From Kribbella rubisoli (lineage in GTDB: Bacteria; Actinomycetota; Actinomycetes; Propionibacteriales; Kribbellaceae): DNA of 64,000 nucleotides. The position numbers and the translations under genes were made by a program. The stretch lies in NCBI RefSeq assembly GCF_004217145.1, contig NZ_SHKR01000011.1, positions 496,001 to 560,000 on the forward strand. The letters run 5' to 3'. The notes beneath the pieces were generated by a model. That model searched no databases. It saw nothing but the letters and a program-made list of their open reading frames with translations, and was not told where the DNA came from. How positions within the stretch are numbered: position 1 is the first letter of the stretch; every line of letters begins with the position of its first letter. Positions 1 through 64,000 of the stretch are shown here, piece after piece.

Positions 1-1674
1 CTCTCGCAGGAACAATGCGGCCAGCACCATCCAGACCTGGCGGCGACGGTCGCGGTCCAGCTCGTCCGACGGCTCCAGGCTGATCGCCGCACGGATCTGG
101 TCCATTCCGCCGTCCCCGGCGAGTACCTTCGCCACACCGCTCGCCAGCATGCCCATGATCCTTGGACCAGGCCGCTCGAGCGCCGGCCGGAGGCGATCCA
201 GCTCGTGCGCGACCTCTAGACCAGCCGCGGCGTCACACAGCCGAAAGCACGCCGCGACAGCATCAGCGAGCAGCCCGGTAGCGACCTCCGGATCCGTACA
301 CTCCGCGGCCGCAGCCACGAGGATGTCGCGAGCCCGGCGCGGCGAGCCACACTTCACTTCGATGTCGCCGCGAATCTCCTGCGCCCGGAGCTTCACCGGC
401 AGCGGCGGCTGCAGCATCAACGCGTCAGCGAGCAAGGCGCCTGCCCGCTCCGCAAGTCCGGCCGACCACGCCGCCTCCCCAGCAGCCACCAACCTGAGTG
501 CGCGGTCCTGCAGCCTCTGACTCAGTCGCCCAGCACGTTCGTACGCCGTCGCAGCGACCGCGTGCGCCCCGCGAGCCGCGGCGTGTTCGGCCGCAACGAC
601 CAGTCCGGCCGCCACCTCATCGTCAGCGCCCAGAACTGCCTCGGACAGGTGCCAAGCACGCCGGTCCTCGTCCGGTGTGGTGCCGGCGACCGCGCGATGC
701 GCAGTACGTCGCTCTGCTGGATCAGCACTCGTGTAGATGGCGGAGCGGACCAGCGGATGCCGCCAGACGACCTCACCGTCGCGGATCGCAACCAGCCCGG
801 CCGCTTCGGCCTCCTCGAGAACCGCCACGTCAACGCCCAGCTCTGCGCAGGCGCGTGCGACGGCTCCGAGTTCACAGTCGTCGATCGCCGAGACCAGCAG
901 CGCGGTCCGAGCGTCCGGGCTGAGTCGGTTTGCCCTGCTGACAAAGGCTTCTGCGAGCATCGTCGGCACCGGGAGAGGCACGCCGGGCGGCGTACGGTGC
1001 AAGCGGTCCGGGTCGTCTGCCAGCTCGAGCAGGGCCAGCGGGTTACCTGCCACGGTTTGGTAGAGCTGCTCGACCAGATCACCCGGCAGGTGTTGCACAA
1101 GCTGTTGCGCGGCCTCGAGCGTGATCCCGTCCAGCTGCAGCCTCGGGAGATCAGCCTCTAGCGGATGCGGTTCGTGAGCACGGGCTGCGATCAGCATGAC
1201 GATTGGATCGGCGACCAGGCGCCGTGCGGCGAACAGCAAGGCTTCTGCGGACGGACGGTCGAGCAGATGTGCGTCGTCGATGATCAGCGCGAGCGGGGCG
1301 TCTTCGGCGTACCGGCAGATCAGGCTGAGGGTTGCGGCACCGACAGCGAACCGGTCCGCCGGGGTACCAGTGTCAGGCCTCAACGCCAGCGCGGATGCGA
1401 GTGCTGACTGCTGTGGACCGGGGATGCGGTCGAGGCTGGACAGGGCTGGTCGTAGTAGTTGGAGCAGAGCTGCGAAAGGCACTTCACGTTCGGCTTCGGC
1501 GCCGCGAGCGCGCAGGATGCGCAGTCCGCCGGCCATGGCAGCAGCTTCGTCCAGCAGGCTGGTTTTGCCGATGCCGGGCTCGCCGGTGACGAGCAGCACC
1601 CCAGCGGCTCCGACCCGCGCCCCCGCGACCAGTTGCTCGACCACCCGGCGCTCCGCCTCCCGCCCGATGAGCAT
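1..1674 (-). CDS. LuxR-family ATP-dependent regulator (LAL type), partial
   Basis: The frame is open without a stop from ATG at 1674 to the left edge, giving 558 visible residues. The protein opens MLIGREAERR, then a Walker A loop GEPGIGKT at about residues 31-38 and a Walker B-like LALIIDDAHLLD. A long alpha-helical TPR-like stretch follows. This is the architecture of large LuxR-type (LAL/MalT-like) regulators: AAA/NACHT-type ATPase, helical sensor, C-terminal LuxR helix-turn-helix. The HTH would lie beyond the window, so the LuxR label rests on the N-terminal half only. It is divergent from the methyltransferase at 1772, which may be its target (inference). Confidence 0.8.
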   Translation of the reverse strand, partial: MLIGREAERRVVEQLVAGARVGAAGVLLVTGEPGIGKTSLLDEAAAMAGGLRILRARGAEAEREVPFAALLQLLRPALSSLDRIPGPQQSALASALALRPDTGTPADRFAVGAATLSLICRYAEDAPLALIIDDAHLLDRPSAEALLFAARRLVADPIVMLIAARAHEPHPLEADLPRLQLDGITLEAAQQLVQHLPGDLVEQLYQTVAGNPLALLELADDPDRLHRTPPGVPLPVPTMLAEAFVSRANRLSPDARTALLVSAIDDCELGAVARACAELGVDVAVLEEAEAAGLVAIRDGEVVWRHPLVRSAIYTSADPAERRTAHRAVAGTTPDEDRRAWHLSEAVLGADDEVAAGLVVAAEHAAARGAHAVAATAYERAGRLSQRLQDRALRLVAAGEAAWSAGLAERAGALLADALMLQPPLPVKLRAQEIRGDIEVKCGSPRRARDILVAAAAECTDPEVATGLLADAVAACFRLCDAAAGLEVAHELDRLRPALERPGPRIMGMLASGVAKVLAGDGGMDQIRAAISLEPSDELDRDRRRQVWMVLAALFLRE

Positions 1675-1771
1675 GTCTCGCAGTGTGCACCAGTAGGCCC
1701 ACCTGATGCGACCGTCCGTCCACGCTGCCTACGTTTCCTCGGGTACGCAAAACCACTAGGGGGCAAAGCAA

Positions 1772-2836
1772 ATGACTGTTGCAATTGACGCCGACAAGCT
1801 GATGGGCTTCGTGTTCAAGGCTGTGGACGAGGTGGGGGCGACGCTGAACGCGGCGCTGGTGGTGATGGGTGATCGCCTCGGGTACTACCAGGCGCTCAGC
1901 GATCAAGGCCCGGCCACGCCGTCCGAGCTCGCCGAGTGGACCAGCACCGACGAGCACTACACCCGCGAGTGGCTCAACGCCCAGGCCGCGGGTGGGATCG
2001 TCGAGTACGACGCGAGTACCGGTCGCTACACATTGCCACCAGAGCACGCCATCGCCATGACCGACCCGAGCAGCCCGGCGTACCTGCCTGGGTTCTTCCA
2101 GATCGCACTGGGCACGCTGCAGCACACCACGGACACCATCGAGGCGGCGCGCAGTGGTGCCGGGGTCGGATGGCACGAGCACACGTCGGACGTACACGTC
2201 GGATGCGAGCGGTTCTTCCGGCCGTCGTACAACGCCAATCTGCTGCCGACCTGGCTTCCCGCGCTCGACGGCGTGGTGGAGAAGCTGCAGCAGGGCGCGA
2301 CGGTGGCCGACATCGGCTGCGGGCACGGCTCGTCGACGATCCTGATGGCCGAGGCATTCCCGCGGTCGACGTTCATCGGCTCGGACTACCACCAGGCATC
2401 GATCGAGACGGCCAGGCTGCGGGCGGCGGAGGCAGGTGTCGCTGATCGGGTGTCGTTCGAGGTCTCACCGGCCGACAGCTTCAGCGGCTCCGGATTCGAT
2501 CTGGTGACGACGTTCGACGCCCTGCACGACATGGGCGATCCGGTCGGCGCGGCCCGGCACGTACGGGAGGCGCTGGCGCCCGACGGCACCTGGATGCTGG
2601 TCGAGCCGATGGCCGGCGACCACGTCGAGGACAACCTGAACCCGGTCGGGCGGGCGTACTACGGCTTCTCCACGCTGCTCTGCACGCCGGCGTCGTTGTC
2701 CCAGCCGGTGGGGCTCGCGCTCGGTACGCAGGCCGGCCCGGCGCGGATCCAGGACGTGACCAAGGCGGCCGGGTTCAGCCGGTTCCGGACGGTGGCGCAG
2801 ACGCCGTTCAACCTGGTGTTCGAGGTGCGCCCTTGA
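1772..2836 (+). CDS. SAM-dependent class I methyltransferase with N-terminal winged helix
   Basis: A 354-residue protein. Residues 1-100 resemble the winged-helix dimerisation domain of Rv2258c/O-methyltransferase-like enzymes. The SAM-binding motif I VADIGCGHGSS lies near residues 178-188, followed by the acidic ribose-binding segment FIGSDYH and a post-motif FDLVTTFDALHDMGDP. The closest described group is the mycobacterial Rv2258c family of small-molecule methyltransferases; the substrate cannot be told. ATG at 1772 follows a G-rich stretch (GGGGGCAAAGCAA). It sits alone between the divergent regulator and an ArsR gene. Confidence 0.85.
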   Translation: MTVAIDADKLMGFVFKAVDEVGATLNAALVVMGDRLGYYQALSDQGPATPSELAEWTSTDEHYTREWLNAQAAGGIVEYDASTGRYTLPPEHAIAMTDPSSPAYLPGFFQIALGTLQHTTDTIEAARSGAGVGWHEHTSDVHVGCERFFRPSYNANLLPTWLPALDGVVEKLQQGATVADIGCGHGSSTILMAEAFPRSTFIGSDYHQASIETARLRAAEAGVADRVSFEVSPADSFSGSGFDLVTTFDALHDMGDPVGAARHVREALAPDGTWMLVEPMAGDHVEDNLNPVGRAYYGFSTLLCTPASLSQPVGLALGTQAGPARIQDVTKAAGFSRFRTVAQTPFNLVFEVRP

Positions 2837-2844
2837 CAAATTAG

Positions 2845-2860
2845 TTCACCATCCGGTGAA
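2845..2860. promoter_or_regulatory. Inverted repeat TTCACC-N4-GGTGAA before arsR-like gene
   Basis: A perfect 6-bp inverted repeat with a 4-bp spacer ends exactly at the GTG start at 2861. A TTGACA hexamer at 2833-2838 lies just upstream and overlaps the end of the preceding gene. Position and symmetry fit an autoregulatory ArsR operator; assignment to the adjacent regulator is inference. Confidence 0.5.
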
Positions 2861-3187
2861 GTGTCACGTGTGTTGGCGAAGACGTTCGGAGCGCTCGCGG
2901 ACCCGACTCGGCTGGCGATCGTGAGCCGGCTGAGTCGGGGCGACGCGACGATGGGCGAGCTCGCCGAGCCGCACCGGATCACCCCACCCGCGATCACCAA
3001 GCACGTCGGCGTGCTGGTGGACGCGGGTTTGGTGTGTCGGCGCCGGGTCGGGCGGACGGTGGTGTGCACGCTCCGGCCGGAGGCGCTCTCCGAGGTGGAG
3101 CAGTGGCTCGGCGACCTCACGACGTACTGGAACAGCACCGTTGACCGGTTGGAAGAACTCCTGCGAGGGGACGACGATGGACACTGA
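2861..3187 (+). CDS. ArsR-family transcriptional regulator
   Basis: A 108-residue winged-helix protein opening MSRVLAKTFGALADPTRLAIVSRL, the classic ArsR/SmtB first helices, then ITPPAITKHVGVLVDAGLVCRRRVGRTVVCTL covering the recognition helix and wing. No Cys/His metal-site cluster is visible. It is therefore of the non-metal subclass that pairs with SRPBCC/AHSA1 proteins. The stop overlaps the start of the SRPBCC gene by 11 nt, so the two are translationally coupled. The GTG start abuts an inverted repeat. Confidence 0.85.
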   Translation: MSRVLAKTFGALADPTRLAIVSRLSRGDATMGELAEPHRITPPAITKHVGVLVDAGLVCRRRVGRTVVCTLRPEALSEVEQWLGDLTTYWNSTVDRLEELLRGDDDGH

Positions 3188-3626
3188 GATCCGGATCGAA
3201 AGGGTGCTTCCGGCAACGATCGGCCGGGTGTACGACGCCTGGACGCGCGTCGAGCTCCTGGCCCAGTGGTACTGCCCGAATCCCAAGTTCGACCTGAAGG
3301 TGCAGGCCGACGTCCGGGTCGGCGGCGAGTACGTCGTCGAGATGGGCCCGCACGTGGTGCGCGGCAGCTACCTCGAGGTCGAGCCGCCGCGCCGGCTGGT
3401 GTTCAGCTGGAAGTGGGACGGCACGGAGGACGAGCCGACCCGGGTCGAGGTCGAGCTGGCCGAGGTTGCCGACGGCACCCGGATGGTCCTCAGCCACACC
3501 GGCTTCGCCACCGCCGAGGACACCGCCAACCACCGGATGGGCTGGGAGCCCGAGGTGGGCCGACTGGTCGACCTGCTCGAGTCGGCTACCGCTCGACAGC
3601 CCGACCCCGCAGCCGATCGAGGATAA
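3177..3626 (+). CDS. SRPBCC / AHSA1-like (START superfamily) protein
   Basis: A 149-residue helix-grip-fold protein. It has the N-terminal RVLPATIGRVYDAWTRVELLAQWYCP, a central LVFSWKWDG strand and the C-terminal GWEPEVGRLVDLLE helix typical of the AHSA1/SRPBCC hydrophobic-cavity family. ATG at 3177 lies inside the end of the arsR gene. Such ArsR-SRPBCC pairs are common in Actinobacteria and the ligand is generally unknown. The 3' end overlaps the convergent permease gene by 41 nt. A similar but divergent pair is at 25112-25896. Confidence 0.85.
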   Translation: MDTEIRIERVLPATIGRVYDAWTRVELLAQWYCPNPKFDLKVQADVRVGGEYVVEMGPHVVRGSYLEVEPPRRLVFSWKWDGTEDEPTRVEVELAEVADGTRMVLSHTGFATAEDTANHRMGWEPEVGRLVDLLESATARQPDPAADRG

Positions 3627-4377
3627 CGACGAGGACGACGGTTGTCGCGAGCAACACCACGGCCTCGGCCGCTGCGACGAACGTCTGACCGCGGTCGGTC
3701 AGTGCGAAGATGCTCACCGGCAGCGTCCGCCACGACGCCGGATACACCATGATCGTGGCACCGACCTCACCCATCGACAACGCGACGGACAACCCGGCTG
3801 CCGAGGAGATCGCGGGCAGCAGCATCGGCAGCCGGACCCGCCACAGCACGCGGGCGGGCGAGGCGCCGAGCGACGCGGCGACATCGGCGTACGACGGATC
3901 GACTCGTTGCAGCGCCGCGGCAACCGTTCCGTAGCTGAAGGCAACCATCAGCACGAGGTGTGCGATGACCACGATCCACTTGGTCCCGTTGAGCAGCACC
4001 GGCTGCCGTGAGAACGCGACCAGCAAACCGAGCCCGACCACCACCGACGGCACCGCGATGGGCAGATGGTGCATCGCATCCGCAACCCTCGCGAACCGCG
4101 ACCCGTAGGCAGCCATCGCGCCCCAGGTCCCGATGACTACCGCTAGCAATCCACCCATGAACGCGGTCTGCAAACTCACCGACAACGAGGCCAGCTCATC
4201 ACCCGACAACGCCTGGCGCAGATGATCGCCGGTCGGGTCTGACGGCAGTACGCCGTTCCACGAGCCGGCGAACGCGGCCGCGATCACCACCAGGAACGGC
4301 AGCAGGACGAGCAGCCCGAACACCAAGGCGAACGCGATCCAGACGACAGCCTTCCCGGTTCTAGTCCAGACGAGCAC
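3586..4377 (-). CDS. ABC transporter permease, 2-aminoethylphosphonate type (PhnV-like)
   Basis: A 263-residue integral membrane protein with about six hydrophobic segments. The BPD-type permease EAA loop is DVAASLGASPARVLWRVRLPMLLPAISS. It is the second permease of a binding-protein-dependent importer and starts 17 nt inside the upstream permease gene. Substrate is inferred from neighbours: a phosphonatase-like HAD enzyme, an FAD oxidase and a HutC-type regulator in the same direction. PhnV-like is a family-level guess; spermidine/putrescine- and iron-type permeases look alike. It is the last gene of the operon. Confidence 0.8.
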   Translation of the reverse strand: MLVWTRTGKAVVWIAFALVFGLLVLLPFLVVIAAAFAGSWNGVLPSDPTGDHLRQALSGDELASLSVSLQTAFMGGLLAVVIGTWGAMAAYGSRFARVADAMHHLPIAVPSVVVGLGLLVAFSRQPVLLNGTKWIVVIAHLVLMVAFSYGTVAAALQRVDPSYADVAASLGASPARVLWRVRLPMLLPAISSAAGLSVALSMGEVGATIMVYPASWRTLPVSIFALTDRGQTFVAAAEAVVLLATTVVLVVILDRLRGRAVER

Positions 4378-5176
4378 GACGACCTCCCAGTGCCATCCGC
4401 AGTACGGCGTACAGCCCGAGCGACAACGCGATCTGGACGACCGCGATCACGCAGGCGCCCGGGTAGTCGAACATCACGATGCCCTTGGTGTGCACGAGCA
4501 TCGGCAAGGTCGTTGTGCCCTTCGCGCCGAGGAACAGCACGATGCCGAACTCGTTCAGCGTCAGCAGCAAGGTCAGGCTGCCGCCCGCGACGAGCGCCGG
4601 GCGTACTTCGGGGAGCACGACCTGGCGCAGCACACGCCACGGACCGGCGCCGAGACTGGCTGCCACGTCGAGCTGGGCCTGCGGCAACCGACTCATTGCT
4701 GCCAGCAACGGTCGCATGACGAACGGGGTGTAGAACGTGACCTCGGCCAGTACGACGGCCCACGGCGAGGTGAGGAATCCACCCGCGCGCAGGATCCCGG
4801 TCGTGCCGTAGATGAACGTGAACGAGAGCGCGACCAGGAACGACGGCAACGCCAGCATCGTGTCCACGAGTCCGGCGACCACGCGCGCGCCCGGGAACGG
4901 CACGAAGCTGATCACCACTGCGAGGAACGTGCCGACGATGAGACAGCCGACCGTCGAGCTCACGGCGATCTGCACGGTCCGCACCAACGCGTCCCGGAAC
5001 TCCGCCGACCCGACCACGTCGCCCCACGCGGGGATCGACTCGATCGCCACCAGCACCAACGGATACACGACGAGCACCGCGATCACCAGCAACGGCGGCA
5101 ACACCCACAACCACTTGCCGTCCCGCCGCCGCTGACTGCTCACGACAACGGTGGCTCCCAACGCCTCGACAGCCAT
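4361..5176 (-). CDS. ABC transporter permease, 2-aminoethylphosphonate type (PhnU-like)
   Basis: A 271-residue permease with about six membrane segments and an EAA loop LDVAASLGAGPWRVLRQVVLPEVRPALVAG. ATG at 5176 (MAVEALGATV) overlaps the upstream ATPase stop in a TGATG junction, which fixes the start over an in-frame ATG ten codons upstream. It forms the heterodimeric membrane channel with the permease at 3586-4377. Cytoplasmic membrane location follows from the hydrophobic pattern. Confidence 0.8.
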   Translation of the reverse strand: MAVEALGATVVVSSQRRRDGKWLWVLPPLLVIAVLVVYPLVLVAIESIPAWGDVVGSAEFRDALVRTVQIAVSSTVGCLIVGTFLAVVISFVPFPGARVVAGLVDTMLALPSFLVALSFTFIYGTTGILRAGGFLTSPWAVVLAEVTFYTPFVMRPLLAAMSRLPQAQLDVAASLGAGPWRVLRQVVLPEVRPALVAGGSLTLLLTLNEFGIVLFLGAKGTTTLPMLVHTKGIVMFDYPGACVIAVVQIALSLGLYAVLRMALGGRRARLD

Positions 5177-6255
5177 CAGCCCACCTCCGCCGGCACCAAG
5201 CTGCACGCCTCAACCGGCAACACCATCACCACAGCCGCACCCAGCTCAGGCACCCGCCGATCAGCCGGCACATCAACCCGCACCACCACATCCGCAAGCC
5301 CGTCAACCAGACAGGTCACCTGACTGGACGCCCCACGCCACTGCGCCGCTACAACCCGCCCCACCAACCTCGCCACATCCTCCACCGCGTTAGCGGGCTC
5401 TGGCGGCTCCAGGCGGATGGCGTGCGGGCGGATACAGAGCAGGCTCTTCCCGTCCTCTGGTTTCAGCCCGGGGACTACAGCGCCCGCCACCTTCACAGCA
5501 CCTTCGTCCACCGATACAGGTAGCAGGTTCGCCCCGCCCAGGAACGACGCGGTGAAGGCCGACGGCGGAGCGGCGTACAACTCGGCGGCCGGCGCGATGT
5601 CGACAAGTCGAGCATCGCGCATCACCGCGATCCGATCCGCGAGCGCCAACGCCTCCGACTGATCATGGGTGACGTAAACGATCGCAATATCCGGCACCTC
5701 ACGGCGCAACTTCTGCAGCTCACCGAGCATGTCCGCACGCAACTGCGCGTCAAGCGCCGCAAGCGGCTCGTCCAGCAGCAACACCGACGGCTGGATCGCG
5801 AGCGCCCGCGCAATAGCAACCCGCTGCTGCTGCCCACCGGACAACTCGCGCGGAAAGCGCCGCCCGTACGCCGTCATCCCGACCATCTCGAGCATCTCGC
5901 CGACCCGCCGCGACACCTCCGCCTTGGGCTTCCGCGCCGCCCGCAGCCCGAACGCCACGTTGTCCGCCACCCGCAGATGCGGAAACAACGCGTACTGCTG
6001 CACGACCACCCCGATCCCCCGCCGAGCAGGCGGGAGATCGGTGACGTCGTTCCCGCCGAGCCGGATCCGCCCGCGCGTCGGCCGGACGAACCCGGCCACC
6101 GCCTTCAACGCGGTCGACTTCCCCGACCCGGACGGCCCGAGCAGCGCGACCGTTTCACCGGCCGCGACGCTCAGGTCGAACCCTTCCAGCGCGCACGTCC
6201 GGCCACTGTGTTTATTACCAAAGTGCACCGTGACGTCCTCGAGCTGAACGGTCAT
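5176..6255 (-). CDS. ABC transporter ATP-binding protein, phosphonate/polyamine type (PhnT-like)
   Basis: A 359-residue ATPase from the ATG at 6255 (MTVQLEDVTVHFG). It has Walker A GPSGSGKST (about residues 40-48), a Q-loop VVVQQYALFPHL, signature LSGGQQQR, Walker B VLLLDEPLAALD and H-loop VYVTHDQSEALA. A C-terminal TOBE-like extension of about 120 residues follows, as in the PotA/MalK/PhnT group. The start overlaps the stop of the binding-protein gene as ATGA. It powers import through the two permeases downstream. Confidence 0.88.
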   Translation of the reverse strand: MTVQLEDVTVHFGNKHSGRTCALEGFDLSVAAGETVALLGPSGSGKSTALKAVAGFVRPTRGRIRLGGNDVTDLPPARRGIGVVVQQYALFPHLRVADNVAFGLRAARKPKAEVSRRVGEMLEMVGMTAYGRRFPRELSGGQQQRVAIARALAIQPSVLLLDEPLAALDAQLRADMLGELQKLRREVPDIAIVYVTHDQSEALALADRIAVMRDARLVDIAPAAELYAAPPSAFTASFLGGANLLPVSVDEGAVKVAGAVVPGLKPEDGKSLLCIRPHAIRLEPPEPANAVEDVARLVGRVVAAQWRGASSQVTCLVDGLADVVVRVDVPADRRVPELGAAVVMVLPVEACSLVPAEVG

Positions 6256-7286
6256 CCCACAGCCTTGGTGTACGCCGCGACGTCGCCGTCCAGGTCGCTC
6301 AGCACGGTCGCCCAGTCGGGCTGCCACACCTCGACGCCCTCGGTCACCGTCTCGACCGTCTGGAAGTTCGCGTCGGTCGGCTTCACGTCGTCCCGGGCCG
6401 GCACCCCGAAGGCATCCTTCGAGACCGTCTCCTGCGCGTCGGTCGAGAGCAGGTAATCCATCAACTGCTTCCCGCCATCGGCGTTCGGCGCACCAGCCCC
6501 GAGTCCCATCACGTACGGCAGCGCCAGCGTGGTCTTCTTGCCGTCCGCGCCCGCCGGGAAGAAGATGCTGAACGCCGACTTGTCGTTCGCGATCGACGCC
6601 GCGTTCATCTGTACGTCGCCGTTCGCCACCAACAGCTCGCCCTTGCTGACCTTCGGCTGCAGTTTGCCGGTCGACGCGGACGGGCCGACGTTGTTCGGCT
6701 CGAGCTTCTTCAGGTAGTCGAGCGCCCCCTGCTTGCCGAGCACGTGCTGGAGCAGCAGCAGTACGGCGGTGCCGTCACCGGCCTGACCCGGCGTCGAGTA
6801 CTGCAGCTTGCCCTTGAACTTCGGGTCGAGCAGATCGTCGAACGTCTTCGGCGCACCGACCTGCTGGTTCGCGATGAAACACAGGTAGTTGTCGACGACG
6901 GTGACGTAGTCGTCGCCCTTGACGCCCTTCACGTGATCGGCGCCGGGTACGTCGTACTTCTGCAGCAGGCCGTCCTGCGACGCCTTCTGGATGAACGGCG
7001 GCAGCGTCACGAGGACGTCGGCCTGCGGGTTCGACTTCTCCTTCTGCATCCGCGAGACCACCTCGCCGGAGCCGGCCTCGACGGTCTGGACCTTGATCCC
7101 GGTCTTCTGGGTGAACGCGTCGAACCGGGTCTTGTACCAGTCGGCCAGGCCGTCCGCGGTGTACACGGTGACTGTCTTCTTGGCGCCGTCGCCGGTGGCC
7201 GCGGCTCCGGTCCCGCCGCAGGCCGTCAGGTTGATGGTTGCCGCGAGCAACAGGGTGGCCGCGAGCAAGGTCTTGAGTGCCTTCAC
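6252..7286 (-). CDS. ABC transporter substrate-binding lipoprotein (PhnS-like, 2-AEP type)
   Basis: A 344-residue periplasmic-binding-type lipoprotein. A signal peptide runs MKALKTLLAATLLLAAT and a lipobox LTAC places the lipidated Cys at residue 23. The mature protein starts with KTVTVYTADGLADWYKTRFDAFTQKTGIKV, typical of family 1 ABC solute receptors (iron/2-AEP/spermidine). It is a secreted, membrane-anchored receptor. Its 3' end overlaps the ATPase start and its start overlaps the HAD gene stop, so it sits mid-operon. 2-aminoethylphosphonate is the likeliest ligand from context, not from a binding motif. Confidence 0.85.
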   Translation of the reverse strand: MKALKTLLAATLLLAATINLTACGGTGAAATGDGAKKTVTVYTADGLADWYKTRFDAFTQKTGIKVQTVEAGSGEVVSRMQKEKSNPQADVLVTLPPFIQKASQDGLLQKYDVPGADHVKGVKGDDYVTVVDNYLCFIANQQVGAPKTFDDLLDPKFKGKLQYSTPGQAGDGTAVLLLLQHVLGKQGALDYLKKLEPNNVGPSASTGKLQPKVSKGELLVANGDVQMNAASIANDKSAFSIFFPAGADGKKTTLALPYVMGLGAGAPNADGGKQLMDYLLSTDAQETVSKDAFGVPARDDVKPTDANFQTVETVTEGVEVWQPDWATVLSDLDGDVAAYTKAVG

Positions 7287-7960
7287 TTCTCCAGCTTTCG
7301 ATCGAGGAGCAGGCCGGGCAGTTCCCGGACCGACTCGAGTACATGCGTCGCACCCGCGGCGTCGAGCTGTTGCTTGCCGTGGGCACCTGTCAGGACGCCG
7401 GCGACGATCCCGGCACCGGCCCGGATTCCCGTCGTCATGTCGTAGGCGGTATCGCCGGCCACGGCCACGTTCGCCACGCTGTCGGCCTTCAGCTCGAGCA
7501 GCGCCTTGAGCACCATGTCCGGATACGGTCTGCCACGGCCCGCCTGAGCCGGACAGAGAGTGAGATCGGCCAGCGTCTGCCAGCCGAGTGCGGTCAGGAT
7601 TCGGTGTTGAGTGGTCTCGGAGAAGCCGGTGGTCAGGCAGACCTTGATGCCGGCGTCCTGGAGTTGCCGGATCGCATCCTCAGCGCCGTCGATCGGCTTC
7701 AGCCCGTCGATCAGGTTGCTGTAGGCATCTTCGAACGCCTTGTTCGCCTCCTGCGCCGCGTCCTCACGATTGAGCAGCGCACGGAAGACGGTGATCTTCG
7801 ATTCACCCATCGTCGCTCGGACGTGCGCGATCATCCGCTCGTACTCCGGTGTGCCGGGCTCGATGCCCTGGGCACCGATCGCGGCGGTGAACGCCTGCTC
7901 CACCAGCCCGTCGTCGGCAACCGTCGTACCGGCCATGTCGAGTACTGCGAGCTGGATCAT
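7283..7960 (-). CDS. Phosphonatase-like HAD hydrolase (PhnX-like)
   Basis: A 225-residue HAD enzyme. The nucleophile motif is LDMAGTTVADDG with Asp8, motif II LTTGFS, and motif IV VAVAGDTAYDMTTGIRAGAG. A Lys in TMGESK (K55) occupies the place of the Schiff-base lysine of phosphonoacetaldehyde hydrolase (MG-x-x-K). This matches the phosphonatase-like subfamily that co-occurs with a TIGR03364-type oxidoreductase. Expected role: C-P bond cleavage of phosphonoacetaldehyde or a relative. It overlaps both neighbours by 4 nt, so it is co-translated with oxidase and binding protein. Confidence 0.85.
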   Translation of the reverse strand: MIQLAVLDMAGTTVADDGLVEQAFTAAIGAQGIEPGTPEYERMIAHVRATMGESKITVFRALLNREDAAQEANKAFEDAYSNLIDGLKPIDGAEDAIRQLQDAGIKVCLTTGFSETTQHRILTALGWQTLADLTLCPAQAGRGRPYPDMVLKALLELKADSVANVAVAGDTAYDMTTGIRAGAGIVAGVLTGAHGKQQLDAAGATHVLESVRELPGLLLDRKLEK

Positions 7961-9042
7961 GCGCCGATCCCTTCGAAACTTGCCTCGGCGATCGCCGGCG
8001 ACATCGTCATCCCGCGCCCGCCCGGTCCCGTCACCAAGTGCACGCCGCGAGCAACGTCCCGACGTACGACCACCTCGCCGCCGGTCGCCTGCGAGTACAC
8101 CCCTGCCCAGCGCTGGGTAATCGCAGGCAGCTCGCGCCCGAGAATGCTTTCGACGGTCTCGCGCAGGTACTCGTACGGCTCGCTGCGCACATCGAACGAG
8201 AACGGCTCGTCGTACTCATGGGTGTCACCAATGGTCAGCCCGCCGTGCGCACGCTGGACCATCAGCAGCTGCATCTTGTGCTCCTCGGCAATGGCAGCCT
8301 GCGGCGGCAGATCGTCGGCCTGGTACGCCGGGTAGTACCGGAAGCTGTCCCCGTCGGCGACCGCGGTGGTGAGTACGTCGTCGAGCGGCGCGGTCTGCAT
8401 CATCTGCAGGCGCACCCGGCGTACCGGAAGGTCGTCGGTCAGCTCGCGGATGAGCCCGCTGTGCCACGCGCCGGTGCACAGGAAGACGAGTTCGCCCTCA
8501 TGCGTCTCACCGTGATCGTCGACGATCCGGCCGTCCTGCACGTTGCGCACTTCCCGGCCCCCGAGGAACTGGTAGCGGTTCGACTTCGTCAGCTCGGTAC
8601 GCAGCGCAGGCAACACCTCACGCGGCTCGACGATCGCATCCCGCGCGCACCACAGCGCACCTTGCAGGTCGCCCTTCAACGCCGGGTTGCGTTCCCGGGT
8701 CTGCTCCGCGTCGAGCACCTGAAACCCACGGGCCGCCGCATCGGGCCGGGCCGCCGCCTCCTTGGCAACCGCCAACTCGGCCTCGCTCCGGCAGACGGTC
8801 AGCGAGCCGGCCGTCCGTACGCCGATCCCCGGCAGGTCCGCCCACAGATCCCGCGCACGCTGGGCCAACTCCACCTCGGCGCCGTCAGCACGCCCGCTGA
8901 CCCAGACCAGCCCGAAGTTCCGCACGCTGGCGCCACGGGCCTCGAGCTCGCGCTCCACCTGGACGACCTCGTGGCCCCGCCGTACCGCTTCCCAGGCGTG
9001 AAACGTGCCCAGAACACCTCCACCGACCACAACCACCCGCAC
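7957..9042 (-). CDS. FAD-dependent oxidoreductase of phosphonate loci (TIGR03364-like)
   Basis: A 361-residue DAO/glycine-oxidase-fold flavoprotein. The N-terminal dinucleotide-binding motif is VVVVGGGVLGTFHAWEAVRRGHEVVQVERE, and the C-terminal VTGPGGRGMTMSPAIAE is the FAD-closing segment. Proteins of this subfamily sit beside phosphonatase-like HAD genes. They are thought to oxidise aminoalkylphosphonates to the aldehyde that the HAD enzyme cleaves. It is first in the operon, 97 nt downstream of the GntR gene, with a 16-bp palindrome in the gap. Confidence 0.85.
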   Translation of the reverse strand: MRVVVVGGGVLGTFHAWEAVRRGHEVVQVERELEARGASVRNFGLVWVSGRADGAEVELAQRARDLWADLPGIGVRTAGSLTVCRSEAELAVAKEAAARPDAAARGFQVLDAEQTRERNPALKGDLQGALWCARDAIVEPREVLPALRTELTKSNRYQFLGGREVRNVQDGRIVDDHGETHEGELVFLCTGAWHSGLIRELTDDLPVRRVRLQMMQTAPLDDVLTTAVADGDSFRYYPAYQADDLPPQAAIAEEHKMQLLMVQRAHGGLTIGDTHEYDEPFSFDVRSEPYEYLRETVESILGRELPAITQRWAGVYSQATGGEVVVRRDVARGVHLVTGPGGRGMTMSPAIAEASFEGIGA

Positions 9043-9067
9043 ACCCGCTCCTCTCGTCGAACCATAG

Positions 9068-9083
9068 ATTGGTCCGGACCAAT
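9068..9083. promoter_or_regulatory. Perfect 16-bp palindrome, candidate GntR/HutC operator
   Basis: ATTGGTCCGGACCAAT is a perfect palindrome 25 bp upstream of the oxidoreductase start, between it and the GntR gene. Its core TGGT-N4-ACCA equals the core of the operator described for the mycobacterial HutC-subfamily regulator PhnF (TGGTATAGACCA). The adjacent regulator belongs to the same subfamily, so it probably binds here to control the phosphonate operon (inference). Confidence 0.75.
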
Positions 9084-9138
9084 GAAGAGGACGTGCGAAC
9101 GGGTCGACCGCGGGGTGAACCCGCGGCGAACACCTGGG

Positions 9139-9840
9139 TCAGGGGCGCAAGGTGGCCCTGAAGCCGACTCGGTCGCCCCGGTAGAGGGAGCGGACGGCCT
9201 CGATGGGGCGGCCCGTGGTGTCCCGGCTGGTGCGGTGGAGCAGGAGCATCGGGAGGGACTGCGTCGCCTTCAGGAGCTCGGCCTCGCGCGGGGTGGCGAT
9301 GACGGTCTCGACCAGTTCCTCGCCTTCGCCGAAGCGAACCCCGAGCTGATCGGTCAGGCACCGGTACAGCGAGCCGGTTGGATCCAGCACCTCTTTCAAG
9401 GTCGGGAAGCGCTCGACAGCGAGGTACGTCGTCTCGAGCCCGATCGGCTGCCCGTCCGCGAACAGCACCCGCTCCAGCCGATGGACCGGCTCCCCCTCGG
9501 CGATGCCAAGCTTCTCCGCGAGTACGGCGTCGGCGGCGAGCTCATCGAAGTCCACGACCTCACGCGCCGGCGTGTGACCCTGCGCCCGGAGCGCCTCCGT
9601 GTAGCTCACCAGCGCGAGCGGCTGCACGAGCTTCGGCGTGGCGACGAACGTGCCCTGCCCCTGCCGGGCCCGCAGCCGCCCGTCCGCGATCAGCTCGCGG
9701 ATCGCCTGCCGCATCGTCCAGCGGGAGACCCCGAACTCCTTCGCGAGCACCCGCTCCGGCGGCAACGCCGCACCCTCGCCCAGGCCCTCGACCACTTCAA
9801 CCAGCCGGGTCTTCACCACGAAATGCAGCGGAACGCTCAC
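9139..9840 (-). CDS. GntR-family regulator, HutC subfamily (PhnF-like)
   Basis: A 233-residue regulator. The N-terminal GntR winged helix is GAALPPERVLAKEFGVSRWTMRQAIRELIADGRLRARQGQGTFV (about residues 20-65). It is followed by a UTRA ligand domain with the usual VHRLERVLFADGQPIGLETTYL and a C-terminal MLLLHRTSRDTTGRPIEAVRSLYRGDR. It is encoded just upstream of, and in the same direction as, the phosphonate genes. It is likely the local repressor, responding to a phosphonate or its product. Confidence 0.88.
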   Translation of the reverse strand: MSVPLHFVVKTRLVEVVEGLGEGAALPPERVLAKEFGVSRWTMRQAIRELIADGRLRARQGQGTFVATPKLVQPLALVSYTEALRAQGHTPAREVVDFDELAADAVLAEKLGIAEGEPVHRLERVLFADGQPIGLETTYLAVERFPTLKEVLDPTGSLYRCLTDQLGVRFGEGEELVETVIATPREAELLKATQSLPMLLLHRTSRDTTGRPIEAVRSLYRGDRVGFRATLRP

Positions 9841-9891
9841 CCAACCGACTCTAGTCGAGCCAAGGCTCCCCTTCGGGCCGTGAGAAAGGTC

Positions 9892-9917
9892 GAGCCCCGG
9901 GCGGCAACCCGGGGCTC
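9892..9917 (-). terminator. GC-rich hairpin terminator
   Basis: The arms GAGCCCCGGG and CCCGGGGCTC form a perfect 10-bp stem with a CGGCAA loop. In minus direction a pyrimidine-rich CCTTTCTC follows. The hairpin ends the DUF5302 transcript before the GntR gene. Confidence 0.7.
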
Positions 9918-9945
9918 ATGCGGATGGATGGACAGTTGGCGGAAC

Positions 9946-10122
9946 TCAGCTGCCGGACTTGCGCCTGAACTGGCGCTTCTGCTTGTCGTTGTGCGCGTCG
10001 CCGACGCCCTGCCCGCGCACTCCGGATCCCGGATGCGTGTGCTTCCCGGCGTTCTTCTTCTCGAGCGCGTCCCGGAACTTCTTCTGCAGATCGTCCGCCG
10101 GCTCGCTGGACTTGTCGCTCAT
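9946..10122 (-). CDS. DUF5302 family small protein
   Basis: A 58-residue, highly charged protein beginning MSDKSSEPADDLQKKFRDALEKKN and ending KQKRQFRRKSGS. This is the usual pattern of the short actinobacterial DUF5302 family, whose function is unknown. ATG at 10122 is chosen because GGAGACGGT lies directly upstream; an in-frame start 13 codons earlier gives an unlikely N-terminus. It is a single gene with its own terminator. Confidence 0.8.
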   Translation of the reverse strand: MSDKSSEPADDLQKKFRDALEKKNAGKHTHPGSGVRGQGVGDAHNDKQKRQFRRKSGS

Positions 10123-10280
10123 ACCGTCTCCTTCACAAACCGTCAGGCGTACGCACCCCACGCTAACCGAGGGTGAAGACGAATCGCGAGTGGAATACCG
10201 GTGATCTCACCTGTGGAAAACCCCGGCCGCGGTCAGAGCGGCGCTGTTAAGTTCTCGGTACGCCGACGGAGGGACACGGA

Positions 10281-10931
10281 ATGCTGGTGAGCAACGAGGC
10301 ACTGCTGGGGATCGCGCTGGTCGAGCTCGGCCTGGTGATCGTGCCCGGGCCGAACATGATCTACCTGGTCTCCCGCTCGATCGCCCAGGGCCGCCGCGCC
10401 GGCCTGATCTCGCTCGCCGGGGTCGGCATCGGCTTCCTCGTGTACCTGCTCGCCGCGAGCGCCGGTCTCGCCACGCTGTTCGCGCTCGTCCCCGAGATCT
10501 ACCTGACGCTGAAGCTCGCCGGCGCGGCGTACCTGCTCTGGCTCGCCTGGAACGCGCTCCGCCCCGGCGGTTCGTCGGTCTTCGCCACGCAGGAGCTGGA
10601 GCCCGACCGCCCGCGCAAGCTGTTCGGCATGGGCCTGCTGACCTGCCTGCTCAACCCGAAGATCGCGATCCTCTACATCTCGCTGCTCCCGCAGTTCCTC
10701 GACCCGTCCCGCGGTCACCTCGGTCTCCAGAGCCTGATCCTCGGCCTCACACAGCTCACGGTCGGTGTCGTCATGAACGCCGTCTTCGTGATCACCGCCG
10801 GCTCGGTCGCCGTGTTCCTCTCCAGCCGCCCGACCTGGATGCGCATCCACCGGTACGTCATGGGCACCGCGCTCGCCGTCTTCGCCGTCCGCCTGGCCAC
10901 CGACCGCGCCCGCCCGCTCGCCTCACACTGA
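10281..10931 (+). CDS. LysE/RhtB-family amino-acid exporter
   Basis: A 216-residue membrane protein with about six hydrophobic helices. The family hallmark VIVPGPNMIYLVSRSIAQGRRAGLISLAGVGIG is present (residues about 20-50), and a later LTCLLNPKIAILYISLLPQF matches the LysE/RhtB second half. Proteins of this family export amino acids or homoserine-like metabolites by proton antiport; the substrate is unknown. GGAGGGACACGGA precedes ATG 10281. Monocistronic. Confidence 0.88.
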   Translation: MLVSNEALLGIALVELGLVIVPGPNMIYLVSRSIAQGRRAGLISLAGVGIGFLVYLLAASAGLATLFALVPEIYLTLKLAGAAYLLWLAWNALRPGGSSVFATQELEPDRPRKLFGMGLLTCLLNPKIAILYISLLPQFLDPSRGHLGLQSLILGLTQLTVGVVMNAVFVITAGSVAVFLSSRPTWMRIHRYVMGTALAVFAVRLATDRARPLASH

Positions 10932-11037
10932 AGACTGTCCGACCCGGTCGCTGGCCTGATCCGCGATGAACATCGACCGGCTGGTCGCCTTGCTAATTGA
11001 TGTGCAGTAGCAGGATGCGTCCCGGATACTGCTGCGC

Positions 11038-11931
11038 GTGGTGATGCATGCGGGTCAACTGAGCGTGACGGTCGAGCTGGTCGAGGGACTGGTGCGCGCA
11101 CAGTTCCCGGAGTGGGGCGGGCTCGCGGTCCGCTCGGTGTCGTCACACGGGACGGTCAATGCGCTTTTCCGGATCGGCGACGATCTCGTGGCGCGGTTCC
11201 CGATCCTGCCGGGTGACGTCGCGGCGGTGCGTGCTGAGCTCGAGGACGAGGCCGATGCAGCGCGGCGGTTGCGCCGCATCTCGCCGTACCCGACGCCGGA
11301 GCCGATCGCGATTGGGGCGCCGGGCCTGGACTATCCCCAGCCCTGGAGTGTTTACAGCTGGATCGACGGGACGATCGCGTACGACGCCGACGTCGCCGGC
11401 TCGACTGCGTTCGCCGAGGACCTGTCGCGCTTCGTGCTGGCGTTGCGTGCGGAGTCGACCGAGGGGCGCGTGTTCACCGGCTCGTGGCGCGGCGGCGTAC
11501 TCACCTCGCAGGACGAGTACGTCGCGGACGGGCTGGAGCGCAGCCGCGGCATGATCGACGTCGACGGACTCGCCCGGTTGTGGGCCGACCTCCGTACGAC
11601 GCCGCGCACCGAGCCGGACGCCTGGACCCACCGCGATCTCATGCCGGGCAACCTGCTCGTCAAGGACGGCCGGCTCGCGGGCGTGATCGATGTCGGAACG
11701 TTCACCGTCTCCGACCCCGCGATGGATCTCCAGCCCGCGTGGAACCTGCTCGACCCGACCGCGCGCGCCGCCTTCCGCAGCGCGCTCGGCAGTGACGATG
11801 ACGAATGGCGTCGCGGGATGGGCTGGTCGTTCGCGCAGGCCATCGGTTGCCTCTGGTACTACGTCGAGACCAACCCGGTCATGTCCCGTACCGCGCATCA
11901 CACCTTGACGGCGCTGCTCACCGCCGCCTAG
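11038..11931 (+). CDS. Aminoglycoside phosphotransferase (APH)-like kinase
   Basis: A 297-residue protein-kinase-like phosphotransferase. The N-lobe has SSHGTVNALFRIGDDLVARFPIL, the catalytic loop is WTHRDLMPGNLLV and the metal-binding strand is GVIDVGTFTVSDPAMDL. The substrate may be an aminoglycoside, a macrolide or a metabolite; most environmental homologues are uncharacterised. No clear Shine-Dalgarno is seen. GTG 11038 or ATG 11044 may be used, possibly leaderless. Its 3' end overlaps the convergent methyltransferase by 14 nt. Confidence 0.8.
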   Translation: MVMHAGQLSVTVELVEGLVRAQFPEWGGLAVRSVSSHGTVNALFRIGDDLVARFPILPGDVAAVRAELEDEADAARRLRRISPYPTPEPIAIGAPGLDYPQPWSVYSWIDGTIAYDADVAGSTAFAEDLSRFVLALRAESTEGRVFTGSWRGGVLTSQDEYVADGLERSRGMIDVDGLARLWADLRTTPRTEPDAWTHRDLMPGNLLVKDGRLAGVIDVGTFTVSDPAMDLQPAWNLLDPTARAAFRSALGSDDDEWRRGMGWSFAQAIGCLWYYVETNPVMSRTAHHTLTALLTAA

Positions 11932-12643
11932 CCACGAAGACCCACTCCTTACCCGGCCGGTCCGGAGCCTCCCGTACGTCGTCCACCGCGAACGCGGCCG
12001 CGGCCAGCGAATCCTCGACCTCGCTCCGCTCCCGGAACCGCAACGTCGACTCCGACGTGAGCTCGGCGCCGTCCGACGAGAACACGTACCTACCCCGGAA
12101 CGTCACGAACGGCAGCTCGACGCTGACCAGCTCGCTCCAGAACTCCACTGTCCCACCGCCCGGGACCGGCTGCACCTGATGCGTGGGCTCCCGCGTCCAC
12201 TCCTCCCACTGCCGCCGCGCCGGATCCCGCGTCTCGAACACGAACCGCCCATCCGGCTTCAACGCCGCATGTACGCCGTCCAGCGTCGCCGACCACTCCT
12301 CATCGGTCAGGAACACCTGCGCCACGTTCCCCGTCATCACCGCGAGGTCCACCTGCAGCGGCGGCAACGTCGTCGCATCCCCATGGATCCATTGCACCCG
12401 GTCCGCAAATTCCTTGCCCCGAGCAACTTCCAACGAGGCCTCTGCCGGATCCACCCCGACGACATCCACCCCGGTACGAGCCAGCCAGCACGCCAGCTCC
12501 CCCGTCCCGCATCCCACATCCAGCACCTGCCGCGCCCCGAACTCCCCCACCATCGCGACGTAATGCTCCAAATCCCCCCGCCCAGCATCCAGCGAGTCAT
12601 AAACCGCCACCAACCGAGGCACCCCGAACAAGGCATCAACCAT
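11918..12643 (-). CDS. SAM-dependent class I methyltransferase
   Basis: A 241-residue protein with SAM motif I QVLDVGCGTGELACWLA (around residue 40), the acidic VVGVDPAEASLEVA and post-I region WIHGDATTLPP. The C-terminal antiparallel sheet VEFWSELVSVELPFVTFRGRYVF is typical of small class I methyltransferases. The substrate is unknown. ATG 12643. It stands alone on the minus strand, tail-to-tail with the kinase-like gene. Confidence 0.82.
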   Translation of the reverse strand: MVDALFGVPRLVAVYDSLDAGRGDLEHYVAMVGEFGARQVLDVGCGTGELACWLARTGVDVVGVDPAEASLEVARGKEFADRVQWIHGDATTLPPLQVDLAVMTGNVAQVFLTDEEWSATLDGVHAALKPDGRFVFETRDPARRQWEEWTREPTHQVQPVPGGGTVEFWSELVSVELPFVTFRGRYVFSSDGAELTSESTLRFRERSEVEDSLAAAAFAVDDVREAPDRPGKEWVFVARRR

Positions 12644-12790
12644 GCACGCGACGCTAACTCAACCGCAGGCCGGCGACCGCATTTCGCGTACCTGACGACA
12701 GGACGTAGATATGTACGTATAGGCCAGTCCCCGCCTGAGCTGCGGCAGAATCAGCGCCGGCGAGGGACTACTACCTGTCCATATGCACGC

Positions 12791-13570
12791 TCACGACGTC
12801 GCTCCGGTGTAACGCCGCAACCCCCGTCGCCACGCCAGTCCTGCCAACGCGGCCGCGCCGGCGGCTGCAAGCACCCCGCCGACCAGTACGCCGGTTTGTG
12901 GCCCGCGCAGTAGGGCGGCTGACGGGACCGAGGCGATCAGCGCCATCGGGAACACATAGGTGAGGATGACGCGGATCGGGCGCGCGAAGACGTCGGTCGG
13001 GTAGCTGCCCAGTTGCCACGCGGAGTGGAAGAACACGTCCAGCTGCAGCTTCGGCGCCCAGAAGGCCAAGCACGCGAGCAGCACGCTCAGCGCCCACGTC
13101 ACGACCAGCCCCGCGATGACGAGCACCAACCAACTGAGCACCCCGGCGACGCTCGGCAACTGACCTGCGATCCCCCACCCGAGCACCCCGAGGCCCAGCA
13201 CGAACTGGATCAGTGCGAGCGGCGAGGACAACGACAAGCTGGCCAGGAACAGACTCGATGCCGGCTGCAACAAATGCCCGTCGAGCTTCCCGTTCCGGAT
13301 CCCGGTCTCCGGGAACCACGACAGGTTCGGATCGATGAACGTCCCTCGCAATCCGGTGATCAGCTGATACGTCCCGATCAGCACCAGGAACTCCGCCTTC
13401 GACCACCCCGCCAGGCTGTCCGCCCGGGTGAACACGATCAGCACGGCCGCCACCGCCGTACCAAGGCCTGTGAATGCCAGCAGCACGTCGAACACCAGGT
13501 TGATCCGGAACGCCACGCTCCGCCGCAGCGCCATCGAGAAACCCACACCCACGAGCCGGAGCAGCTTCAC
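12791..13570 (-). CDS. ABC-2 type transporter permease (second subunit)
   Basis: A 259-residue polytopic membrane protein starting with GTG (VKLLRLVGVGFSMALRRSVAFRINLVFD). It belongs to the ABC-2 permease group found as tandem pairs with an ABC-2 ATPase. GTG at 13570 overlaps the preceding permease stop in a GTGA junction, which fixes the start. A longer in-frame reading to 14269 would run through the other permease and is rejected. It is last in a three-gene export operon. Confidence 0.85.
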   Translation of the reverse strand: MKLLRLVGVGFSMALRRSVAFRINLVFDVLLAFTGLGTAVAAVLIVFTRADSLAGWSKAEFLVLIGTYQLITGLRGTFIDPNLSWFPETGIRNGKLDGHLLQPASSLFLASLSLSSPLALIQFVLGLGVLGWGIAGQLPSVAGVLSWLVLVIAGLVVTWALSVLLACLAFWAPKLQLDVFFHSAWQLGSYPTDVFARPIRVILTYVFPMALIASVPSAALLRGPQTGVLVGGVLAAAGAAALAGLAWRRGLRRYTGATS

Positions 13571-14319
13571 GATCCCACCGCCGTGTACCGCCGTACGCCG
13601 ATCCGCCAAACGACCGTGACCACGACCACCAGCACCACCACCCAGATCAATTGATAACCCATCGAACCGCTGCCCTTGCCGGCCGCGATCTCCGCCGGCA
13701 GACCGTTCATGCCGTAGAACGGCAGTACCTCCGCGACCCGGCGCCACGTATCCGGCAGCAGTGCGATCGGCGCCGCCGTACCACCGAGCAGGAACGTCAA
13801 CTGACTGCCGAAGCCCACGACCGCATGTACGCGATCGGTCCAGAACGCGGTCAGAGCGAGCAGGAACGTCCACAGGAACACGAGGATCGCGGCGAGCATG
13901 ACGTACGGCGTACTGCGCAACACGGCTGTCCAGTCGAAGCCGACCTGCAACGCGATCCCGGTGAGCAGGACGATCGGTGCCCCGAGCAACGTCAGCCACG
14001 CGCGGATGGCGAGGTTCATCCCGATGACGCCGATCACGACCGGTTGCGGACGGAGCAGTTCGTGGCTCAGCGTTCCGTCGTAGATCCGCTCGGAGAACGT
14101 GTGCTGCTCGAACGACTCCGTCATCAGCGTCACCAGGATGACCGCGACGTAGTACCGCGCGATGGACGGATCGTCCGGGTAGACGGCCGACCAGACGAAC
14201 AATCCGATCAGCGGCGCGACGACCGCCTGCACCACGAGTGTCAGCAGGAACCACCACGCGCCCGACCACTCCAGCACCTCCTGTCGGAGCCGGAATCCCA
14301 GCAGTACTGCGGTTCTCAT
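13567..14319 (-). CDS. ABC-2 type transporter permease (first subunit)
   Basis: A 250-residue membrane protein opening MRTAVLLGFRLRQEVLEWSGAWWFLLTLVVQAVVAPLIGLFVW with about six membrane helices. It contains the LSHELLRPQPV cytoplasmic loop characteristic of this permease group. ATG 14319 overlaps the ATPase stop as ATGA. It pairs with the downstream permease as the channel of an efflux system; the exported substrate is not apparent. Confidence 0.85.
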   Translation of the reverse strand: MRTAVLLGFRLRQEVLEWSGAWWFLLTLVVQAVVAPLIGLFVWSAVYPDDPSIARYYVAVILVTLMTESFEQHTFSERIYDGTLSHELLRPQPVVIGVIGMNLAIRAWLTLLGAPIVLLTGIALQVGFDWTAVLRSTPYVMLAAILVFLWTFLLALTAFWTDRVHAVVGFGSQLTFLLGGTAAPIALLPDTWRRVAEVLPFYGMNGLPAEIAAGKGSGSMGYQLIWVVVLVVVVTVVWRIGVRRYTAVGS

Positions 14320-15284
14320 CGCAGCCCCTCGCGGTACGCCTGGTCGATGACCTTCTCCAGCGGTGGCTCCTCCACGGCGAGATCCACGACTTCCATTGCC
14401 TGCAGCAACCGTCCTGTTGTCGCCGCCACCTCGTCGCGCGGCACCCGCAGTACCCACTGCCCGTCCGCCTTCTCGACCACCTCGCCGAACGCGGTCGGAT
14501 CCCCTTGGGTCGAGATCCGGATCAGCTTGTACGGCGACAACCGGGCGGACAGTTCCGCGAGCGGGCCGTCGTACTGGACCTTGCCGTGGTCGATCAGGAT
14601 CAGGCGCGGGCAGAGGGATGCGACGTCGGCCATGTAGTGACTGGTCAGGAGTACGGTCGCGCCGGTCTGCTCGACGTACTCCGAGACGAACTCGCGGATC
14701 TGGCTCGCGGCGCTGACGTCGAGGCCGATCGTCGGCTCGTCGAGGAACAGGACCTCTGGGCGGTAGATCAGGGCCATCGCGAGGCCGACGCGCATTCGTT
14801 CGCCGAGGCTTAGCGCGCGGAGTTGTCGTTCCAGCAGGGGTTCGAGGTCGAGGAGGGCTTCGAGGTCGGTGAGTGTACGGCGGAACGTGGGGCGCGGGAC
14901 GTCGTACAGCAGGCGCTGGTACTCGAGGGAGTCCATCACGGTCAGCTCCTGCGACCCGCCGACCGGCTGGCTGCCGCGGACGAACGCGATGCGCTTGAGG
15001 AAGGCCGAGCGACGCTGCCACGGGGTCGAATCGAGGACGCGGACATCGCCGCCGGTCGGGTGCAGGATCCCGGAGAGGATCTTCATCGTCGTGGTCTTGC
15101 CGGCGCCGTTCGGACCGATGAAGCCGGACACCTGCCCCGGCGCGATCGTGAACGAGACCTGATCGAGGGCCTGGACCGTCTTGTACTCGCGTTTCACCAG
15201 CGAGCCGAGCGCGGCGCGGAGACCGCCTTTGCGCACCGGAGCCTTGTAGGACATCGAGAGGTTTTCGACTTCGACGGCAGTCAT
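14316..15284 (-). CDS. ABC-2 type transporter ATP-binding protein
   Basis: A 322-residue ATPase. It has the N-terminal extension KGGLRAALGSLVKREYKTVQALDQVSF typical of the group, Walker A GPNGAGKTT (near residue 57), signature LSLGERMR, Walker B VLFLDEPTIGLD and H-loop VLLTSHYM. The Q-loop region reads FVRGSQPVGGSQEL rather than the common FGQRSQLWWDLP. The gene is first of three overlapping genes and is divergent, 62 bp away, from a WYL regulator that probably controls it. Confidence 0.87.
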   Translation of the reverse strand: MTAVEVENLSMSYKAPVRKGGLRAALGSLVKREYKTVQALDQVSFTIAPGQVSGFIGPNGAGKTTTMKILSGILHPTGGDVRVLDSTPWQRRSAFLKRIAFVRGSQPVGGSQELTVMDSLEYQRLLYDVPRPTFRRTLTDLEALLDLEPLLERQLRALSLGERMRVGLAMALIYRPEVLFLDEPTIGLDVSAASQIREFVSEYVEQTGATVLLTSHYMADVASLCPRLILIDHGKVQYDGPLAELSARLSPYKLIRISTQGDPTAFGEVVEKADGQWVLRVPRDEVAATTGRLLQAMEVVDLAVEEPPLEKVIDQAYREGLR

Positions 15285-15346
15285 GAGCCCGACGGTAGGA
15301 AGAAAAGACGCCCATTGATGGCTTATTTTCCTGAGATGATCGGTGC

Positions 15347-16273
15347 ATGCGTGCCGAACGGCTCCTCCGCCTGCTCCTGCACCTGCAGACCCGCGGGCAG
15401 TCGACCGTCGCGCAGCTCTCCGCCGCGTTGGGGGTCTCGCCGCGGACGATCCAGCGCGATCTCGAGGTGCTGAGCCTCGCCGGCGTTCCCGTGTACTCGA
15501 TCCGCGGGCGTGGTGGCGGGTGGACGATCCTGCCCGACTACCGCACGCGGATGACCGGCCTCACCCCGTCGGAAGTCATGTCCGTCTTCGTCGGCGCGAC
15601 CGCGCACGTACTGGCCGACCTGGGCCTCGACGCCTCCAGCGACCAGGCCGTCACCAAGCTGATCGCTTCCCTTCCTGAGGGCACTCGCCGCGAAGCGGAG
15701 TACGCCCGTCAACGCCTCCTCATCGACCACGCCGGCTGGGACGACCGCCGTGAAACCCCACGCTGGCTGGACCTGTGTCGCGAGGCCCTGTGGGAGGAAC
15801 TGCGCCTGGCGATCATCTATGCAGACGGCTTGGAACCGTTTGAAGTCTCGCCCTTAGGCCTGGTAGCCAAGGCCCGCACCTGGTACCTGGTAGCAGCCCG
15901 AACCGACGGCCGCCTCCGCACCTACCGCCTGTCCCGCCTCACCTCAGCCACCCTCACCCGCACCCCCTTCACCAGACCCCCCGACTTCGACCTGGCCACC
16001 TACTGGACCCAATCCCAACGAGAGTTCCAAGCCTCCCGTCCCTCGTACCCCATAACCCTAAAAGTCCGAGACCACGCAGTACGCCGCTTCCGCCCCACCC
16101 ACCCCATGGTCCCCGCCCTCAACGGCTGGTGGATCCTCCACACCGACCTGGAAAACCCCCACGAAGCCTGCGCCGCAGTCCTAGCCCAAGCCGGCGCCGC
16201 CATCGTCCTAGAACCCCCAGAACTACAAACCTCGGTCCGCGACGCCGCCCAGCAGATCGCAGAATCGCACTGA
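15347..16273 (+). CDS. HTH/WYL-domain transcriptional regulator
   Basis: A 308-residue DeoR-like regulator. Residues 1-60 form the HTH (RAERLLRLLLHLQTRGQSTVAQLSAALGVSPRTIQRDLEVLSLAGVPVYSIRGRGGGW). The C-terminal WYL ligand-sensing domain includes LEPFEVSPLGLVAKARTWYLVAAR and LRTYRLSRL. ATG 15347. The divergent position suggests control of the adjacent ABC-2 operon. The last 300 bases are unusually rich in CCC/ACC codons relative to the 5' half. Confidence 0.87.
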   Translation: MRAERLLRLLLHLQTRGQSTVAQLSAALGVSPRTIQRDLEVLSLAGVPVYSIRGRGGGWTILPDYRTRMTGLTPSEVMSVFVGATAHVLADLGLDASSDQAVTKLIASLPEGTRREAEYARQRLLIDHAGWDDRRETPRWLDLCREALWEELRLAIIYADGLEPFEVSPLGLVAKARTWYLVAARTDGRLRTYRLSRLTSATLTRTPFTRPPDFDLATYWTQSQREFQASRPSYPITLKVRDHAVRRFRPTHPMVPALNGWWILHTDLENPHEACAAVLAQAGAAIVLEPPELQTSVRDAAQQIAESH

Positions 16274-16276
16274 CCT

Positions 16277-16645
16277 TCAGGCCTGCTCGGTGGCGATCAT
16301 GAAGTTGTAGTCGGCGAGCTTCACGGTGAAGGAGCGAACACCCCACGGGCGTTGCTCGATGGGGCCTGGGTGTTGGTGGGCGGCCTGTACGTCGTCGATC
16401 GTGTCGGCGGGTACTTCCACGTAGAACTGCACGCCCGCACCGCGGTGGTCGCGCGCATCGGCCGGAAGGAACTGCTCGGAATCGACCCCGAGCATCACCT
16501 GCCCGCCGTGCAACTCGACAACAGCCATCGGATCCCCCGAGTCCTTCGGGGTCGAGTACGCCAGCGTCCACCCGTTCGCCACAAACTCATCGGCAGCCGC
16601 ATACGGATCCGAGGTCGCCAAGATAGGAGTAAGCACGCACGACAT
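16277..16645 (-). CDS. VOC-family (glyoxalase/bleomycin-resistance fold) protein
   Basis: A 122-residue single-domain protein: LTPILATSDPYAAADEFVANGWTLAYSTPKDSGDPMAVVELHGGQVMLG, then VQFYVEVPADTIDDVQAAHQ and a C-terminal WGVRSFTVKLADYNFMIATE. The paired beta-alpha-beta3 modules are those of the VOC superfamily. Metal ligands are not obvious, so binding or enzymatic activity is open. It lies tail-to-tail with the WYL gene, 3 nt apart. Confidence 0.75.
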   Translation of the reverse strand: MSCVLTPILATSDPYAAADEFVANGWTLAYSTPKDSGDPMAVVELHGGQVMLGVDSEQFLPADARDHRGAGVQFYVEVPADTIDDVQAAHQHPGPIEQRPWGVRSFTVKLADYNFMIATEQA

Positions 16646-16687
16646 CCTGCCGGAGAATGTCGGTGGTAGCAGCTAGCTTCTCCAACC

Positions 16688-17275
16688 ATGTGGACGACAA
16701 CGTTGGCGACCGTCGCCGAGCGGCTGAACAACGCCCACATCGACTGGATGCTGCTCGGCAGCGCGGCAACGGCGCTTCGCGGGGTTTCGATCGTCCCCGG
16801 CGACATCGACATCGCCGTACTTGCAGCCGACGACATCACCCACGCGGCAGCTGTCCTGCCGACGCCATCCGAGCCACCCGATCCAAACCTGTGGTTCAGC
16901 ACCCTCGCCCAGCCGAGCCTTCAGTGGGGCGATGCAGACGAGCGCTGGTACTTCGGCCGCTGGATGATCAATGACGTCAAGGTCGAGCTGGCCCACATCG
17001 CCGCACCCGACGTCGCCGAGCTGCTGGTCGAGACCCGAAGCCCGCTGGTATGGCGTGAACGCCAAACCCTCACCTGCCACGGCCGACTCATCCCGACCGT
17101 CCCCGTCGAGGTACAACTCGCCACGATGATGGCCCGCCAGCAGCACACTCGGATCGCCGCGACCATCGCCCACACACCGCTCGACCTGCAGCTCCTACGC
17201 CGCGCGATCACCGACAAACAGTCAGAGACCCCCGACCTGCTAGTCCCCGAGCAACTACGACGGCTGCTGACCTAG
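16688..17275 (+). CDS. Nucleotidyltransferase-fold protein (MNT/AbiEii-like)
   Basis: A 195-residue protein with LLGSAATALRGVSIVPGDIDIAVLA near residues 22-46. This is the GS-x-R/DxD core of DNA-polymerase-beta-like nucleotidyltransferases. An acidic strand VKVELAHIAAPD supplies a possible third carboxylate. Small stand-alone proteins of this type include toxin and antibiotic-modifying nucleotidyltransferases. No HEPN or antitoxin partner is adjacent, so a role is not assigned. The 3' end overlaps the convergent small gene by 21 nt. Confidence 0.65.
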   Translation: MWTTTLATVAERLNNAHIDWMLLGSAATALRGVSIVPGDIDIAVLAADDITHAAAVLPTPSEPPDPNLWFSTLAQPSLQWGDADERWYFGRWMINDVKVELAHIAAPDVAELLVETRSPLVWRERQTLTCHGRLIPTVPVEVQLATMMARQQHTRIAATIAHTPLDLQLLRRAITDKQSETPDLLVPEQLRRLLT

Positions 17276-17530
17276 GTATGCGGCGTGCATGTCGGACCAG
17301 AGCTCACTGAGGCTTTCGGTGAGATCGGTCAGCCGGTCCAGCTCTTCGCGCTCATCGCCGGATGCGGTCCGGAGGTTGCCGTACGCCTCGGCGTTGAACT
17401 CAGCGGCTGCGGCCGCGACTGCGCCGGCGAACCCGGCCATCTCCGCCCTGGGAAGATCCGCACGCAAAGCACTCACGTAAGCACCTTCGGCCCGGTCATA
17501 CGCGTCTTCGAACTGTTGCAGGTCTGCCAT
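17255..17530 (-). CDS. Small acidic alpha-helical hypothetical protein
   Basis: A 91-residue protein, MADLQQFEDAYDRAEGAYVSALRADLPRAEMAGFAGAVAAAAAEFNAEAYGNLRTASGDEREELDRL and so on. It is acidic, helix-rich and without membrane segments or Cys; no family is recognised. It lies 11 nt upstream of ychF in the minus direction of transcription order (ychF is transcribed first), so it may be the tail gene of a ychF transcript. Codon use matches neighbours. Confidence 0.6.
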   Translation of the reverse strand: MADLQQFEDAYDRAEGAYVSALRADLPRAEMAGFAGAVAAAAAEFNAEAYGNLRTASGDEREELDRLTDLTESLSELWSDMHAAYLGQQPS

Positions 17531-17541
17531 GGCAGTAAGTC

Positions 17542-18618
17542 CTACACGTTGAACCTGAACTCCACGACGTCGCCGTCTTGCATGATGTAGTCCTTGCCTT
17601 CTATGCGGACCTTGCCGGCGGAGCGGGCGGCGGTCATGGTGCCGGCGGACATGAGGTCGTCGTACGAGACGATTTCGGCCTTGATGAAGCCGCGCTGGAA
17701 GTCGGTGTGGATGACGCCGGCGGCCTCGGGGGCGGTGGCGCCGCGTTTGATCGTCCAGGCGCGGGATTCCTTGGGGCCGGCAGTCAGGTACGTCTGCAGG
17801 CCGAGGGTGTCGAAGCCGACGCGGGCGAGTACGTCGAGGCCGGGCTCCTCGATGCCCATCTCGGAGAGCATCTCGCGGGCCTCGTCCTCGTCGCCGAGCT
17901 CGACCAGCTCGGCCTCGAACTTCGCGTCGAGGAAGATCGCCTCGGCCGGCGCGACCAGGTCCCGCATCTGCTGCTTCAGCGATTCGTCGGCGAGCTCGTC
18001 GGCGTCGCAGTTGAAGACGTAGATGTACGGCTTGGCGGTCATCAGCATCAGCTCGCGGATCGCGTCGCGATCCACGTCGGTCGCGATGACCGGCGTACCG
18101 GCCTCGAGGTGCTTCTGCGCCTCGCGGACCGCGTCGAGGACTGCGACCGACTCCTTCTTCAGCCGGGCTTCCTTCTCCAGCCGCGGGATCGCCTTCTCGA
18201 CGGTCTGCAGGTCGGCGAGGATCAGCTCGGTCTGGATCGTGGAGATGTCGTCGGACGGCGAGACCTTGCCGTCGACGTGGGTGACGTCGTCGTCGCGGAA
18301 CACCCGGGTGACCTGGCAGATCGCGTCCGACTCGCGGATGTGGCTGAGGAACTTGTTGCCCAGCCCCTCACCCTCCGACGCGCCGCGGACGATACCGGCG
18401 ATGTCGACGAACTGGACGGTGGCGGGGATCACCTTCGCGGAGTCGTACAGCTCGGCCAGCTTGCCCAGCCGTGCATCCGGTACGCCGACCACCCCGACGT
18501 TCGGCTCGATGGTCGCGAACGGGTAGTTCGCGGCGAGCACGTCGTTCTTGGTCAGCGCATTGAACAGGGTGGACTTGCCCGCATTGGGGAGCCCGACGAT
18601 TCCGATGGTGAGTGCCAC
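17542..18618 (-). CDS. ychF: Redox-regulated/ribosome-associated ATPase YchF (Obg family)
   Basis: A 358-residue translation-factor GTPase-class ATPase. It has Walker A GLPNAGKST (residues 9-17), switch/G3 VDIAGIVRGASEGEGLGNKFL and a coiled-coil insert (QTVEKAIPRLEKEARLKKE). The YVFNCDADE segment replaces the GTP-specific NKxD, and the C-terminal TGS-like domain is RAWTIKRGATAPEAAGVIHTDFQRGFIKAEIV. GTG at 18618 (VALTIGIVG) gives the usual family length; an upstream in-frame ATG would add 13 atypical residues. Housekeeping. Confidence 0.95.
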   Translation of the reverse strand: MALTIGIVGLPNAGKSTLFNALTKNDVLAANYPFATIEPNVGVVGVPDARLGKLAELYDSAKVIPATVQFVDIAGIVRGASEGEGLGNKFLSHIRESDAICQVTRVFRDDDVTHVDGKVSPSDDISTIQTELILADLQTVEKAIPRLEKEARLKKESVAVLDAVREAQKHLEAGTPVIATDVDRDAIRELMLMTAKPYIYVFNCDADELADESLKQQMRDLVAPAEAIFLDAKFEAELVELGDEDEAREMLSEMGIEEPGLDVLARVGFDTLGLQTYLTAGPKESRAWTIKRGATAPEAAGVIHTDFQRGFIKAEIVSYDDLMSAGTMTAARSAGKVRIEGKDYIMQDGDVVEFRFNV

Positions 18619-18660
18619 GGGCGTCAAGGTTACGCGGCGAACACCGAAGTACCCCAATCG

Positions 18661-19191
18661 TCAGAGCACGAAGGCCTCCAGTGAGGCGCCGTACCAGCGC
18701 TCCACCCGGCCCAGCGATCGCATCCCCAACCGCCCGCACACGGCCAGCGAGGCGACGTTGCCCGGCCGGACGACCGCGTAGATCTCGCCCACGCCCGCCT
18801 TGAACCCGTGCGAGATCGCGCCCCGCGCCGACTCCGTCGCCAGCCCGCGGCCCCACGCGTCGGGATGGAAATGCCACCCGACCTCGACCTCGCCGCGGCT
18901 CGCGCTCCCGTCCGACGGCTCGGGCAGCGGCACCAGTAATACAGTCCCGGCGACCGTCCCGGTGAGCCGCTCCTCGACCGCCCAGACGCCGTACGTCGCA
19001 TCGCGGTTGCGCTCGTTCCAGCGTGCGATCGTGCGCCCAGCTGCGTCTCGATCCGCCATCACCCGCGGCGAGGCGCCCAGCCAGCGCGACACCTCCCAGC
19101 GCCGATAGATGTCGAACACCCGGTCCCCGTCCGTGTCCACCCAGTCGCGCACCACGAGCCGGTCGGTCTCGTACACAATCTTCGGATCCAT
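18661..19191 (-). CDS. GNAT-family N-acetyltransferase (RimJ/RimL-like)
   Basis: A 176-residue acetyltransferase. It has TDRLVVRDWVDTDGDRVFDIYRRWEV, a central EVEVGWHFHPDAWGRGLATESARGAI holding the acetyl-CoA pyrophosphate loop (W-GRGLAT), and the C-terminal NVASLAVCGRLGMRSLGRV. This is the RimJ/RimL group that acylates small molecules or N-termini. ATG 19191 (MDPKIVYETD) is preferred because GGGGAGGTG stands 5 nt upstream; an ATG 8 codons earlier lacks a site. Confidence 0.85.
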   Translation of the reverse strand: MDPKIVYETDRLVVRDWVDTDGDRVFDIYRRWEVSRWLGASPRVMADRDAAGRTIARWNERNRDATYGVWAVEERLTGTVAGTVLLVPLPEPSDGSASRGEVEVGWHFHPDAWGRGLATESARGAISHGFKAGVGEIYAVVRPGNVASLAVCGRLGMRSLGRVERWYGASLEAFVL

Positions 19192-19258
19192 CGCGACACC
19201 TCCCCAACCGTTCATTTATCGGTCCCAACCAGCGGCGGGCAAGCGACGTCTCCACTCT

Positions 19259-20125
19259 GTGACCACTTGGACGGATCGCATCGGGGTTCCCTCACGCTTC
19301 GTGTTCGCCTGCCTGCAATTCCTGCGGTTCGGCTGCCTGGAACTGGTGTCGTGCCTGTTCCCGGCGTTCCTGTTCGCGGGCCTGGCCATCTCGAAGTACG
19401 TCGACCTGCCGATCGCCCGGTACGACGCTTTGCTGATCTATTGCATCGGCCTGACCCTGCTGTTCTGGGTGGTTCGCCTGGAAACCTGGCGCGAGGTCGC
19501 GGTGATCTTCGGATTCCACCTGGTCGGCCTCGGGCTGGAGCTCTTCAAGGTCCGCGTCGGCTCCTGGCAGTACCCGGGCGACGCCGTGACGAAGATCGCC
19601 GGCGTACCGCTCTTCGCCGGCTTCATGTACGCCGCGGTCGGCAGCTACCTGTGCCAGGCGTGGCGACGGTTCGACCTCCGGGTCAGCAACTACCGCCCGT
19701 TCCTGACCACGATCTTCGCGGTGCTGATCTACGCGAACTTCTTCACCCACCAGTGGCTCCCCGACCTGCGCATCCCGATCGCGCTCGGCCTACTGATCGT
19801 GCTGCGCCGTACCTGGGTCTTCTTCACCGTCGGCGTACGCCGGTACCGCATGCCGCTCGCGGTCTCGTTCGCGCTGATCGGATTCTTCTTGTGGATCGCC
19901 GAGAACGCCGGCACGTTCCTCGACGCGTGGAACTACCCCGACCAGGTCAACGTGTGGCATCTCGTGCACCCCGCCAAGTTCGGCGCCTGGTCGTTGCTGG
20001 TCAGCATGAGCTTCGTGCTGGTCGCCAGCGTGAAGTCGCTCGAAGGCCGGCTCTACCACCGTGGCACGACCGCAACAGTCGAGATCGCACCGCAACATCA
20101 CAACGCCAACCCTTCTGACAGGTAA
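19259..20125 (+). CDS. DUF817 family integral membrane protein
   Basis: A 288-residue protein with roughly seven to eight hydrophobic helices. Conserved features include FLRFGCLELVSCLFPAFLFAGLAI, ELFKVRVGSWQYPG, PLFAGFMYAAVGSYLCQAWRRFDLR and FLWIAENAGTFLDAWNYPDQ. These match the DUF817 family, whose function is unknown. GTG 19259 starts the recognisable domain. The gene is divergent from the acetyltransferase with a 67-bp gap. Confidence 0.8.
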   Translation: MTTWTDRIGVPSRFVFACLQFLRFGCLELVSCLFPAFLFAGLAISKYVDLPIARYDALLIYCIGLTLLFWVVRLETWREVAVIFGFHLVGLGLELFKVRVGSWQYPGDAVTKIAGVPLFAGFMYAAVGSYLCQAWRRFDLRVSNYRPFLTTIFAVLIYANFFTHQWLPDLRIPIALGLLIVLRRTWVFFTVGVRRYRMPLAVSFALIGFFLWIAENAGTFLDAWNYPDQVNVWHLVHPAKFGAWSLLVSMSFVLVASVKSLEGRLYHRGTTATVEIAPQHHNANPSDR

Positions 20126-20204
20126 GGCGTCTTCAGGGATGTGAGGCTGCCCGCAGGGGGAGCTGTTGCTGGGGAACAACCGCCCGATTTTGCAGGGGAG
20201 CATG

Positions 20205-20978
20205 ATGTCGCGAAAGCTTGCCGCCTTCGTCGCGACCGGTGTGGCGCTGGCCGTCGTCGTCGGGTCGCTACTGGTTCTGGCGCTCGGCCACCAACGCCAG
20301 CCGGAACCGACCGCGGCAACCACGCAGACCTCGACGTCCACCACGCCGTCGCCGACGGCGACCGATACGCCGACGCTGAACGCACCGCCGTCGACACCGC
20401 GCAAGCCGGCACCGAACCCGACCGCAGCGCTTGCCACAGGCAACAAAAAGGTGCTGTTCTTCAGCTTCGACGACGGACCGGACCCGCTCTGGACACCGAA
20501 GGTGCTGCAGGTGCTCGCGAAGTACGGCGCCCACGCAACGTTCTTCGAGCTCGGCGCGATGCAGACGGCGCACCCGGGTCTCCGCGAGCAGGTGCTTGCC
20601 GCCGGCAACACGATCGGCAGCCACTCGATCACGCATCCGCAGCTGACCGCGATCACACCGGCCCGTCGGCACCACGAGATCTTCGACGGGCCGAAGTCGA
20701 CCTGCTTCCGCCCGCCGTACGGCGCCTCGAACCCGAAGGTCCGCGCCGACATCAAAGCGGCCGGGATGGTCCAGGTGCTCTGGGACGTCGACCCGCGCGA
20801 CTGGGCCCGCCCCGGGACGAACGCGATCGTCCACAACATCATGACCCACGCGCACAACCACAACATCATCCTGATGCACGACGGCGGCGGGAACCGTGCG
20901 CAGACCGTCGCGGCCCTCGACAAGGTCCTCCCGCTGCTCAAAGCACAGGGCTACAGCTTCCCAGCCATGGACTGCTGA
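20205..20978 (+). CDS. Polysaccharide deacetylase (NodB / CE4 domain), membrane-anchored
   Basis: A 257-residue secreted or anchored enzyme. An N-terminal hydrophobic segment AAFVATGVALAVVVGSLLVLAL is followed by a Thr/Pro-rich linker (about residues 35-75) and a NodB domain. Motifs: MT1 FSFDDGPDPLWT with catalytic and metal Asp pair, MT2 GSHSITHPQL with the two metal His, MT3 FRPPYGASN, and HDGGGNRAQTVAAL near the end. Likely substrate: peptidoglycan or another N-acetylated glycan. ATG 20205 is preferred over 20202 for Shine-Dalgarno spacing to AGGGGAG. Confidence 0.88.
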   Translation: MSRKLAAFVATGVALAVVVGSLLVLALGHQRQPEPTAATTQTSTSTTPSPTATDTPTLNAPPSTPRKPAPNPTAALATGNKKVLFFSFDDGPDPLWTPKVLQVLAKYGAHATFFELGAMQTAHPGLREQVLAAGNTIGSHSITHPQLTAITPARRHHEIFDGPKSTCFRPPYGASNPKVRADIKAAGMVQVLWDVDPRDWARPGTNAIVHNIMTHAHNHNIILMHDGGGNRAQTVAALDKVLPLLKAQGYSFPAMDC

Positions 20979-21001
20979 CCGCCGGCGGCGCAGAATGCGC
21001 C

Positions 21002-22006
21002 ATGGATGCTTCCCGGGAGTTGCAACGCCTGGCCAGCGGGTACCAGGTGACACAGGCGATCCACGTCGCCGCCCGGCTGGGACTCAGCGACCTGCTCGCG
21101 ACCAGCCCGAAGAGTCTGTCCGAGCTCGCCTCAGCGACCGGCACCGACGAAGAGGCGCTGGCCCGGCTCATGCACGCGCTCACCGCACTCGGCCTCTACA
21201 GGGTCGACGGTGACGCTTATGCCAATACGGAGCTCGGAGAGGGGCTGCGAGTCGACGTGCCGCGCTCGGTCGCCGGCTGGGCCCGGTTCATCGGCACCGG
21301 GTCGCACTGGGAGGCATATACCGGGCTCGAAGAGAGCATCCGCACCGGCGAGACGGCCTTTCCCGCCGTCCACGGAGAGCCGGTGTGGGAGTACCGCGCC
21401 AAGCATCCGGACGAGCAGGCGGCGTTCGACGCGGCCATGACGTCCAGGTCGGACGCGGTGGCCGATGCGGTCCCCGCGGCGTACGACTTCAGCCGCTACC
21501 GCACCGTGGTCGACATCGGAGGGGGCCGCGGACGGTTGCTGACCAGGATCCTCGAGCGCAATCCGTCGGTCAGCGGCGTGTTGTTCGACCAGCCCGACGT
21601 GGTCGCGGGTGCGGACGATCTGCTCGCGGCATCCGGCGTCGCGGCGCGCTGCAAAGTCGTCGGAGGCAACTTCTTCGAGAGCGTCCCGGCCGGTGACGCG
21701 ATGGTCCTGAAGTCGGTGATCCACGACTGGGCGGACGCCGAGTCGATCGAGATCCTCCGCACCTGCCGCCGCGCGCTGCCCGCGGACGGCCGCGTACTCC
21801 TCGTGGAGCAACTCCTCGACCGCTCCCCCGATCCCGTCAGTACGGCGTTCTCAGACCTCAACATGCTGATCATGACCGGCGGACGGGAACGCACCACCGA
21901 TCAGTACGACGCGTTGTTCGCCGCGGCCGGACTCAGCCTCAGCGACGTCGTACCCACGGCCGGCCAGTCGTTCATCATCGAGGCGACACTCCGACACCAG
22001 GCGTAG
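21002..22006 (+). CDS. O-methyltransferase (hydroxyindole/acetylserotonin OMT-like, class I)
   Basis: A 334-residue two-domain enzyme. The N-terminal winged-helix dimerisation domain is SGYQVTQAIHVAARLGLSDLLATSPKSLSELASATGTDEEALARLMHALTALGLY. The SAM fold follows with VVDIGGGRGRLLTRILERNP, DAMVLKSVIHDWADAESIEIL and RVLLVEQLLDR, the usual natural-product O-methyltransferase set (Methyltransf_2). The conserved His in IHDW is the expected general base. It starts 23 nt after the deacetylase stop without an obvious shared pathway. Confidence 0.87.
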   Translation: MDASRELQRLASGYQVTQAIHVAARLGLSDLLATSPKSLSELASATGTDEEALARLMHALTALGLYRVDGDAYANTELGEGLRVDVPRSVAGWARFIGTGSHWEAYTGLEESIRTGETAFPAVHGEPVWEYRAKHPDEQAAFDAAMTSRSDAVADAVPAAYDFSRYRTVVDIGGGRGRLLTRILERNPSVSGVLFDQPDVVAGADDLLAASGVAARCKVVGGNFFESVPAGDAMVLKSVIHDWADAESIEILRTCRRALPADGRVLLVEQLLDRSPDPVSTAFSDLNMLIMTGGRERTTDQYDALFAAAGLSLSDVVPTAGQSFIIEATLRHQA

Positions 22007-22046
22007 TTTTCAGAAACTGTCGGTGGGCTTCGGCACTATCAGTGAC

Positions 22047-23216
22047 ATGTCCGGTGCGACGGTGTTGTTGGTGCTGCTCTTCCTCGCGGTGGGGCTGCTG
22101 CTGGGTGCTGCGTTCGGCGTGTTGTGGGTGCGCGGGCGCGACGGCGCCGAGCTCGCGCGGATCACGGCCGAGCGGGACGCGGCCGAGGATCGTGTGGTCG
22201 AGCTGACGCAGGAGCGGACGTCGGTCGGCCAGCAGATGGGCGGGCAGGCCGTCGTCAAGGACGCGCTCGATCGCCTGCACGCACAGCTGAATCAGCTCGA
22301 GAAGGGGCGCGCCGCCTGGCAGAGCCAGCTGCATGAACAGGTCAACGAGGTGCGGATGAGCGGCGAGGCATTACGCCGCGAGACGGCGTCGCTGTCGACC
22401 GCACTGCGAAAACCGCAGGTCCGCGGACGATGGGGCGAGCTGCACCTGCGGCGGACGGTCGAGCTGGCCGGCATGGTCGCGCACTGCGACTTCACCGAGC
22501 AGACGACGACGTTCGGCGAGGACGGCGTACTGCGGCCTGACCTGGTCGTGAGGCTTGCCGAGGGCAAGAACATCGTCGTCGACTCGAAGGTGCCGCTGGC
22601 CGCGTTCCTCGATGCGAGCGAGTCCGACGACGCGGCGTACCGCGAGGATCGATTGCGTGCGCATGCTCGGCATCTGCGGACGCACGTCGATCAACTGGCG
22701 TCGAAGGCGTACTGGACGCGGCTGTCACCGTCACCCGAGTTCGTCATCCTGTTCGTGCCCGGTGAGTCGTTCCTGTCCGCGGCCCTCGACACGGAGCCGT
22801 CCCTGCTCGAGTACGCCGCTGAGCGCCGCGTGATCCTGGCGACGCCGACGACGCTGATCGCGACGCTGCGAGCGGCGGCGTACGCGTGGAACCAGTCGGC
22901 GCTGACCGAGTCTGCGCAGCAGGTGTTCGAGCTCGGCCGGGAGCTGTACGAGCGGCTCGGCACGATGGGCGAACACCTCGGCCGGGTCGGTCGATCGCTC
23001 ACGTCCGCGGTCGAGGCCTACAACGGGACGGTCGGTTCGTTCGAGCGCCGCGTCTTCATCACCGCGCGCAAGCTCCGCGATCTGCACGTCACCGAGTCCG
23101 AGCTGACCGCGATGGAGTCGATCGAGGCCTCCGTCCGCCCGCTCACCGCGCCCGAGTTCCTGGCCATCGAGGACCCGCAGCCCACCAGACATTGGCCGCC
23201 CACTCAGGCCGGGTAG
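22047..23216 (+). CDS. rmuC: DNA recombination protein RmuC homologue
   Basis: A 389-residue protein. An N-terminal membrane anchor (VLLVLLFLAVGLLLGAAFGVLWV) is followed by a coiled coil to about residue 120. The RmuC nuclease-like core has VRGRWGELHLRRTVELAGM, RPDLVVRLAEGKNIVVDSKVPLAAF and FVILFVPGESFLSAAL. The VDSKVP segment carries the PD-(D/E)xK-type catalytic Asp/Lys signature. RmuC limits DNA inversions. ATG 22047 is placed directly before the anchor. Confidence 0.9.
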   Translation: MSGATVLLVLLFLAVGLLLGAAFGVLWVRGRDGAELARITAERDAAEDRVVELTQERTSVGQQMGGQAVVKDALDRLHAQLNQLEKGRAAWQSQLHEQVNEVRMSGEALRRETASLSTALRKPQVRGRWGELHLRRTVELAGMVAHCDFTEQTTTFGEDGVLRPDLVVRLAEGKNIVVDSKVPLAAFLDASESDDAAYREDRLRAHARHLRTHVDQLASKAYWTRLSPSPEFVILFVPGESFLSAALDTEPSLLEYAAERRVILATPTTLIATLRAAAYAWNQSALTESAQQVFELGRELYERLGTMGEHLGRVGRSLTSAVEAYNGTVGSFERRVFITARKLRDLHVTESELTAMESIEASVRPLTAPEFLAIEDPQPTRHWPPTQAG

Positions 23217-23262
23217 ATGTTCCGGAAGGTGATCGTCCGGAACCCCGGATAGCCTCCTCGCC

Positions 23263-23802
23263 ATGGACATCCTCACCGGACCGCCGGTCGCCGGCTCGGA
23301 AGCCGACACGCTGATGGGTGCGCTCGAACGCAATCGCCGTACCTTCGCATGGAAGTGCGGCGGGTTGGACGCGGCCGGGCTGACCAAGCAGCACCCGCCG
23401 TCGACCGTGACGCTGGGCGGACTGCTCAAGCACCTCGCACTGGTCGAGGACGAGTACTTCACCGGCCGGCTGCTCGGCCGGCAGCTTGGCGCCCCGTGGG
23501 ACGCGGTCGACTGGGACGCCGACCCGGACTGGGAATGGCACAGCGCGGCGGAGGACTCGCCCGAGGAGCTCATGGCGTTGTGGGAGGCGTCCGTCGAGCG
23601 CTCCCGCTTGGCAGTCGCCGAGGCGCTCGCCACCGGCGGCGTCGACCAGTTGGCCCGATGGACCGGGCGCGACGGGAGCTCGCCGAGCCTGCGCTACATC
23701 CTCGTCGACCTGATCGAGGAGTACGCGCGCCATACCGGCCACGCCGACCTGATTCGGGAATCCATCGACGGCCTCACCGGAGAAGGTGTTCCGCAGCCCT
23801 AA
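23263..23802 (+). CDS. DinB/DUF664-family protein
   Basis: A 179-residue four-helix-bundle protein with SEADTLMGALERNRRTFAWKCGGLDAAGLTKQHPPSTVTLGGLLKHLALVEDEYF and a C-terminal SLRYILVDLIEEYARHTGHADLIRESIDG. The three-His metal site of DinB/DUF664 proteins is recognisable (H in KHLALVE and HTGHADL). This actinobacterial group is linked to mycothiol/bacillithiol-type S-transferases, but the substrate is unknown. Confidence 0.82.
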   Translation: MDILTGPPVAGSEADTLMGALERNRRTFAWKCGGLDAAGLTKQHPPSTVTLGGLLKHLALVEDEYFTGRLLGRQLGAPWDAVDWDADPDWEWHSAAEDSPEELMALWEASVERSRLAVAEALATGGVDQLARWTGRDGSSPSLRYILVDLIEEYARHTGHADLIRESIDGLTGEGVPQP

Positions 23803-23860
23803 TTGTCGGAAAGCCGACAGTGGTGGGCCGTTGACAGTCGGTGGTCACCTCACGACACGA

Positions 23861-23874
23861 TGAGAGCGCTCTCT
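23861..23874. promoter_or_regulatory. CebR-like operator TGAGAGCGCTCTCT
   Basis: The palindromic core GAGAGCGCTCTC (23862-23873) closely matches the TGGGAGCGCTCCCA operator of LacI-type cellobiose/glucan regulators such as CebR in Streptomyces. It lies 26 bp upstream of the GH64 start and 24 bp after a TTGACA hexamer (23831-23836), a position suited to repression. No LacI regulator is encoded nearby. Confidence 0.65.
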
Positions 23875-23899
23875 CGGGGGGCCGACGTGAGGAGGAACC

Positions 23900-25072
23900 A
23901 TGCGCTTCAGAACGCGAATGCTGGCTGTCGTCGCGGCCGCCGCGACCGTGGCCGGCGGCTTGTCGGCGCACGCGGACCGGCCGGCGGATGCTGCGGTGCC
24001 GGCAACGATCCCATTGACGATCACGAACAACTCGGGCCGCGGCGACGCCGTCTACCTCTACAACCTGGGCACGAACCTGGCCACCGGTCAGCAGGGCTGG
24101 GCCGATGCGAGCGGCACGTTCCACGCCTGGCCGGCCGGCGGCAACCCGCCGACGCCGGCTCCGGACGCGTCGATCGCCGGACCGGGTAACGGCCAGTCCG
24201 TCACGATCCAGATGCCGAAGTTCTCCGGCCGGGTCTACTTCTCGTACGGCCAGAAGCTCGTCTTCAAGCTGACCACGGGCGGCCTGGTGCAGCCCGCAGT
24301 ACAGAATCCGAGCGACCCCAACCGGAACATCCTGTTCAGTTGGTCGGAGTACACGCTCAACGACGGCGGGCTGTGGATCAACAGCACCCAGGTCGACATG
24401 TTCTCCGCGCCGTACGCCGTGAGCGTCAACGGGAACACAACCGGCCACCTGAAGGCGGGCGGCTACAACGCGGTCTACAACGCACTCGACGCCAGCGGTT
24501 GGGGCGGCCTGATCCAGAAGGCACCCGACGGTTCCGTCCTGCGGGCACTCTCCCCGCTGTACGGCGTCGAGACCGGCGCACTGCCGGCGAGCGCGATGGA
24601 CGACTACATCAACCGCGTCTGGTCGAAGTACAGCTCGGAGACTCTGACGGTCGCACCGTTCGGCGACCAGCCCAACACGAAATACTTCGGTCGCGTGTCT
24701 GGCAACGTCATGAACTTCACCAACAGCTCAGGTGCGGTCGTCACGTCGTTCCAGAAGCCGGACTCGGCCAGCGTGTTCGGCTGCTTCAACCTGCTCGACG
24801 CACCGAACGACCAGGTCCGCGGGCCGATCTCCCGCACGCTCTGCGCGGGTTACAACCGCTCCACGCTTCTGACCAACCCGAACCAGCCCGACCCCAGCGA
24901 CGCGAACTTCTACCGGGACGCCGTCACCAACCAGTACTCGAAGAACATCCACGCCCAGATGGCCGACGGCCGCGCGTACGGGTTCGCCTTCGACGACGTC
25001 GGGAACCACGAGGCTCTCGTCCACGACGGCAACCCGCAGCAGGCCGACCTGATCCTCGATCCGTTCAACTGA
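23900..25072 (+). CDS. Secreted beta-1,3-glucanase, glycoside hydrolase family 64
   Basis: A 390-residue exoenzyme. The signal peptide is MRFRTRMLAVVAAAATVAGGLSAHA, with cleavage near residue 25. The mature part starts IPLTITNNSGRGDAVYLYNLGT and has FSWSEYTLNDGGLWINSTQVDMFSAPY, where Glu and Asp stand at the catalytic positions described for laminaripentaose-producing beta-1,3-glucanase. The C-terminal YGFAFDDVGNHEALVHDGNPQ is typical of GH64. No carbohydrate-binding module is present. Strong AGGAGGA ribosome site; CebR-like operator upstream. Role: degradation of fungal or algal beta-1,3-glucan. Confidence 0.92.
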   Translation: MRFRTRMLAVVAAAATVAGGLSAHADRPADAAVPATIPLTITNNSGRGDAVYLYNLGTNLATGQQGWADASGTFHAWPAGGNPPTPAPDASIAGPGNGQSVTIQMPKFSGRVYFSYGQKLVFKLTTGGLVQPAVQNPSDPNRNILFSWSEYTLNDGGLWINSTQVDMFSAPYAVSVNGNTTGHLKAGGYNAVYNALDASGWGGLIQKAPDGSVLRALSPLYGVETGALPASAMDDYINRVWSKYSSETLTVAPFGDQPNTKYFGRVSGNVMNFTNSSGAVVTSFQKPDSASVFGCFNLLDAPNDQVRGPISRTLCAGYNRSTLLTNPNQPDPSDANFYRDAVTNQYSKNIHAQMADGRAYGFAFDDVGNHEALVHDGNPQQADLILDPFN

Positions 25073-25111
25073 GGCTTGACTCTTTGGTTCGTTAGTGGCA
25101 ACTTACCGTTC

Positions 25112-25450
25112 GTGGGGACTTACGGATCACTCGAAGCGGCGGGACCGGTGCTGGATGCGCTCGGGGATCCGACGCGCCGGGTGATCCTCGAGACGCTGCG
25201 GACCGGCGGGCCGTGCTCGGTCGGTGTTCTGGCCGAGCGCGTGCCCGTCAGCCGTCCCGCGATCTCGCAGCACCTGAAGGTGCTCGGGGCGGTCGGCCTG
25301 GTGCGGCACGAGTCGCGCGGCACCCGGAACATCTACCGCGTCCACCAATCCGGTCTCGACGAGCTGCGCAACTGGCTCGACCGGTTCTGGGGCGACGCGC
25401 TCGATGCGTACGCCGACCACGTCAGGCGGACCGAGGAGGAACGGAAATGA
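25112..25450 (+). CDS. ArsR-family transcriptional regulator (second copy type)
   Basis: A 112-residue winged-helix protein. AGPVLDALGDPTRRVILETLRTGGPCSVGVLAERVPVSRPAISQHLKVLGAVGLVRHESRGTRNIYRVHQ covers all ArsR helices and the wing. GTG 25112 is chosen; an in-frame TTG at 25076 lies inside a TTGACT promoter-like hexamer. The stop overlaps the SRPBCC ATG as ATGA. It repeats the gene arrangement at 2861-3626 but with clearly different sequence. Confidence 0.85.
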   Translation: MGTYGSLEAAGPVLDALGDPTRRVILETLRTGGPCSVGVLAERVPVSRPAISQHLKVLGAVGLVRHESRGTRNIYRVHQSGLDELRNWLDRFWGDALDAYADHVRRTEEERK

Positions 25451-25896
25451 CTGTGGAGCAAGACATCTCACCGTTGGTGAAGACCGTTGTGGTGCCAGTC
25501 GGCGTCGAGCGGGCGTTCGAGGTATTCACCGCGGAGACGTCGGCGTGGTGGCCGCTGTTCAGCCACTCGGTCGGCGAGGCCGCGGCGAACGAGGTCCGGC
25601 TCGAAGGCGCAGTCGGCGGCCGCATCGTCGAGTACGGCGCCGAAGGCGAGCTCGCGACCTGGGGCACGGTGTCGGACTGGGACCCGCCGTCAACGGTCGG
25701 CTTCAGCTGGCACCCCGGTGGCGACCCGGCCGAGGCGGGTCAGGTGACCGTCACATTCACCCCGACCGGCGACGGCACCGAAGTACAACTGGTGCACTCC
25801 GGCTGGGAACGCCGCGGCGACGGGGCACGCGCCCGCCTCGGCTACGACACGGGCTGGGATTACGTGCTGGGCAAATACGTCGAATTCGCCCGATAG
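25447..25896 (+). CDS. SRPBCC / AHSA1-like protein
   Basis: A 149-residue START-superfamily protein. It opens LVKTVVVPVGVERAFEVFTAETSAWWPLFSHSVG, continues GGRIVEYGAEGELATWGTVSDWDPPSTVGFSWHPG and ends GYDTGWDYVLGKYVEFAR. It is translationally coupled to the ArsR gene and followed 7 nt later by a Rieske oxygenase gene, so all three are probably one transcript. Ligand unknown; the linkage suggests an aromatic or quaternary-amine substrate pathway (inference). Confidence 0.85.
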   Translation: MTVEQDISPLVKTVVVPVGVERAFEVFTAETSAWWPLFSHSVGEAAANEVRLEGAVGGRIVEYGAEGELATWGTVSDWDPPSTVGFSWHPGGDPAEAGQVTVTFTPTGDGTEVQLVHSGWERRGDGARARLGYDTGWDYVLGKYVEFAR

Positions 25897-25903
25897 TGGG
25901 CAG

Positions 25904-27022
25904 ATGACAGCTCCCGTTGACGCTCGTGCCTTGGAAGCTTCGTTGCGGCCGCATGGTGAATCGGTCATGTTGCCGCGCGAGGCGTATACCGATCCCGCCG
26001 TGCTCGCCTGGGAACGCCGGCATTTCTTCGCCGGTACGTGGACCTGCCTCGGCCGCGTCGACGAGTTGTCCGACGGTACGACGCAACGCGAGGTGACGGT
26101 CGGCGATATCGCGACGATCGTGACGTTCGGCGAGCGACCGCGGGCGTTCGCCAACACGTGCCGGCATCGCGGTCACGAGCTGCTGCAGCGCGACGAGACG
26201 AGCGAGCGGCGTGCGGTGGTGTGCCCGTACCACGGGTGGTCGTACGAGCTCGACGGCTCGGTGAAGGCGGCGCCGCGGATGGGCGACGGCTTCCATACCA
26301 AACCGTATGGTCTGGTCGAGTTGCCGGCCGAGGTCTGGCAGGGCTGGCTCTTCGTGAACGCGACCGGTACGGCGACGTCGTTCGCGGATCACGTCGGCGG
26401 ACTGACCGAGCTGGTCGCGCCGTACGCGCCGGAATCCCTTGTTCTGAAGGCCCGGCACGCGTACGACGTCGCGTCGAACTGGAAGACGATCGTGGAGAAC
26501 TACCACGAGTGCTACCACTGCCCGCTGATCCACCCCGAGCTGTGCAAGGTGTCGCCGCCGACGTCGGGCGACAACTGGAATCTTCCAGGCGCGTGGGTCG
26601 GCGGGCTGATGGACTTGCGACCGGACGCCGAGACGATGTCGCTCGACGGCCGGTCCCACGGGGTACAGCTCGAAGGCGTCGACCCGCGACGAGTGAACTA
26701 CCTCGGTCTGTTCCCCAACTTGCTGATCTCGCTGCACCCCGACTACGTGATGACGCATCGCATGGAGCCACGTACGCCGAGCCTGACGGCGATCGAGTGC
26801 TCCTGGTATTTCCGGCCCGAGGTCAAGGATCCGTCGTACGCCGTGGAGTTCTGGGACATCACGAACCGCGAGGACTGGGCCGCCTGCGAATCGGTCCAGC
26901 GCGGCGCCGAGTCCCCGCACTTCCGGCCGGGTCCGCTGTCGCCCGCGGAGGACGCCGTCTACCAGTGGGTGACGATGCTTGCCCGCGGCTACCTCGGCAA
27001 ACCTCTCAGTACCCCAGCGTGA
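25904..27022 (+). CDS. Rieske-type aromatic-ring-hydroxylating/betaine-type oxygenase alpha subunit
   Basis: A 372-residue oxygenase. The N-terminal Rieske cluster motif is CRHRGH-x15-CPYHGW (about residues 86-111). The catalytic domain has the mononuclear iron ligands in VENYHECYHCPLIHPEL and a downstream acidic ligand region. The NYHECYHCP form is common among glycine-betaine/choline/stachydrine-type monooxygenases as well as ring hydroxylases, so the substrate is unresolved. No ferredoxin or reductase gene is adjacent, so electron donors must be elsewhere. The 3' end overlaps the convergent gene by 17 nt. Confidence 0.85.
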   Translation: MTAPVDARALEASLRPHGESVMLPREAYTDPAVLAWERRHFFAGTWTCLGRVDELSDGTTQREVTVGDIATIVTFGERPRAFANTCRHRGHELLQRDETSERRAVVCPYHGWSYELDGSVKAAPRMGDGFHTKPYGLVELPAEVWQGWLFVNATGTATSFADHVGGLTELVAPYAPESLVLKARHAYDVASNWKTIVENYHECYHCPLIHPELCKVSPPTSGDNWNLPGAWVGGLMDLRPDAETMSLDGRSHGVQLEGVDPRRVNYLGLFPNLLISLHPDYVMTHRMEPRTPSLTAIECSWYFRPEVKDPSYAVEFWDITNREDWAACESVQRGAESPHFRPGPLSPAEDAVYQWVTMLARGYLGKPLSTPA

Positions 27023-27614
27023 AGCGCTTCCGATTGTTGGCCGGCTGCTCGAGTTCGTTGATCAGGGCAACCGCGTAGTCCTCGGCGGAGATGTGCTCGC
27101 CGATCGGCTCGTCCTGGCCGAGGCGGAACACGCCGGTGCGCTCACCCGGCGCGATCGCGAGGGCCGGGGACAGCATGGTCCAGTTCACGTCGCTCGCACG
27201 CAGGTTCTCAAGTGCCTGCGACACCGTCAGAGACTCGTTCTTGTACTCCGCCGGGAAGTCCGGGCTGTCCACCACACGGTTGCCGTTGACAACCAAGCTG
27301 CCGGCGCCGCCGACCACGATCAACCGGGTCGCCGTCCCCTGTACCGCGGCGATCAGGTTGTCGACCGCGTCCAGGTAATCCTGGTGATCTCCGCCGGTCC
27401 GGCTCGGCCCGATCGCCGCGACCAGCGCGTCCGAGACGGCCGCAAGCTCCTTGGCCGAAGCGACGTCGTCGGCGTTCGCCTGCACCGCGCGGACCTCGGC
27501 CGGCAATTCGCCGCCCGACCGGGTGACGCCGGTCACCTCGTGGCCGCGGCTCGCCGCCTCGGCCGCAACCCGGCTCCCGACCATGCCACTTGCTCCGTAC
27601 ACCGCGATCTTCAT
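27006..27614 (-). CDS. NAD(P)-binding oxidoreductase, NmrA/SDR-extended type
   Basis: A 202-residue Rossmann protein with MKIAVYGASGMVGSRVAAEAASRGHEVTGVTRS (GxxGxxG), RLIVVGGAGSLVV and YAVALINELEQP. It belongs to the short NAD(P)H-binding proteins (YtfG/NmrA-like, COG2910-type) often divergent from HxlR regulators and used in quinone or aldehyde stress. Here an HxlR gene starts 76 bp away on the other strand. No Tyr-x3-Lys catalytic pair is seen. Confidence 0.85.
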   Translation of the reverse strand: MKIAVYGASGMVGSRVAAEAASRGHEVTGVTRSGGELPAEVRAVQANADDVASAKELAAVSDALVAAIGPSRTGGDHQDYLDAVDNLIAAVQGTATRLIVVGGAGSLVVNGNRVVDSPDFPAEYKNESLTVSQALENLRASDVNWTMLSPALAIAPGERTGVFRLGQDEPIGEHISAEDYAVALINELEQPANNRKRFTLGY

Positions 27615-27650
27615 CGTTGTCCTTTCGTCTGCGATCGCGCCAACGGTATC

Positions 27651-27700
27651 TATTGGTAACTGGCTACTTCAACGTGCTATAAGTACCTTGTGGTAACCAA
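27651..27700. promoter_or_regulatory. Divergent promoter region with repeated GGTAAC
   Basis: GGTAAC occurs at 27655-27660 and again at 27692-27697, flanking an AT-rich stretch with TATAAG between the NmrA-like and HxlR genes. HxlR proteins commonly bind repeated half-sites in such divergent regions. The link to this HxlR is inference. Confidence 0.45.
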
Positions 27701-28049
27701 AGGGAACGTGTTCGACCCGAACTGCCCGACCCGGGTGATCCTCGACCGGATCGGCGACAAATGGACGGTGCTCGTCGTCCTGCTGCTGCGCGACGGCCCG
27801 CTCCGCTTCACCGAGCTCCGCGACGGCATCGGCCGGGTCGCGCCGAAGGTCCTCACCCAAACCTTGCGCCGGATGGAGCGCGACGGCCTCGTCAGCCGCG
27901 AGGTCTTCGCCGAGATCCCGCCCCGCGTCGTCTACACGCTGACCCCGATGGGCGCGTCCCTGATCGAGCCGATCAGCGTCCTGACCGACTGGGCAGAGAC
28001 GCACATGCCCGCGATCAGCAAGGCCCAGACGCAGTACGACGCGGTCTGA
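27690..28049 (+). CDS. HxlR-family transcriptional regulator
   Basis: A 119-residue winged-helix regulator: CPTRVILDRIGDKWTVLVVLLLRDGPLRFTELRDGIGRVAPKVLTQTLRRMERDGLVSREVFAEIPPRVVYTLTPMGASL. It carries the conserved N-terminal Cys (CPTR) used as redox sensor in some HxlR/YodB/QorR proteins. GTG start at 27690 with no ribosome site suggests a leaderless transcript. Likely regulates the divergent oxidoreductase. Confidence 0.88.
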   Translation: MVTKGNVFDPNCPTRVILDRIGDKWTVLVVLLLRDGPLRFTELRDGIGRVAPKVLTQTLRRMERDGLVSREVFAEIPPRVVYTLTPMGASLIEPISVLTDWAETHMPAISKAQTQYDAV

Positions 28050-28142
28050 ACATCACAAGCTCCGCACTGTCGGATTACAGCTCAACCTTTCGGAACCCTT
28101 GCCTCATCACACTCCTGACCGGGATGAGACGAGGGGTGTGGG

Positions 28143-28685
28143 ATGGATCCAGGACGGGATCGGGAGTTCGCGGACTTCGTGGACGGGCGGTTCACAGCGC
28201 TGCAACGGTTCGGGTACTTGCTGACCGGGGAATGGCATCTAGCCGAGGACCTGGTGCAAACCTCACTCACCAAGGTGTGGTTCCACCGGAACTCGTTGCG
28301 CAGCGGGAACGCGCTCGAGAGCTACACCCGCACAGTCATGGTGAACACCAGCACCCAATGGTGGCGCCGCAAGTGGAAGGGTGAGACGCCGACAGAGCAT
28401 CTCCCCGAGCCCGCAGCGCACTCGTCGGGGCAGTCCTCGGGGCAGTCGGAGTACGGCGTCGTGGACGACCGCGACTTGTTGCTCAGGGCACTCGCCACGC
28501 TCCCCCGCCGTACTCGCGCGACGCTGGTCCTGCGGTACTTCGAGGACCTGCCCGAGGCCGAGATCGCCCAGATCATGGGTTGTTCGCTCGGCACCGTGAA
28601 GAGCAACGTCTCCCGCGGGCTGGCCAAGCTCCGCGAGCATCACCTGGTCGCCGCCGTCTCCGCCCCTGCCCAGAAGGAGGGCTGA
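28143..28685 (+). CDS. ECF sigma factor, SigE-like group (TIGR02983 type)
   Basis: A 180-residue sigma-70-family factor. Region 2 is FADFVDGRFTALQRFGYLLTGEWHLAEDLVQTSLTKVWFHRN and region 4 is RALATLPRRTRATLVLRYFEDLPEAEIAQIMGCSLGTVKSNVSRGLAKLREH. This is the actinobacterial SigE subgroup usually paired with a membrane partner. A GGAAC at 28092-28096 could be the -35 of an autoregulated promoter, though no clear -10 is seen. The downstream gene starts 3 nt after the stop. Confidence 0.9.
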   Translation: MDPGRDREFADFVDGRFTALQRFGYLLTGEWHLAEDLVQTSLTKVWFHRNSLRSGNALESYTRTVMVNTSTQWWRRKWKGETPTEHLPEPAAHSSGQSSGQSEYGVVDDRDLLLRALATLPRRTRATLVLRYFEDLPEAEIAQIMGCSLGTVKSNVSRGLAKLREHHLVAAVSAPAQKEG

Positions 28686-28688
28686 GTC

Positions 28689-29327
28689 ATGACCGAAGAC
28701 CTGAAGACCCAGTTCAACCAGCTCGTCGCGGACCCGCCGCCCCCGAGCACCGTACCGAGCGAGGCCGTCTTCGCCCGAGTCCGCACGGTACGCCGCCGCC
28801 GCACCGCCGGCGTGATCACCGTCGCCGCCGCCGGCGTACTCGCAATAGCTCTTGCCCTAGGCAACGTCACCGACATCGGCGGCGCCCCGCCGGTCACCAA
28901 CACCCCAGGCGCTCCCAAGTCCGTCATCACCGGCCCGCCGACAGTCGCACCGAAACCCCCGCCACCGATCACGGTGCTCCTGAAGCCCTCGATCAAGGGC
29001 CGTACGGTCGGGATGACCGTCACGGTGTCGGGGAGGGCGTACGTCCCAACGGCAATCCCCGAAGGCACGCTATTGCCGGAGGACTCGTTCATGAACCTGT
29101 CCGGCGGCACCGACTACTCCTTCGGCGAAGGCGATCCGGGCGGCTCCGACGGCGGTTCGATCGACTGTACGCGGAAGAAGCTGAAGGTCGGGTCCGAGAC
29201 CTACGTGATCCCGGAGACGCACGTCTTCAAGAAGCCGGGGACCTACAAGTTCACGTACACGATCCGCTACTGCGGCACGAAGGGCTGGTTCCCCACCACT
29301 GCGACGACGCAGCTGGTGGTCAGATAG
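28689..29327 (+). CDS. Single-pass membrane protein cotranscribed with ECF sigma factor
   Basis: A 212-residue protein: a cytoplasmic N-terminus of about 37 residues ending in [10 protein letters not shown], one membrane helix [18 protein letters not shown], a Pro/Thr-rich linker and an extracellular beta-rich domain. The domain has two Cys (IDCTRKK and IRYCGTK) that could form a disulfide. There is no zinc anti-sigma (ZAS) HxxxCxxC motif. By position it is a likely anti-sigma or signal partner of the SigE-like factor (inference). The 3' end overlaps ispH by 8 nt. Confidence 0.7.
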
Positions 29328-30360
29328 TCCAGGCGTGGTCTGAGGTGCCGGTGGTGGGGAGGCCGGCTGCCTTCAGGTCGGTGCGGAGGTCGCGGGGGAG
29401 GGCGAAAGTGAGGCTCTCCTCCGCGGTGGTGACTTCGCGTACGTCGCCGTAGCCGCGTTCGGCGAGCCAGCGCAGTACGTCGCGGACCAGCACCTCCGGG
29501 ACGCTCGCGCCGCTGCTGACGCCGACCGAGTCGACGCCGTCGAGCCAGGCCTCGTCGATCTCGTCCGCGTAGTCGACCAGGTAGCCGGCCTTCGCGCCGT
29601 GCTCGACCGCGACCTCGACCAGGCGTACCGAGTTCGACGAGTTGCGGGAGCCGACGACGATCATCAGGTCGGCCTCAGGAGCAAGCTTCTTCACCGCGGC
29701 CTGGCGGTTCTGCGTGGCGTAGCAGATGTCGTCGCTCGGCGGGTCCTGCAAGTGCGGGAAACGCTCGCGCAGGCGGCGTACCGTCTCCATCGTCTCGTCG
29801 ACGGAGAGCGTGGTCTGCGACAGCCAGACGACCTTCTCGGGGTCGCGGACGGTGACGTTCGGTACGTCGTCCGGCCCGTCGACCAGCGTCACGTGCTCCG
29901 GGGCCTCGCCGGACGTGCCGATGACCTCTTCGTGACCCTCGTGACCGATGAGGAGGATGTCGTAGTCGGTCGCGGCGAACCGCTTCGCCTCGTGGTGGAC
30001 CTTGGTCACCAGCGGGCAGGTCGCGTCGATCGTCTTCAACTGCCGCGCGGCCGCCTCCTCGTGCACCACCGGGGCGACACCGTGCGCGGAGAAGATCACC
30101 GTCTCCCCCTCCGGCACCTCGGAGGTCTCGTCGACGAAGATCGCGCCGCGCTTCTGCAGCGTCTGCACGACGTACTTGTTGTGCACGATCTCCTTGCGCA
30201 CATACACCGGCGGACCGTACAGATCGAGCGCCTTCTCCACCGCGACGACGGCCCGGTCCACGCCCGCGCAGTACCCCCGCGGCGCCGCAAGCAGCACCCG
30301 CTTGGTCTCTACGGCGGTCGTCGTACCGGTGTCCTCAGGCTGGCCAGTCACGATCCCCAT
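29320..30360 (-). CDS. ispH: 4-hydroxy-3-methylbut-2-enyl diphosphate reductase
   Basis: A 346-residue [4Fe-4S] enzyme of the last MEP-pathway step, producing IPP and DMAPP. The three cluster Cys are in [11 protein letters not shown] (Cys31), [13 protein letters not shown] and [11 protein letters not shown]. The catalytic-site segments FSAHGV and [11 protein letters not shown] are present. The first 20 residues ([20 protein letters not shown]) are an extension and a GTG/ATG further in cannot be excluded. Standard housekeeping position near xseA. Confidence 0.95.
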
Positions 30361-30446
30361 CGTACGGGCCGGGGCTAACGGTGCAGGCGGGCGTCGGACG
30401 TCCGTGCTCTGACCTTGTGAGCAGCATCACGACAAGAGACCTGAAA

Positions 30447-30475
30447 GGAGCCGTCCGCCCTGTCCGGACGGCTCC
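30447..30475 (-). terminator. Strong hairpin terminator
   Basis: GGAGCCGTCCG and CGGACGGCTCC form a perfect 11-bp stem with a 7-nt loop. In minus direction it is followed by TTTCAGG, so it best serves as terminator of the HAD gene ending at 30500. Confidence 0.7.
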
Positions 30476-30499
30476 CCCGTGGGAGGTGTTACCAGCACG

Positions 30500-30997
30500 T
30501 CAAGTATCTGTCCTGGAGCCCTTGTCCACAAAGGATTTATCGTCTGCCCACGACTGGATCGCGGCGAAATCCGTTGCGGTCAACCCGATCCGAGCATCGA
30601 CTGGATAGACCAACTGATGGTCACCTGTGAACTCCGTTTCATCGGCCTCGTCATCCACCCAGACGAACGGACGATCGCCTACCCATTCAGCGATGTACGG
30701 CGTCTTCCAGGAACCCTTGCGTACCGGCCTGCGATCGGGCCAGGTGATTGTCGGCAGCTCAGGCAGACCGAGGAGAGGACCGAGGAGGCGGTTGGCACCG
30801 TGTTCCCAGCTGCTGGCCCAGACCAGGTCGAAGGTGTTCGCGAGTGCGTTGAGTTGCACGCCGTGCTGCTGGTTGAGGAGCAACCGCCACGTTTTCGCAC
30901 CCTCCGTGATCTCGTGCCGCTCGTAGCCGGGTGGGATTCCGTCGGCGCGGTGCGGGTTGAGCGGGCCGTCGAAATCCAACAGCAAGAGTGGGCGCAT
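30500..30997 (-). CDS. HAD-domain protein (HAD_SAK-like)
   Basis: A 165-residue compact HAD fold: MRPLLLLDFDGPLNP holds motif I (DFDGPLNP, nucleophile Asp8), FDLVWASSWEHGANRLLGPLLGLP is the motif II region with the W-AS-SW-E signature, and FVWVDDEAD is motif IV. This pattern occurs in HAD domains named from Swiss-army-knife RNA repair proteins. It also occurs in stand-alone actinobacterial copies. Substrate unknown. It lies between ispH and xseA with its own terminator. Confidence 0.78.
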   Translation of the reverse strand: MRPLLLLDFDGPLNPHRADGIPPGYERHEITEGAKTWRLLLNQQHGVQLNALANTFDLVWASSWEHGANRLLGPLLGLPELPTITWPDRRPVRKGSWKTPYIAEWVGDRPFVWVDDEADETEFTGDHQLVYPVDARIGLTATDFAAIQSWADDKSFVDKGSRTDT

Positions 30998-31043
30998 TAC
31001 TCAACGTTAGGGTTTGTCGGTGGTGGGCCGTAGGGTCTTGGGC

Positions 31044-32258
31044 GTGGCTTTGGAGACGTCGCCGGAAGCACCCGCGGCCGTTCGCACGATCGCGAACGGT
31101 ATTGCCGGCTGGATCAACCAGCTCGGCGCCGTGTGGGTCGAGGGGCAGCTGACGGACGTCTCGATCGGGCGCGGCACGACGACGGTTTTCGGCACGCTGC
31201 GGGACACCGACGCGGACATCTCGCTCCGGTTCACCTGCAATCGGCGGGTGTTCGAGACGGTCGAAGTGCACGACGGCTCGCGGGTTCTCGTCCACGCCAA
31301 GCCGAACTTCTTCGCCCGCCGCGGCACGCTCGCGCTCGCCGTCAGCGAGATCCGCCACGTCGGCATCGGTGAGTTGCTGGCGCGGATCGAGCGGCTGAAG
31401 CAGCTGCTCGCGGCCGAGGGGCTGTTCGAGCCGTACCGGAAGAAGAAGCTGCCGTTCCTGCCCCACACGATCGGCCTGATCTGCGGGCGCGACTCGGCTG
31501 CGGAGCGCGACGTGCTCGAGAACGCCAAGCGGCGTTGGCCCGCGGTCGCGTTCCGGATCGAGTATGCGTCGGTGCAGGGCCCGTCCGCGGCCGGCGAGGT
31601 GATGACGGCGCTGCGGAAGCTCGACGCGGATGATTCGGTCGAGGTGATCGTGATTGCGCGCGGCGGCGGTTCTTTGGAGGACCTGCTGCCGTTCTCGGAC
31701 GAGGGGCTGATCCGGGCGGTTTCGAAGACGAGTACGCCGGTGGTGAGCGCGATCGGGCACGAGCCTGATTCGCCGCTGCTCGACCTGGTCGCGGACCTGC
31801 GCGCGTCGACGCCGACCGACGCGGCGAAGCGGATCGTGCCCGACGTACGCGAGGAGCTGGACGGCGTGCGGCTGCTGCGCGAGCGCGGATCGCGCGCGAT
31901 CAGGTCCTGGCTGGATCGGGAGACGCATGCGCTGGCGGCGATCCGCTCGCGGCCGGCGCTGGCGGCGCCCGTGACGGATCTGCAGCGACGCTCCGATGAA
32001 GTCGCCGCGCTGATCGAGCGCAGTCGCCGTACGCTGACGCATCGGCTGGATCGCGCGAGCGACGACATCACGCACCGGCTGGCGAGCGTGCGGGCGTTGT
32101 CCCCGAAGGCGACGCTGGAGCGCGGGTACTCCGTGCTCCAGCTGGCGGATGGCACCGCCGTACGGGAAGTGGCGCAGGTGGCGCCCGGTGACGTGCTGCA
32201 GGCACGCGTCACCGACGGCCGCTTCGCGGTCGAAGTCAAGTCCGAGGAGAACAAGTGA
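31044..32258 (+). CDS. xseA: Exodeoxyribonuclease VII large subunit
   Basis: A 404-residue subunit from GTG 31044 ([28 protein letters not shown]). It has the OB-fold DNA-binding N-terminus ([25 protein letters not shown]), the catalytic domain [24 protein letters not shown] and [24 protein letters not shown], and the long coiled coil toward the C-terminus. The C-terminal [16 protein letters not shown] motif is conserved. It overlaps xseB by a GTGA junction. Confidence 0.95.
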
Positions 32259-32470
32259 GCGCCGACCGACCCGAGATGACCTACGAGCAGGCCCGCGAGG
32301 AACTCGTCGAGGTAGTCCGCAAACTAGAAGCCGGCGGCACCACCCTCGAAGAATCCCTGGCCCTGTGGGAACGCGGCGAAGAACTAGCCACCACCTGCCA
32401 ACGCTGGCTCGACGGCGCCCGCGAACGCCTGGCCAAAGCCCAAGCCACCCACGAAGAAAAACCCAACTGA
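32255..32470 (+). CDS. xseB: Exodeoxyribonuclease VII small subunit
   Basis: A 71-residue helical-hairpin protein. [52 protein letters not shown] matches the XseB consensus over its full length. GTG 32255 overlaps the xseA stop, ensuring coupled synthesis of the subunits of exonuclease VII. Confidence 0.95.
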
Positions 32471-32476
32471 CCCTGC

Positions 32477-33139
32477 TTATTCGTTGCCGTCGTCAACGGT
32501 CGGGTCAGCGGCGCTGACCGGCAGCAGGCTGGCTGCAACAGCATGTAGGCCGGACTTCAGGCGGTCCAAGGGGAAGCCCTGCGTGCGGAGGGCGTGGTGG
32601 AGGTCGGCTGCTAGGGGGGCTAGTAGGGCGTGGGCGGTGTAGTCGGCGTCGAGGGTGGGGTGGGCTGCTTCGATGAGGTGGGACAGGTGGCGGTGCCAGA
32701 GGTGGTACGAGCCGATTCGGTAGCGGGCGCCGTCTGAGGCGTTCTCGCTGTCCATGAAGAGTTCTACGTGGCGGTCCAGGAGATCCAGGTAGGCGTCGAG
32801 GAACGCCGTCACGCGGGTGAGCGGCGGCGCGCCGGGGCCGAGTGGGGGCGGACCGGTGAGGATCTTCGCCTGGAGTTCCTGTTCGCGTTCGTCCAGTAGC
32901 GCGACCGCCAGGCCGGCACGGTCGCCGAACCGGCGGAAGACCGTGCCCTTCCCCACGCCTGCCTCCGCGGCGATCGCGTCGAGGGAAACGTGCTTCACGC
33001 CGTGCTCGGTGAACAGCCGGTCGGCCGCCTCGAGCACGCGCAGCCGGTTGCGCCGCGCGTCCGCACGTTCCGGGCGCGGTTCACCCACCACCGGCAGACC
33101 CCGTTGTGAAGCGGACTGCGGTCCGGTACTGTTGTTCAT
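32477..33139 (-). CDS. TetR-family transcriptional regulator
   Basis: A 220-residue regulator. The N-terminal HTH is NRLRVLEAADRLFTEHGVKHVSLDAIAAEAGVGKGTVFRRFGDRAGLAVALLDERE (residues about 33-88), with a divergent helical ligand domain. It is encoded divergently, 40 bp from a flavodoxin-like gene. Two copies of a CGGACT-N2-AGTCCG palindrome lie at its 5' end, one inside its coding sequence, indicating autoregulation. Confidence 0.9.
   Translation of the reverse strand: MNNSTGPQSASQRGLPVVGEPRPERADARRNRLRVLEAADRLFTEHGVKHVSLDAIAAEAGVGKGTVFRRFGDRAGLAVALLDEREQELQAKILTGPPPLGPGAPPLTRVTAFLDAYLDLLDRHVELFMDSENASDGARYRIGSYHLWHRHLSHLIEAAHPTLDADYTAHALLAPLAADLHHALRTQGFPLDRLKSGLHAVAASLLPVSAADPTVDDGNE
33112..33125. 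promoter_or_regulatory. TetR operator copy 1 (intragenic)
   Basis: CGGACT-GC-GGTCCG, one mismatch from perfect symmetry, lies inside the first codons of tetR. It has the same core as the site at 33144-33157, 32 bp away (about three helical turns), suggesting cooperative binding on one DNA face. Confidence 0.65.
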
Positions 33140-33143
33140 GAGA

Positions 33144-33157
33144 CGGACTGTAGTCCG
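33144..33157. promoter_or_regulatory. TetR operator copy 2 (intergenic)
   Basis: CGGACT-GT-AGTCCG is a perfect 6+2+6 inverted repeat in the 40-bp gap between tetR and the flavodoxin-like gene, well placed to control both. It is almost certainly the operator of the adjacent TetR. Confidence 0.75.
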
Positions 33158-33179
33158 CTAAGCCTTCAGGAGGAAGCAC

Positions 33180-33785
33180 ATGAGCACGACACCAGCCACC
33201 GCGACCGTCGCGGTTGCGTATCACTCGGGTTATGGGCACACCGCGAAGCAGGCGGAGGCGGTCGCGGCGGGTGCCGCGTCGGTGCCGGGAACCGTGACGG
33301 AGCTCGTTCCGCTCGATGAGCTGACCGAGGGCGTGTGGGAGCGGCTGACCGCGGCGGACGCGATCATCTTCGGCGCGCCGACGTACATGGGGAGTCCGAG
33401 TTGGGTGTTCAAGAAGTTCGCCGAGGAGAGCGTGCGGATCTGGGCGGCCGACCTCGGCTGGCGGGACAAGATCGCGGCCGGATTCACCAACTCCAAGGCG
33501 ATGTCCGGCGACAAGCTGAACAGCCTGGTCGACCTGGCTGTGTTCGCGGCGCAGCACGGAATGATCTGGGTCGGCCTGGACATCTACCCGGGCTGGGCGG
33601 AGAGCACCGCGAGCATCGAGGACCTCAACCGCCTCGGCAGCTGGATGGGCGCAATGGCCCAGTCCGACGCGGACCTCTCAGCCGAGAAGGCACCCCCGGC
33701 TACCGACCTCCGTACGGCGGCCGCTCTCGGCGCTCGCGTCGCGCAGGTGACGCATCGACACCTCCGAGGAGCCCTGGCCGCGTGA
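33180..33785 (+). CDS. Flavodoxin-family NAD(P)H:quinone oxidoreductase (WrbA-like)
   Basis: A 201-residue flavodoxin-fold protein. The FMN phosphate loop is VAYHSGYGHTAKQAEAVAAGA, the 60s/90s loop region is DAIIFGAPTYMGSPSWVFKKFAEESVRIW, and HGMIWVGLDIYPG is typical of WrbA/flavodoxin-like quinone reductases. GGAGG lies 8 nt before ATG 33180. Probably induced by the TetR ligand (quinone or xenobiotic, inference). Confidence 0.87.
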   Translation: MSTTPATATVAVAYHSGYGHTAKQAEAVAAGAASVPGTVTELVPLDELTEGVWERLTAADAIIFGAPTYMGSPSWVFKKFAEESVRIWAADLGWRDKIAAGFTNSKAMSGDKLNSLVDLAVFAAQHGMIWVGLDIYPGWAESTASIEDLNRLGSWMGAMAQSDADLSAEKAPPATDLRTAAALGARVAQVTHRHLRGALAA

Positions 33786-33810
33786 GCACATACCTAAGCC
33801 GGGCTGACTG

Positions 33811-34131
33811 ATGACGTGGCTGGTACTGCTCGCGGCAGCGGCGTTCGAGATTGCGTTTGCGCTCAGTCTGAAGCCGAGCGAGGGCTTCAGCCGGTTGTGG
33901 CCGACGGCCGGCGTGCTGGTGTTCGGCGTGATCTCGGTCGTGCTGCTCGCGAAGACGCTCGATCGGCTGCCGATCGGCACGGCGTACGCGATCTGGACCG
34001 GGCTCGGATCCGTCGGGGTGGTGACGCTCGGCATCATCCTGTTCAACGAGCCGGCCACCCCGGCGCGACTCGCGTGTATCGCGCTGATCGTCGCCGGCAT
34101 CGTCGGCCTCCGCCTCGCGGGAGCCGAGTAG
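33811..34131 (+). CDS. Small multidrug resistance (SMR) family transporter
   Basis: A 106-residue four-helix membrane protein. MTWLVLLAAAAFEIAFALSLKPSEGF carries the essential membrane Glu (E13 in FEIAF), and LPIGTAYAIWTGLGSVGVVTLGIILFNEPATPARLACIALIVAGIVGL is the SMR signature. The AYAIWTGLG and LK features resemble the Gdx/SugE guanidinium-export group more than EmrE. It may share the TetR-controlled transcript (25 nt after the flavodoxin gene). Confidence 0.9.
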   Translation: MTWLVLLAAAAFEIAFALSLKPSEGFSRLWPTAGVLVFGVISVVLLAKTLDRLPIGTAYAIWTGLGSVGVVTLGIILFNEPATPARLACIALIVAGIVGLRLAGAE

Positions 34132-34150
34132 CGAGCCTGAGCTGAGGGAT

Positions 34151-34807
34151 TCAGCTGGAGGCGTGACGTCGGCGGCGCGGGTGGGTCGCGAGCGGGAGCG
34201 GGTGCGTGTCGAGTGGCAGTTCCTCGGCGGCGACGGCCCCGCCCGAGATCATCCGGTGGTACGCCGCCCACGTCGTCGCCCGCGGCGGAATGTTGCCGAT
34301 GGCATCGACCTTGGTGACGGGGTGGGCGCCGTTGTGGATCGGGTTCCACAGGTCGGAGTCGCTGCGCAGCTCGCGGAGCTCGCCGAACAGCTCCCGCCCG
34401 AACCAGCACGGGTAGCTCTCGCCGTCGTCGTACCGCGTGACACCGATCGGGGTAGCCGCCTCGGCGACCAGCGACCACACGGCCGCCGAGGTGATCCCCG
34501 GCTGATCACCGAGCAGTACGACGATGCCGTCCGCGCGCCGGTCGACCGCGTCGAGAGCCGGCACGATCGACGAACTGTCGGTGTCGGAGTGCGGCGACTC
34601 GACCACCCGGACCCCGTCGAAGTCGATCCGGTCGTGAATCTGCTCGGACGCGCTGCCCAGCGTCACGACCAACTGGTCGAATCCGCAGTCCCGCGCCGAT
34701 TCCAGCGACGAGCCGAAGAGAGTGCCGCCCTGATAAGCCAACAATTGCCAGGGAGCGCCGAGATGTGGTGAGCCATTTGCGCCCAGTAGGAGGCCCGTCA
34801 CGAACAT
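34151..34807 (-). CDS. MobA/CoxC-like nucleotidyltransferase with altered active-site loop
   Basis: A 218-residue GT-A-fold protein from ATG 34807 (MFVTGLLLGANGS). The fold is indicated by DGVRVVESPHSDTDSSSIVPALDAVDRRADGIVVLLGDQPGITSAAVWSLV and GESYPCWFGRELFGELREL. These match MocA/CoxC-type NTP transferases. The usual LAAGxSxRxGxxK loop reads LLLGANGSPHLGAPWQ, so the Arg and Lys that bind the NTP phosphates are missing. It may be a non-catalytic or altered-specificity member. Confidence 0.72.
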   Translation of the reverse strand: MFVTGLLLGANGSPHLGAPWQLLAYQGGTLFGSSLESARDCGFDQLVVTLGSASEQIHDRIDFDGVRVVESPHSDTDSSSIVPALDAVDRRADGIVVLLGDQPGITSAAVWSLVAEAATPIGVTRYDDGESYPCWFGRELFGELRELRSDSDLWNPIHNGAHPVTKVDAIGNIPPRATTWAAYHRMISGGAVAAEELPLDTHPLPLATHPRRRRHASS

Positions 34808-34972
34808 CGCCGGATCAACTCCCCGCCCGGGACGGCGTGAGCATGGTGGGCATGACTGCCAGGGCCCTCTCGCTAGTCCCCGAGCGTCAGAAGCCGAGCT
34901 TCGATGGAACCCTCTGCTGCGGGCGCGTGTCAACGACCGTCCGGAAAGTGGTCGGGAATGCCCGGAAATTGG

Positions 34973-35587
34973 TCAGCGTAAGACGGAAGCAAACGCTTCA
35001 AGTGCGGGATAACCCGCATTTCCGGTAACGATCGTGGTGACTCCGGAACCGACCAGTATCAAGGCGTTCTCGCCCTTGCGGTCGAGCAGAACCTTGCGCT
35101 GCCAGGTGACGCCGGCCACGGTCGACGTACCGTCGTCGGAAGTCCGGCCGAGTTTCTCGGCCAGGAATTTGCCGCCGGTGACATTGGACTGCTCGAGCCC
35201 GACGTACTTCTTCTCGGTGGTGACGACGCCCAGGTGCCAGGTCATCGGCTCCTGCTCGGGCTTGCGGAATTCGACGCTGGTCGCGACCCAGCCGGTCGGC
35301 ATCGGCTCGGGCCCGCGCACCCAGGGGGCGACCGCCTTCGCGTCCTGCAGTTGCGCGGTGTACTCGATCGCCTTGGGCGTCTCGGCCGGCTTCGACCGCC
35401 AGGTGACCAGGATCAGGAACGCGACCACCACCAGGCAGATGACCATCGCGAACACCATGTTGCCGACGGTCTGCGACTTCCTTTTGTCCCGTCGGTACGC
35501 CTGGCGGTACTCGTTCGCCTCCGCCTGGATCTGGGCGTGTTCGCGCGCCGCAGCCTCGTTGCGAGCACCCTGACCTGTCGAACTCAT
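34973..35587 (-). CDS. DUF4245 family membrane-anchored protein
   Basis: A 204-residue protein. It has a cytoplasmic N-terminus rich in charged residues ([28 protein letters not shown]), one membrane helix [22 protein letters not shown] (residues about 42-63) and an extracytoplasmic domain. The domain includes [18 protein letters not shown] and [20 protein letters not shown]. This is the actinobacterial DUF4245 family found next to xse and glpX genes; function unknown. Divergent from glpX. Confidence 0.88.
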
Positions 35588-35656
35588 ACGGACAGTGTCT
35601 CGCGAGGCGCAATCCGCCCGAACAGCGCCCAGGCTCGTTGGCTACGATCCGTTGGC

Positions 35657-35740
35657 ATGAGCGAGCGCAGCGAGCGACCAATAAGCAGAGCCGACCTGTC
35701 GCTCAGGCTGGAGCCGAGCGCCGGCGAGGTGGAAGCATGA
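35657..35740 (+). CDS. Short upstream ORF (27 aa) coupled to glpX, containing a GAGCGAGCG repeat
   Basis: ATG 35657 opens a 27-codon frame ([14 protein letters not shown]...) whose TGA overlaps the glpX ATG as ATGA. The first codons come from a GAGCGAGCGCAGCGAGCGA-type direct repeat that recurs in many high-GC actinobacterial genomes. It could be a leader peptide giving translational coupling, or an accident of the repeat. No protein-level conservation can be judged here. Confidence 0.4.
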
Positions 35741-36771
35741 GCGACCCGACCAGCCCACCGGCCCACCTGGAGGTCGAGGCGCATGCGCCCGACCGGAACC
35801 TCGCCCTCGAGCTGGTCCGGGTCACCGAGGCCGCGGCGATGGCGGCGGGGCGCTGGGTCGGCCGCGGCGACAAGAACGGCGCCGACGGCGCGGCGGTGAA
35901 CGCGATGCGGACGCTGATCGGCACGGTCGGGATGAACGGCGTGGTGGTGATCGGCGAGGGCGAGAAGGACAACGCCCCGATGCTCTTCAACGGCGAGCAG
36001 GTCGGCGCCGGCGAGGGCCCGGAGTGCGATGTCGCGGTCGACCCGGTCGACGGTACGACGCTGGTCGCGAAGGGCATGAACAACGGAATCGCGGTGATGG
36101 CGGTCTCCGCGCGGAACTCGATGTACGACCCGTCCGCGGTCTTCTACATGGAGAAGCTCGTCGTCGGACCGGAGGCGGCCGAGGTCGTGGACATCCGGCT
36201 CCCGGTCGCGGAGAACATCCGCCGCGTCGCGAAGGCCAAGGGCTCCTCGGTCGACGACGTCACCGTCGTACTGCTGGACCGGCCGCGGCACGACGAGCTG
36301 GCCACGCAGATCCGGGCGACCGGCGCGCGGATCAAGTTCATCTCCGACGGCGACGTGGCCGGCGCGGTCGAAGCGGCGCGTCCGGACACCGGCCTGGACA
36401 TGTTGCTCGGCATCGGCGGCACGCCGGAGGGCATCATCGCCGCCTGTGCGATGAAATGCCTCGGCGGCAAGATCCAGGGCAAGCTCTGGCCGCGCGACGA
36501 TGCGGAACGGCAGAAGGCGCTCGACGCGGGCCACGACCTGGACCAGGTGCTGGACACCGACGATCTGGTCAGCGGTGACGACTGCTTCTTCGTCGCGACC
36601 GGGATCACCGACGGCGAGCTCCTCCGCGGCGTCCGGTACGGACGGTCCACCGCGCGGACCCACTCGCTGGTGATGCGATCGCGCAGCGGCACGATCCGCA
36701 GTATCGAGAGCGAGCACCAGCTGTCCAAGCTGCGCGCCTACTCCTCCATCGACTTCGAGCACGCCCGATGA
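35737..36771 (+). CDS. glpX: Fructose-1,6-bisphosphatase class II
   Basis: A 344-residue enzyme of gluconeogenesis. The metal-binding and catalytic motifs are [27 protein letters not shown] and [17 protein letters not shown]. The substrate loop [10 protein letters not shown] and [25 protein letters not shown] are also present, all GlpX hallmarks. ATG 35737 follows GAGGTGGAAGC. The stop overlaps the downstream sugar kinase start (ATGA), so the two are coexpressed. Confidence 0.96.
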
Positions 36772-37718
36772 GCGCACCCGTCCTCGTCATCGGCGAGGCC
36801 CTTGTCGACATCGTCGGTTCCACTGCCAAAGCCACCACCCGCAACGGGAACGGGAAGGCCAAGGCGATCCCGGGCGGGTTCGCCGCGAACGTCGCCGTCG
36901 GACTGGCCAGGATGGGTGTGCCGACCGAGTTGGTGGCGCGCTTCGGCACCGACCAGTACGGCGATCTGCTCGGCGCGCACCTGTTCGGCAACGGGGTTCA
37001 GCTCGCTCCTGGGTCGGTCGATCCTGGGTTCCGGACCAGCACCGCAACGGCGACGCTGGACGCCGAGGGCGTGGCGTCGTACCAGTTCGACATGACGTGG
37101 GATCCGCCGGCGTTGTCGCTGCGGCGCGGTTGCCCGGCGATCCACACCGGCTCGATCGCGACCATGCTCGAGCCCGGTGCGACGGCGATCCACCGGTTCC
37201 TGGAATCGGTCGTCGACCAGCCCGTCACGGTGACGTTCGACCCGAACGCGCGTCCGGCGATCACCCCGGATCCGGTGGCCGCTTGGGCCGCCGTACGGAA
37301 GTTCGCCGCGCTGTCCGACCTGGTCAAGCTGAGCGACGAGGACTGCGCGTTCTTCCGTCCGGGGGTGTCGCTTGATGACATCGCGACCGAGCTGCTGACC
37401 GAGAAGCGGACGCAGTGCGTGGTCATCACGCGCGGCGGCGAGGGCGCGATCGGCGTCGGCCGCGACGTACGGGTCGAGGTGAAGGCGCCGTCAATCGAGG
37501 TGGTCGACACCGTGGGAGCCGGCGACTCGCTGATGGCGGCGCTCATCACCGGTCTGCTCCAGCGTGACTTGCTCGGCGAGCGGCGGCTGGCCGGGCTGAC
37601 CTCCGAGGACCTGCGCGACGTCGTGGACTACGCGGTGAAGGCGGCTGCGATCACCTGCACGCGGCACGGCGCCGACCCGCCGACCGCGGCCGAGCACACT
37701 GCGCGGTGGGGCGCCTGA
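36768..37718 (+). CDS. PfkB-family carbohydrate kinase (fructokinase-like)
   Basis: A 316-residue ribokinase-fold enzyme. PfkB signature 1 lies in [35 protein letters not shown]; signature 2 is [20 protein letters not shown] with catalytic Asp. The first lines [12 protein letters not shown] are typical of fructokinases. It is co-transcribed with glpX; the pair could balance fructose and fructose-phosphate pools (inference). Confidence 0.9.
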
Positions 37719-37719
37719 C

Positions 37720-38190
37720 ATGTCGGCGGAGACGTGGACGTCCGAGCTGGAGTCCAAGGGCAGCGTGGTGTTCCTGCCACGCCGCGGCCGGCTGGCGTTC
37801 CGGCTGGCCGGCTTCGCGCTGCTGATGGTGCTGTCCGCTTGGACGAACGTCGACCATCTCCGCGCTGACGGTGTCTCCGGTGCGCTCGGCGTACTGCGGC
37901 TGACGGCGCTGGCCGCCTTCGTTTACGGTACGGCGCTCACCGCGTGGCAGCTGATCACGAACCGCCCGGTCATCACGGTCAACGCCGAGGGCATTACCCG
38001 TGGGCGCAACCTGCCCTGGTCGGGCATCACCAGCATCGATGGGCCGACAGGTCTCCCGCTCGCCCGTACGGTGCAGGTCAACCCGGCGGACCGGCGTACC
38101 CGGCCGATCTCCATCCCGCAGGACAACGTCGAGGACCTGGAAGCCCTGACGCCCTGGCTGCGGTCACTCCTGGATCAGCACCGCGACTAG
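37720..38190 (+). CDS. PH-like small membrane protein, paralogue 1 of 3
   Basis: A 156-residue protein with two N-terminal membrane helices (LAFRLAGFALLMVLSAWT and VLRLTALAAFVYGTALTAW). A C-terminal PH-like beta domain reads WQLITNRPVITVNAEGITRGRNLPWSGITSIDGPTGLPLARTVQVNP. It resembles the products at 41944 and 42462 in layout and in the block WQL-T-RP-x-V-x-G-I-x-GR-x-W-I-x-S-I. Function unknown. It starts 1 nt after the kinase stop. The last 4 nt overlap the GntR gene. Confidence 0.72.
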   Translation: MSAETWTSELESKGSVVFLPRRGRLAFRLAGFALLMVLSAWTNVDHLRADGVSGALGVLRLTALAAFVYGTALTAWQLITNRPVITVNAEGITRGRNLPWSGITSIDGPTGLPLARTVQVNPADRRTRPISIPQDNVEDLEALTPWLRSLLDQHRD

Positions 38191-38855
38191 GTCAGGGTGC
38201 TGCGGACTGCACTGAGGTGGGCGCGGGAGCGTGCCGCGGCGAGGTCGGGATCCTGGAGACGGATTGCTTCGGCGATCGCCGCGTGGGCGGCCTGGTCGTT
38301 GCGGTGGCGGTGCTGGTCGTCGAGCTTCAGCATGTCGATCATCGCCCGCCGGATCCGCGGTGCGAACGAGTCGAACAGCTCCGTGAGTACGGCGTTGTGC
38401 GCGGCGACCACGACCGCGCGATGGAACGCCATATCGGCCTCGATGTACCAGTCGTCGGGCGCGCTCAGCGCCGCACGCTTGCGGTCCGTCAGCGTGTAGC
38501 GGAAGTTCTTCAGGTCGGCCGGGGTACGACGGGACGCCGCGAGCCGGGCGCCTTCGGTCTCGATCGCGAGCCGGCCCTCGAGTACGTCGGTGATATCGGC
38601 CTTCCGTAGCACCTTGTCCCAGTCCTCGGCGGCCTGTAGCGCGATGACGAACACGCCCGCGCCCTGACGGCTCTCGAGCACGCGGCGGCCGGCGAGTTCG
38701 CGCACGGCCTCGCGGATCGTCGACCGGCCCACGCCGAGCTGCGTGGCCAGCGTGGTCTCGCCGGGAAGCTTGGCGCCGACCGTCCACTCACCACTTCCGA
38801 TCCGGCGCAACAGCTCCTCAGCGGCCTGCTCGGCCAGCGGGTGACGACGAATCAT
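38187..38855 (-). CDS. GntR-family regulator, FadR/FCD subfamily
   Basis: A 222-residue regulator. The winged helix is [48 protein letters not shown], followed by an FCD all-helical ligand domain. The FCD domain has metal-binding Asp/His positions visible in [23 protein letters not shown] and [14 protein letters not shown]. It is divergent from the leu leader/leuA transcript. An inverted repeat CCTCAG-N13-CTGAGG (38873-38878/38892-38897) in the gap is a possible operator. Confidence 0.88.
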
Positions 38856-38879
38856 CGGACCATTCTACGAGACCTCAGG

Positions 38880-38909
38880 TTGTCAGGTTGTCTGAGGAGT
38901 TGGTAGCGT
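38880..38909 (+). promoter_or_regulatory. Candidate leu leader promoter
   Basis: TTGTCA (38880-38885) and TAGCGT (38904-38909) are separated by 18 bp and fit actinobacterial sigma-70-like -35/-10 elements. Transcription would start close to the ATG of the leader peptide at 38917, so the leader would be leaderless or nearly so. Confidence 0.5.
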
Positions 38910-38916
38910 GCTCGGC

Positions 38917-38967
38917 ATGCGCAAGCTTTCGGGTCTCCTCCTTCTTGGCCGCCACGGCGGGAGCTGA
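38917..38967 (+). CDS. leu leader peptide (attenuator peptide)
   Basis: ATG CGC AAG CTT opens a 16-codon ORF ending in TGA at 38965-38967 and encoding [16 protein letters not shown]. It has four consecutive leucines, two of them in CTT codons, plus one more CTT; CTT is rare in this GC-rich context. The position, 73 bp before a 2-isopropylmalate synthase, is exactly that of leucine attenuator peptides described for actinobacterial leuA genes. Ribosome stalling at residues 7-10 would report leucyl-tRNA shortage. Confidence 0.82.
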
Positions 38968-39032
38968 TTCGACCGGCGCTCCCTCCGTGGAGTGCTCTCG
39001 CCCGCCGGTCCTCCCATCGCTCCGGAAGGACC
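38959..39032 (+). promoter_or_regulatory. Alternative-hairpin leader of leuA (attenuator/SD sequestration)
   Basis: Three pairings compete. GGGAGC 38959-38964 pairs with GCTCCC 38978-38983. GACCGGCG 38971-38978 pairs with CGCCGGTC 39003-39010. GGTCCT 39007-39012 pairs with AGGACC 39027-39032. The last hides GGAAGGA (39024-39030), the likely leuA ribosome site, and is mutually exclusive with the second. A ribosome stopped at the leader TGA would cover the second pairing's left arm. A ribosome stalled at the Leu codons would leave it free. This predicts leucine-dependent control, probably of translation (inference from base pairing by eye). Confidence 0.6.
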
Positions 39033-39040
39033 ACCCGCTG

Positions 39041-40369
39041 ATGAACCGGCAACTGCCCTCCCCCATGCCCAGCCACCGCTACCGCGACATCTTCGCCAAG
39101 GTCCCGGTCGCGCCGGTCGACCGCACCTGGCCGGACCGCCGGATCACCACCGCACCGCTGTGGGTGCCGGTCGATCTCCGCGACGGCAACCAGGCGCTGG
39201 CCGAGCCGATGGATCCTTCGCGCAAGCGGAAGTTCTTCGAGCTGATGGTTGCCATCGGCTACAAAGAGATCGAGGTCGGGTACCCGTCCGCGTCACAGAC
39301 CGACTTCGATTTCGTGCGATTGCTCGCCGAGTCGGATCTCGTGCCGGCCGACGTCACCATCGTCGTGTTCACGCCGGCCCGGGCGGATCTGATCGCGCGG
39401 ACGGTCGAGTCCGTCGCCGGGATGCGCGGCGACGTGGTGATCCACATGTACGCCGCGACCGCGCCGACGTGGCGGGACGTCGTACTGCGTCGTACGCGGG
39501 ACGAGCTGGCGTCGATGATCTACGCGGGGTCCGAGGAGATCCTGCGGCTGGCGGGCGATTCCGTGCGGTTCCAGTTCTCGCCCGAGGTGTACAACCTGAC
39601 CGAGCCGGACTATGTGCTGGAGTTGGCGGATCACCTCACCAAGCAGTGGGACGCGACGCCGGAGCGGCCGGTGATCATGAACCTGCCGGCGACGGTCGAG
39701 GTCGCGACGCCGAACGTGTACGCCGACCAGATCGAGTACATGCACCAGAACCTGCCTCGCCGCGACGGGGTGATCCTGTCGGTGCATCCGCACAACGATC
39801 GCGGTACCGGCATCGCCTGCGCCGAGCTCGCCGTACTCGCCGGTGCGCAGCGGGTCGAGGGCTGCATCTTCGGCAACGGCGAACGCACCGGGAACGTGGA
39901 CATCGCGACGCTCGCCCTCAACCTGCACGCGCAGGGCGTCGACCCGATGGTCGACTTCTCCGACATCGACCGGATCCGGGACGTGGTCGAGTACTGCACG
40001 CGCATGCCGATCCACCCGCGGCATCCGTACGTCGGGGAGCTCGTCTACACGGCCTTCTCCGGGACGCACCAGGACGCGATCCGCAAGGGTTTCGCCGTAC
40101 AGGACGACGGCTTCTGGGACGTGCCTTACCTGCCGATCGATCCGGCTGACGTCGGGCGCGGATACGAGGCCGTCGTCCGGGTCAACAGCCAGTCGGGTAA
40201 GGGTGGGATCGCGCACGTGCTGGAGTCTGTGTACGGCGTACGGCTGTCGGCTGCACAGGAGCGGGAGTTCGCGCAGCATGTGCAGCGGCGTACGGACGAG
40301 ACCGGGCGCGAGGCAAGCCCGGAGGAGCTGAAGGCGTTGTACGAGGAGGTTTACGGGTGCTCGAACTGA
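39041..40369 (+). CDS. leuA: 2-isopropylmalate synthase without the C-terminal regulatory domain
   Basis: A 442-residue HMGL-like TIM-barrel enzyme for the first step of leucine synthesis. It has [52 protein letters not shown], the metal-binding [21 protein letters not shown], and [22 protein letters not shown]. The catalytic barrel and part of the linker subdomain are present. The protein stops near residue 442, about 120 or more residues short of long-form actinobacterial LeuA. The allosteric leucine-binding domain is thus absent. ATG 39041 follows GGAAGGA by 10 nt. The 3' end overlaps an ABC ATPase gene by 13 nt. Confidence 0.88.
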
Positions 40370-41145
40370 AAGATGTCGACTTCGTCCGGGACGGCAAACT
40401 GCTGCTGTCCGGGGTGTCGCTGACCGTCGGCGAAGGTGAGCGGTGGGCTCTGCTCGGGCCGAACGGCGCGGGCAAGAGCACGATGCTCGGCCTCTGTGGC
40501 GCCGTCACGCACCCCACCCGCGGCACGGTCGAGATCCTCGGGAAGCGACTCGGCACGGTCGACATCCGTACCCTGCGCGAGTCCATCGGTCACGTCAATC
40601 CGAGGCACGCGCTGCGCTCGCCGCTCTCCATCGTCGACGTCGTCCTCACCGGTCTGACGGGCACCATCGAACGCATGCCCCGCTGGGAACCGACGCCCGC
40701 GCAAACAGCTCGCGCCTTGGAGCTGATCGACCTGCTGGGGGTCAGCAACTTGGCCCACTCCCCCTGGACCACTCTCTCCCAAGGCGAATGCGGCCGAGCC
40801 CTCATCGCCCGAGCTTTGATTGCCGACCCTCGATTGCTGCTCCTGGACGAGCCGTCAACCGGCCTCGACGTAGCCGCCCGCGAACAACTACTCGAAACCC
40901 TCGACCACATCCACACCACTCACCCCCACCTCGCCTGGCTCCTCGTCACCCACCACCTGGAGGAGCTCCCTACCTGCACCACTCACGCCACCCTCATCCG
41001 CGAAGGCCGCATACTCGCCGCCGGCCCGGTAGACGACGTGGTCACCACCCCGCTGATCTCCGAGACCTTCGCCCACCCGATCCAGATCAACCGCCACGCC
41101 GGCCGCTGGACCGCCACCGCCCGGCGAGGAACCCGATCAGGCTGA
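40357..41145 (+). CDS. ABC transporter ATP-binding protein (stand-alone, COG1119/ModF-like)
   Basis: A 262-residue single ATPase. It has Walker [10 protein letters not shown] (near residue 34), signature [16 protein letters not shown], Walker [13 protein letters not shown] and H-loop [11 protein letters not shown]. The LSQGE signature and HHLEELP ending fit the COG1119 group, which lacks linked permeases. GTG 40357 lies inside the leuA end, so the genes are coupled. The second half shows a shift to CCC/ACC-rich codons. It overlaps the convergent gene by 59 nt. Confidence 0.83.
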
Positions 41146-41896
41146 GCAACCCCAGTCCGGCACACCCGGCGGAGAGCCAGAACCAGAACGAGGCATCCGA
41201 CCGTGCGGACTCCACGGTCCACACACATCGCCCGGCGGCGGGCCGGGTGACGACGTACTCGACCGGAACGACCTCACCGACCGCGAGGAAGTGCTCGCCG
41301 GGGTCCCGGCCGGTTTCGATGACGTAGTCCGCACCTGCGACGGAGTACCGGATGTCGACCGAACCGGAGCCCTTCTCCCACCACGCGGGCTCATGCACGG
41401 TGACCACCGTCCCGCTGGTCGTCGCGGTCGGCCCGTCCCACGGCCGCGCCAGCTGCCGGTGGTGCACCCACAGGCCCCCGAACGCCAGCGTCATCAACAC
41501 GAAGAAAAGCACGAGGCTCACGGGTACGAGCGGTTCGCCGCGCCCTCGCCATCCGAGGGACGCGGCGGCGTGTCTGCCGGCCGGCTTCTCGCCGGTCGCC
41601 GTCTCGAGGGGGCTGACCCCTCGGACCCAGAGGACCGCCACCACAACCAGACTCAGCAACAGCCAGGCGATCAGGACGCCGCCACCGATCAGCGCCCCGA
41701 TTCCGGCTGCGTCGCCGACCGAACTCTGGCTCGCAACTCCCACCAGGGCACCGACGCCGGCACCGACGGCTCCACACAGCACGATCGCCGCGACCGACGC
41801 GACAGAGGCCAGGGGCGAGCCGGAGTCCAGGAACGCATACGCCGCCGCCGGCCCACGCACAAACCCCCAGCTGAGCACCACCCTGAGCCGCCCCAT
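41087..41896 (-). CDS. Membrane protein with DUF3592-like extracytoplasmic domain
   Basis: A 269-residue protein from ATG 41896 (MGRLRVVLSWG; ATG 41914 is an alternative). There are four to five membrane helices: VASVAAIVLCGAVGAGVGALVGVA, GIGALIGGGVLIAWLLLSLVVVAVLW, VSLVLFFVLMTLAFGGLWV and a C-terminal [23 protein letters not shown]. Between the last two lies a DUF3592-like beta domain (TSGTVVTVHEPAWW and VDIRYSVAGADYVIETGRDPGEHFLAVGEVVPVEYV). Function unknown. Divergent from the PH-like pair. Confidence 0.7.
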   Translation of the reverse strand: MGRLRVVLSWGFVRGPAAAYAFLDSGSPLASVASVAAIVLCGAVGAGVGALVGVASQSSVGDAAGIGALIGGGVLIAWLLLSLVVVAVLWVRGVSPLETATGEKPAGRHAAASLGWRGRGEPLVPVSLVLFFVLMTLAFGGLWVHHRQLARPWDGPTATTSGTVVTVHEPAWWEKGSGSVDIRYSVAGADYVIETGRDPGEHFLAVGEVVPVEYVVTRPAAGRCVWTVESARSDASFWFWLSAGCAGLGLLSLIGFLAGRWRSSGRRGG

Positions 41897-41943
41897 GACC
41901 CAAGTGTCGTGCATTACAGTGACTCTGCTCCGGGGGTGGAGTC

Positions 41944-42471
41944 GTGAGGCTGGGGGTCGGCGTGGCAGTAATGGGAGAGCGACTGCCCGAGGCATGGATG
42001 GTGGAGCTGCACCGAAACGGCCGGGTGGAGTTTCCATTGCGACGGTCAGCGGCCTGGTTGCTGATCTGTCCGCTCTTGTTCACGACGGCGATCGTGGCGG
42101 GCACCGTTCCGGACATGCTCGACAGCGGCTGGCCTGTCCTCGGCTGGCTGCTCATCGTGGGGTACGTCGGCGTCGCAGGGCTGCTCGCCTGGCAGCTCGT
42201 GACCCAGCGGCCGGCGATCGTCGTTGACCGCCGAGGCATTCACTGCGGCCGTCGCCGGTTCATCGCGTGGAGCGAGATCAGCTCGATCGGCCCGGTCTCG
42301 GGACCGAAACTGGCGCGCCACCTCCTGGTGTTCCCCAAAGACGTGTGGGCGAAGAACCTCGCGCTCAGCCAGCAGAACGTGAACGACCTACAGACCTTCC
42401 GCGCTTGGCTCGACGAGTTGCTCGCCGAACAACGCCGTTCGGCCACGCCGGAGGGTCAGAAATGGCAATGA
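41944..42471 (+). CDS. PH-like small membrane protein, paralogue 2 of 3
   Basis: A 175-residue protein: VELHRNGRVEFPLRRSAAWLLICPLLFTTAIVAGTVPDML, a second helix LGWLLIVGYVGVAGLLAW, then the PH-like core WQLVTQRPAIVVDRRGIHCGRRRFIAWSEISSIGPVSG. GTG 41944 is chosen because GGTGGAGTC precedes it; ATG 41971 lacks a site. It overlaps the next paralogue by 10 nt. The WQLVTQRPA-V-GI-GRRRF-WSEI block is shared with the neighbour at 42462 and, more weakly, with the product at 37720. Confidence 0.75.
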   Translation: MRLGVGVAVMGERLPEAWMVELHRNGRVEFPLRRSAAWLLICPLLFTTAIVAGTVPDMLDSGWPVLGWLLIVGYVGVAGLLAWQLVTQRPAIVVDRRGIHCGRRRFIAWSEISSIGPVSGPKLARHLLVFPKDVWAKNLALSQQNVNDLQTFRAWLDELLAEQRRSATPEGQKWQ

Positions 42472-42992
42472 TCGGGGATGGGCCCACCGAGGTGTGGACC
42501 GCTGAGTTGCGGCGGACCGGACGGGTCGTGTTCCCGCTCCGGCGCCGGCCGCTGCTCCGACGAACCCTGTCCGGCTCGGTCTTTCTGATGGTGGTGATTG
42601 CCGCGCAACTACCCCATGTGCTGAAGAGCGGAGGCCTCCTGCGCATCGTGGCAGGCGTGGTGACGGTGGCGTGCGCGATCGACGTTTGCTTCAACATCTG
42701 GCGGCTCGTCACCCAGCGGCCCGCGCTGACGGTCGACGGTTCCGGCATCCGGATCGGGCGCAGGCGGTTCGTACCTTGGAGCGAGATCGGGGCCGTGACC
42801 GAACTGGACGGTTCGGCCGGTGACCCTTACTTCACCGTCGTACCGAGCGGCCGCGGGCGAAAGCTCCGGCCCGGTCGGGACCACGTACGCAACGTGGCGG
42901 CGTTGAGATACTGGTTCGTCGCCCAACTCCAGGAACACCGCTCGACGGCTGGAGGCCGGAGAGCACCCGCGCCGACTCAGGACATTAGGTGA
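42462..42992 (+). CDS. PH-like small membrane protein, paralogue 3 of 3
   Basis: A 176-residue protein with VWTAELRRTGRVVFPLRRRPLLRRTLSGSVFLMVVIAAQLPHVL, a second helix LRIVAGVVTVACAIDVCFNIW, then RLVTQRPALTVDGSGIRIGRRRFVPWSEIGAVTELDG. Layout and core block are those of paralogue 2, so the pair is a tandem duplication. The start overlaps the preceding stop. No enzymatic motif; likely a membrane-associated PH-like adaptor of unknown role. Confidence 0.75.
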   Translation: MAMIGDGPTEVWTAELRRTGRVVFPLRRRPLLRRTLSGSVFLMVVIAAQLPHVLKSGGLLRIVAGVVTVACAIDVCFNIWRLVTQRPALTVDGSGIRIGRRRFVPWSEIGAVTELDGSAGDPYFTVVPSGRGRKLRPGRDHVRNVAALRYWFVAQLQEHRSTAGGRRAPAPTQDIR

Positions 42993-43689
42993 GGCCTAGG
43001 CGTTTGCTGAGGCGGGGGCCTCGTTTGATTTTGATTTCGCCGAGGATGGCGGTGCCGCGGATGTGGAAGCGTTTCGGGGCGGTCGGCTGGGCGTTCGGGT
43101 CGGGGACGGCTTTGAGGCCGGCTTCCTGTTCGGAGACGGAGCCGAGGATCGGGTTGCTGTCGAGCAGGACGATCGCGTTCGCGGGGACGCGGATCTTCAC
43201 GTCGGCGAGGATCGACTTCACGTCGACCTGGATGTCGTCGTACGGGATGTTCGCCTCGGTGTAGTCGAGCGTGACGTCGCCGAGGACGGCGTTCACCTCC
43301 TGCCGCTGCGGGACGAGCCAATTGCCCATCCGCTTGGTCTCGGACATGAACACGTTGATCACCGGGCCGGTCTCGACCATCGCGCCGCCGTACTGCGGGG
43401 TGACCGACGGGACGCCCGCCGTACCCGGAGCGCGCGGACCGTTCGGCAGGTCGGCGGTCAGCTCGACGAGGTCGCCGTACGTCTTCGAGCCGTAGAGCGT
43501 CTCGAGCCGCTCCTCCAGCTCGCCGTACGACAACCGGCCTTCGCCCGCGGCCTCGCGCAGTACGTCGGCGACCTCCTCCCGCTCGAGGTCGGACACCCGC
43601 CGCCGCAACGCCAGTTCATCACCGGTCGCCGCCTGCGAGGGCACGGCATCCTGCGGTCGATTCTCCTGAGGAACGTCATCCTGAGCCAC
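42985..43689 (-). CDS. DUF1707 / LiaF-like C-terminal domain protein
   Basis: A 234-residue soluble protein. DUF1707 lies at residues 25-75 (ALRRRVSDLEREEVADVLREAAGEGRLSYGELEERLETLYGSKTYGDLVELTADLP). A LiaF/cell-wall-active-antibiotic-response beta-helix follows (FMSETKRMGNWLVPQRQEVNAVLGDVTLDYTEANIPYDDIQVDVKSILADVKIRVP). Such proteins are tied to cell-envelope stress signalling in Gram-positives, but actinobacterial members are uncharacterised. Confidence 0.88.
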   Translation of the reverse strand: MAQDDVPQENRPQDAVPSQAATGDELALRRRVSDLEREEVADVLREAAGEGRLSYGELEERLETLYGSKTYGDLVELTADLPNGPRAPGTAGVPSVTPQYGGAMVETGPVINVFMSETKRMGNWLVPQRQEVNAVLGDVTLDYTEANIPYDDIQVDVKSILADVKIRVPANAIVLLDSNPILGSVSEQEAGLKAVPDPNAQPTAPKRFHIRGTAILGEIKIKRGPRLSKRLGLT

Positions 43690-43784
43690 GGCAAAACCAT
43701 ACGCGCGGCGCCCGCCCGCTGCTGCCCGTTTCTTCCCCGATTCACCCCTGACTCCATCCCTGACCAGGCTTCATACTGTCGAGC

Positions 43785-44096
43785 ATGAACTGGGGCGAGG
43801 TACGCAACGGGAGACTTCTGGCGGGCCTGTATCTGGCCGCGTTCACGATGGTGGTCGCCGGGGTCATCTGGATCCTGATCCTGCAATGGAGCGGATCGGA
43901 CGCGACGATCGTCGCCGCCACGATCCTGTTCCTCGCCGGCGGGCTGACGATCATCGCCCTGGCCGTCGGACTCCGCGCCCGGGCGGCGCCGCCGAAGAAT
44001 CGGCTGACGAAGGACACCACCGGGTACCAGCGGCTCTACCACCGGTTCGCGCTCGGGCTCGAGCTGCCGGGGGCTTGGCGGGCCGTGCGCGGGTGA
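43785..44096 (+). CDS. Small two-helix membrane protein
   Basis: A 103-residue protein with two membrane helices (LLAGLYLAAFTMVVAGVIWILIL and ATIVAATILFLAGGLTIIALAVGL) and a basic C-terminal tail NRLTKDTTGYQRLYHRFALGLELPGAWRAVRG. No family recognised. It stands between the DUF1707 gene (divergent) and fumarase. Confidence 0.65.
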   Translation: MNWGEVRNGRLLAGLYLAAFTMVVAGVIWILILQWSGSDATIVAATILFLAGGLTIIALAVGLRARAAPPKNRLTKDTTGYQRLYHRFALGLELPGAWRAVRG

Positions 44097-44198
44097 GGGT
44101 CACCTCACCTGCGGGTGAGACGGAGGTCGCGTCGGAGCGGGGCGGAGGGAGAACTAGGCTTTGGGGCGTCCAGTCCTCTCCTCCTGGAGGTATGCCCG

Positions 44199-45863
44199 GT
44201 GTCTGCCGACTTCAACTACTCCGATCTGTTGCCGTTGGGTGTTGACGAGACGGAGTATCGGCTGCTGACGACGGAAGGTGTCAGCACTTTCACGGCGGGC
44301 GATCGGACGTTCCTGCAGGTGCAGCCGGAGGTGCTGCAGGCGTTGACCGCGGAGGCGATGCACGACATCTCCCACTACCTGCGGACCGCGCACCTCGCGC
44401 AGCTGCGGCGGATCATCGACGACCCGGAGGCTTCCGGGAACGACCGGTTCGTCGCGCTGGACCTGTTGAAGAACGCGAACATCTCGGCCGGCGGCGTCCT
44501 CCCGATGTGTCAGGACACCGGCACCGCGATCGTGATGGGCAAGAAGTCCGAGGGTGTGCTGACCGGCGCGGTCGACGAGGAGTGGATCAGCCGCGGCGTG
44601 TACGACGCGTACACCAAGCTGAACCTGCGCTACTCACAGATGGCCCCGCTGAACATGTGGGACGAGAAGAACACCGGCTCGAACCTGCCCGCCCAGATCG
44701 AGCTGTACTCCACGCCGGGCACCACCGACCCGGCGTACAAGTTCCTGTTCATGGCCAAGGGCGGCGGCTCGGCGAACAAGTCGTTCCTGTACCAGGAGAC
44801 CAAGGCCGTCCTGAACCCGGCGCGGATGATGGAGTTCCTGGACGAGAAGATCCGTTCGCTCGGTACGGCGGCCTGCCCGCCGTACCACCTCGCGGTCGTG
44901 GTCGGCGGTACGTCGGCGGAGTACGCGCTGAAGACCGCGAAGTACGCCTCCGCGCACTACCTGGACACGCTGCCGACGACGGGTTCGCCGGTGGGGCACG
45001 GGTTCCGGGACGTCGAGCTGGAAGAGGAGGTCTTCAAGCTGACGCAGGAGTTCGGGATCGGCGCGCAGTTCGGCGGGAAGTACTTCTGCCACGACGTCCG
45101 CGTGATCCGCCTCCCGCGGCACGGCGCGTCCTGCCCGGTCGCGATCGCGGTGTCGTGCTCGGCGGACCGGCAGGCGCTGGCGAAGATCACGCCGGAGGGT
45201 GTGTTCCTGGAGCAGCTCGAGCGCGACCCGGCGCGGTTCCTGCCGGACACCACCGACGAGCACCTCGACGACGCGGCCGACGTCGTACGGATCGATCTGA
45301 ACCGGCCGATGAGCGAGATCCGCGCGGAGCTGTCCAAGCTGCCGGTGAAGACGCGGCTGTCGCTGAGCGGGCCCCTTGTGGTGGCGCGCGACATCGCGCA
45401 CGCGAAGATCAAGGAGCGGCTGGACGCGGGCGAGGAGATGCCGCAGTACCTGCGCGATCACGCGGTGTACTACGCGGGGCCGGCGAAGACGCCCGAAGGC
45501 TATGCGTCCGGGTCGTTCGGGCCGACGACGGCTGGGCGGATGGATGCGTATGTCGACCAGTTCCAGGCGGCCGGCGGTTCGTTCGTGATGCTTGCCAAGG
45601 GCAACCGGTCGGCGAAGGTGACGGCGGCGTGCAAGGAGCACGGCGGGTTCTACCTCGGCTCGATCGGCGGCCCGGCGGCGCGGCTGGCGCAGGACTGCAT
45701 CAAGTCGGTCGACGTGCTGGAGTACGCCGAGCTCGGCATGGAAGCGGTGTGGAAGATCCAGGTGGAAGACTTCCCGGCCTTCATCGTGGTGGACGACAAG
45801 GGCAACGACTTCTTCACCGATACCCGCAAGCCCGTCCCGCTGACAGTGCGCCCGCGTAGTTGA
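44199..45863 (+). CDS. Class I fumarate hydratase (iron-sulfur)
   Basis: A 554-residue [4Fe-4S] hydratase of the TCA cycle. The cluster Cys are expected in [17 protein letters not shown], the [35 protein letters not shown] region and the following segment. The C-terminal beta domain has [51 protein letters not shown] and [34 protein letters not shown] 44199 follows GGAGGTATGCCC. A class II fumarase is encoded 1.9 kb downstream on the other strand. Confidence 0.93.
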
Positions 45864-45893
45864 CCTGACGATCTGATCGTCGCACCCTCAGAA

Positions 45894-46337
45894 ATGGGGG
45901 TGGTGGCGATGGGCAAGCGCATGTTGCGGGTCGGGAATCGGATCGGCGTATGGCTGTACAAGACGTCGGACGGCCGCGTCGGGAGTGGGAGCAAGGACGT
46001 GCTCGTCCTGATGCTCACCACGCCCGGCCGGCGGACCGGCGTACCGCGGTCGACCTGTGTGCGGTACCTCGAGACCGCGGACGGGCTGTTGGTCTGGGGA
46101 ACCGGGTCGGGGTCGCGTCATGACCCGGACTGGTTCTGCAATCTGCGCGCGGCGGACTCGACCGACGTGCAGATCGGCGCCGAACACACCCAGATGCGCA
46201 TGCGTGAGCTGACCGGCGCCGAGCGGGGAACGATCTGGACGGACGTCATCCTCCGCGAGGATCCGGGCATCGGCCGGTTCGCGACGAAGGCACGGCGTAC
46301 GATCCCAGTCGCCGTACTGGAACCGCTGGAGGGGTGA
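45894..46337 (+). CDS. Deazaflavin (F420)-dependent nitroreductase-family protein (Ddn-like)
   Basis: A 147-residue split-beta-barrel protein: RVGNRIGVWLYKTSDGRVGSGSKDVLVLMLTTPGRRTGVPRSTCVRYLETADGLLVWGTGSGSRHDPDWFCNLRA. This pattern of LTTxGRxTGxxRxxxxxY and PDWxxNLxA is that of F420H2-dependent quinone reductases and Ddn. It implies that the host makes F420. ATG 45894 or ATG 45909 (after GGGGGTGG) may be the start. Confidence 0.87.
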   Translation: MGVVAMGKRMLRVGNRIGVWLYKTSDGRVGSGSKDVLVLMLTTPGRRTGVPRSTCVRYLETADGLLVWGTGSGSRHDPDWFCNLRAADSTDVQIGAEHTQMRMRELTGAERGTIWTDVILREDPGIGRFATKARRTIPVAVLEPLEG

Positions 46338-46339
46338 CC

Positions 46340-46498
46340 TCAGCCGGCCTTGGTTTCTACCGCCTCGGGGAGCTTGAGCATCAGCGTCTTCGCGGCCTGA
46401 ACGAGATCGGCTTCATTGTGGCCGAAGGCCTGGAGGTAGCTCCGGAGGGCGGATCGCAGTATCTGGAGCTCCTCGTCCTGCAACTCGATGGTGTACAT
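46340..46498 (-). CDS. Small acidic helical protein, 52 aa
   Basis: An ORF from ATG 46498 to TGA at 46340-46342, encoding MYTIELQDEELQILRSALRS and a further helix ending LMLKLPEAVETKAG. It is amphipathic, without Cys or membrane segment. It has coding-like third-position GC in minus frame and sits 57 nt downstream of the kinase gene in the fumC operon direction, 2 nt from the convergent Ddn-like gene. No family recognised. Confidence 0.6.
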   Translation of the reverse strand: MYTIELQDEELQILRSALRSYLQAFGHNEADLVQAAKTLMLKLPEAVETKAG

Positions 46499-46555
46499 GA
46501 TTCCAAGGTAAGTCCGAACCGGCAGGATGGAAGCGCTCGTGACCCACCTGTGTTG

Positions 46556-47075
46556 TCAGCTCCCCGGCCAGCCCGCCAAGGTGAGGATCTCCGCCGCTGT
46601 GTCCGCCACGGCGCCGTCGTTGTGGACGGTGAAGTCCTCGATCGGCTGATGGGTCTCGGCAAAAGGCAAGAGCCGTGGCCAGATCCCACTCCGGGCCGCG
46701 GGTGGTGCGGGTGCGAGCCTCGATCAGCTCGGGGGCCGTGACGATACGCACGACCTGCACCGCGCAATCGGGCAGCGCAGCGGTGTAGGCGGCGCGGAGC
46801 TCGGCCGAGAAAACCGGGCCGCTGGCGATCAGGAAGTCGGCGCCTGCCGCTCGGTACGTCCGCCAGACGGCGGCGAGGTTGTCGATGCGTAGGTGGTCGC
46901 TGAAGCGTAGGCCGGAAGTTGGCGCGGGTCGCCTGGGACCGCCGAACTGGGCGACGGCGTCCAGGTCCAGTACGCCGGTGGTGTGGCCGGCGCCCGTCAG
47001 CACGCCCCCGATCGCCTGGGCCGTGGTGGTCTTGCCGACACCGCTGCCCCCGGTGAGAAGCAAGGCGCTGGGCAT
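46556..47075 (-). pseudogene. P-loop kinase-like gene with a single-base frameshift
   Basis: ATG 47075 opens [45 protein letters not shown] with Walker A GGSGVGKTT, like small-molecule or adenylate-type kinases. The frame reads well to ...RTTRGPEWDLATALAF and is then lost. Removing one base from the four-base run at 46661-46664 restores AETHQPIEDFTVHN and a stop at 46556-46558. The total of 520 nt (173 codons plus one base) fits a one-base insertion. It may be a true pseudogene, a phase-variable run or a sequence error. The start overlaps the DUF402 stop (TGATG). Confidence 0.75.
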
Positions 47076-47740
47076 CAGCTGTGAAGCTCCTCCGCGATCA
47101 GGGTGGGCTGGTGGGTCGTCGGTGCGGCGGGAACACGCCAGCTGGGTGGCGGGGTCCAGAACTGCCAGTCGTCGGAGAACGGGGAAGACCATGCCTCGAT
47201 GTCGCGGATGGCGGCGTGGGCGTCACCAACGATCCGCTCGGCATCGGCGACGGTGAAGCGTCCGGCGGCGACGGCTCCTTCCAGCTCGTCCTCGTCCTTC
47301 CACTCGATGGTGCGGTCGGGCTTCATCCACAGGTCGAGCACGTGATCGACCGTGCTGGTACGCCGGGATGCCCAGTCGCGGACATGCTCGCGCTCGAGGT
47401 TCACATACCACCCGAGGAACGTCCCGTCCTCGCCCCAGAAGTACCAGACCGACCACGGCTTCCCGGGCGGCGATACCTTCAGGATCCCGGTGCCGTGCCA
47501 GATGTCGAGCTTCAGCACCCGCTCCTCGGTGAACATCCCGACCGGACCGGCATGCCGCGTCTCCCGCCCGTCGACGAGGACCGGTTTGAGCAAGGGCGTA
47601 CCCGGCGCGAGCCAGGCGACCAGCCCGTCCGCGTCGTCACGCACGACCGTCATCGGCCGCACGTTCGGCTTGTCCGCGTGCCTCCCGGTCCCTTCGTACA
47701 CCCACTCGATCGTTGTCCCCGGCTCCCAAAAATCGGTCAC
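47075..47740 (-). CDS. DUF402 (FomD-like) domain protein
   Basis: A 221-residue protein with the DUF402 core: [80 protein letters not shown] and the acidic [27 protein letters not shown]402/FomD proteins are nucleotide-phosphonate or nucleotide hydrolases; the acid cluster for divalent metal is intact. GTG 47740 overlaps the fumC stop (GTGA). Coupled to fumC upstream and to the kinase downstream. Confidence 0.83.
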
Positions 47741-49140
47741 GAGTCCGCCGGGCGGGTCATGGAGAGTACGTCGAGGGCCGCGTCCAGCTGCTCCTCGGTC
47801 AGGTCTCCCTTCTCGACGTGACCGTTCTCGATCACGACCTCGCGGATCGTTTTTCCTTGTTTCAAAGCACTCTTGGCCACCGCAGCGGCGTTCTCGTAGC
47901 CGATGTAGCGGTTCAGCGGTGTCACGATCGACGGCGAAGACTCGGCCAGTGCGCGAGCGTGATCGACGTTCGCAGTGATGCCGTCGACGCAACGATCCGC
48001 CAGCAGGCGCGAGCTGTTCGCCAGCAGCGTGATGGACTCGAGCAGGTTGCGCGCGATCACCGGGAGCATCACGTTCAGCTCGAAGTTGCCTCCGGCACCG
48101 GCCACCGTGATCGCGGTGTCGTTGCCGATCACCTGCGCGGCGACCATCAGCGTCGCCTCGCAGATCACCGGATTCACCTTGCCCGGCATGATGCTCGAGC
48201 CCGGCTGCAGGTCGGGCAGCGAGATCTCGCCGAGCCCGGCGCGCGGGCCGGATCCCATCCAGCGCAGGTCGTTGCAGATCTTCGTCAGGCTCACGGCGAC
48301 GGTCTTCAGTTGCCCCGACAGCTCAACGAGTCCGTCGCGGGCACCCTGCGCCTCGAAATGGTCCTCGGCCTCGGTCAGCTCCAGACCAGTCCGTCGGTTC
48401 AGCTCGGTGATCACCGCAGCCGCGAACCCGGGCGGTGTGTTGATCCCAGTCCCGACCGCCGTCCCGCCCAGAGGCAGCTCGGCGACCCTGGGCAGCGTCG
48501 CCCGCACCCGCGCGGCGCCCCGGCGGATCTGCTGCGCATACCCGTTGAACTCCTGGCCGAGCGTCACCGGCGTCGCGTCCATCAGGTGCGTCCGCCCGGA
48601 CTTCACCACGTCGGCGAACTCAGATCCCTTACGAGACAGGGAATCCGCGAGGTGCTCGAGCGCCGGCAGCAGCTCCTGCACGACGCCCGCGGTCGCGGCG
48701 ACGTGGATCGCCGACGGGAAGGTGTCGTTGCTCGACTGGGACGCGTTGACGTCATCGTTCGGGTGTACGTCGTCGCCGAGCGAGCGGGTGGCGAGGGTCG
48801 CGAGGACCTCGTTGGCGTTCATGTTCGTCGACGTCCCCGAGCCGGTCTGGAAGACGTCGATCGGGAACTCGTTGTCGAACTCCCCCGCGGCAACCATGTC
48901 CGCCGCGGCAACGATCGCGTCCGCCCGGCCCGCGTCGATGACGCCGAGCGAGGCGTTCACCACCGCGGCCGAAGCCTTGATCTGTGCCAGTGCGTGCACG
49001 AGCGCCGGCGCGAGCGGCCGCCCGGAGATCGGGAAGTTCTCCACCGCACGCTGCGTCTGCGCCCGCCACAACGCGTCCCGAGGCACCTTGACCTCGCCCA
49101 TCGTGTCGTGCTCGATCCTGAATTCCACGTCATCACCCAT
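47737..49140 (-). CDS. fumC: Class II fumarate hydratase
   Basis: A 467-residue member of the fumarase/aspartase superfamily. It has [44 protein letters not shown], the active-site [18 protein letters not shown] and the signature [15 protein letters not shown] 49140 ([20 protein letters not shown]) gives the normal family length. Oxygen-stable isozyme of the class I enzyme at 44199. First gene of a fumC-DUF402-kinase operon. Confidence 0.95.
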
Positions 49141-49218
49141 ACCTGCAGAGTACGTCGCTGAGCGTTGTCGGAACGCCCTGATAGACAAGCTGTGGACAAC
49201 GACACAGGAGGGGACTGG

Positions 49219-49596
49219 ATGAAGTTCACCCAGGCATTCGAGATCACCCAGTGGGACCAGGCGGCGTACGACGAGGCAGGTTCGATCCAGCTCGGGCGGG
49301 CAACGGTCGGCAAGGCGTTCACCGGCGGCGAACTGGAGGGCACCAGTTCGGCCGAGCTGTTGATGGCGGGGACGGCGGACGGCCCGGCGGCGTACACCGC
49401 GATGGAGCGCTTCAGCGGGACGCTCGGCGGGCGGAAGGGGTCGTTCGTCATGCTGCACGGGGCAACGGCCGATCAGAGTTCGTCTCCTGGCCGGATCGTT
49501 GCGGCCGAGGGAGATCTGGCCGGGCTGACCGGCACGGTCGAGTATGTGCACGACGAGCAGGGCGCTCGGGTCACAGTGGACTACGAGCTGCCCTGA
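49219..49596 (+). CDS. DUF3224 family protein
   Basis: A 125-residue beta-barrel-like protein. [75 protein letters not shown] and [27 protein letters not shown] match DUF3224 (allene-oxide-cyclase-like barrel) over full length. Strong AGGAGGGG site 7 nt before ATG 49219. Function unknown. The 3' end overlaps the convergent gene by 16 nt. Confidence 0.88.
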
Positions 49597-50225
49597 TAAA
49601 CGTAATAGGTCTCGTCCCGGTCCTGCAGACGGACCGGGACGGGCGTGACCTGGCATTTGCCGAAGACCGTCGTGACGGCTGACTCCAAGGCAGCAGATGC
49701 AGACGACGACCAGACGGTGAGGACGCCGCCGTCGCGCAACTTCACCCGGCACGTGGCAAGGAAGTCGGAGGTGTAGATAGCTGAATTCTCGTTGTAAACA
49801 AGGAAGTCCGGACCGTTGTCGACGTCCAGCAGAATCGCGTCGACGGACGCGTCGGGCAGATCCGTGACGACAGCGCGCACATCGCCGACCACCACACCGA
49901 CCCGCGGGTCGTCGAGAATCGACGGGACCAGGCCTGAGCGCATCCACGCAACCAGGTCCGGCTCGATCTCCGCGACGATCACCTGCCCGAGACGGGAGTC
50001 GGCCAGCAGCGCACGCACCGTGTACCCGAGTCCCAGTCCGCCGACAAGCACCCGCTCAGGCCGCCGTACCGCCTCGAGCGCAGCAGAAGCCAACAGCTCC
50101 TCGCTGGACGTCTCCTGGTCGTCCATCACGAAGACGCCGTTCACCCGCAGCTCCAGCGCCCCATCCTCCCGACGCCGCAGTGCGAGCTCACCCCGCTCGC
50201 TGCAGGCCCGCGCAATCTCCGCCAC
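49581..50225 (-). CDS. Spermidine synthase-like class I methyltransferase-fold protein
   Basis: A 214-residue protein. The substrate-binding beta strands are [38 protein letters not shown]. The Rossmann core follows with [48 protein letters not shown] and [16 protein letters not shown]. It resembles polyamine aminopropyltransferase-fold proteins, but the catalytic D-x-Y pattern is replaced ([15 protein letters not shown]), so it may be a methyltransferase. GTG 50225 is chosen for optimal spacing to GGAGG. Upstream lies a perfect 31-bp hairpin. Confidence 0.78.
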
Positions 50226-50238
50226 GCACACATCCTCC

Positions 50239-50302
50239 CTCACCCATTGCGTCCGAAGATCTGCGGGCTGTAGCCCGCAGATCTTCGGACGCAATGGGTG
50301 AG
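50239..50302. repeat. Perfect 31-bp inverted repeat with 2-nt centre (hairpin repeat, copy A)
   Basis: Arms 50239-50269 and 50272-50302 are perfectly complementary over 31 bp with only GT between them. The inner 42 nt (50250-50291) match 51338-51379 at 36 of 42 positions. It sits in the divergent gap between the spermidine synthase-like and AbiEi/DUF559-like genes, so it is not an ordinary terminator. It could extrude as a cruciform. Confidence 0.85.
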
Positions 50303-50341
50303 TTCTCCACAGGTGAGGGAGTGCGGAGTCGGGGGTGAGGG

Positions 50342-51361
50342 GTGTCGCGGCATGTTGTCGGTATGACAGGGAGTGGATGTACAGGAGAAGCGCGCTGCGG
50401 GCACTGCAGCGCGCGCCGACGGCGCCGGCAACTTCGAGACCTGGCCAGAGAGCTGGGAAGCCAGCAGGCCGGCGTCGTATCGCGCTCCCAGCTTGCTGGG
50501 TTGGGGCTCACGCGTTGGCAGATCGCGGCCGAGCTGAGGGCGCGGCGCTGGGCGGCGTACCACCGTCAGACTCTCGCAATACACACCGGTGAGCTGTCTG
50601 AGCCGGCTACCTGGTGGTCGGCGATCTTCGAGGTCGGACCAGGTGCCGCCCTCGACGGGGCGACGGCTTTGCGCGCGGCAGGGATGCGCGGGTTCGACGA
50701 CGTACTGCACGTGTCGACGCCGAAGTCTTGCCGGCCACGCCGGCCACGCGACGTCCAGGTCCACGAGACGCGCCGCCGCCAGCCGGGCGATCTGGTCGAG
50801 GCCGGCCTGCCACGCGTCCGTCCCCCGATCGCTGCGATCAGAGCTGCGCTGTGGGCACGCTCGGACCGGCAGGCCGCCCTCGTGCTCGCCATGTCGGTGC
50901 AGCAGCGAATCACAACCTCCGAGGCCTTGACCACGGCATTCGCCGCTGTCCGGCGACATCGCCGACGGAACCTGATCGGTCTGGTTCTCGGCGACCTGGC
51001 CAAGGGTGCGCAGTCGATCGGTGAACTCGACTTCGCCCGCCTCTGCCGGACGTACGGCCTTCCTGAGCCTGATCGGCAAACCCGGCGGAGGGGGCCCCAT
51101 GGCGGCTATTACCTCGACTCCGCCTGGACGCCGTACGGCGCCGTCGTGGAGATCGAGGGAGTCCACCATCTGGAGGCTGCACAATCTCTGGCCGATGCCA
51201 GTCGGCAGAACGAACTCACGATCGGCAACGATCGCGTACTGCGGATCCCCGTCATCGGCCTTCGAGCCACCCCCGACCACTACATGGCCCAAGTAACCCG
51301 CCTCCTCCACTCCTGCGGTTGGCGGCCGACAACACAACGTCCGAAGATCCGAGGGCTATAG
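50342..51361 (+). CDS. AbiEi-like HTH plus DUF559/Vsr-like endonuclease-fold protein
   Basis: A 339-residue protein. Residues about 35-80 (RELGSQQAGVVSRSQLAGLGLTRWQIAAELRARRWAAYHRQTLAIHTG) match the AbiEi-type antitoxin wHTH. The C-terminal 100 residues (GGYYLDSAWTPYGAVVEIEGVHHLEAAQSLADASRQNELTIGNDRVLRIPVIGLR) match DUF559/very-short-patch-repair-like nuclease folds, with the D...E-x-G acidic residues. This fusion is multicopy in several actinobacteria. GTG 50342 or ATG 50363 may start it. Its stop codon lies inside repeat copy B. Confidence 0.65.
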   Translation: MSRHVVGMTGSGCTGEARCGHCSARRRRRQLRDLARELGSQQAGVVSRSQLAGLGLTRWQIAAELRARRWAAYHRQTLAIHTGELSEPATWWSAIFEVGPGAALDGATALRAAGMRGFDDVLHVSTPKSCRPRRPRDVQVHETRRRQPGDLVEAGLPRVRPPIAAIRAALWARSDRQAALVLAMSVQQRITTSEALTTAFAAVRRHRRRNLIGLVLGDLAKGAQSIGELDFARLCRTYGLPEPDRQTRRRGPHGGYYLDSAWTPYGAVVEIEGVHHLEAAQSLADASRQNELTIGNDRVLRIPVIGLRATPDHYMAQVTRLLHSCGWRPTTQRPKIRGL

Positions 51362-51379
51362 GCCACAGACCTTCGGACG
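51338..51379. repeat. Hairpin repeat, copy B (overlaps 3' end of AbiEi/DUF559-like gene)
   Basis: The outer arms CGTCCGAAG and CTTCGGACG are intact and the centre is degenerate relative to copy A (36/42 identical). It carries the TAG stop of the preceding gene at 51359-51361. It may act as a bidirectional terminator for the convergent genes ending at 51361 and 51403. Confidence 0.8.
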
Positions 51380-51402
51380 TAAGCACTGGGGGAGTGGAGA
51401 AG

Positions 51403-52107
51403 TCAGTACCAGCCCTTGGCCTGCGAGTGGCCCCAGGCGGAGCACGGGGAGCCGTAGGTGGCTTCGATGTAGTCCAGGCCCCACTTGATCTGGACGACCG
51501 GGTTGGTGCGCCAGTCCTTGCCGTACGCCGCCATCCGGTTGCCGGGCAGCGCCTGCGGGATGCCGTACGCCGTCGACGTCGGGTTGTCGGCGTCGACGCG
51601 CCAGCGGGACTCCTTGTTCCAGAGCTTCTCCAGGCAGCTGAACTGGCTCTGGCTCCAGCCGTGGTCGGGGAGGAGGTTCATCGCGACCTCCTTGGGCGTG
51701 CCCTCGTACTTCTTCCGCTCGGCGTCGCGGCTGGCCCGTTCTTCCTGGACCGAGCGGTCGGCCTGCTGCAGCGCCTCGTACCGGCGCAGGGCGGCGTTCT
51801 TGGCGGCGTTCTTCTGATCGGCCGCGTCCTGCAGCGCGATCTGCTGCTGTGCGACGGCCTCGACCTGGTTCCGCATCCGGACCGCGTCAGCGGCCGCGTC
51901 GGCGGCGTCGGTCGGCTTCGCGGTCGGCGACGTGGCCGGGCCGGAGAGGACCTTCCCGCTGTTGATAACGGCCATCTCAGCTCGCCCTGAGACCTTCTCC
52001 GAGGCGCTGCTACTCCCGGGGGAGCTGAAGAGGTCGATACCCGCGACAACGGAGACGACGGCGATCCCTGTAACCGCGAGAGCCGTGACGGAGCGCTTCG
52101 CTTTCAT
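51403..52107 (-). CDS. Secreted lytic transglycosylase-like protein
   Basis: A 234-residue exported protein. Residues 1-28 form a signal-anchor (VTALAVTGIAVVSVVAGIDLF). A long coiled coil (MRNQVEAVAQQQIALQDAADQKNAAKNAALRRYEALQQADRSVQEERASRDAERKKYEG) separates it from a C-terminal SLT-like domain. The domain has FSCLEKLWNKESRWRVDADNPTSTAYGIPQALPGNRM and WRTNPVVQIKWGLDYIEATYGSPCSAWGHSQAKGWY. The Glu of KES is the expected catalytic acid. Role: peptidoglycan cleavage. A small hairpin plus TTTT lies just upstream. Confidence 0.87.
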   Translation of the reverse strand: MKAKRSVTALAVTGIAVVSVVAGIDLFSSPGSSSASEKVSGRAEMAVINSGKVLSGPATSPTAKPTDAADAAADAVRMRNQVEAVAQQQIALQDAADQKNAAKNAALRRYEALQQADRSVQEERASRDAERKKYEGTPKEVAMNLLPDHGWSQSQFSCLEKLWNKESRWRVDADNPTSTAYGIPQALPGNRMAAYGKDWRTNPVVQIKWGLDYIEATYGSPCSAWGHSQAKGWY

Positions 52108-52125
52108 CTGTCCTTCCGAGAAAAC

Positions 52126-52139
52126 CCGACCCCCGTCGG
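52126..52139 (-). promoter_or_regulatory. Terminator-like hairpin in the leader of the transglycosylase gene
   Basis: In minus orientation CCGAC-GGGG-GTCGG is followed directly by GTTTTC and then GGAAGGAC-AG-ATG. A 5-bp stem plus U-run just before the ribosome site could be an attenuator or expression platform. The leader is too short to show a recognised riboswitch aptamer. Confidence 0.35.
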
Positions 52140-52197
52140 CTGCAACGAGAACATACTCTGGCGTAAACCGTCCGTGATCACAAGCAGGTCACAGACG

Positions 52198-52231
52198 AAC
52201 GGCGCGGCCGCCGCGTGGCGACCGCACCGTT
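52198..52231 (-). terminator. 15-bp GC hairpin downstream of phoH
   Basis: AACGGCGCGGCCGCC (52198-52212) and GGCGACCGCACCGTT (52217-52231) pair along 15 positions with two G-U pairs in the minus-strand RNA and a 4-nt loop. It probably ends the phoH transcript; no U-run follows. Confidence 0.6.
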
Positions 52232-52248
52232 CTTACTTACGCTTTACA

Positions 52249-52270
52249 GAAGTTATGACCCAATAACTTC
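52249..52270 (-). terminator. 8-bp AT-rich hairpin immediately after phoH
   Basis: GAAGTTAT and ATAACTTC form a perfect 8-bp stem with a GACCCA loop, starting 8 nt after the phoH stop. It is AT-rich against the background. It may be a first terminator, an mRNA 3'-end stabiliser or a protein-binding site in the promoter of the transglycosylase gene. Confidence 0.45.
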
Positions 52271-52278
52271 GATGCTCC

Positions 52279-53610
52279 TTACAACTGCAGGTCGTCGAGC
52301 ATCTCGGTGACGAGCGCCGCGATCGGCGACCGCTCCGAGCGGGTCAGGGTGACGTGCGCGAACAACGGGTGACCCTTCAACTGCTCGACCACCGCGACCA
52401 CGCCGTCGTGCCGGCCGACACGTAGGTTGTCCCGCTGGGCCACGTCGTGGGTCAGCACGACCCGCGAGTTCGCGCCGACCCGGGACAGGACCGTGAGCAG
52501 CACGTTCCGCTCCAGCGACTGGGCCTCGTCCACGATCACGAACGCGTCGTGCAGCGACCGGCCGCGGATGTGGGTCAGCGGCAGCACCTCGAGCATGCCG
52601 CGGTCCATCACCTCGTCGATCACGTCACCGCTGGTCAGCGCGCCGAGCGTGTCGTAGACGGCCTGCGCCCACGGCCCCATCTTCTCGGACTCGGTTCCCG
52701 GCAGGTACCCGAGCTCCTGCCCGCCGACCGCGAACAGCGGCCGGAACACGATGACCTTCTTGTGCTGCCGCCGCTCCATCACCGACTCCAGGCCGGCGCA
52801 CAGGGCCAGCGCGGACTTACCGGTACCGGCGCGGCCGCCGAGCGAGATGATCCCGACATCGGGATCCAGCAGCAGGTCGAGCGCGACCCGCTGCTCGGCG
52901 GACCGCCCGCGGATCCCGAACGCTTCGCGATCACCGCGGACCAGCCGGATCCGCTTGTCCGGCATCACCCGGCCGAGCGCGCTGCCACGGTCTGACAGCA
53001 TCACCAGACCGGTGTGCGTCGGGAACTCGCCGGCCTGCGGCAGCTCCACGGAGCCGTTCTCGTACAGGTCGTCCACGACGTGCGTCTCGACCTCGAGCTC
53101 GGCCATCCCGGTCCAGCCGGACTCCAGGGTGAGCTCAGCGCGGTACTCCTCGGCCTGCAGGCCGCACGCCGACGCCTTGACCCGCATCGGCAGGTCCTTC
53201 GAGACCAGCGTGACATCCTTGCCCTCGGCCATGAAGTTGCAGGCCACGGCCAGGATCCGGCTGTCGTTGTCGCCGAGCCGGAAACCGGCCGGCAGCGTCT
53301 CCGGGTCGGTGTGGTTCAGCTCGACCCGAAGAGTTCCACCCTTCTCCCCCACTGGCAGGGGCGCGTCCAGACGTCCGTGCAGGATCCGGAGCTCGTCGAG
53401 CAGTCGCAGCGCGGTGCGGGCGAAGTAGCCGAGTTCCGGGTGATGCCGTTTTGCCTCCAATTCGGTGACAACGACCACCGGGACGACCACCTCGTGCTCG
53501 TCGAACCGCAGCATCGCGTGCGGGTCCGAGAGGAGCACCGAGGTGTCCAGCACGAAGGTGCGCTGGTCCGGTGTTGATGAGGTACTTGACGCCTTGGCGT
53601 GGATGGCCAT
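52279..53610 (-). CDS. PIN domain plus PhoH-like ATPase
   Basis: A 443-residue fusion. Residues about 15-160 form a PIN domain ([44 protein letters not shown]... [11 protein letters not shown]), with the acidic D..E..D..D set of PIN RNases. Residues 240-443 form the PhoH helicase-like ATPase with [51 protein letters not shown] and [14 protein letters not shown]. This VapC-PhoH-type fusion is a standard actinobacterial RNA-unwinding and cleaving protein. AGAGGA precedes ATG 53610. Confidence 0.93.
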
Positions 53611-54013
53611 GTCGCACGTCCTCTTCTAGGCCGTGACGTACACCCTCGCCCCGGCCCGCCAGTGGTTAGGTGATGGGTCGGGTGCCGCCCTCGGGGTCCG
53701 GTGTTGACCCCGTCCGCGCCGCCGCATGAGCGGCAACGGCGATCAGTGAGTTCGAGACCTGAGGTCTCGGGGACTCCGTTCGGCCCCTCATGGGGCAACC
53801 GGCTGGAACGAGATTCTCAAACTGATCGGGCCTCCCGTGACAGCCGGCTTCCCCTCCGACCGTCTCTGCCAGAGTAGGAGCCCACCGCAAACGGCGCAGC
53901 CCGACACGCCAGGCCACGGGGTTAACAGGGCGTTACACGTTCAACCAGCCGAGGGAGCACGCTCACTCCGGCGGGTGATCCGGTACGCCGGTCCGCCCGG
54001 CCACGCTCGGTAC
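53611..54013. other. 403-bp intergenic region
   Basis: No credible gene is seen. It holds a 7-bp hairpin CGAGACC-TGA-GGTCTCG (53753-53769). There is a GCCGCATGAGCGGC inverted repeat near 53721-53735. A probable divergent promoter zone serves phoH (minus) and the membrane-protein gene (plus). The length suggests a long structured 5' UTR for phoH; I could not match it to a known riboswitch. Confidence 0.5.
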
Positions 54014-55204
54014 ATGAAGAAGAACTGGCCGTCCTGGACCGGGTACGCCACCGCCGCATGGTCCCTGCTGTACGGCGTACTCGGCGCGTACTGGAGCTTG
54101 GGCGGCGCGGGCTACCCGTTCGCGCGTGTATCGGACGATCGCGCCACCGCGTCGATCCTGGAAGGTACGCCGGTGCACGTGGTCGCGCCGGTGATGGCAA
54201 CGATCGGGCTCCTCGGCGCCGTACTTGCGGTCGTGATGACCCGCATGCGCCCGCGCGGATCGGTCCTGCAGACGATTGCCGCCGTACTCGCGGTCGGACT
54301 CGCGCTGGTGGTCCCTGACTACACACTGATCGCGGTCGTTGCCCTCTCACCGGTGATCGTGGTCTTCGCGTTCACCGGCGTACCGGGCGCGCAGGGTGGC
54401 GTCGGCGACATCCTGTACTGGCATCGGGTGAACCTGATCATCCTGTTCATCGGCGGCGTTCTGTGGGCGGCGACCGCCATCGCGTACCACCGGCGGAGCC
54501 GGGACGTCTGCGTGTCGTGCGGTCGAGGAGCATCAGAGGTGGCGTGGCAGAGCCCCACGGCCGCGCTGCGGTGGGGGAAGTGGGCCGTCGGCGTCGCGGT
54601 GGTGGCGAACCTTCCGTACGAGTTCACCCGCGTCGCCTGGTACCTCGGCTGGCCGGTCGGTATCAGCGATGGTTTCCACCAGATGATGGCCGACACGCCG
54701 GGCATGCTCGAGATGGGCCTCGGCCTGGCCGTGATGGGGCTCGCCGGCGGCGTCCTCACCCACGGCCTCGTGCACCGCTGGGGCGAGATCTACCCGCGCT
54801 GGATCTGGTTCAAGGCGGGCAAGCGGGTCCCGCCGCTGCTGGCGATCATCCCGGCCTCGATCGTTGCCGTCGTACTCATTCCTGCGGGCCTGATGAACAC
54901 CCAGCTCCCCCTCGACGGCGACAACTGGGCGATCAATGCCCCAGGCATCCTCTGGGTCCTCTGGGGAGCGGCTCTCGGTACGGCGACGTACGCCTACTAC
55001 CTGCGCCGCCGTACGACGTGTGCACGCTGCGGACGCGGCGTCACGTCCCGAAGCGACGCTCTCGTTGGGCGTAGCTCCGGATCGCACGAAGGAAGTCGAC
55101 GTGCCGGAAATCCGGCCAGAGCGCTTCGCAGAAGTAGAACTCGCTCAGCGCGCTCTGCCAGAGCAGGAATCCGCCGAGGCGCTGCTCACCCGACGTACGA
55201 ATGA
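54014..55204 (+). CDS. Polytopic membrane protein with 3' end running antisense into uppS
   Basis: A 396-residue protein with about eight membrane helices (for example YATAAWSLLYGVLGAYWSLGG, HVVAPVMATIGLLGAVLAVVM, LLAIIPASIVAVVLIPAGLM and INAPGILWVLWGAALGTATYAYYL). Two cytoplasmic CVSCGRGA and CARCGRGV Cys pairs are possible metal sites. ATG 54014 is the first plausible start. After residue 343 the sequence turns into low-complexity Arg/Ser/Ala (RRAGNPARALRRSRTRSARSARAG), read antisense to uppS for 164 nt. An ancestral stop near 55040 may have been lost. Confidence 0.72.
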   Translation: MKKNWPSWTGYATAAWSLLYGVLGAYWSLGGAGYPFARVSDDRATASILEGTPVHVVAPVMATIGLLGAVLAVVMTRMRPRGSVLQTIAAVLAVGLALVVPDYTLIAVVALSPVIVVFAFTGVPGAQGGVGDILYWHRVNLIILFIGGVLWAATAIAYHRRSRDVCVSCGRGASEVAWQSPTAALRWGKWAVGVAVVANLPYEFTRVAWYLGWPVGISDGFHQMMADTPGMLEMGLGLAVMGLAGGVLTHGLVHRWGEIYPRWIWFKAGKRVPPLLAIIPASIVAVVLIPAGLMNTQLPLDGDNWAINAPGILWVLWGAALGTATYAYYLRRRTTCARCGRGVTSRSDALVGRSSGSHEGSRRAGNPARALRRSRTRSARSARAGIRRGAAHPTYE

Positions 55205-55820
55205 CCAGGTCCGGGTCCGGCTGGCCCTTCGTGTACAGGTGCCGGGCGATGTGCTCGACGTCGACGCGGTCGGCCAGCTCCTCGATCGACATGCCCTTGG
55301 CGGCCTCCTCGAGGAGCAGCGAGCGGACCGCGTCGGCGAGCTCGCGACGTCCGCCGTACCCGACGGCGACGTTGACGAACAGGCCCTCGTTGTCGTGGGT
55401 CGCGGTCTCGGCGGCCTTCAGGGCCTCCGCAGTACTGCCGGGCAGGAGGTCGAGCGCGCCGACCGGGTGGATCCGCCAGCGGCCGATCGCGGTCAGCTCC
55501 TCGACGGTCTGCTCGATGATCCGCAGCAACGGCTCCAGCTCGTCGGCCGGGCGGGTCAGGTTGTCGGTGGACAGCATCCACACCGTCACGACCTTCACAC
55601 CGACGTCGTCGCACCACTCGAGGAACTCGGAGATCTTGTTCGCCCCGGCCTCGTGGCCGCGCGACACCGGGTCGCCGACCTGGCGGGCCCAGCGCCGGTT
55701 GCCGTCGATGATGACGCCGATGTGCCGCGGGATCCGGTCCGGCGACAGCGATCGCATCAGCCGGCGCTCGTACAGGCCGTAGACCGCGTCGCGCAGCTTC
55801 TGCTTGCCAGGTGTCCGCAT
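55041..55820 (-). CDS. uppS: Isoprenyl transferase (undecaprenyl/decaprenyl diphosphate synthase)
   Basis: A 259-residue cis-prenyltransferase. RIPRHIGVIIDGNRRWARQVGDPVSRGHEAGANKISEFLEWCDDVGVKVVTVWMLSTDNLTR contains the catalytic Asp of DGNRRWA. The C-terminal DPDLVIRTSGEQRLGGFLLWQSALSEFYFCEALWPDFRHVDFLRAIRSYAQRERRFG holds the RTSGE-RLS/N signature and second metal site. Makes the polyprenyl carrier for cell-wall synthesis. ATG 55820. Confidence 0.95.
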   Translation of the reverse strand: MRTPGKQKLRDAVYGLYERRLMRSLSPDRIPRHIGVIIDGNRRWARQVGDPVSRGHEAGANKISEFLEWCDDVGVKVVTVWMLSTDNLTRPADELEPLLRIIEQTVEELTAIGRWRIHPVGALDLLPGSTAEALKAAETATHDNEGLFVNVAVGYGGRRELADAVRSLLLEEAAKGMSIEELADRVDVEHIARHLYTKGQPDPDLVIRTSGEQRLGGFLLWQSALSEFYFCEALWPDFRHVDFLRAIRSYAQRERRFGT

Positions 55821-56080
55821 GGGCAGGTTGCTCTCCTCAAAGACTCTCGGTCACGAGGCTAGCCCACATCTCGGTATGGGTGAGAGCCCTCGGAGTGCCA
55901 CACAGAAAGCTGCCGGCGAGGCCGAACTTTCCTCGCAGTTCGTGCGTCGTAAACGCGGCCGGTGGTGCGCCGACCGGGTGACGTCGCCTACATTTCATCC
56001 TTCTGACCCATGCAACCTACGGTTCCGTAGGTTACGGTTGCGTAGGTATAAACTGCCCGGCACCCCTCGAAAGGACGGCG
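55821..56080. other. Divergent intergenic region uppS / trhA
   Basis: 260 bp without a credible ORF. The right part (56011-56052) is AT-richer and carries the tandem TACGG palindromes and a TATAAA box. I see nothing else definite. Confidence 0.5.
56014..56044. promoter_or_regulatory. Tandem TetR-type palindromes before hemolysin III gene
   Basis: AACCTACGG-TT-CCGTAGGTT is a 9+2+9 perfect inverted repeat (56014-56033), followed at once by a partial copy TACG-GTTG-CGTA (56033-56044). A TATAAA follows at 56047-56052. Such CCTACGG-CCGTAGG sites are typical TetR operators in actinobacteria. No TetR gene is adjacent. Confidence 0.6.
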
Positions 56081-56776
56081 ATGACCGCTACCAGCGCCCA
56101 GCCCGAGGAACTCGGTCACCGGCTCTCCGGCCGGCTCGGCCCGCTCAAACCGAAGCTGCGCGGATGGCTGCACGCCGGCACGTTCCCCTTCGCCACAGCC
56201 GCCGGCATCGTCCTGATCTGCCTGGCTCCGCACGCCAACGCCCGGTTGGCCGCTGCGGTCTATACCGCCGGCGCGATGCTGCTGTTCGGCATCTCCGCCC
56301 TGTATCACCGCTTCTACTGGGGCCCGACCGGCGAGGCGATTCTGCGCCGTCTGGACCACAGCAACATCTTCCTGCTGATCGCAGGCACCTACACCCCGCT
56401 CGGCATGGTCCTCCTGCACGGCCAGGACCGGGTGCTGATGCTCGGCCTGGTCTGGGGCGGCGCGACCGCCGGAATCCTGTTCCGCATCTTCTGGCTGAGC
56501 GCGCCGCGCTGGATCTACACGCCGATCTACCTCGCGCTCGGCTGGGTCGCCATCTTCTGGATGGGCGACATCTACCACGCCGGCGGCGCCGCTGTAGTCA
56601 CCCTGATCGCGGTCGGCGGCGGGCTGTACTCGATCGGCGCAGTCGTCTACGGCACCAAGCGCCCGAACCCCTCCCCCCGCTGGTTCGGCTTCCACGAAAT
56701 CTTCCACGCCTTCACCGTGGCCGCCTTCATCTGCCACTACATCGCCGTCAGCATCGCGACGTACCACGCCGGCTGA
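56081..56776 (+). CDS. Hemolysin III / TrhA (PAQR-like) membrane protein
   Basis: A 231-residue seven-helix protein. It has GWLHAGTFPFATAAGIVLICLA, the conserved S-x3-H motif in ALYHRFYWG, LRRLDHSNIFLLIAGTYTPLGMVLLHG, and a C-terminal FGFHEIFHAFTVAAFICHYIAVSI with H-x3-H metal ligands. This is the zinc-site set of PAQR/TrhA hydrolases. Role: membrane lipid homeostasis. GAAAGGACGG precedes ATG 56081. Confidence 0.9.
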   Translation: MTATSAQPEELGHRLSGRLGPLKPKLRGWLHAGTFPFATAAGIVLICLAPHANARLAAAVYTAGAMLLFGISALYHRFYWGPTGEAILRRLDHSNIFLLIAGTYTPLGMVLLHGQDRVLMLGLVWGGATAGILFRIFWLSAPRWIYTPIYLALGWVAIFWMGDIYHAGGAAVVTLIAVGGGLYSIGAVVYGTKRPNPSPRWFGFHEIFHAFTVAAFICHYIAVSIATYHAG

Positions 56777-56796
56777 CCCCCGGCCACGCGGGACTT

Positions 56797-57135
56797 CTAG
56801 CGCTTGTGGCTGAAGGCGGCTAGGAGGACGACGAGCGCGACCCCAGTGGCTGCGTGAAACGTGCCGCGGGGAGGTGCTTTCAGTACGTCGTGGTCGCCGT
56901 CGCTGCTGAGTAACGACCAGCGGGAGCGGGCCGAGAGTGCTGAACCGACGGAGAGCACCGAGCCGGCCGAGAAGGCGGAGAGGGTCGATCCGACCGACGC
57001 GACCGACAGTGCGGAGCCGACCGATCCGACGCTGAGCACCGAACCCACCGATCCGATCGACAGGATCGAGCCGCGGCTTGCGATCGACAGGAACGAGTCT
57101 TCTGACCGCAACGACAATCCGCCCATGCTCGGCAT
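56797..57135 (-). CDS. Ser-x-x triplet-repeat protein with C-terminal membrane tail
   Basis: A 112-residue protein. Serine occupies every third position from residue 8 to residue 77, giving 24 consecutive Sxx triplets without a break. The x positions are mostly Gly, Val, Leu, Ile, Ala (for example SVGSVLSVGS). A polar linker (SDGDHDVLKAPPRGT) leads to one hydrophobic helix (about residues 95-108, AATGVALVVLLAAF) and a basic end SHKR, so it looks tail-anchored. The regularity suggests a repetitive beta-type or filamentous structure. No known family is named with confidence. ATG 57126 is an alternative start. Confidence 0.75.
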   Translation of the reverse strand: MPSMGGLSLRSEDSFLSIASRGSILSIGSVGSVLSVGSVGSALSVASVGSTLSAFSAGSVLSVGSALSARSRWSLLSSDGDHDVLKAPPRGTFHAATGVALVVLLAAFSHKR

Positions 57136-57167
57136 TCTGACACGAGCAGACGTACTTCGGCGGACGG

Positions 57168-58100
57168 TCAGACGAGCAGCGTCTCGAGCTCTGGTAGACG
57201 GCTGAACATGTCGGGGAGACCGCGCACGCCATTGCGTACGGACTCGTGTGACAGCGCGAGGTCAGGGCCCGTACCCACCTCGACACCGGCCAGGCAGCGG
57301 AGGACGTTCCACCGTGTGTGCCCCAGCCAACCGCCGATCATGAACACGAACCAACTCGGTCCCGACGGCGGCAGGGCTCCACCCCCTGCGACATAGCCGT
57401 CGAGAACCGAACGGAAGATAGCAGGCTGGATGTCGTCGAAGCCCGGCCCCTTCGACAGGCTCAGCGCGGTCGAGCCGAGCTCACCGGCCAGATCGAGCCT
57501 CCCCGAGAGCTCCCAGTCGAGCAGTACCGGCCGGCCATCTCGAGCGAGCAGGTTCCACGGCTGGATGTCCTTGTGGGTCAGTACGACGGGGCCCGGCCGC
57601 TCGCAGGTGTCGACGAAGTACGCGATTGCGAGGAACGTCTCGACCTGGCTGGCGAGTTCCTCGGCCCACGGCTGCCCGGTCGCCACCGCCCGCTCTGCGA
57701 GCTCGGGCCAGTCCGGTGGCATCGGATCCTCGGTCGACATGTCGGTCCACTCGACGTCCAGCCCGTGGAGGCGAGCGAGGATCTCACCGATCTCGAACGC
57801 GGACGCCGCCGACACCGGCGCTTCGGGAACAGTCTCCCCGGCGACCCACCGGTGCACGAGCACATCGCGGCCGGCCAAGATCGGCTCTGGCATCGGAACG
57901 CCGGCGGCGAAGGCTGCCCGCTCGAACCTGAACACGTCCTCGATCCGATACACCCAGCGGCGGTCGACGAGGTTCAGCTCCTTCACCGCGAACGACCCCT
58001 GGTCGGTGTCGAGCCGGTACATCCGGTTGGCGAACCCACCGTGGACACGGATCATCGGCCCGGTCGGCGTACCGAGCTGCGAAAGATCCACCCGGCGCAC
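57168..58100 (-). CDS. Aminoglycoside phosphotransferase-like kinase
   Basis: A 310-residue kinase-like protein. The N-lobe is GGFANRMYRLDTDQGSFAVKELNL with catalytic Lys. The catalytic loop is VVLTHKDIQPWNLLARDG (HKD in place of HGD) and the metal motif is PVLLDWELSGRLDLAGELGSTALSL. The C-terminal helical lobe ends HTRWNVLRCLAGVEVG. Target unknown. GTG 58100. Located between the Sxx-repeat gene and a frameshifted gene. Confidence 0.82.
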   Translation of the reverse strand: MRRVDLSQLGTPTGPMIRVHGGFANRMYRLDTDQGSFAVKELNLVDRRWVYRIEDVFRFERAAFAAGVPMPEPILAGRDVLVHRWVAGETVPEAPVSAASAFEIGEILARLHGLDVEWTDMSTEDPMPPDWPELAERAVATGQPWAEELASQVETFLAIAYFVDTCERPGPVVLTHKDIQPWNLLARDGRPVLLDWELSGRLDLAGELGSTALSLSKGPGFDDIQPAIFRSVLDGYVAGGGALPPSGPSWFVFMIGGWLGHTRWNVLRCLAGVEVGTGPDLALSHESVRNGVRGLPDMFSRLPELETLLV

Positions 58101-58222
58101 TCTAGGACGCAGAGCTCATTGATGCACCGGAATTCTCCGGCGCGACTGGAAGGGCAGGCAATCGTCCCGCAACCCGCTGGGGTGCGATTGCGGGGCACAA
58201 CCTGTGGCCGCATCGTGGATGT

Positions 58223-58721
58223 ATGGACTTCGATGCGGCGACCGTCGAGCTGTACGGGCTCACGCCCGAGCAGTTCACCGCTGCCCGCAACGACCTTGCG
58301 AAAGCGGCCAACGCCGCCGGGTGACCCGCACACCGCCACCGCACTCAAAGCTCTCCGCAAACCGACGCTCGCGGCATGGCTCGCCCCCAAGCACCGCCCT
58401 CCCGCCGACGACCCCGTGAAGCGACGCCGCACAGAACTCGAGTCCCGCGCCAGAGAGGCCGACGCCGAGTACACCCAAGCCGAAGCCCTACGCCTCCAGG
58501 CCGAAGCAGAACTCGACGCCCACGAACACCTCGAAGCCGACCTCAAATCCACCATCGAGCGCCTCACCGAAGAACTCGACCACGCCAACCACCAACTCCG
58601 CGACGCCGAACGCCACACCAGACACCTCCAACGCGAACGCACCCGAACCACCCGCCGAGCCACCCAAACCCAACACCGCCGAGACACCAACCACCAACGC
58701 CTAGAAGCCCTCGACGGCTGA
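58223..58721 (+). pseudogene. Coiled-coil hypothetical gene with one-base frameshift
   Basis: ATG 58223 encodes MDFDAATVELYGLTPEQFTAARNDLAKAANAAG and then meets TGA at 58322. Dropping one G from GGG at 58319-58321 continues as DPHTATALKALRKPTLAAWLAPKHR and a long charged coiled coil to TGA 58721. The joined product matches an actinobacterial family that begins with a YGL-P-x-EF-TAARN motif and a KLRKPT-AAWL block. The length (166 codons plus one base) fits a single insertion. Pseudogene or sequence error. Confidence 0.7.
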
Positions 58722-58943
58722 CCAAACCCGACAGCCGCCCCGCTGATCGTCGCCAGTGATTTCTCCGCAGACAATCCCGGCCGAAAGAATCTTTCCCGCT
58801 CCGGTCGGCGGATGACATCGATGTCGGCGGCAACTAATAAAACGATTGCTCTGATGGGAAAGCTGTTTATCTATTTCTTTTCCGCATCCCGGCTGGACCA
58901 ACCGAATTGTTCATCGTAGTGTGCTCCGCGGGGGGCGGGGCAT
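58722..58943. promoter_or_regulatory. AT-rich leader of the zinc-ribbon operon
   Basis: 222 bp without a gene and markedly AT-richer than the rest of the window (for example TAATAAAACG at about 58836 and TTTATCTATTTC near 58865). It probably holds the promoter of the operon starting at 58944. I see no clear palindrome. Confidence 0.45.
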
Positions 58944-60524
58944 ATGCAGTGTTATTCCTGTGGGGCGGAAAATCGGCTTGCAGCGGTGTACTGCGGCACG
59001 TGTGGGCAGAAGCTCGGCGGAGTCGCGACCAACGGGGACAGATTCGTCGACCACGTGATGCCGGTCGACAGTCCAACGACCGGCAGGCGCATCGCAGTAC
59101 TTCCGGCGGCAAATGGAACCTTGCCGACAGAAAATGGAATCAGGGCCAGATCCGAGCAGCGGGCTTCGGACGCGACCCGCTATCTGTGCGCGGCCGTGCA
59201 TCTCGACAGCCGGATCGCGGACCAGGTCATCGACGACCTGCTGGAACAGGACTACCGGGCGGCGCCGTCGTCCCCGGACGTCGACCTGGTTCCGGTGGTC
59301 CTGCACGCGCTGGCGGCCCGCAGGCGACAACTCACGCGCGACGTGATTCTCGTCGTGCTGATGATCGCGATGGCCTGGTTCCTGGTCTCGCTGCACTCGA
59401 CGGCGTTCCTGGTCAGCATCGCCCTCGCCTGGGCGGCGGTGCTCGGCGAGACTCTGGTGGCGACGTACGGCGTACTCGCGCACGACCTGCGGCCGGGCAA
59501 CTTCCACCCTGCGAGGGTGCCCCGTCCAGCCAGTTCCAAGGCACGCAAACGTCTGGAGCAGATCGAGGAATTCGGTCGATCCAACGTCTCCGTCTACAGC
59601 TCGTATGTACCGTTCGTCGGCCACGGCCGGACGGTCGAGGCCTGGTCGGCCGCCCTGGCCCTCCGCGGCACGGCGAATCGGAAGGCGGAACCCTTCACCA
59701 CCTCGGACATCCACGACTTCGTGCTGGCCAGGATGCGCGAGATCCCCGTCGGCACGGTGGAAGTCTCCGATCGGATCTACGTCGACGGCCGGGACATCCG
59801 CGGCGACCGCCGCTTCCTTGCTGGTGATCTGTCGGTGCCCAGAGCACATGTGGATCCCTCGCTCATCCGCAGCCTGATGGTCGAGCCCGAGGATCGTGCG
59901 CGGCCCTATCTGTCCTTCCAGATCAAAGGCTGGCGGGGTCAGCTGGTGCTGTCGACGTTCCTGCGCTTCGTCGTGACCTCGAAGGAAGTCTTCATCGAGG
60001 TCAGCCACTCGCTACTGACTCCGGTTCGGGACGAGTTCCAGGTGGTGGACCGGCTGCTACCACAGCCCACTGCACGGCAGGCAGTGGTGCTCGCTGGGAA
60101 GTCGGCCGCCATGCTTTTGATCTACCTCGTCCGGGCGCCCATGGCGTTGGCCAAGGCAATCACCCGCCCGCTCGCCGCGGAACTCCGGACGGCGCGGCAA
60201 CGCCGGGAGATTCTCGGGGCCTTGCACTTCAATTACGGCGCACCGGTCAGTCCGCGCGAGACCGTCAGTGATCCGCAGTTCCAGCGTTATTTCCAGAAGC
60301 TCGACACATCGCACTACGTCAAGGTTCTCGAGAAGCGCCTCCTCGACGCCATCGTTGATTTCCTCGAAGCGCGGGGGATTGACACGTCGGAGTTCGACGA
60401 GAGAAAGCAGACGATCGAGAACAACGGTCTTTACGTCGCCGGCAACCTCGTGGCGGGAAGCGTCGCGGTAGGTGCCGGAGCGCGGGCGACAACGAGGGCC
60501 GCCAAGGCCAGAAGAAGGCGATGA
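58944..60524 (+). CDS. Zinc-ribbon membrane protein with C-terminal GNxVAG motif (gene A)
   Basis: A 526-residue protein. An N-terminal zinc ribbon C3-x2-C6-x10-C17-x2-C20 (QCYSCGAENRLAAVYCGTCG) is followed by two membrane helices at about 130-175 (ILVVLMIAMAWFLVSL and FLVSIALAWAAVLG). A large cytoplasmic domain of no recognised family follows, with a hydrophobic stretch AAMLLIYLVRAPMAL near residue 390. The end is NNGLYVAGNLVAGSVAVGAGARATT plus a basic tail. The last motif recurs at the N-terminus of the next gene. ATG 58944. Confidence 0.7.
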   Translation: MQCYSCGAENRLAAVYCGTCGQKLGGVATNGDRFVDHVMPVDSPTTGRRIAVLPAANGTLPTENGIRARSEQRASDATRYLCAAVHLDSRIADQVIDDLLEQDYRAAPSSPDVDLVPVVLHALAARRRQLTRDVILVVLMIAMAWFLVSLHSTAFLVSIALAWAAVLGETLVATYGVLAHDLRPGNFHPARVPRPASSKARKRLEQIEEFGRSNVSVYSSYVPFVGHGRTVEAWSAALALRGTANRKAEPFTTSDIHDFVLARMREIPVGTVEVSDRIYVDGRDIRGDRRFLAGDLSVPRAHVDPSLIRSLMVEPEDRARPYLSFQIKGWRGQLVLSTFLRFVVTSKEVFIEVSHSLLTPVRDEFQVVDRLLPQPTARQAVVLAGKSAAMLLIYLVRAPMALAKAITRPLAAELRTARQRREILGALHFNYGAPVSPRETVSDPQFQRYFQKLDTSHYVKVLEKRLLDAIVDFLEARGIDTSEFDERKQTIENNGLYVAGNLVAGSVAVGAGARATTRAAKARRRR

Positions 60525-60528
60525 GCCG

Positions 60529-60876
60529 ATGGAGAAGAACAACGGCATCAGCGTCGGCGGGAACTTCGTCGCCGGAGCGGTCGCGGCCGGCAAGCACGCC
60601 CGGGCGACGAACATTTCGACAGGCGATTCCCTGGGCGCTGCCAGGACCCAGATGCAGATGCTGCTCGACTTGGTGCACACACACACCGGCGAGCTGACGC
60701 GCCCCGACGAAACCATCGCCGCGGCCGAGTCCGCACGGAGGGAGCTCGAGGCCGACGAGCCCGACAAACCGAAGATCCTCGGCCGGCTGATGACCGTCGC
60801 ATCCGGAGCCGGCGCGATCGCCGCGATCTCCGAAGCCGTCACCGCTGTCCACGAAGCGATCGCGGCGCTGCTATGA
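60529..60876 (+). CDS. Small protein with N-terminal GNxVAGxVAxG motif (gene B)
   Basis: A 115-residue protein that starts EKNNGISVGGNFVAGAVAAGKHARATN, aligning with the C-terminus of the preceding product (NNG-x2-V-x-GN-x-VAG-x-VA-x-G-x2-ARAT). A helical region (LGAARTQMQMLLDLVHTHTGELTRPDETIAAAESARRELEADEPDKPKIL) and a hydrophobic C-terminal helix (GAGAIAAISEAVTAVHEAIAALL) follow. ATG 60529 is 4 nt after the gene A stop. Similar Gly-rich tracts plus a DKP-x-L-x-A-x-L tail occur near actinobacterial effector-associated proteins; function unknown. Confidence 0.7.
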   Translation: MEKNNGISVGGNFVAGAVAAGKHARATNISTGDSLGAARTQMQMLLDLVHTHTGELTRPDETIAAAESARRELEADEPDKPKILGRLMTVASGAGAIAAISEAVTAVHEAIAALL

Positions 60877-60900
60877 ATCTCAGTGGTCGGGGATGACCTG

Positions 60901-61752
60901 ATGCCCACCTTCTGCACCGAATGTGGCACCAGCCGCGAAGGCGACGAGTCGTTCTGCGTGAACTGCGGAACCAGGTACGACGACGCCGTACGCGGTGATC
61001 GACCTGCCGACACGCCGGACGAAGCGCCGGAGGAGTCGGTAGGCCATGGCGCCGGCTGGTATGTCGGTCTCAGCGTGGCCCTGGCGGCCATCCTGATCGG
61101 CGCGGTCATCGGCGGCGGCGCCCTGCTGCGGAACCGTGTGTCGTCCGCGGACGTCACGGATGCTCCGATCAGCGGCGTGCGGCTGAACAGCGACGGGTAC
61201 ATCGTGACAGGCGGGCCGGGCGAGGAATCGACGCCGGGCCTCGACGAGCCGTCGTACTCCGAGGAGCCGTCGTACACGGAGGAGCCGCAGTACACACCGG
61301 AGCCGACACTGACGTACACGGAAGAGACCCTCCTCCCGACGACGGCGCCGAGCCTAGGCAACGCGATCGTCTCCGCGGCACCGGAGATCGCGAACAACGC
61401 GACGGCGCGAACGGTCGTTGCCCTGCTCACCGGCTACTTCACCGCGATCAACGAGAGGGACTACACCGAGTACCGGAAGGTGGTTACGCGCGGAGCGCGG
61501 CAGACCCAGGCCGAGTTCGAGAAGGGGTATCGCACCACGAACAACGCTCAGGTGCAGTTGCGTGAACTCGGAATCGGCGAGGACGGCCGGCTGATGGCAA
61601 CTGTCGACTTCGTCAGCACGCAGGATGCCGCGGACGGTCCGGAAGGGCAGACCTGCACGCGGTGGACCGTCGCCAAGTTCTTCGAGAAGGATGGCTCCAA
61701 ACTCCGCATCGGCAAGGCTCTCAAAGGCCACAGCTCCGCCTTACCTTGCTGA
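60901..61752 (+). CDS. Zinc-ribbon, single-pass membrane protein with extracellular domain (gene C)
   Basis: A 283-residue protein. The zinc ribbon is C5-x2-C8-x10-C19-x2-C22 (FCTECGTSREGDESFCVNCG). An acidic linker and one membrane helix (WYVGLSVALAAILIGAVIGGGALL, about residues 53-76) follow. Then comes a Glu/Pro/Tyr repeat (EEPSYTEEPQYTPEPT). A C-terminal SnoaL/NTF2-like domain (RTVVALLTGYFTAINERDYTEYRKVV... TCTRWTVAKFFEKDGSKLRIGKA) ends the protein. ATG 60901 has GGGGA upstream. Same operon as genes A and B; resembles sensor-type zinc-ribbon membrane proteins. Confidence 0.75.
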   Translation: MPTFCTECGTSREGDESFCVNCGTRYDDAVRGDRPADTPDEAPEESVGHGAGWYVGLSVALAAILIGAVIGGGALLRNRVSSADVTDAPISGVRLNSDGYIVTGGPGEESTPGLDEPSYSEEPSYTEEPQYTPEPTLTYTEETLLPTTAPSLGNAIVSAAPEIANNATARTVVALLTGYFTAINERDYTEYRKVVTRGARQTQAEFEKGYRTTNNAQVQLRELGIGEDGRLMATVDFVSTQDAADGPEGQTCTRWTVAKFFEKDGSKLRIGKALKGHSSALPC

Positions 61753-61805
61753 TCCTCTCGATCCTCGATGCCGCAGGCGTGTCCTTTGGTGGCGTGACCG
61801 AGGCG

Positions 61806-62255
61806 CTAGCTGCCTAGTTCGCGAAGGGTTTCCCGTAGGGCTTCGTAGCGGGTGGGGCCTAGGCGGGTGGACCAGATTTCTTCGACGCGTTCGATGGCGG
61901 CTTGGCTGTAGGCGGCTGCTTCGTCGCCCTTGGGGGTGCGGCGGACCAGGCGGACGCGGCGGTCGGCGCGGAGGCGGTCGGATTCTACGTAGCCGAGGCG
62001 TTGGAGGTAGTCGACGTGTTGGCCGAGGCCTTGTTTGGTCATCACCGCGACCTCGGCCAGGTCGGTGATGCGGGCGCCGTCGGGCGGGATCATCTCGAGG
62101 AGGCGGTAGTGCGAGACGCGCAGTCCGGGGTAGAGGTCCTCGGAGGAGGCCAGGATCTCCTCCCGGATCCGCTTCAGGGCGGCTCCGAGCAGGCCGGCGA
62201 TGTGTCCGGACCACGGCCCCTGCACCCGGCCCGATACGTCGTTGACGGAAGTCAT
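61806..62255 (-). CDS. MarR-family transcriptional regulator
   Basis: A 149-residue winged-helix dimer: GLRVSHYRLLEMIPPDGARITDLAEVAVMTKQGLGQHVDYLQRLGYVESDRLRADRRVRLVRRTPKGDEAA covers helices 2-5 and the wing. It is divergent from a kinase-like gene with a 53-bp gap. A near-perfect 16-bp inverted repeat fills the gap and overlaps this start codon, so autoregulation and control of the kinase are expected. Confidence 0.9.
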   Translation of the reverse strand: MTSVNDVSGRVQGPWSGHIAGLLGAALKRIREEILASSEDLYPGLRVSHYRLLEMIPPDGARITDLAEVAVMTKQGLGQHVDYLQRLGYVESDRLRADRRVRLVRRTPKGDEAAAYSQAAIERVEEIWSTRLGPTRYEALRETLRELGS

Positions 62256-62292
62256 AAAGCCACTTTACTATGCCGTTAGTAAGGTGGCTTTA
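62255..62292. promoter_or_regulatory. MarR operator, 16-bp arms
   Basis: Arms 62255-62270 and 62277-62292 are inverted repeats with a single mismatch around a 6-nt centre. The outer part is TAAAGCCAC...GTGGCTTTA. The element overlaps the marR ATG and ends 16 bp before the kinase start, so one bound dimer would block both genes. Confidence 0.75.
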
Positions 62293-62308
62293 CTTCTTGG
62301 GGGGAACC

Positions 62309-63460
62309 ATGATCACCGCACTCGAACCGCTCGGGCGAGATGCCCTGCCCGACGACGAATTCACCGCCCTGGTCCGGACGATCACCGGCGATCCACAGGC
62401 CGTGCCCGCCGACGTACGGGTCGAGCCGGTCGACTACCCGATCGGTACGCCGAGCACCGAGTCGCTCAACCGGGTCTTCGGCATGTCCAAAGGCGTCAAG
62501 TGGTCGTGCTTCGTGAAGAAGTTCCAGTCGGTCCGGCACTGGCCGATGATCCACATGCTGCCCGAGGAGTTCCGCGCGCTGTTCATCCACAACCTGCCCT
62601 GGCAGCTGGAGATCGCTGTCCACCGCAGCGATATCGCCGACCTCCTCCCGGAGGGCATGCGACTGCCGGCGACGTACCGGATCGACGTGTACGACGACGA
62701 CCGCGCCACGCTCTGGATGGAGAACATCACCCAGGAACCCGGTCCTTGGCCGATCGCCCGGTTCGAGCGTGCGGCGTACCTGCTCGGACGCCTGTCCGCG
62801 CGTCGCCAGCCGCACATGGTCGAACCGTTCCTCCCCCGCGAGCACGTCACGACTCCGGGCATCGGACTGCGCTTCTACTCAGAGGGTCGGGTGAGCCGCG
62901 CCGCACTGCCCGCGCTGGCAGACCCCCAGACCTGGAAGCACCCACTGCTGAGCGCAGCGGTCTGCAACCTCGGCGAGCACGGCCTACGGGACGATCTGCT
63001 CGAGCTGGGCGAGCGCATCCCCGCAGTACTCGATGCACTCGAGGCGTTGCCGCAGTGCTACCAGCACGGGGACGCGAGCCCGCAGAACCTCCTGGTACCG
63101 CAGGGCAAGCCGGACGAGTTCGTGGTGATTGACTGGGGCTTCGACTGCCCGCAGGCCGTCGGGTTCGACCTGGGGCAGCTGCTGATCGGACTGGCTCACG
63201 CCGGCGAACTGGCACCGGAGGCGTTGCCCGTGGTGCACAAGGTCATCCTCAAGTCGTTCCAGGACGGGCTCAAAGCCGAGGGAATGCAGGTGTCCGAGGA
63301 CGAGGTGCTGTACGGGTACCTGGGCTCGCTCCTGGTCCGCGCAGCGTTCACCGCGCTGCCACTGGAGCTACTCGGCAATGCCGACGCGTCGAAAGAGCTG
63401 TTCGAGCAGCGCGTCCAGCTGACCCGCGCAATGGTCGACCTGGTCACACCGGTGATCTGA
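62309..63460 (+). CDS. APH/EcKinase-like phosphotransferase
   Basis: A 383-residue kinase-like protein. It has SLNRVFGMSKGVKWSCFVKKFQSVRHWPMIHMLPEEFR (N-lobe with Lys), YRIDVYDDDRATLWMENI, the catalytic loop CYQHGDASPQNLLVPQG and the metal motif FVVIDWGFDCPQAVGFDLGQLLIGLAHAG. This is the HGD-x3-N / IDW set of aminoglycoside or ecdysteroid-kinase-like families. GGGGGGAACC precedes ATG 62309. Controlled by the divergent MarR; may modify the MarR inducer (inference). Confidence 0.8.
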   Translation: MITALEPLGRDALPDDEFTALVRTITGDPQAVPADVRVEPVDYPIGTPSTESLNRVFGMSKGVKWSCFVKKFQSVRHWPMIHMLPEEFRALFIHNLPWQLEIAVHRSDIADLLPEGMRLPATYRIDVYDDDRATLWMENITQEPGPWPIARFERAAYLLGRLSARRQPHMVEPFLPREHVTTPGIGLRFYSEGRVSRAALPALADPQTWKHPLLSAAVCNLGEHGLRDDLLELGERIPAVLDALEALPQCYQHGDASPQNLLVPQGKPDEFVVIDWGFDCPQAVGFDLGQLLIGLAHAGELAPEALPVVHKVILKSFQDGLKAEGMQVSEDEVLYGYLGSLLVRAAFTALPLELLGNADASKELFEQRVQLTRAMVDLVTPVI

Positions 63461-63519
63461 GAACATTTCAGTCCTGTCACAGCTGCAACGAACACCCCGC
63501 CTCCGTGTATCCATAGTGC

Positions 63520-64000
63520 GTGACGAACCTGAGCAGATACACAGCATTGGCCGCCCTGGCAGGACTCGTGCTGAGCGGATGCGGCAGCGAGTCCGGCGCG
63601 GGCGGCACGCCCACAACCAGCAACACACCGTCACCCACGATGCCGTCGGTCACGCAGTCCACACCGGTCGGCGCCGGCCTGCCACTGACGGTCAGCCGCA
63701 CCGGCGGCTTCGCGGGTTTCGACGACCAGGTGCTGATCAGCCCTGACGGCGTCGCGACGGTGAGCGGTCGCGGCAAGGAAACGATCCGGTGCAAGCTGGA
63801 TCCGAGCTTGCTGGCGACCATCACCGCGGCCGCTCAGCAGGTTGACTGGGCCAGCCTGGTCGCGACCAAGCCGACCACGAAGCACCCGGACGACATGATC
63901 CTTGCGGTCACGGCGAACGGGAAGACTGCCCGGATCGAGGACCCGAAGGTCAAGCCGCTGGCGGCCCCGGTGAACAAACTGCTCACCGAAGCCGCCATCC
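63520..64000 (+). CDS. Lipoprotein with emfourin-like domain, partial at right edge
   Basis: GTG 63520 opens VTNLSRYTALAALAGLVLSGCGSES, a type II signal with lipobox LSGC (Cys at residue 21). A Thr/Ser/Pro linker and LPLTVSRTGGFAGFDDQVLISPDGVATVSG follow. The sequence then runs AAAQQVDWASLVATKPTTKHPDDMILAVTANGKTARIED and is open to the window end. The RxGGFAG start followed by a short beta-rich domain resembles protealysin inhibitor emfourin; moderate confidence. About 160 residues are visible. Confidence 0.7.
   Translation, partial: MTNLSRYTALAALAGLVLSGCGSESGAGGTPTTSNTPSPTMPSVTQSTPVGAGLPLTVSRTGGFAGFDDQVLISPDGVATVSGRGKETIRCKLDPSLLATITAAAQQVDWASLVATKPTTKHPDDMILAVTANGKTARIEDPKVKPLAAPVNKLLTEAAI

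Follow-up and report, generated by a model that had tools for sequence, protein, structure and literature searches.

The window analyzed here, a 64,000-nucleotide stretch of the Kribbella rubisoli genome, contains an open reading frame of 339 amino acids with a GTG start, designated P0001 (positions 50342 to 51361, plus strand), that is bracketed by two palindromes. Palindrome A (50239 to 50302, no strand assigned), which was found by inverted-repeat detection, is placed between a divergent methyltransferase-like gene and P0001; its perfect 31-nt arms (50239 to 50269 and 50272 to 50302) are 100% complementary and separated by a 2-nt loop, and its core reads CGTCCGAAGATCTGCGGGCT-gt-AGCCCGCAGATCTTCGGACG. 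In its extended form, TTGCGTCCGAAGATCTGCGGGCT-gt-mirror, the window palindrome consists of two halves of 23 bp with 2 bp between them. Palindrome B (51338 to 51379, likewise unstranded) is the second copy of the family. A recount from the sequence gave 36 of 42 nucleotides identical to the inner part of A, and a longer alignment (51338 to 51382) yielded 84% identity to A over 45 nt. The last codons and the TAG stop codon of P0001 fall inside palindrome B. Both neighbors, taken from the list of open reading frames (ORFs), are conserved: the left one (49581 to 50294, minus strand), which we take to be a spermidine-synthase/methyltransferase-like ORF, marks the syntenic site and probably has its true start near position 50228, and the right one (51403 to 52107, minus strand), presumably a transglycosylase (SLT)-like ORF, is convergent to P0001.

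The perfect upstream inverted repeat, the downstream copy of its inner 42 nt, and the stop codon within that copy had all been described in a sequence-only reading of the window, and all three were confirmed. That reading had also pointed to a TAG at the equivalent place of palindrome A, which is indeed present, and had taken A for the relic 3′ end of another gene copy. This last proposal did not stand: the TAG belongs to the self-complementary center of the palindrome (GGGCTATAGCCC and similar sequences), and because dispersed copies without this gene (L016, L018, and L019) carry such a center as well, a relic gene copy at palindrome A was ruled out.

Domain composition of P0001

The N-terminal part of P0001 (about residues 30 to 207) is AbiEi-like according to the PADLOC AbiEi profiles (E value, 7e-6); one paralog matched with an E value of 1.6e-16, and AbiEi_4 matches in other members of the family lay under the Pfam cutoff. 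The C-terminal part (about residues 223 to 330) is DUF559-like, with a score of 14.4 bits for DUF559 (PF04480) against a curated cutoff of 20.6, and weak DUF559 matches, none of them above the Pfam cutoff, were obtained for four of the seven other members scanned. In an alignment of 18 diverse members, residues D259, E270, G273, H276, D285, R288, and N290 are invariant, a set that we take to resemble the motif of DUF559/Vsr-like nucleases.

A structure model of P0001 computed with four input sequences was poor overall (mean pLDDT, 54.6), and poor at residues 57 to 160; for residues 190 to 330, most blocks reached pLDDT values of 70 to 89, and the modeled order of elements is a helix, three strands, a helix, a strand, and helices. 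Fold comparison of this low-confidence model returned AbaSI (Z score of 4.2) and XisH-type proteins (Z scores of 3.2 to 3.5) among unrelated entries, and every E value of a Foldseek search with the model was above 0.1. Among solved structures, the best match by sequence was a weak one to 3hrl, annotated as Endonuclease-Like Protein (E value, 0.13), and NCBIfam assigned no family for seven proteins. Judged from its sequence, the C-terminal part may tentatively be regarded as nuclease-like, of the Vsr type.

The syntenic site in 38 Kribbella genomes

The 8.64-Mb window genome (G000) was compared within a set of 38 Kribbella genomes, itself included, and the left neighbor was located in 37 of them. 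In 8 of the 38 genomes (G000, G001, G005, G014, G018, G021, G029, and G032), the gene is intact and has a palindrome on either side. Three others contain gene remnants, accompanied by two palindromes in G027, by one in G015, and by none detectable by pattern in G035, and in 27 genomes neither gene nor palindrome was present in the stretch read, which in 6 of these 27 does not extend to the right neighbor. At 11 of 12 gene-less sites inspected, the neighbors are 3 to 44 bp apart. Presence and absence of the gene at the syntenic site coincide with those of the palindromes; the latter differ among species and resemble one another within a species. Comparison with relatives thus revealed empty sites (8 of 38 intact, 27 of 38 empty), and presence of the gene at this site is not fixed among them. 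Remnants included, the gene occupies a single syntenic place, between the methyltransferase-like and the transglycosylase-like neighbor, across 11 species, and no Kribbella genome contains more than one ortholog.

The window genome itself carries the gene once, plus two remote paralogs with other palindromes. One of these (G000:C1:29006-29962) has two in-frame TAG codons and lies beside a GGGGAGGAT palindrome; the other (G000:C1:371702-372712) is intact and has TTCCGGAAC-type palindromes. In a sample of 197 genomes from 91 genera, relatives of the protein occur in 110 of the genomes and 59 of the genera, and genera other than Kribbella have as many as 10 in a single genome. P0001 had no match on 72,556 plasmid records, and none of 44 candidate stretches on viral contigs was confirmed as carrying the gene, which ruled out plasmid or phage cargo.

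Dispersed copies of the palindrome

The pattern CGTCCGAAGA-N16-24-TCTTCGGACG was scanned in the 38 Kribbella genomes, with the reversed pattern as a control. Exact matches were obtained in 22 genomes, the copy number across the set ranging from 0 to 65 per genome, and since the reversed control gave 0 matches in all 38, the repeat family exceeds chance. In the window genome, the exact pattern with its gap range gives 6 copies; with a looser pattern, 130 copies were counted in G018, and the range extends from 0 to more than 100 per genome. The idea of a dispersed cassette of gene and repeat was borne out in part: the repeat is dispersed, the gene is single copy at one place. Most palindrome sites in the window genome are without this gene. 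The suggestion that the nuclease-like gene belongs with the repeat was upheld across the gene family (see below), and the genome-wide repeat is not unrelated to that family. All 8 genomes with an intact gene contain copies, compared to 14 of the 30 without (Fisher P value of 0.012, uncorrected for descent). Many copies and no intact ortholog were found in G008 (36 copies), G024 (24), G002 (23), and G010 (11), which argues against strict dependence on the gene; gene loss would explain such genomes.

According to a crude gene caller, 43 distinct copies (39 of G018 and 4 of G000) are located in 20 convergent, 17 tandem, and 3 divergent gaps and, in 3 cases, inside a called gene; gaps in general, by the same caller, are convergent in 21, tandem in 46, and divergent in 16 cases. 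Copies often start 7 to 30 nt after a stop codon. When sites occupied in G018 were compared to the close relatives G037 and G014, one of four was clean and empty in both. Another G018 site has a copy in G007 and G027 as well, a decayed one in G015, and none in G028, G030, G008, and G010. In a second comparison of 17 pairs, the matching place of the relative was without the palindrome in 15 and with it in 2 (G014). Flanks joined across empty sites match unbroken in many cases, and no regular target duplication was seen among the occupied and empty sites compared.

Close doublets or triplets of palindromes, 74, 62, and 84 bp apart, were observed at G018:C1:2675230-2675345 (L134/L155), in G001:C61 (L156), and at G018:C1:3033619-3033828; two of the three cases lie directly at the gene, and they recall REP doublets (REPINs). 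G018 also contains a second, 43-bp subfamily with a GGAGGGACGTGTACTCC center (L104, L106, L111, L124, and others); no gene cognate to this subfamily was seen in G018, and it looks like an orphan family. The gene remnant of G027 is flanked by a type similar to it.

One way to read these data is that the gene and its two palindromes form an insertion sequence with palindromic ends, that the dispersed copies are MITE-like or solo-end derivatives, and that the whole element still moves occasionally. The unit of about 1.1 kb with one gene and matched ends, the empty site in relatives, and the several paralogs at different loci, numerous in other genera, are compatible with such an element. However, an ortholog confined to one syntenic place in 11 species, the lack of plasmid and viral matches, and the ratio of one gene to many palindromes speak against it, and near-identical gene copies at several sites or on mobile replicons, which define an insertion sequence, did not appear in the data examined. 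We therefore consider an insertion sequence unlikely.

Bracketing across the protein family

Bracketing was examined at 8 ortholog loci, 48 loci of Kribbella paralogs (about 27 to 34% identity), and 29 loci of other genera of the same class by matching the upstream against the downstream flank (score of at least 22). Matched flanks were found at 8 of 8 ortholog, 26 of 48 paralog, and 22 of 29 other-genera loci, compared to 3 of 184 ordinary genes, with P values of 4e-12, 4e-18, and 7e-21, respectively, uncorrected for shared descent. The 184 controls are ordinary Kribbella genes from a crude GC-based caller, so that their composition is unmatched for the other genera, and two of them scored high (40 and 53). 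Among the 22 paralog and 7 other loci that did not pass, some have imperfect pairs by eye and others none. An independent count of upstream palindromes alone gave 14 of 48 paralogs and 18 of 29 other loci versus 7 of 184 controls, by a palindrome finder that misses imperfect pairs picked up by flank reading and matching; where found, the upstream palindromes lie a short way ahead of the gene start. Loci of one genus share palindromes, which inflated the null of an earlier test.

The tree and the matching tests were run without L070 (a frame-broken F2-type gene of the window genome) and without L046 to L048, which were replaced by fuller loci of the same genes (L156, L153, and L155). The gene remnants of G027 and G015 (L064 and L067) stand outside both, L069 and L200 gave no tblastn match, and L216, from the window genome, was excluded from the class-level count. 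NZ_JAAGLV010000004.1 (L215), labeled Streptomyces sp. SID13031, groups with Kribbella, and its label is probably wrong.

In a tree of 56 proteins, the palindrome type follows the protein clade. The CGTCCGAA type (8 of 8) and the GGGGAGGAT type (5 members) each fall into one clade, as do the AGGGCGGC type (4) and the CTCGGCCCC type (3), and the TTCCGGAAC type is present in 6 members of a clade of 8. Palindromes of the form GGGGAGGAT-N-ATCCTCCCC are dispersed in 15 of the 38 Kribbella genomes, with up to 20 copies and 0 control matches. A gene of the GGGGAGGAT clade, assigned by tree or flank, is found in G000 (with two in-frame stops), G002, G013, G026, G029, and G033, and all six genomes are among those 15 (P = 0.002, likewise uncorrected for descent); in G013, two GGGGAGGAT-type copies bracket the paralog gene. 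A further family, with CATGATCAT palindromes, was present in all nine genomes tested from a different family within the class (11 to 118 copies) and had 0 matches in 11 genomes of other families. Its GTTCCCT subtype brackets the genes at C1:7587083-7588039 in G171 and C1:433097-434038 in G229, and its CAACCTT subtype brackets the gene at C3:2881987-2882970 in G191. As an additional observation, overlap of the stop codon with the downstream palindrome recurs in a second conserved clade (L180, L187, L190, L191, and L192).

Arms of the palindromes and RAYT genes

In four sets of copies, the complementarity of the inner arms within copies was compared to that between copies, giving z values of 1.8, −2.3, 1.2, and −1.0, i.e., no clear arm covariation in any set. 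This argues against a conserved hairpin and for duplex half-sites that are read separately by a protein. Non-covarying arms would also be expected if the palindromes served as operators for an autoregulator of the AbiEi type that controls a regulon; in that case, its own gene would be repressed through the upstream copy and others would be regulated through the dispersed copies, without any mobility. AbiEi proteins do autoregulate via inverted repeats (PMC7319586), and the position of the upstream palindromes, shortly ahead of the gene start, would suit an operator. The dispersed copies, however, follow stop codons (among 43 copies, 3 in divergent gaps versus 20 in convergent and 17 in tandem ones), which is the wrong place for operators, and the downstream copy at the gene coincides with its own stop codon. 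Furthermore, the copy number varies from 0 to more than 100 within one genus, and close relatives lack the palindrome at the majority of the sites compared. Operators of a regulon are thus an improbable explanation.

Positions past stop codons, often between convergent genes, would equally suit ordinary bidirectional terminators or RNA hairpins that occur at the gene by incident. We regard this as very improbable: the arms do not covary in the four sets, the gene is bracketed upstream as well, whereas such palindromes were found at only 7 of 184 ordinary genes, and the sequences are clade specific. A search of Rfam produced three hits, all below the gathering cutoff, and no family at that score; a terminator or RNA element was rejected on account of the non-covarying arms, the Rfam hits being subthreshold only.

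The RAYT family domain (PF01797, Y1_Tnp) was found in 1 of the 38 Kribbella genomes (G008) and not in the window genome, which ruled out RAYT as the driver; the sole Y1_Tnp gene in the set is located at G008:C7:51482-51820. That another, unrecognized transposase spreads palindromes merely captured near this gene family would account for the many copies in genomes without an ortholog, but hardly any weight can be given to it, as each of several separate palindrome families goes with a clade of its own within one protein family and RAYT is absent from 37 of 38 genomes.

A proposed REP-like system

In our judgment, the data probably reflect a system that resembles a REPtron but relies on an unrelated protein, one that would bind its cognate palindromes and probably also cut them and spread them. 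At its center would be a resident, vertically inherited protein in which an AbiEi-type DNA-binding part is fused to a DUF559/Vsr-like nuclease part. The protein would recognize its cognate palindrome of about 42 to 50 bp as duplex half-sites of about 20 to 23 bp. The pair of copies beside its own gene is probably ancestral or regulatory, the upstream one being the likely operator and the downstream one overlapping the stop codon. Palindromes or similar sites are probably nicked or cut by the nuclease part, and subsequent repair or copying could produce further copies behind gene ends. Each clade of the protein has a palindrome family of its own, and decay of the gene could leave an orphan palindrome family behind. 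The association of gene and palindromes rests on observation, and binding, cutting, and copying or spreading by the protein are inferred; the presumed dependence of the palindromes on this protein is the weakest link.

The balance tips slightly toward a more general form of this proposal, in which a large family of AbiEi-DUF559-like proteins across actinomycetes, to which no function has yet been assigned, is the dedicated enzyme of an HUH-independent, REP-like class, each clade recognizing and spreading its own palindromes as duplex half-sites and shaping gene ends genome-wide. To our knowledge, dispersed bacterial palindromes have so far been tied to one enzyme type, RAYT. A single-copy gene of the soil genus Kribbella between two copies of a dispersed palindrome, and many relatives of it in other actinomycetes that have matched palindromes of their own, suggest an undescribed kind of enzyme-plus-palindrome genetic system; searches of open-access papers yielded no description of it. 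If this is true, REP-like systems would have more than one origin, a function could be given to a large set of AbiEi/DUF559-like genes, and the proteins with their naturally matched half-sites of about 20 bp would lend themselves to the study of DNA recognition.

Comparison with known systems

With DUF559 (PF04480)/Vsr-like nucleases, P0001 shares the C-terminal motifs, the predicted alpha-beta order, and weak profile matches, its own score being under the curated cutoff. In the titles and abstract openings of open-access papers that mention DUF559, no link to palindromes was found.

The AbiE type IV toxin-antitoxin system has the AbiEi-type DNA-binding N-terminal domain in common with P0001, as judged by profile match. 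AbiEi and its Mycobacterium relative Rv2827c each bind their cognate inverted repeats of 23 bp but not those of the other protein, and the AbiEi repeats are 3 bp apart (PMC7319586); the 23-bp halves of the window palindrome, 2 bp apart, are alike in this respect. P0001 differs in its nuclease-like C terminus and in its palindrome, which also occurs 3′ of the gene and dispersed genome-wide. No AbiEii (DUF1814)-like toxin partner is apparent by inspection among the neighboring ORFs, because one of these is methyltransferase-like, the other is SLT-like, and both are conserved in relatives; a toxin-antitoxin system was tentatively set aside for lack of an apparent partner gene in this neighborhood.

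Di Nocera et al. (2013) described a second, CGTC-tagged class of REPs apparently without a dedicated transposase (PMC3733652). Like the palindromes studied here, these are dispersed and start with CGTC; in that class, CGTC is an unpaired tag at one end, whereas here the opposite end carries GGACG, with which CGTCC pairs. The terms Actinobacteria and Kribbella were not found in the text of that paper.

In its anatomy, the system corresponds to the REPtrons of RAYT (TnpA-REP) proteins. According to published reports (PMC8266576, PMC3733652), RAYT genes are mostly single-copy chromosomal genes that are not mobile, are inherited like housekeeping genes, and are flanked by their own dispersed palindromes, which lie mainly past gene ends. 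The system described here likewise consists of a single-copy gene flanked by a dispersed palindrome family. REPtrons encode an HUH Y1 tyrosine transposase; the bracketed gene here encodes no such enzyme and instead an AbiEi-DUF559-like protein, and since this protein is unrelated, the system is not a RAYT system. Unlike REP/RAYT elements, the palindromes are 42 to 50 bp long, have non-covarying arms, and are without the unpaired GTAG tag. Should the proposed steps of binding, cutting, and spreading hold, the system would work like a REPtron.

Follow-up and report, generated by a model that had tools for sequence, protein, structure and literature searches.

The question raised by this locus, which lies in a window of 64,000 nucleotides of Kribbella DNA (the whole stretch analysed here, from what we will call the host genome), is whether a short open frame of strict three-residue regularity is a real gene and, if so, what kind of protein it makes. 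The frame (56797-57135, minus strand) has 112 residues, ends in a TAG stop and translates as MPSMGGLSLRSEDSFLSIASRGSILSIGSVGSVLSVGSVGSALSVASVGSTLSAFSAGSVLSVGSALSARSRWSLLSSDGDHDVLKAPPRGTFHAATGVALVVLLAAFSHKR. Ser stands at residues 8, 11 and so on to 77, giving 24 of 24 Ser-x-x triplets in register, and the repeats are followed by a linker, a hydrophobic C-terminal helix and then SHKR, exactly as the first-pass annotation of this DNA had described. The protein contains 27 Ser among its 112 residues. Even at an assumed Ser content of 33%, which is an overestimate, 24 in-register serines at a given start would be expected with a chance of about 2e-12; a chance origin of the register is excluded. 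The features to which the text refers are the following.

56081..56776, plus strand: HlyIII/TrhA family membrane protein, convergent neighbour (Pfam PF03006, E 2.8e-50)
56797..57126, minus strand: the Ser-triplet gene from its most likely start, ATG 57126 (109 residues plus TAG; pN/pS and -10 element)
56803..56859, minus strand: residues 93-111, predicted hydrophobic helix of the C-terminal tail, with the terminal Arg after it (AlphaFold2 and relatives)
56861..57205, plus strand: antisense ORF overlapping the Ser-triplet gene; frame open, pN/pS 0.23 versus 0.08
56905..57114, minus strand: repeat domain, residues 8-77 in the 112-residue numbering, with 24 Ser-x-x triplets and a Trp-bearing end
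57127..57135, minus strand: codons 1-3 of the 112-residue ORF (ATG 57135), overlapping the -10 element and probably untranslated
57134..57139, minus strand: -10 element CAGAAT, 7 nt 5' of ATG 57126, with the conserved YANNNT spacing
57168..58100, minus strand: APH-like phosphotransferase, upstream on the same strand (Pfam PF01636, E 3e-20)

The triplet is not the whole of the periodicity. If the last position of each triplet is classed as large or small, the classes agree at 0.72 at a lag of three triplets, as against 0.36 at a lag of one and 0.44 at a lag of two, and this peak indicates that the true repeat unit has nine residues. Underlying the triplets is the nonapeptide S-x-L-S-x-G-S-x-G, more fully S-[VIA]-L-S-[IV]-G-S-[VAI]-G, which is most perfect in distant members of the family, as (SILSIGSAG)n; exactly nine residues is also a length difference seen between members. 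The repeat domain opens with triplets of the form S-L-W/R-S-x-D/N-S and finishes with W residues and S-x-W-S-V-L-S-W-R, and both ends look like caps.

That the frame is read as protein follows from the way in which it varies. The first-pass annotation had suggested comparing synonymous with non-synonymous change and had named loss of the Ser register or of the frame as evidence against its proposal; orthologues keep both, the whole run of serines included. Over an ungapped core of 68 codons in ten Kribbella genes, the host's included, the sense frame has a pN/pS of 0.081. The antisense frame with the same wobble position has 0.234, and the remaining four frames all exceed 2.5; at codon positions 1, 2 and 3, respectively, 10, 5 and 54 of the 68 columns are variable. 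The TCN and AGY families of serine codons are not joined by any single base change, and both are present in 23 of the 24 Ser columns among 81 diverse relatives (1629 and 203 cells), which implies that serine itself is selected at these positions. These substitution patterns show purifying selection to maintain the Ser register and the nine-residue unit, and by the same ratios the antisense ORF at 56861-57205 (plus strand) results from the codon pattern of the sense strand and is a by-product of it.

The start codon and the promoter can be read by comparison between genomes. The first-pass annotation had the frame right and the start probably wrong: its ATG 57135 overlaps the -10 element and is missing at that position in 2 of 10 Kribbella orthologues (L009 and L010), and ATG 57126 (MGGLSLRS...) is for these reasons the likely true start, so that the host protein probably has 109 residues. 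An alignment of the regions upstream of 95 family genes, chosen to be non-redundant, places YANNNT at 6 or 7 nt from the start codon in 67 genes and at any other single distance in no more than 3. A G two bases 5' of the hexamer is frequent, and a Shine-Dalgarno-like 4-mer occurs in only 24 genes; a search upstream of the family genes for a conserved -35 element found none. From the fixed position of the -10 element, 6-7 bases 5' of the start, a leaderless mRNA is predicted, which in the host would begin at ATG 57126. In Streptomyces coelicolor, the -10 TANNNT lies seven bases before the mapped start, in promoters of the form N8-TANNNT-N7, and leaderless mRNAs arise from 21% of primary starts (PMC4895711); the spacing of CAGAAT, also seven bases, agrees with this published arrangement. 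In M. tuberculosis, which has many leaderless transcripts, TANNNT precedes most starts by 7-12 bases and no -35 motif emerged (PMC3898074). In some Nocardiaceae members of the family (L134, L151, L154, L159, L161 and L164), YANNNT is replaced upstream of the start by a conserved GTGGTA(A/G)ACCG, which suggests a different type of -10 element.

Beyond the host, the gene is found in named Kribbella records at 83-90% identity, and close orthologues occur in nine further Kribbella genomes (74-93% identity), with a more distant one in G033. Most of the genus is without it, and its absence from so many Kribbella means that it is dispensable. A family profile, the kind of search that had been proposed for actinobacterial proteomes, was matched at E <= 1e-4 by 46 of the 294 genomes searched in the order and by 26 of 396 taken from across the phylum; in the class, 100 of 395 genomes match at E <= 1e-6, about 68 of them at E < 1e-18. 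A scan of genome contigs gave at least 496 related stretches, the best 80 of which come from Kribbella, Streptomyces, Kitasatospora, Yinghuangia, Embleya, Nocardia, Rhodococcus, Antrihabitans, Paractinoplanes, Sinomonas and Acidimicrobiia. One strong copy per genome is usual, and the host has one. At the level of sequence, these searches show the Ser-triplet proteins to be a real family across Actinomycetota.

As to how the gene came to be so patchily distributed, in most Kribbella pairs its synonymous sites have diverged about as far as those of the adjoining core gene HlyIII, or further, so that recent horizontal transfer within the genus is not supported and the pattern looks like loss or old movement. 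The Ser-triplet protein changes less than HlyIII does between genomes that carry the gene at different loci. A tblastn search for phage or plasmid relatives returned nothing, but says little, as its low-complexity filter probably masks the query; a scan of viral contigs gave 5 pattern matches and no relative.

The neighbourhood offers no partner. HlyIII is present in all 38 Kribbella searched and has the Ser-triplet gene beside it in only 6 of the 30 loci inspected; in the others no remnant was seen, and several of these genomes carry the gene elsewhere. Around about 76 loci of the family the neighbouring proteins form 209 clusters; of 100 neighbour proteins, at most 3 belong to any one Pfam family, the APH-like family being in only 3. 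An operon partner is ruled out by these counts: the gene stands alone, HlyIII and the APH-like gene are not conserved partners, and there is no neighbouring gene from which a function could be borrowed. A leader peptide responding to serine starvation was likewise set aside, as no downstream gene is conserved.

Some lineages do have local arrangements of their own. In a Streptomyces subset (about 15 of 76 loci, such as L119 4417-5916, L114 4516-5925 and about 13 more), the Ser-triplet gene comes immediately after ssb and the gene for a TQXA/LAETG sortase-anchored thioester surface protein. In all 8 Nocardiaceae-type loci (L154 5079-5861, L159 5084-5860 and six more), Ser-triplet genes with the same type of repeat domain and no hydrophobic tail follow the gene for an Rv1157c-type protein with a signal-like N-terminus; in most of these members the repeats run into a conserved tail ending ...CHCQT or ...ATAHVQS. 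Elsewhere in the window, an uncharacterised cluster of three genes (58944-61752, plus strand) encodes two proteins that begin with zinc-ribbon motifs (MQCYSCGAENRLAAVYCGTCGQ... and MPTFCTECGTSREGDESFCVNCG...), and its first and middle ORFs have in common the motif NNGxxVxGNxVAGxVAxG.

AlphaFold2 gave a mean pLDDT of 52 and a pTM of 0.21 for the host protein with 81 relatives, and 55 and 0.27 for a second, more regular member with 24 sequences. Over the repeats, pLDDT was 41-54 for both queries and alignments, with weak helix where any structure was given, so the beta-roll, polyproline-II or filament-forming fold proposed in the first-pass annotation finds no backing. The membrane helix that it also proposed fares better: confidence is reached for the tail helix alone, at residues 93-111 (block pLDDT 83 over residues 101-110, and 95 in the second member). 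A hydrophobic segment lies C-terminal to the repeats in 74 of 102 non-redundant relatives, and a C-terminal transmembrane helix is predicted in most members. About one-quarter, for example in Nocardia and Rhodococcus, have in its place the conserved ends mentioned above, so that the family as a whole cannot depend on membrane anchoring for its role. No N-terminal hydrophobic segment or signal peptide is evident, and the charge on both flanks of the tail helix is positive (+1.8 before, +2.2 after), so that the sequence does not fix the topology; the surface location once suggested for the protein gains nothing from either observation.

With these properties in mind, the reading that we prefer, and hold only tentatively, somewhat short of an even chance, is that the protein may be a tail-anchored, self-associating repeat scaffold at the cytoplasmic face of the cell membrane, and not an enzyme. 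The lack of a signal peptide and the position of the helix at the extreme C-terminus lead us to infer that it would insert as a tail-anchored inner-membrane protein with its repeat domain on the cytoplasmic side. That domain would form an elongated, regular structure with a serine face, an aliphatic V/I/A face and a face of alternating Leu, Gly and Gly, closed by ends that carry Trp. Through its aliphatic and Gly faces it would make contact with other copies of itself or with the membrane, and packing by these non-serine faces would build the scaffold. A bolder form of the same idea, which we consider rather unlikely, is that the Ser-x-x/nonapeptide array represents an architecture absent from the structural record, perhaps a three-faced helix, wound very tightly, or a solenoid with a continuous serine face, assembling into a membrane-associated scaffold used across Actinomycetota. 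A Foldseek search with the AlphaFold2 model found no match, a result to which the low confidence of the model leaves little meaning.

The hydrophobicity of the repeats invites another explanation. They could themselves lie in or on the membrane, as borderline-hydrophobic segments with a serine stripe that make up a patch or pore, in a 3-10 or alpha helix as in S4-like patterns with every third residue alike, the tail being an extra span; their median maximal 19-residue hydropathy is 1.52, with 27% of members above 1.6. We regard this as unlikely. The low-confidence helix is the sole secondary structure given by AlphaFold2 in the repeats, but its pLDDT is about 50, Gly, Val, Ile and Ser form helices poorly, a nine-residue unit is not the period expected of a helix, and members without the tail exist.

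Less credit still is given to a secreted or surface structural protein, anchored by its tail helix with the serine repeats facing outward. Two arrangements speak for such a location: some Streptomyces genes come after the gene for the LAETG protein, at about 15 of 76 loci, and the Nocardiaceae genes (8 of 8) after the Rv1157c-type gene. But the two kinds of neighbour are lineage-specific and unrelated to each other, and with neither a signal peptide nor an N-terminal hydrophobic segment in the protein, we find this reading quite improbable.

The serines could alternatively be sites of modification, by glycosylation or phosphorylation, or the protein could be a RiPP-like precursor in the manner of HxsA or TvgA. 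Weak matches to NCBIfam HxsA4 (NF038313) are in fact the sole ones that recur across the family, in 70 of 81 members with a best E of 2.2e-6, and His-Xaa-Ser proteins of the HxsA type have in common with it a three-residue period and in-register serine. The host protein, however, scores 13.7 bits against a cut-off of 55 and has no His in residues 8-77, hence no His-Xaa-Ser triplets, and the HxsB maturase (TIGR03978) has no match in the host genome (G000) and none over the cut-off in 39 genomes; membership of the HxsA type was therefore rejected. Short Val/Gly repeats are known as substrates of radical-SAM enzymes, and the TVGG-repeat precursor TvgA resembles the Ser-triplet protein in its many copies of such a repeat, but TvgA is clustered with its radical-SAM enzyme (PMC9062424), whereas neither a maturase nor any other gene repeatedly adjoins this family. 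A modification substrate is thus very unlikely.

Finally, the chance that the ORF is spurious is negligible. Profile searches do pick up shadows of other frames, such as the SVGSVGS ORFs antisense to a TDPTDP-repeat surface protein in L013, but here the frame-specific pN/pS, the switching between serine codon families and a -10 element locked to the same start across genera all stand against one. The L013 protein itself (G048, 17-1972, plus strand) is of cell-wall type, and its complement reads as long SVGSVGS ORFs. Because repeats of the TDP type read backwards imitate the pattern, weak Ser-triplet matches need care, and antisense ORFs of TDPTDP repeats form a class of false positives for such searches.

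The interest of the family lies in the conservation across Actinomycetota, antibiotic-producing Streptomyces included, of a short, exactly periodic protein that appears to have no family entry, no fold either solved or predicted with confidence, and no described function. It would test which fold a strict three-residue serine repeat takes, and its gene is a clean case of a conserved gene that is predicted to be leaderless. Being usually single-copy and stand-alone, with a promoter and start codon readable by comparison, it should be easy to delete, tag and purify in laboratory strains of Streptomyces.

Short-period repeat proteins with membrane tails are known in general; the Ser-triplet family is apparently without prior description in families, structures or the literature. 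Literature searches on the motif and on the idea found no paper describing the protein, within an incomplete coverage of the literature, in keeping with the first-pass annotation, which knew of no function. Profiles from Pfam, NCBIfam, PHROGs, PADLOC and PDB gave no true match, low-complexity corrections making such negative searches weaker, and the PDB matches that did appear were of low complexity and not relatives, the best being a GST-repeat linker in engineered kinesin light chain constructs.

Among known architectures, the RTX nonapeptide beta-roll likewise has a nine-residue unit rich in Gly and small residues, but the Ser-triplet protein is without the Asp/calcium-binding GGxGxDxUx, a secretion signal or a Pfam match, and its AlphaFold2 model contains no beta-roll. 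The hexapeptide left-handed beta-helix and the bactofilin-type solenoids resemble it in their short-period repeats of aliphatic and small residues, which keeps a solenoid among the candidates; they differ in that the family matches none of their Pfam or PDB profiles. AlphaFold2 built no solenoid such as one of 18-residue coils, an absence that proves nothing in a low-confidence model. From bacterial tail-anchored membrane proteins the family is set apart by the quarter or so of its members that have no tail, whereas the others share with them the lack of a visible N-terminal signal and a single predicted C-terminal helix near the end of the chain.
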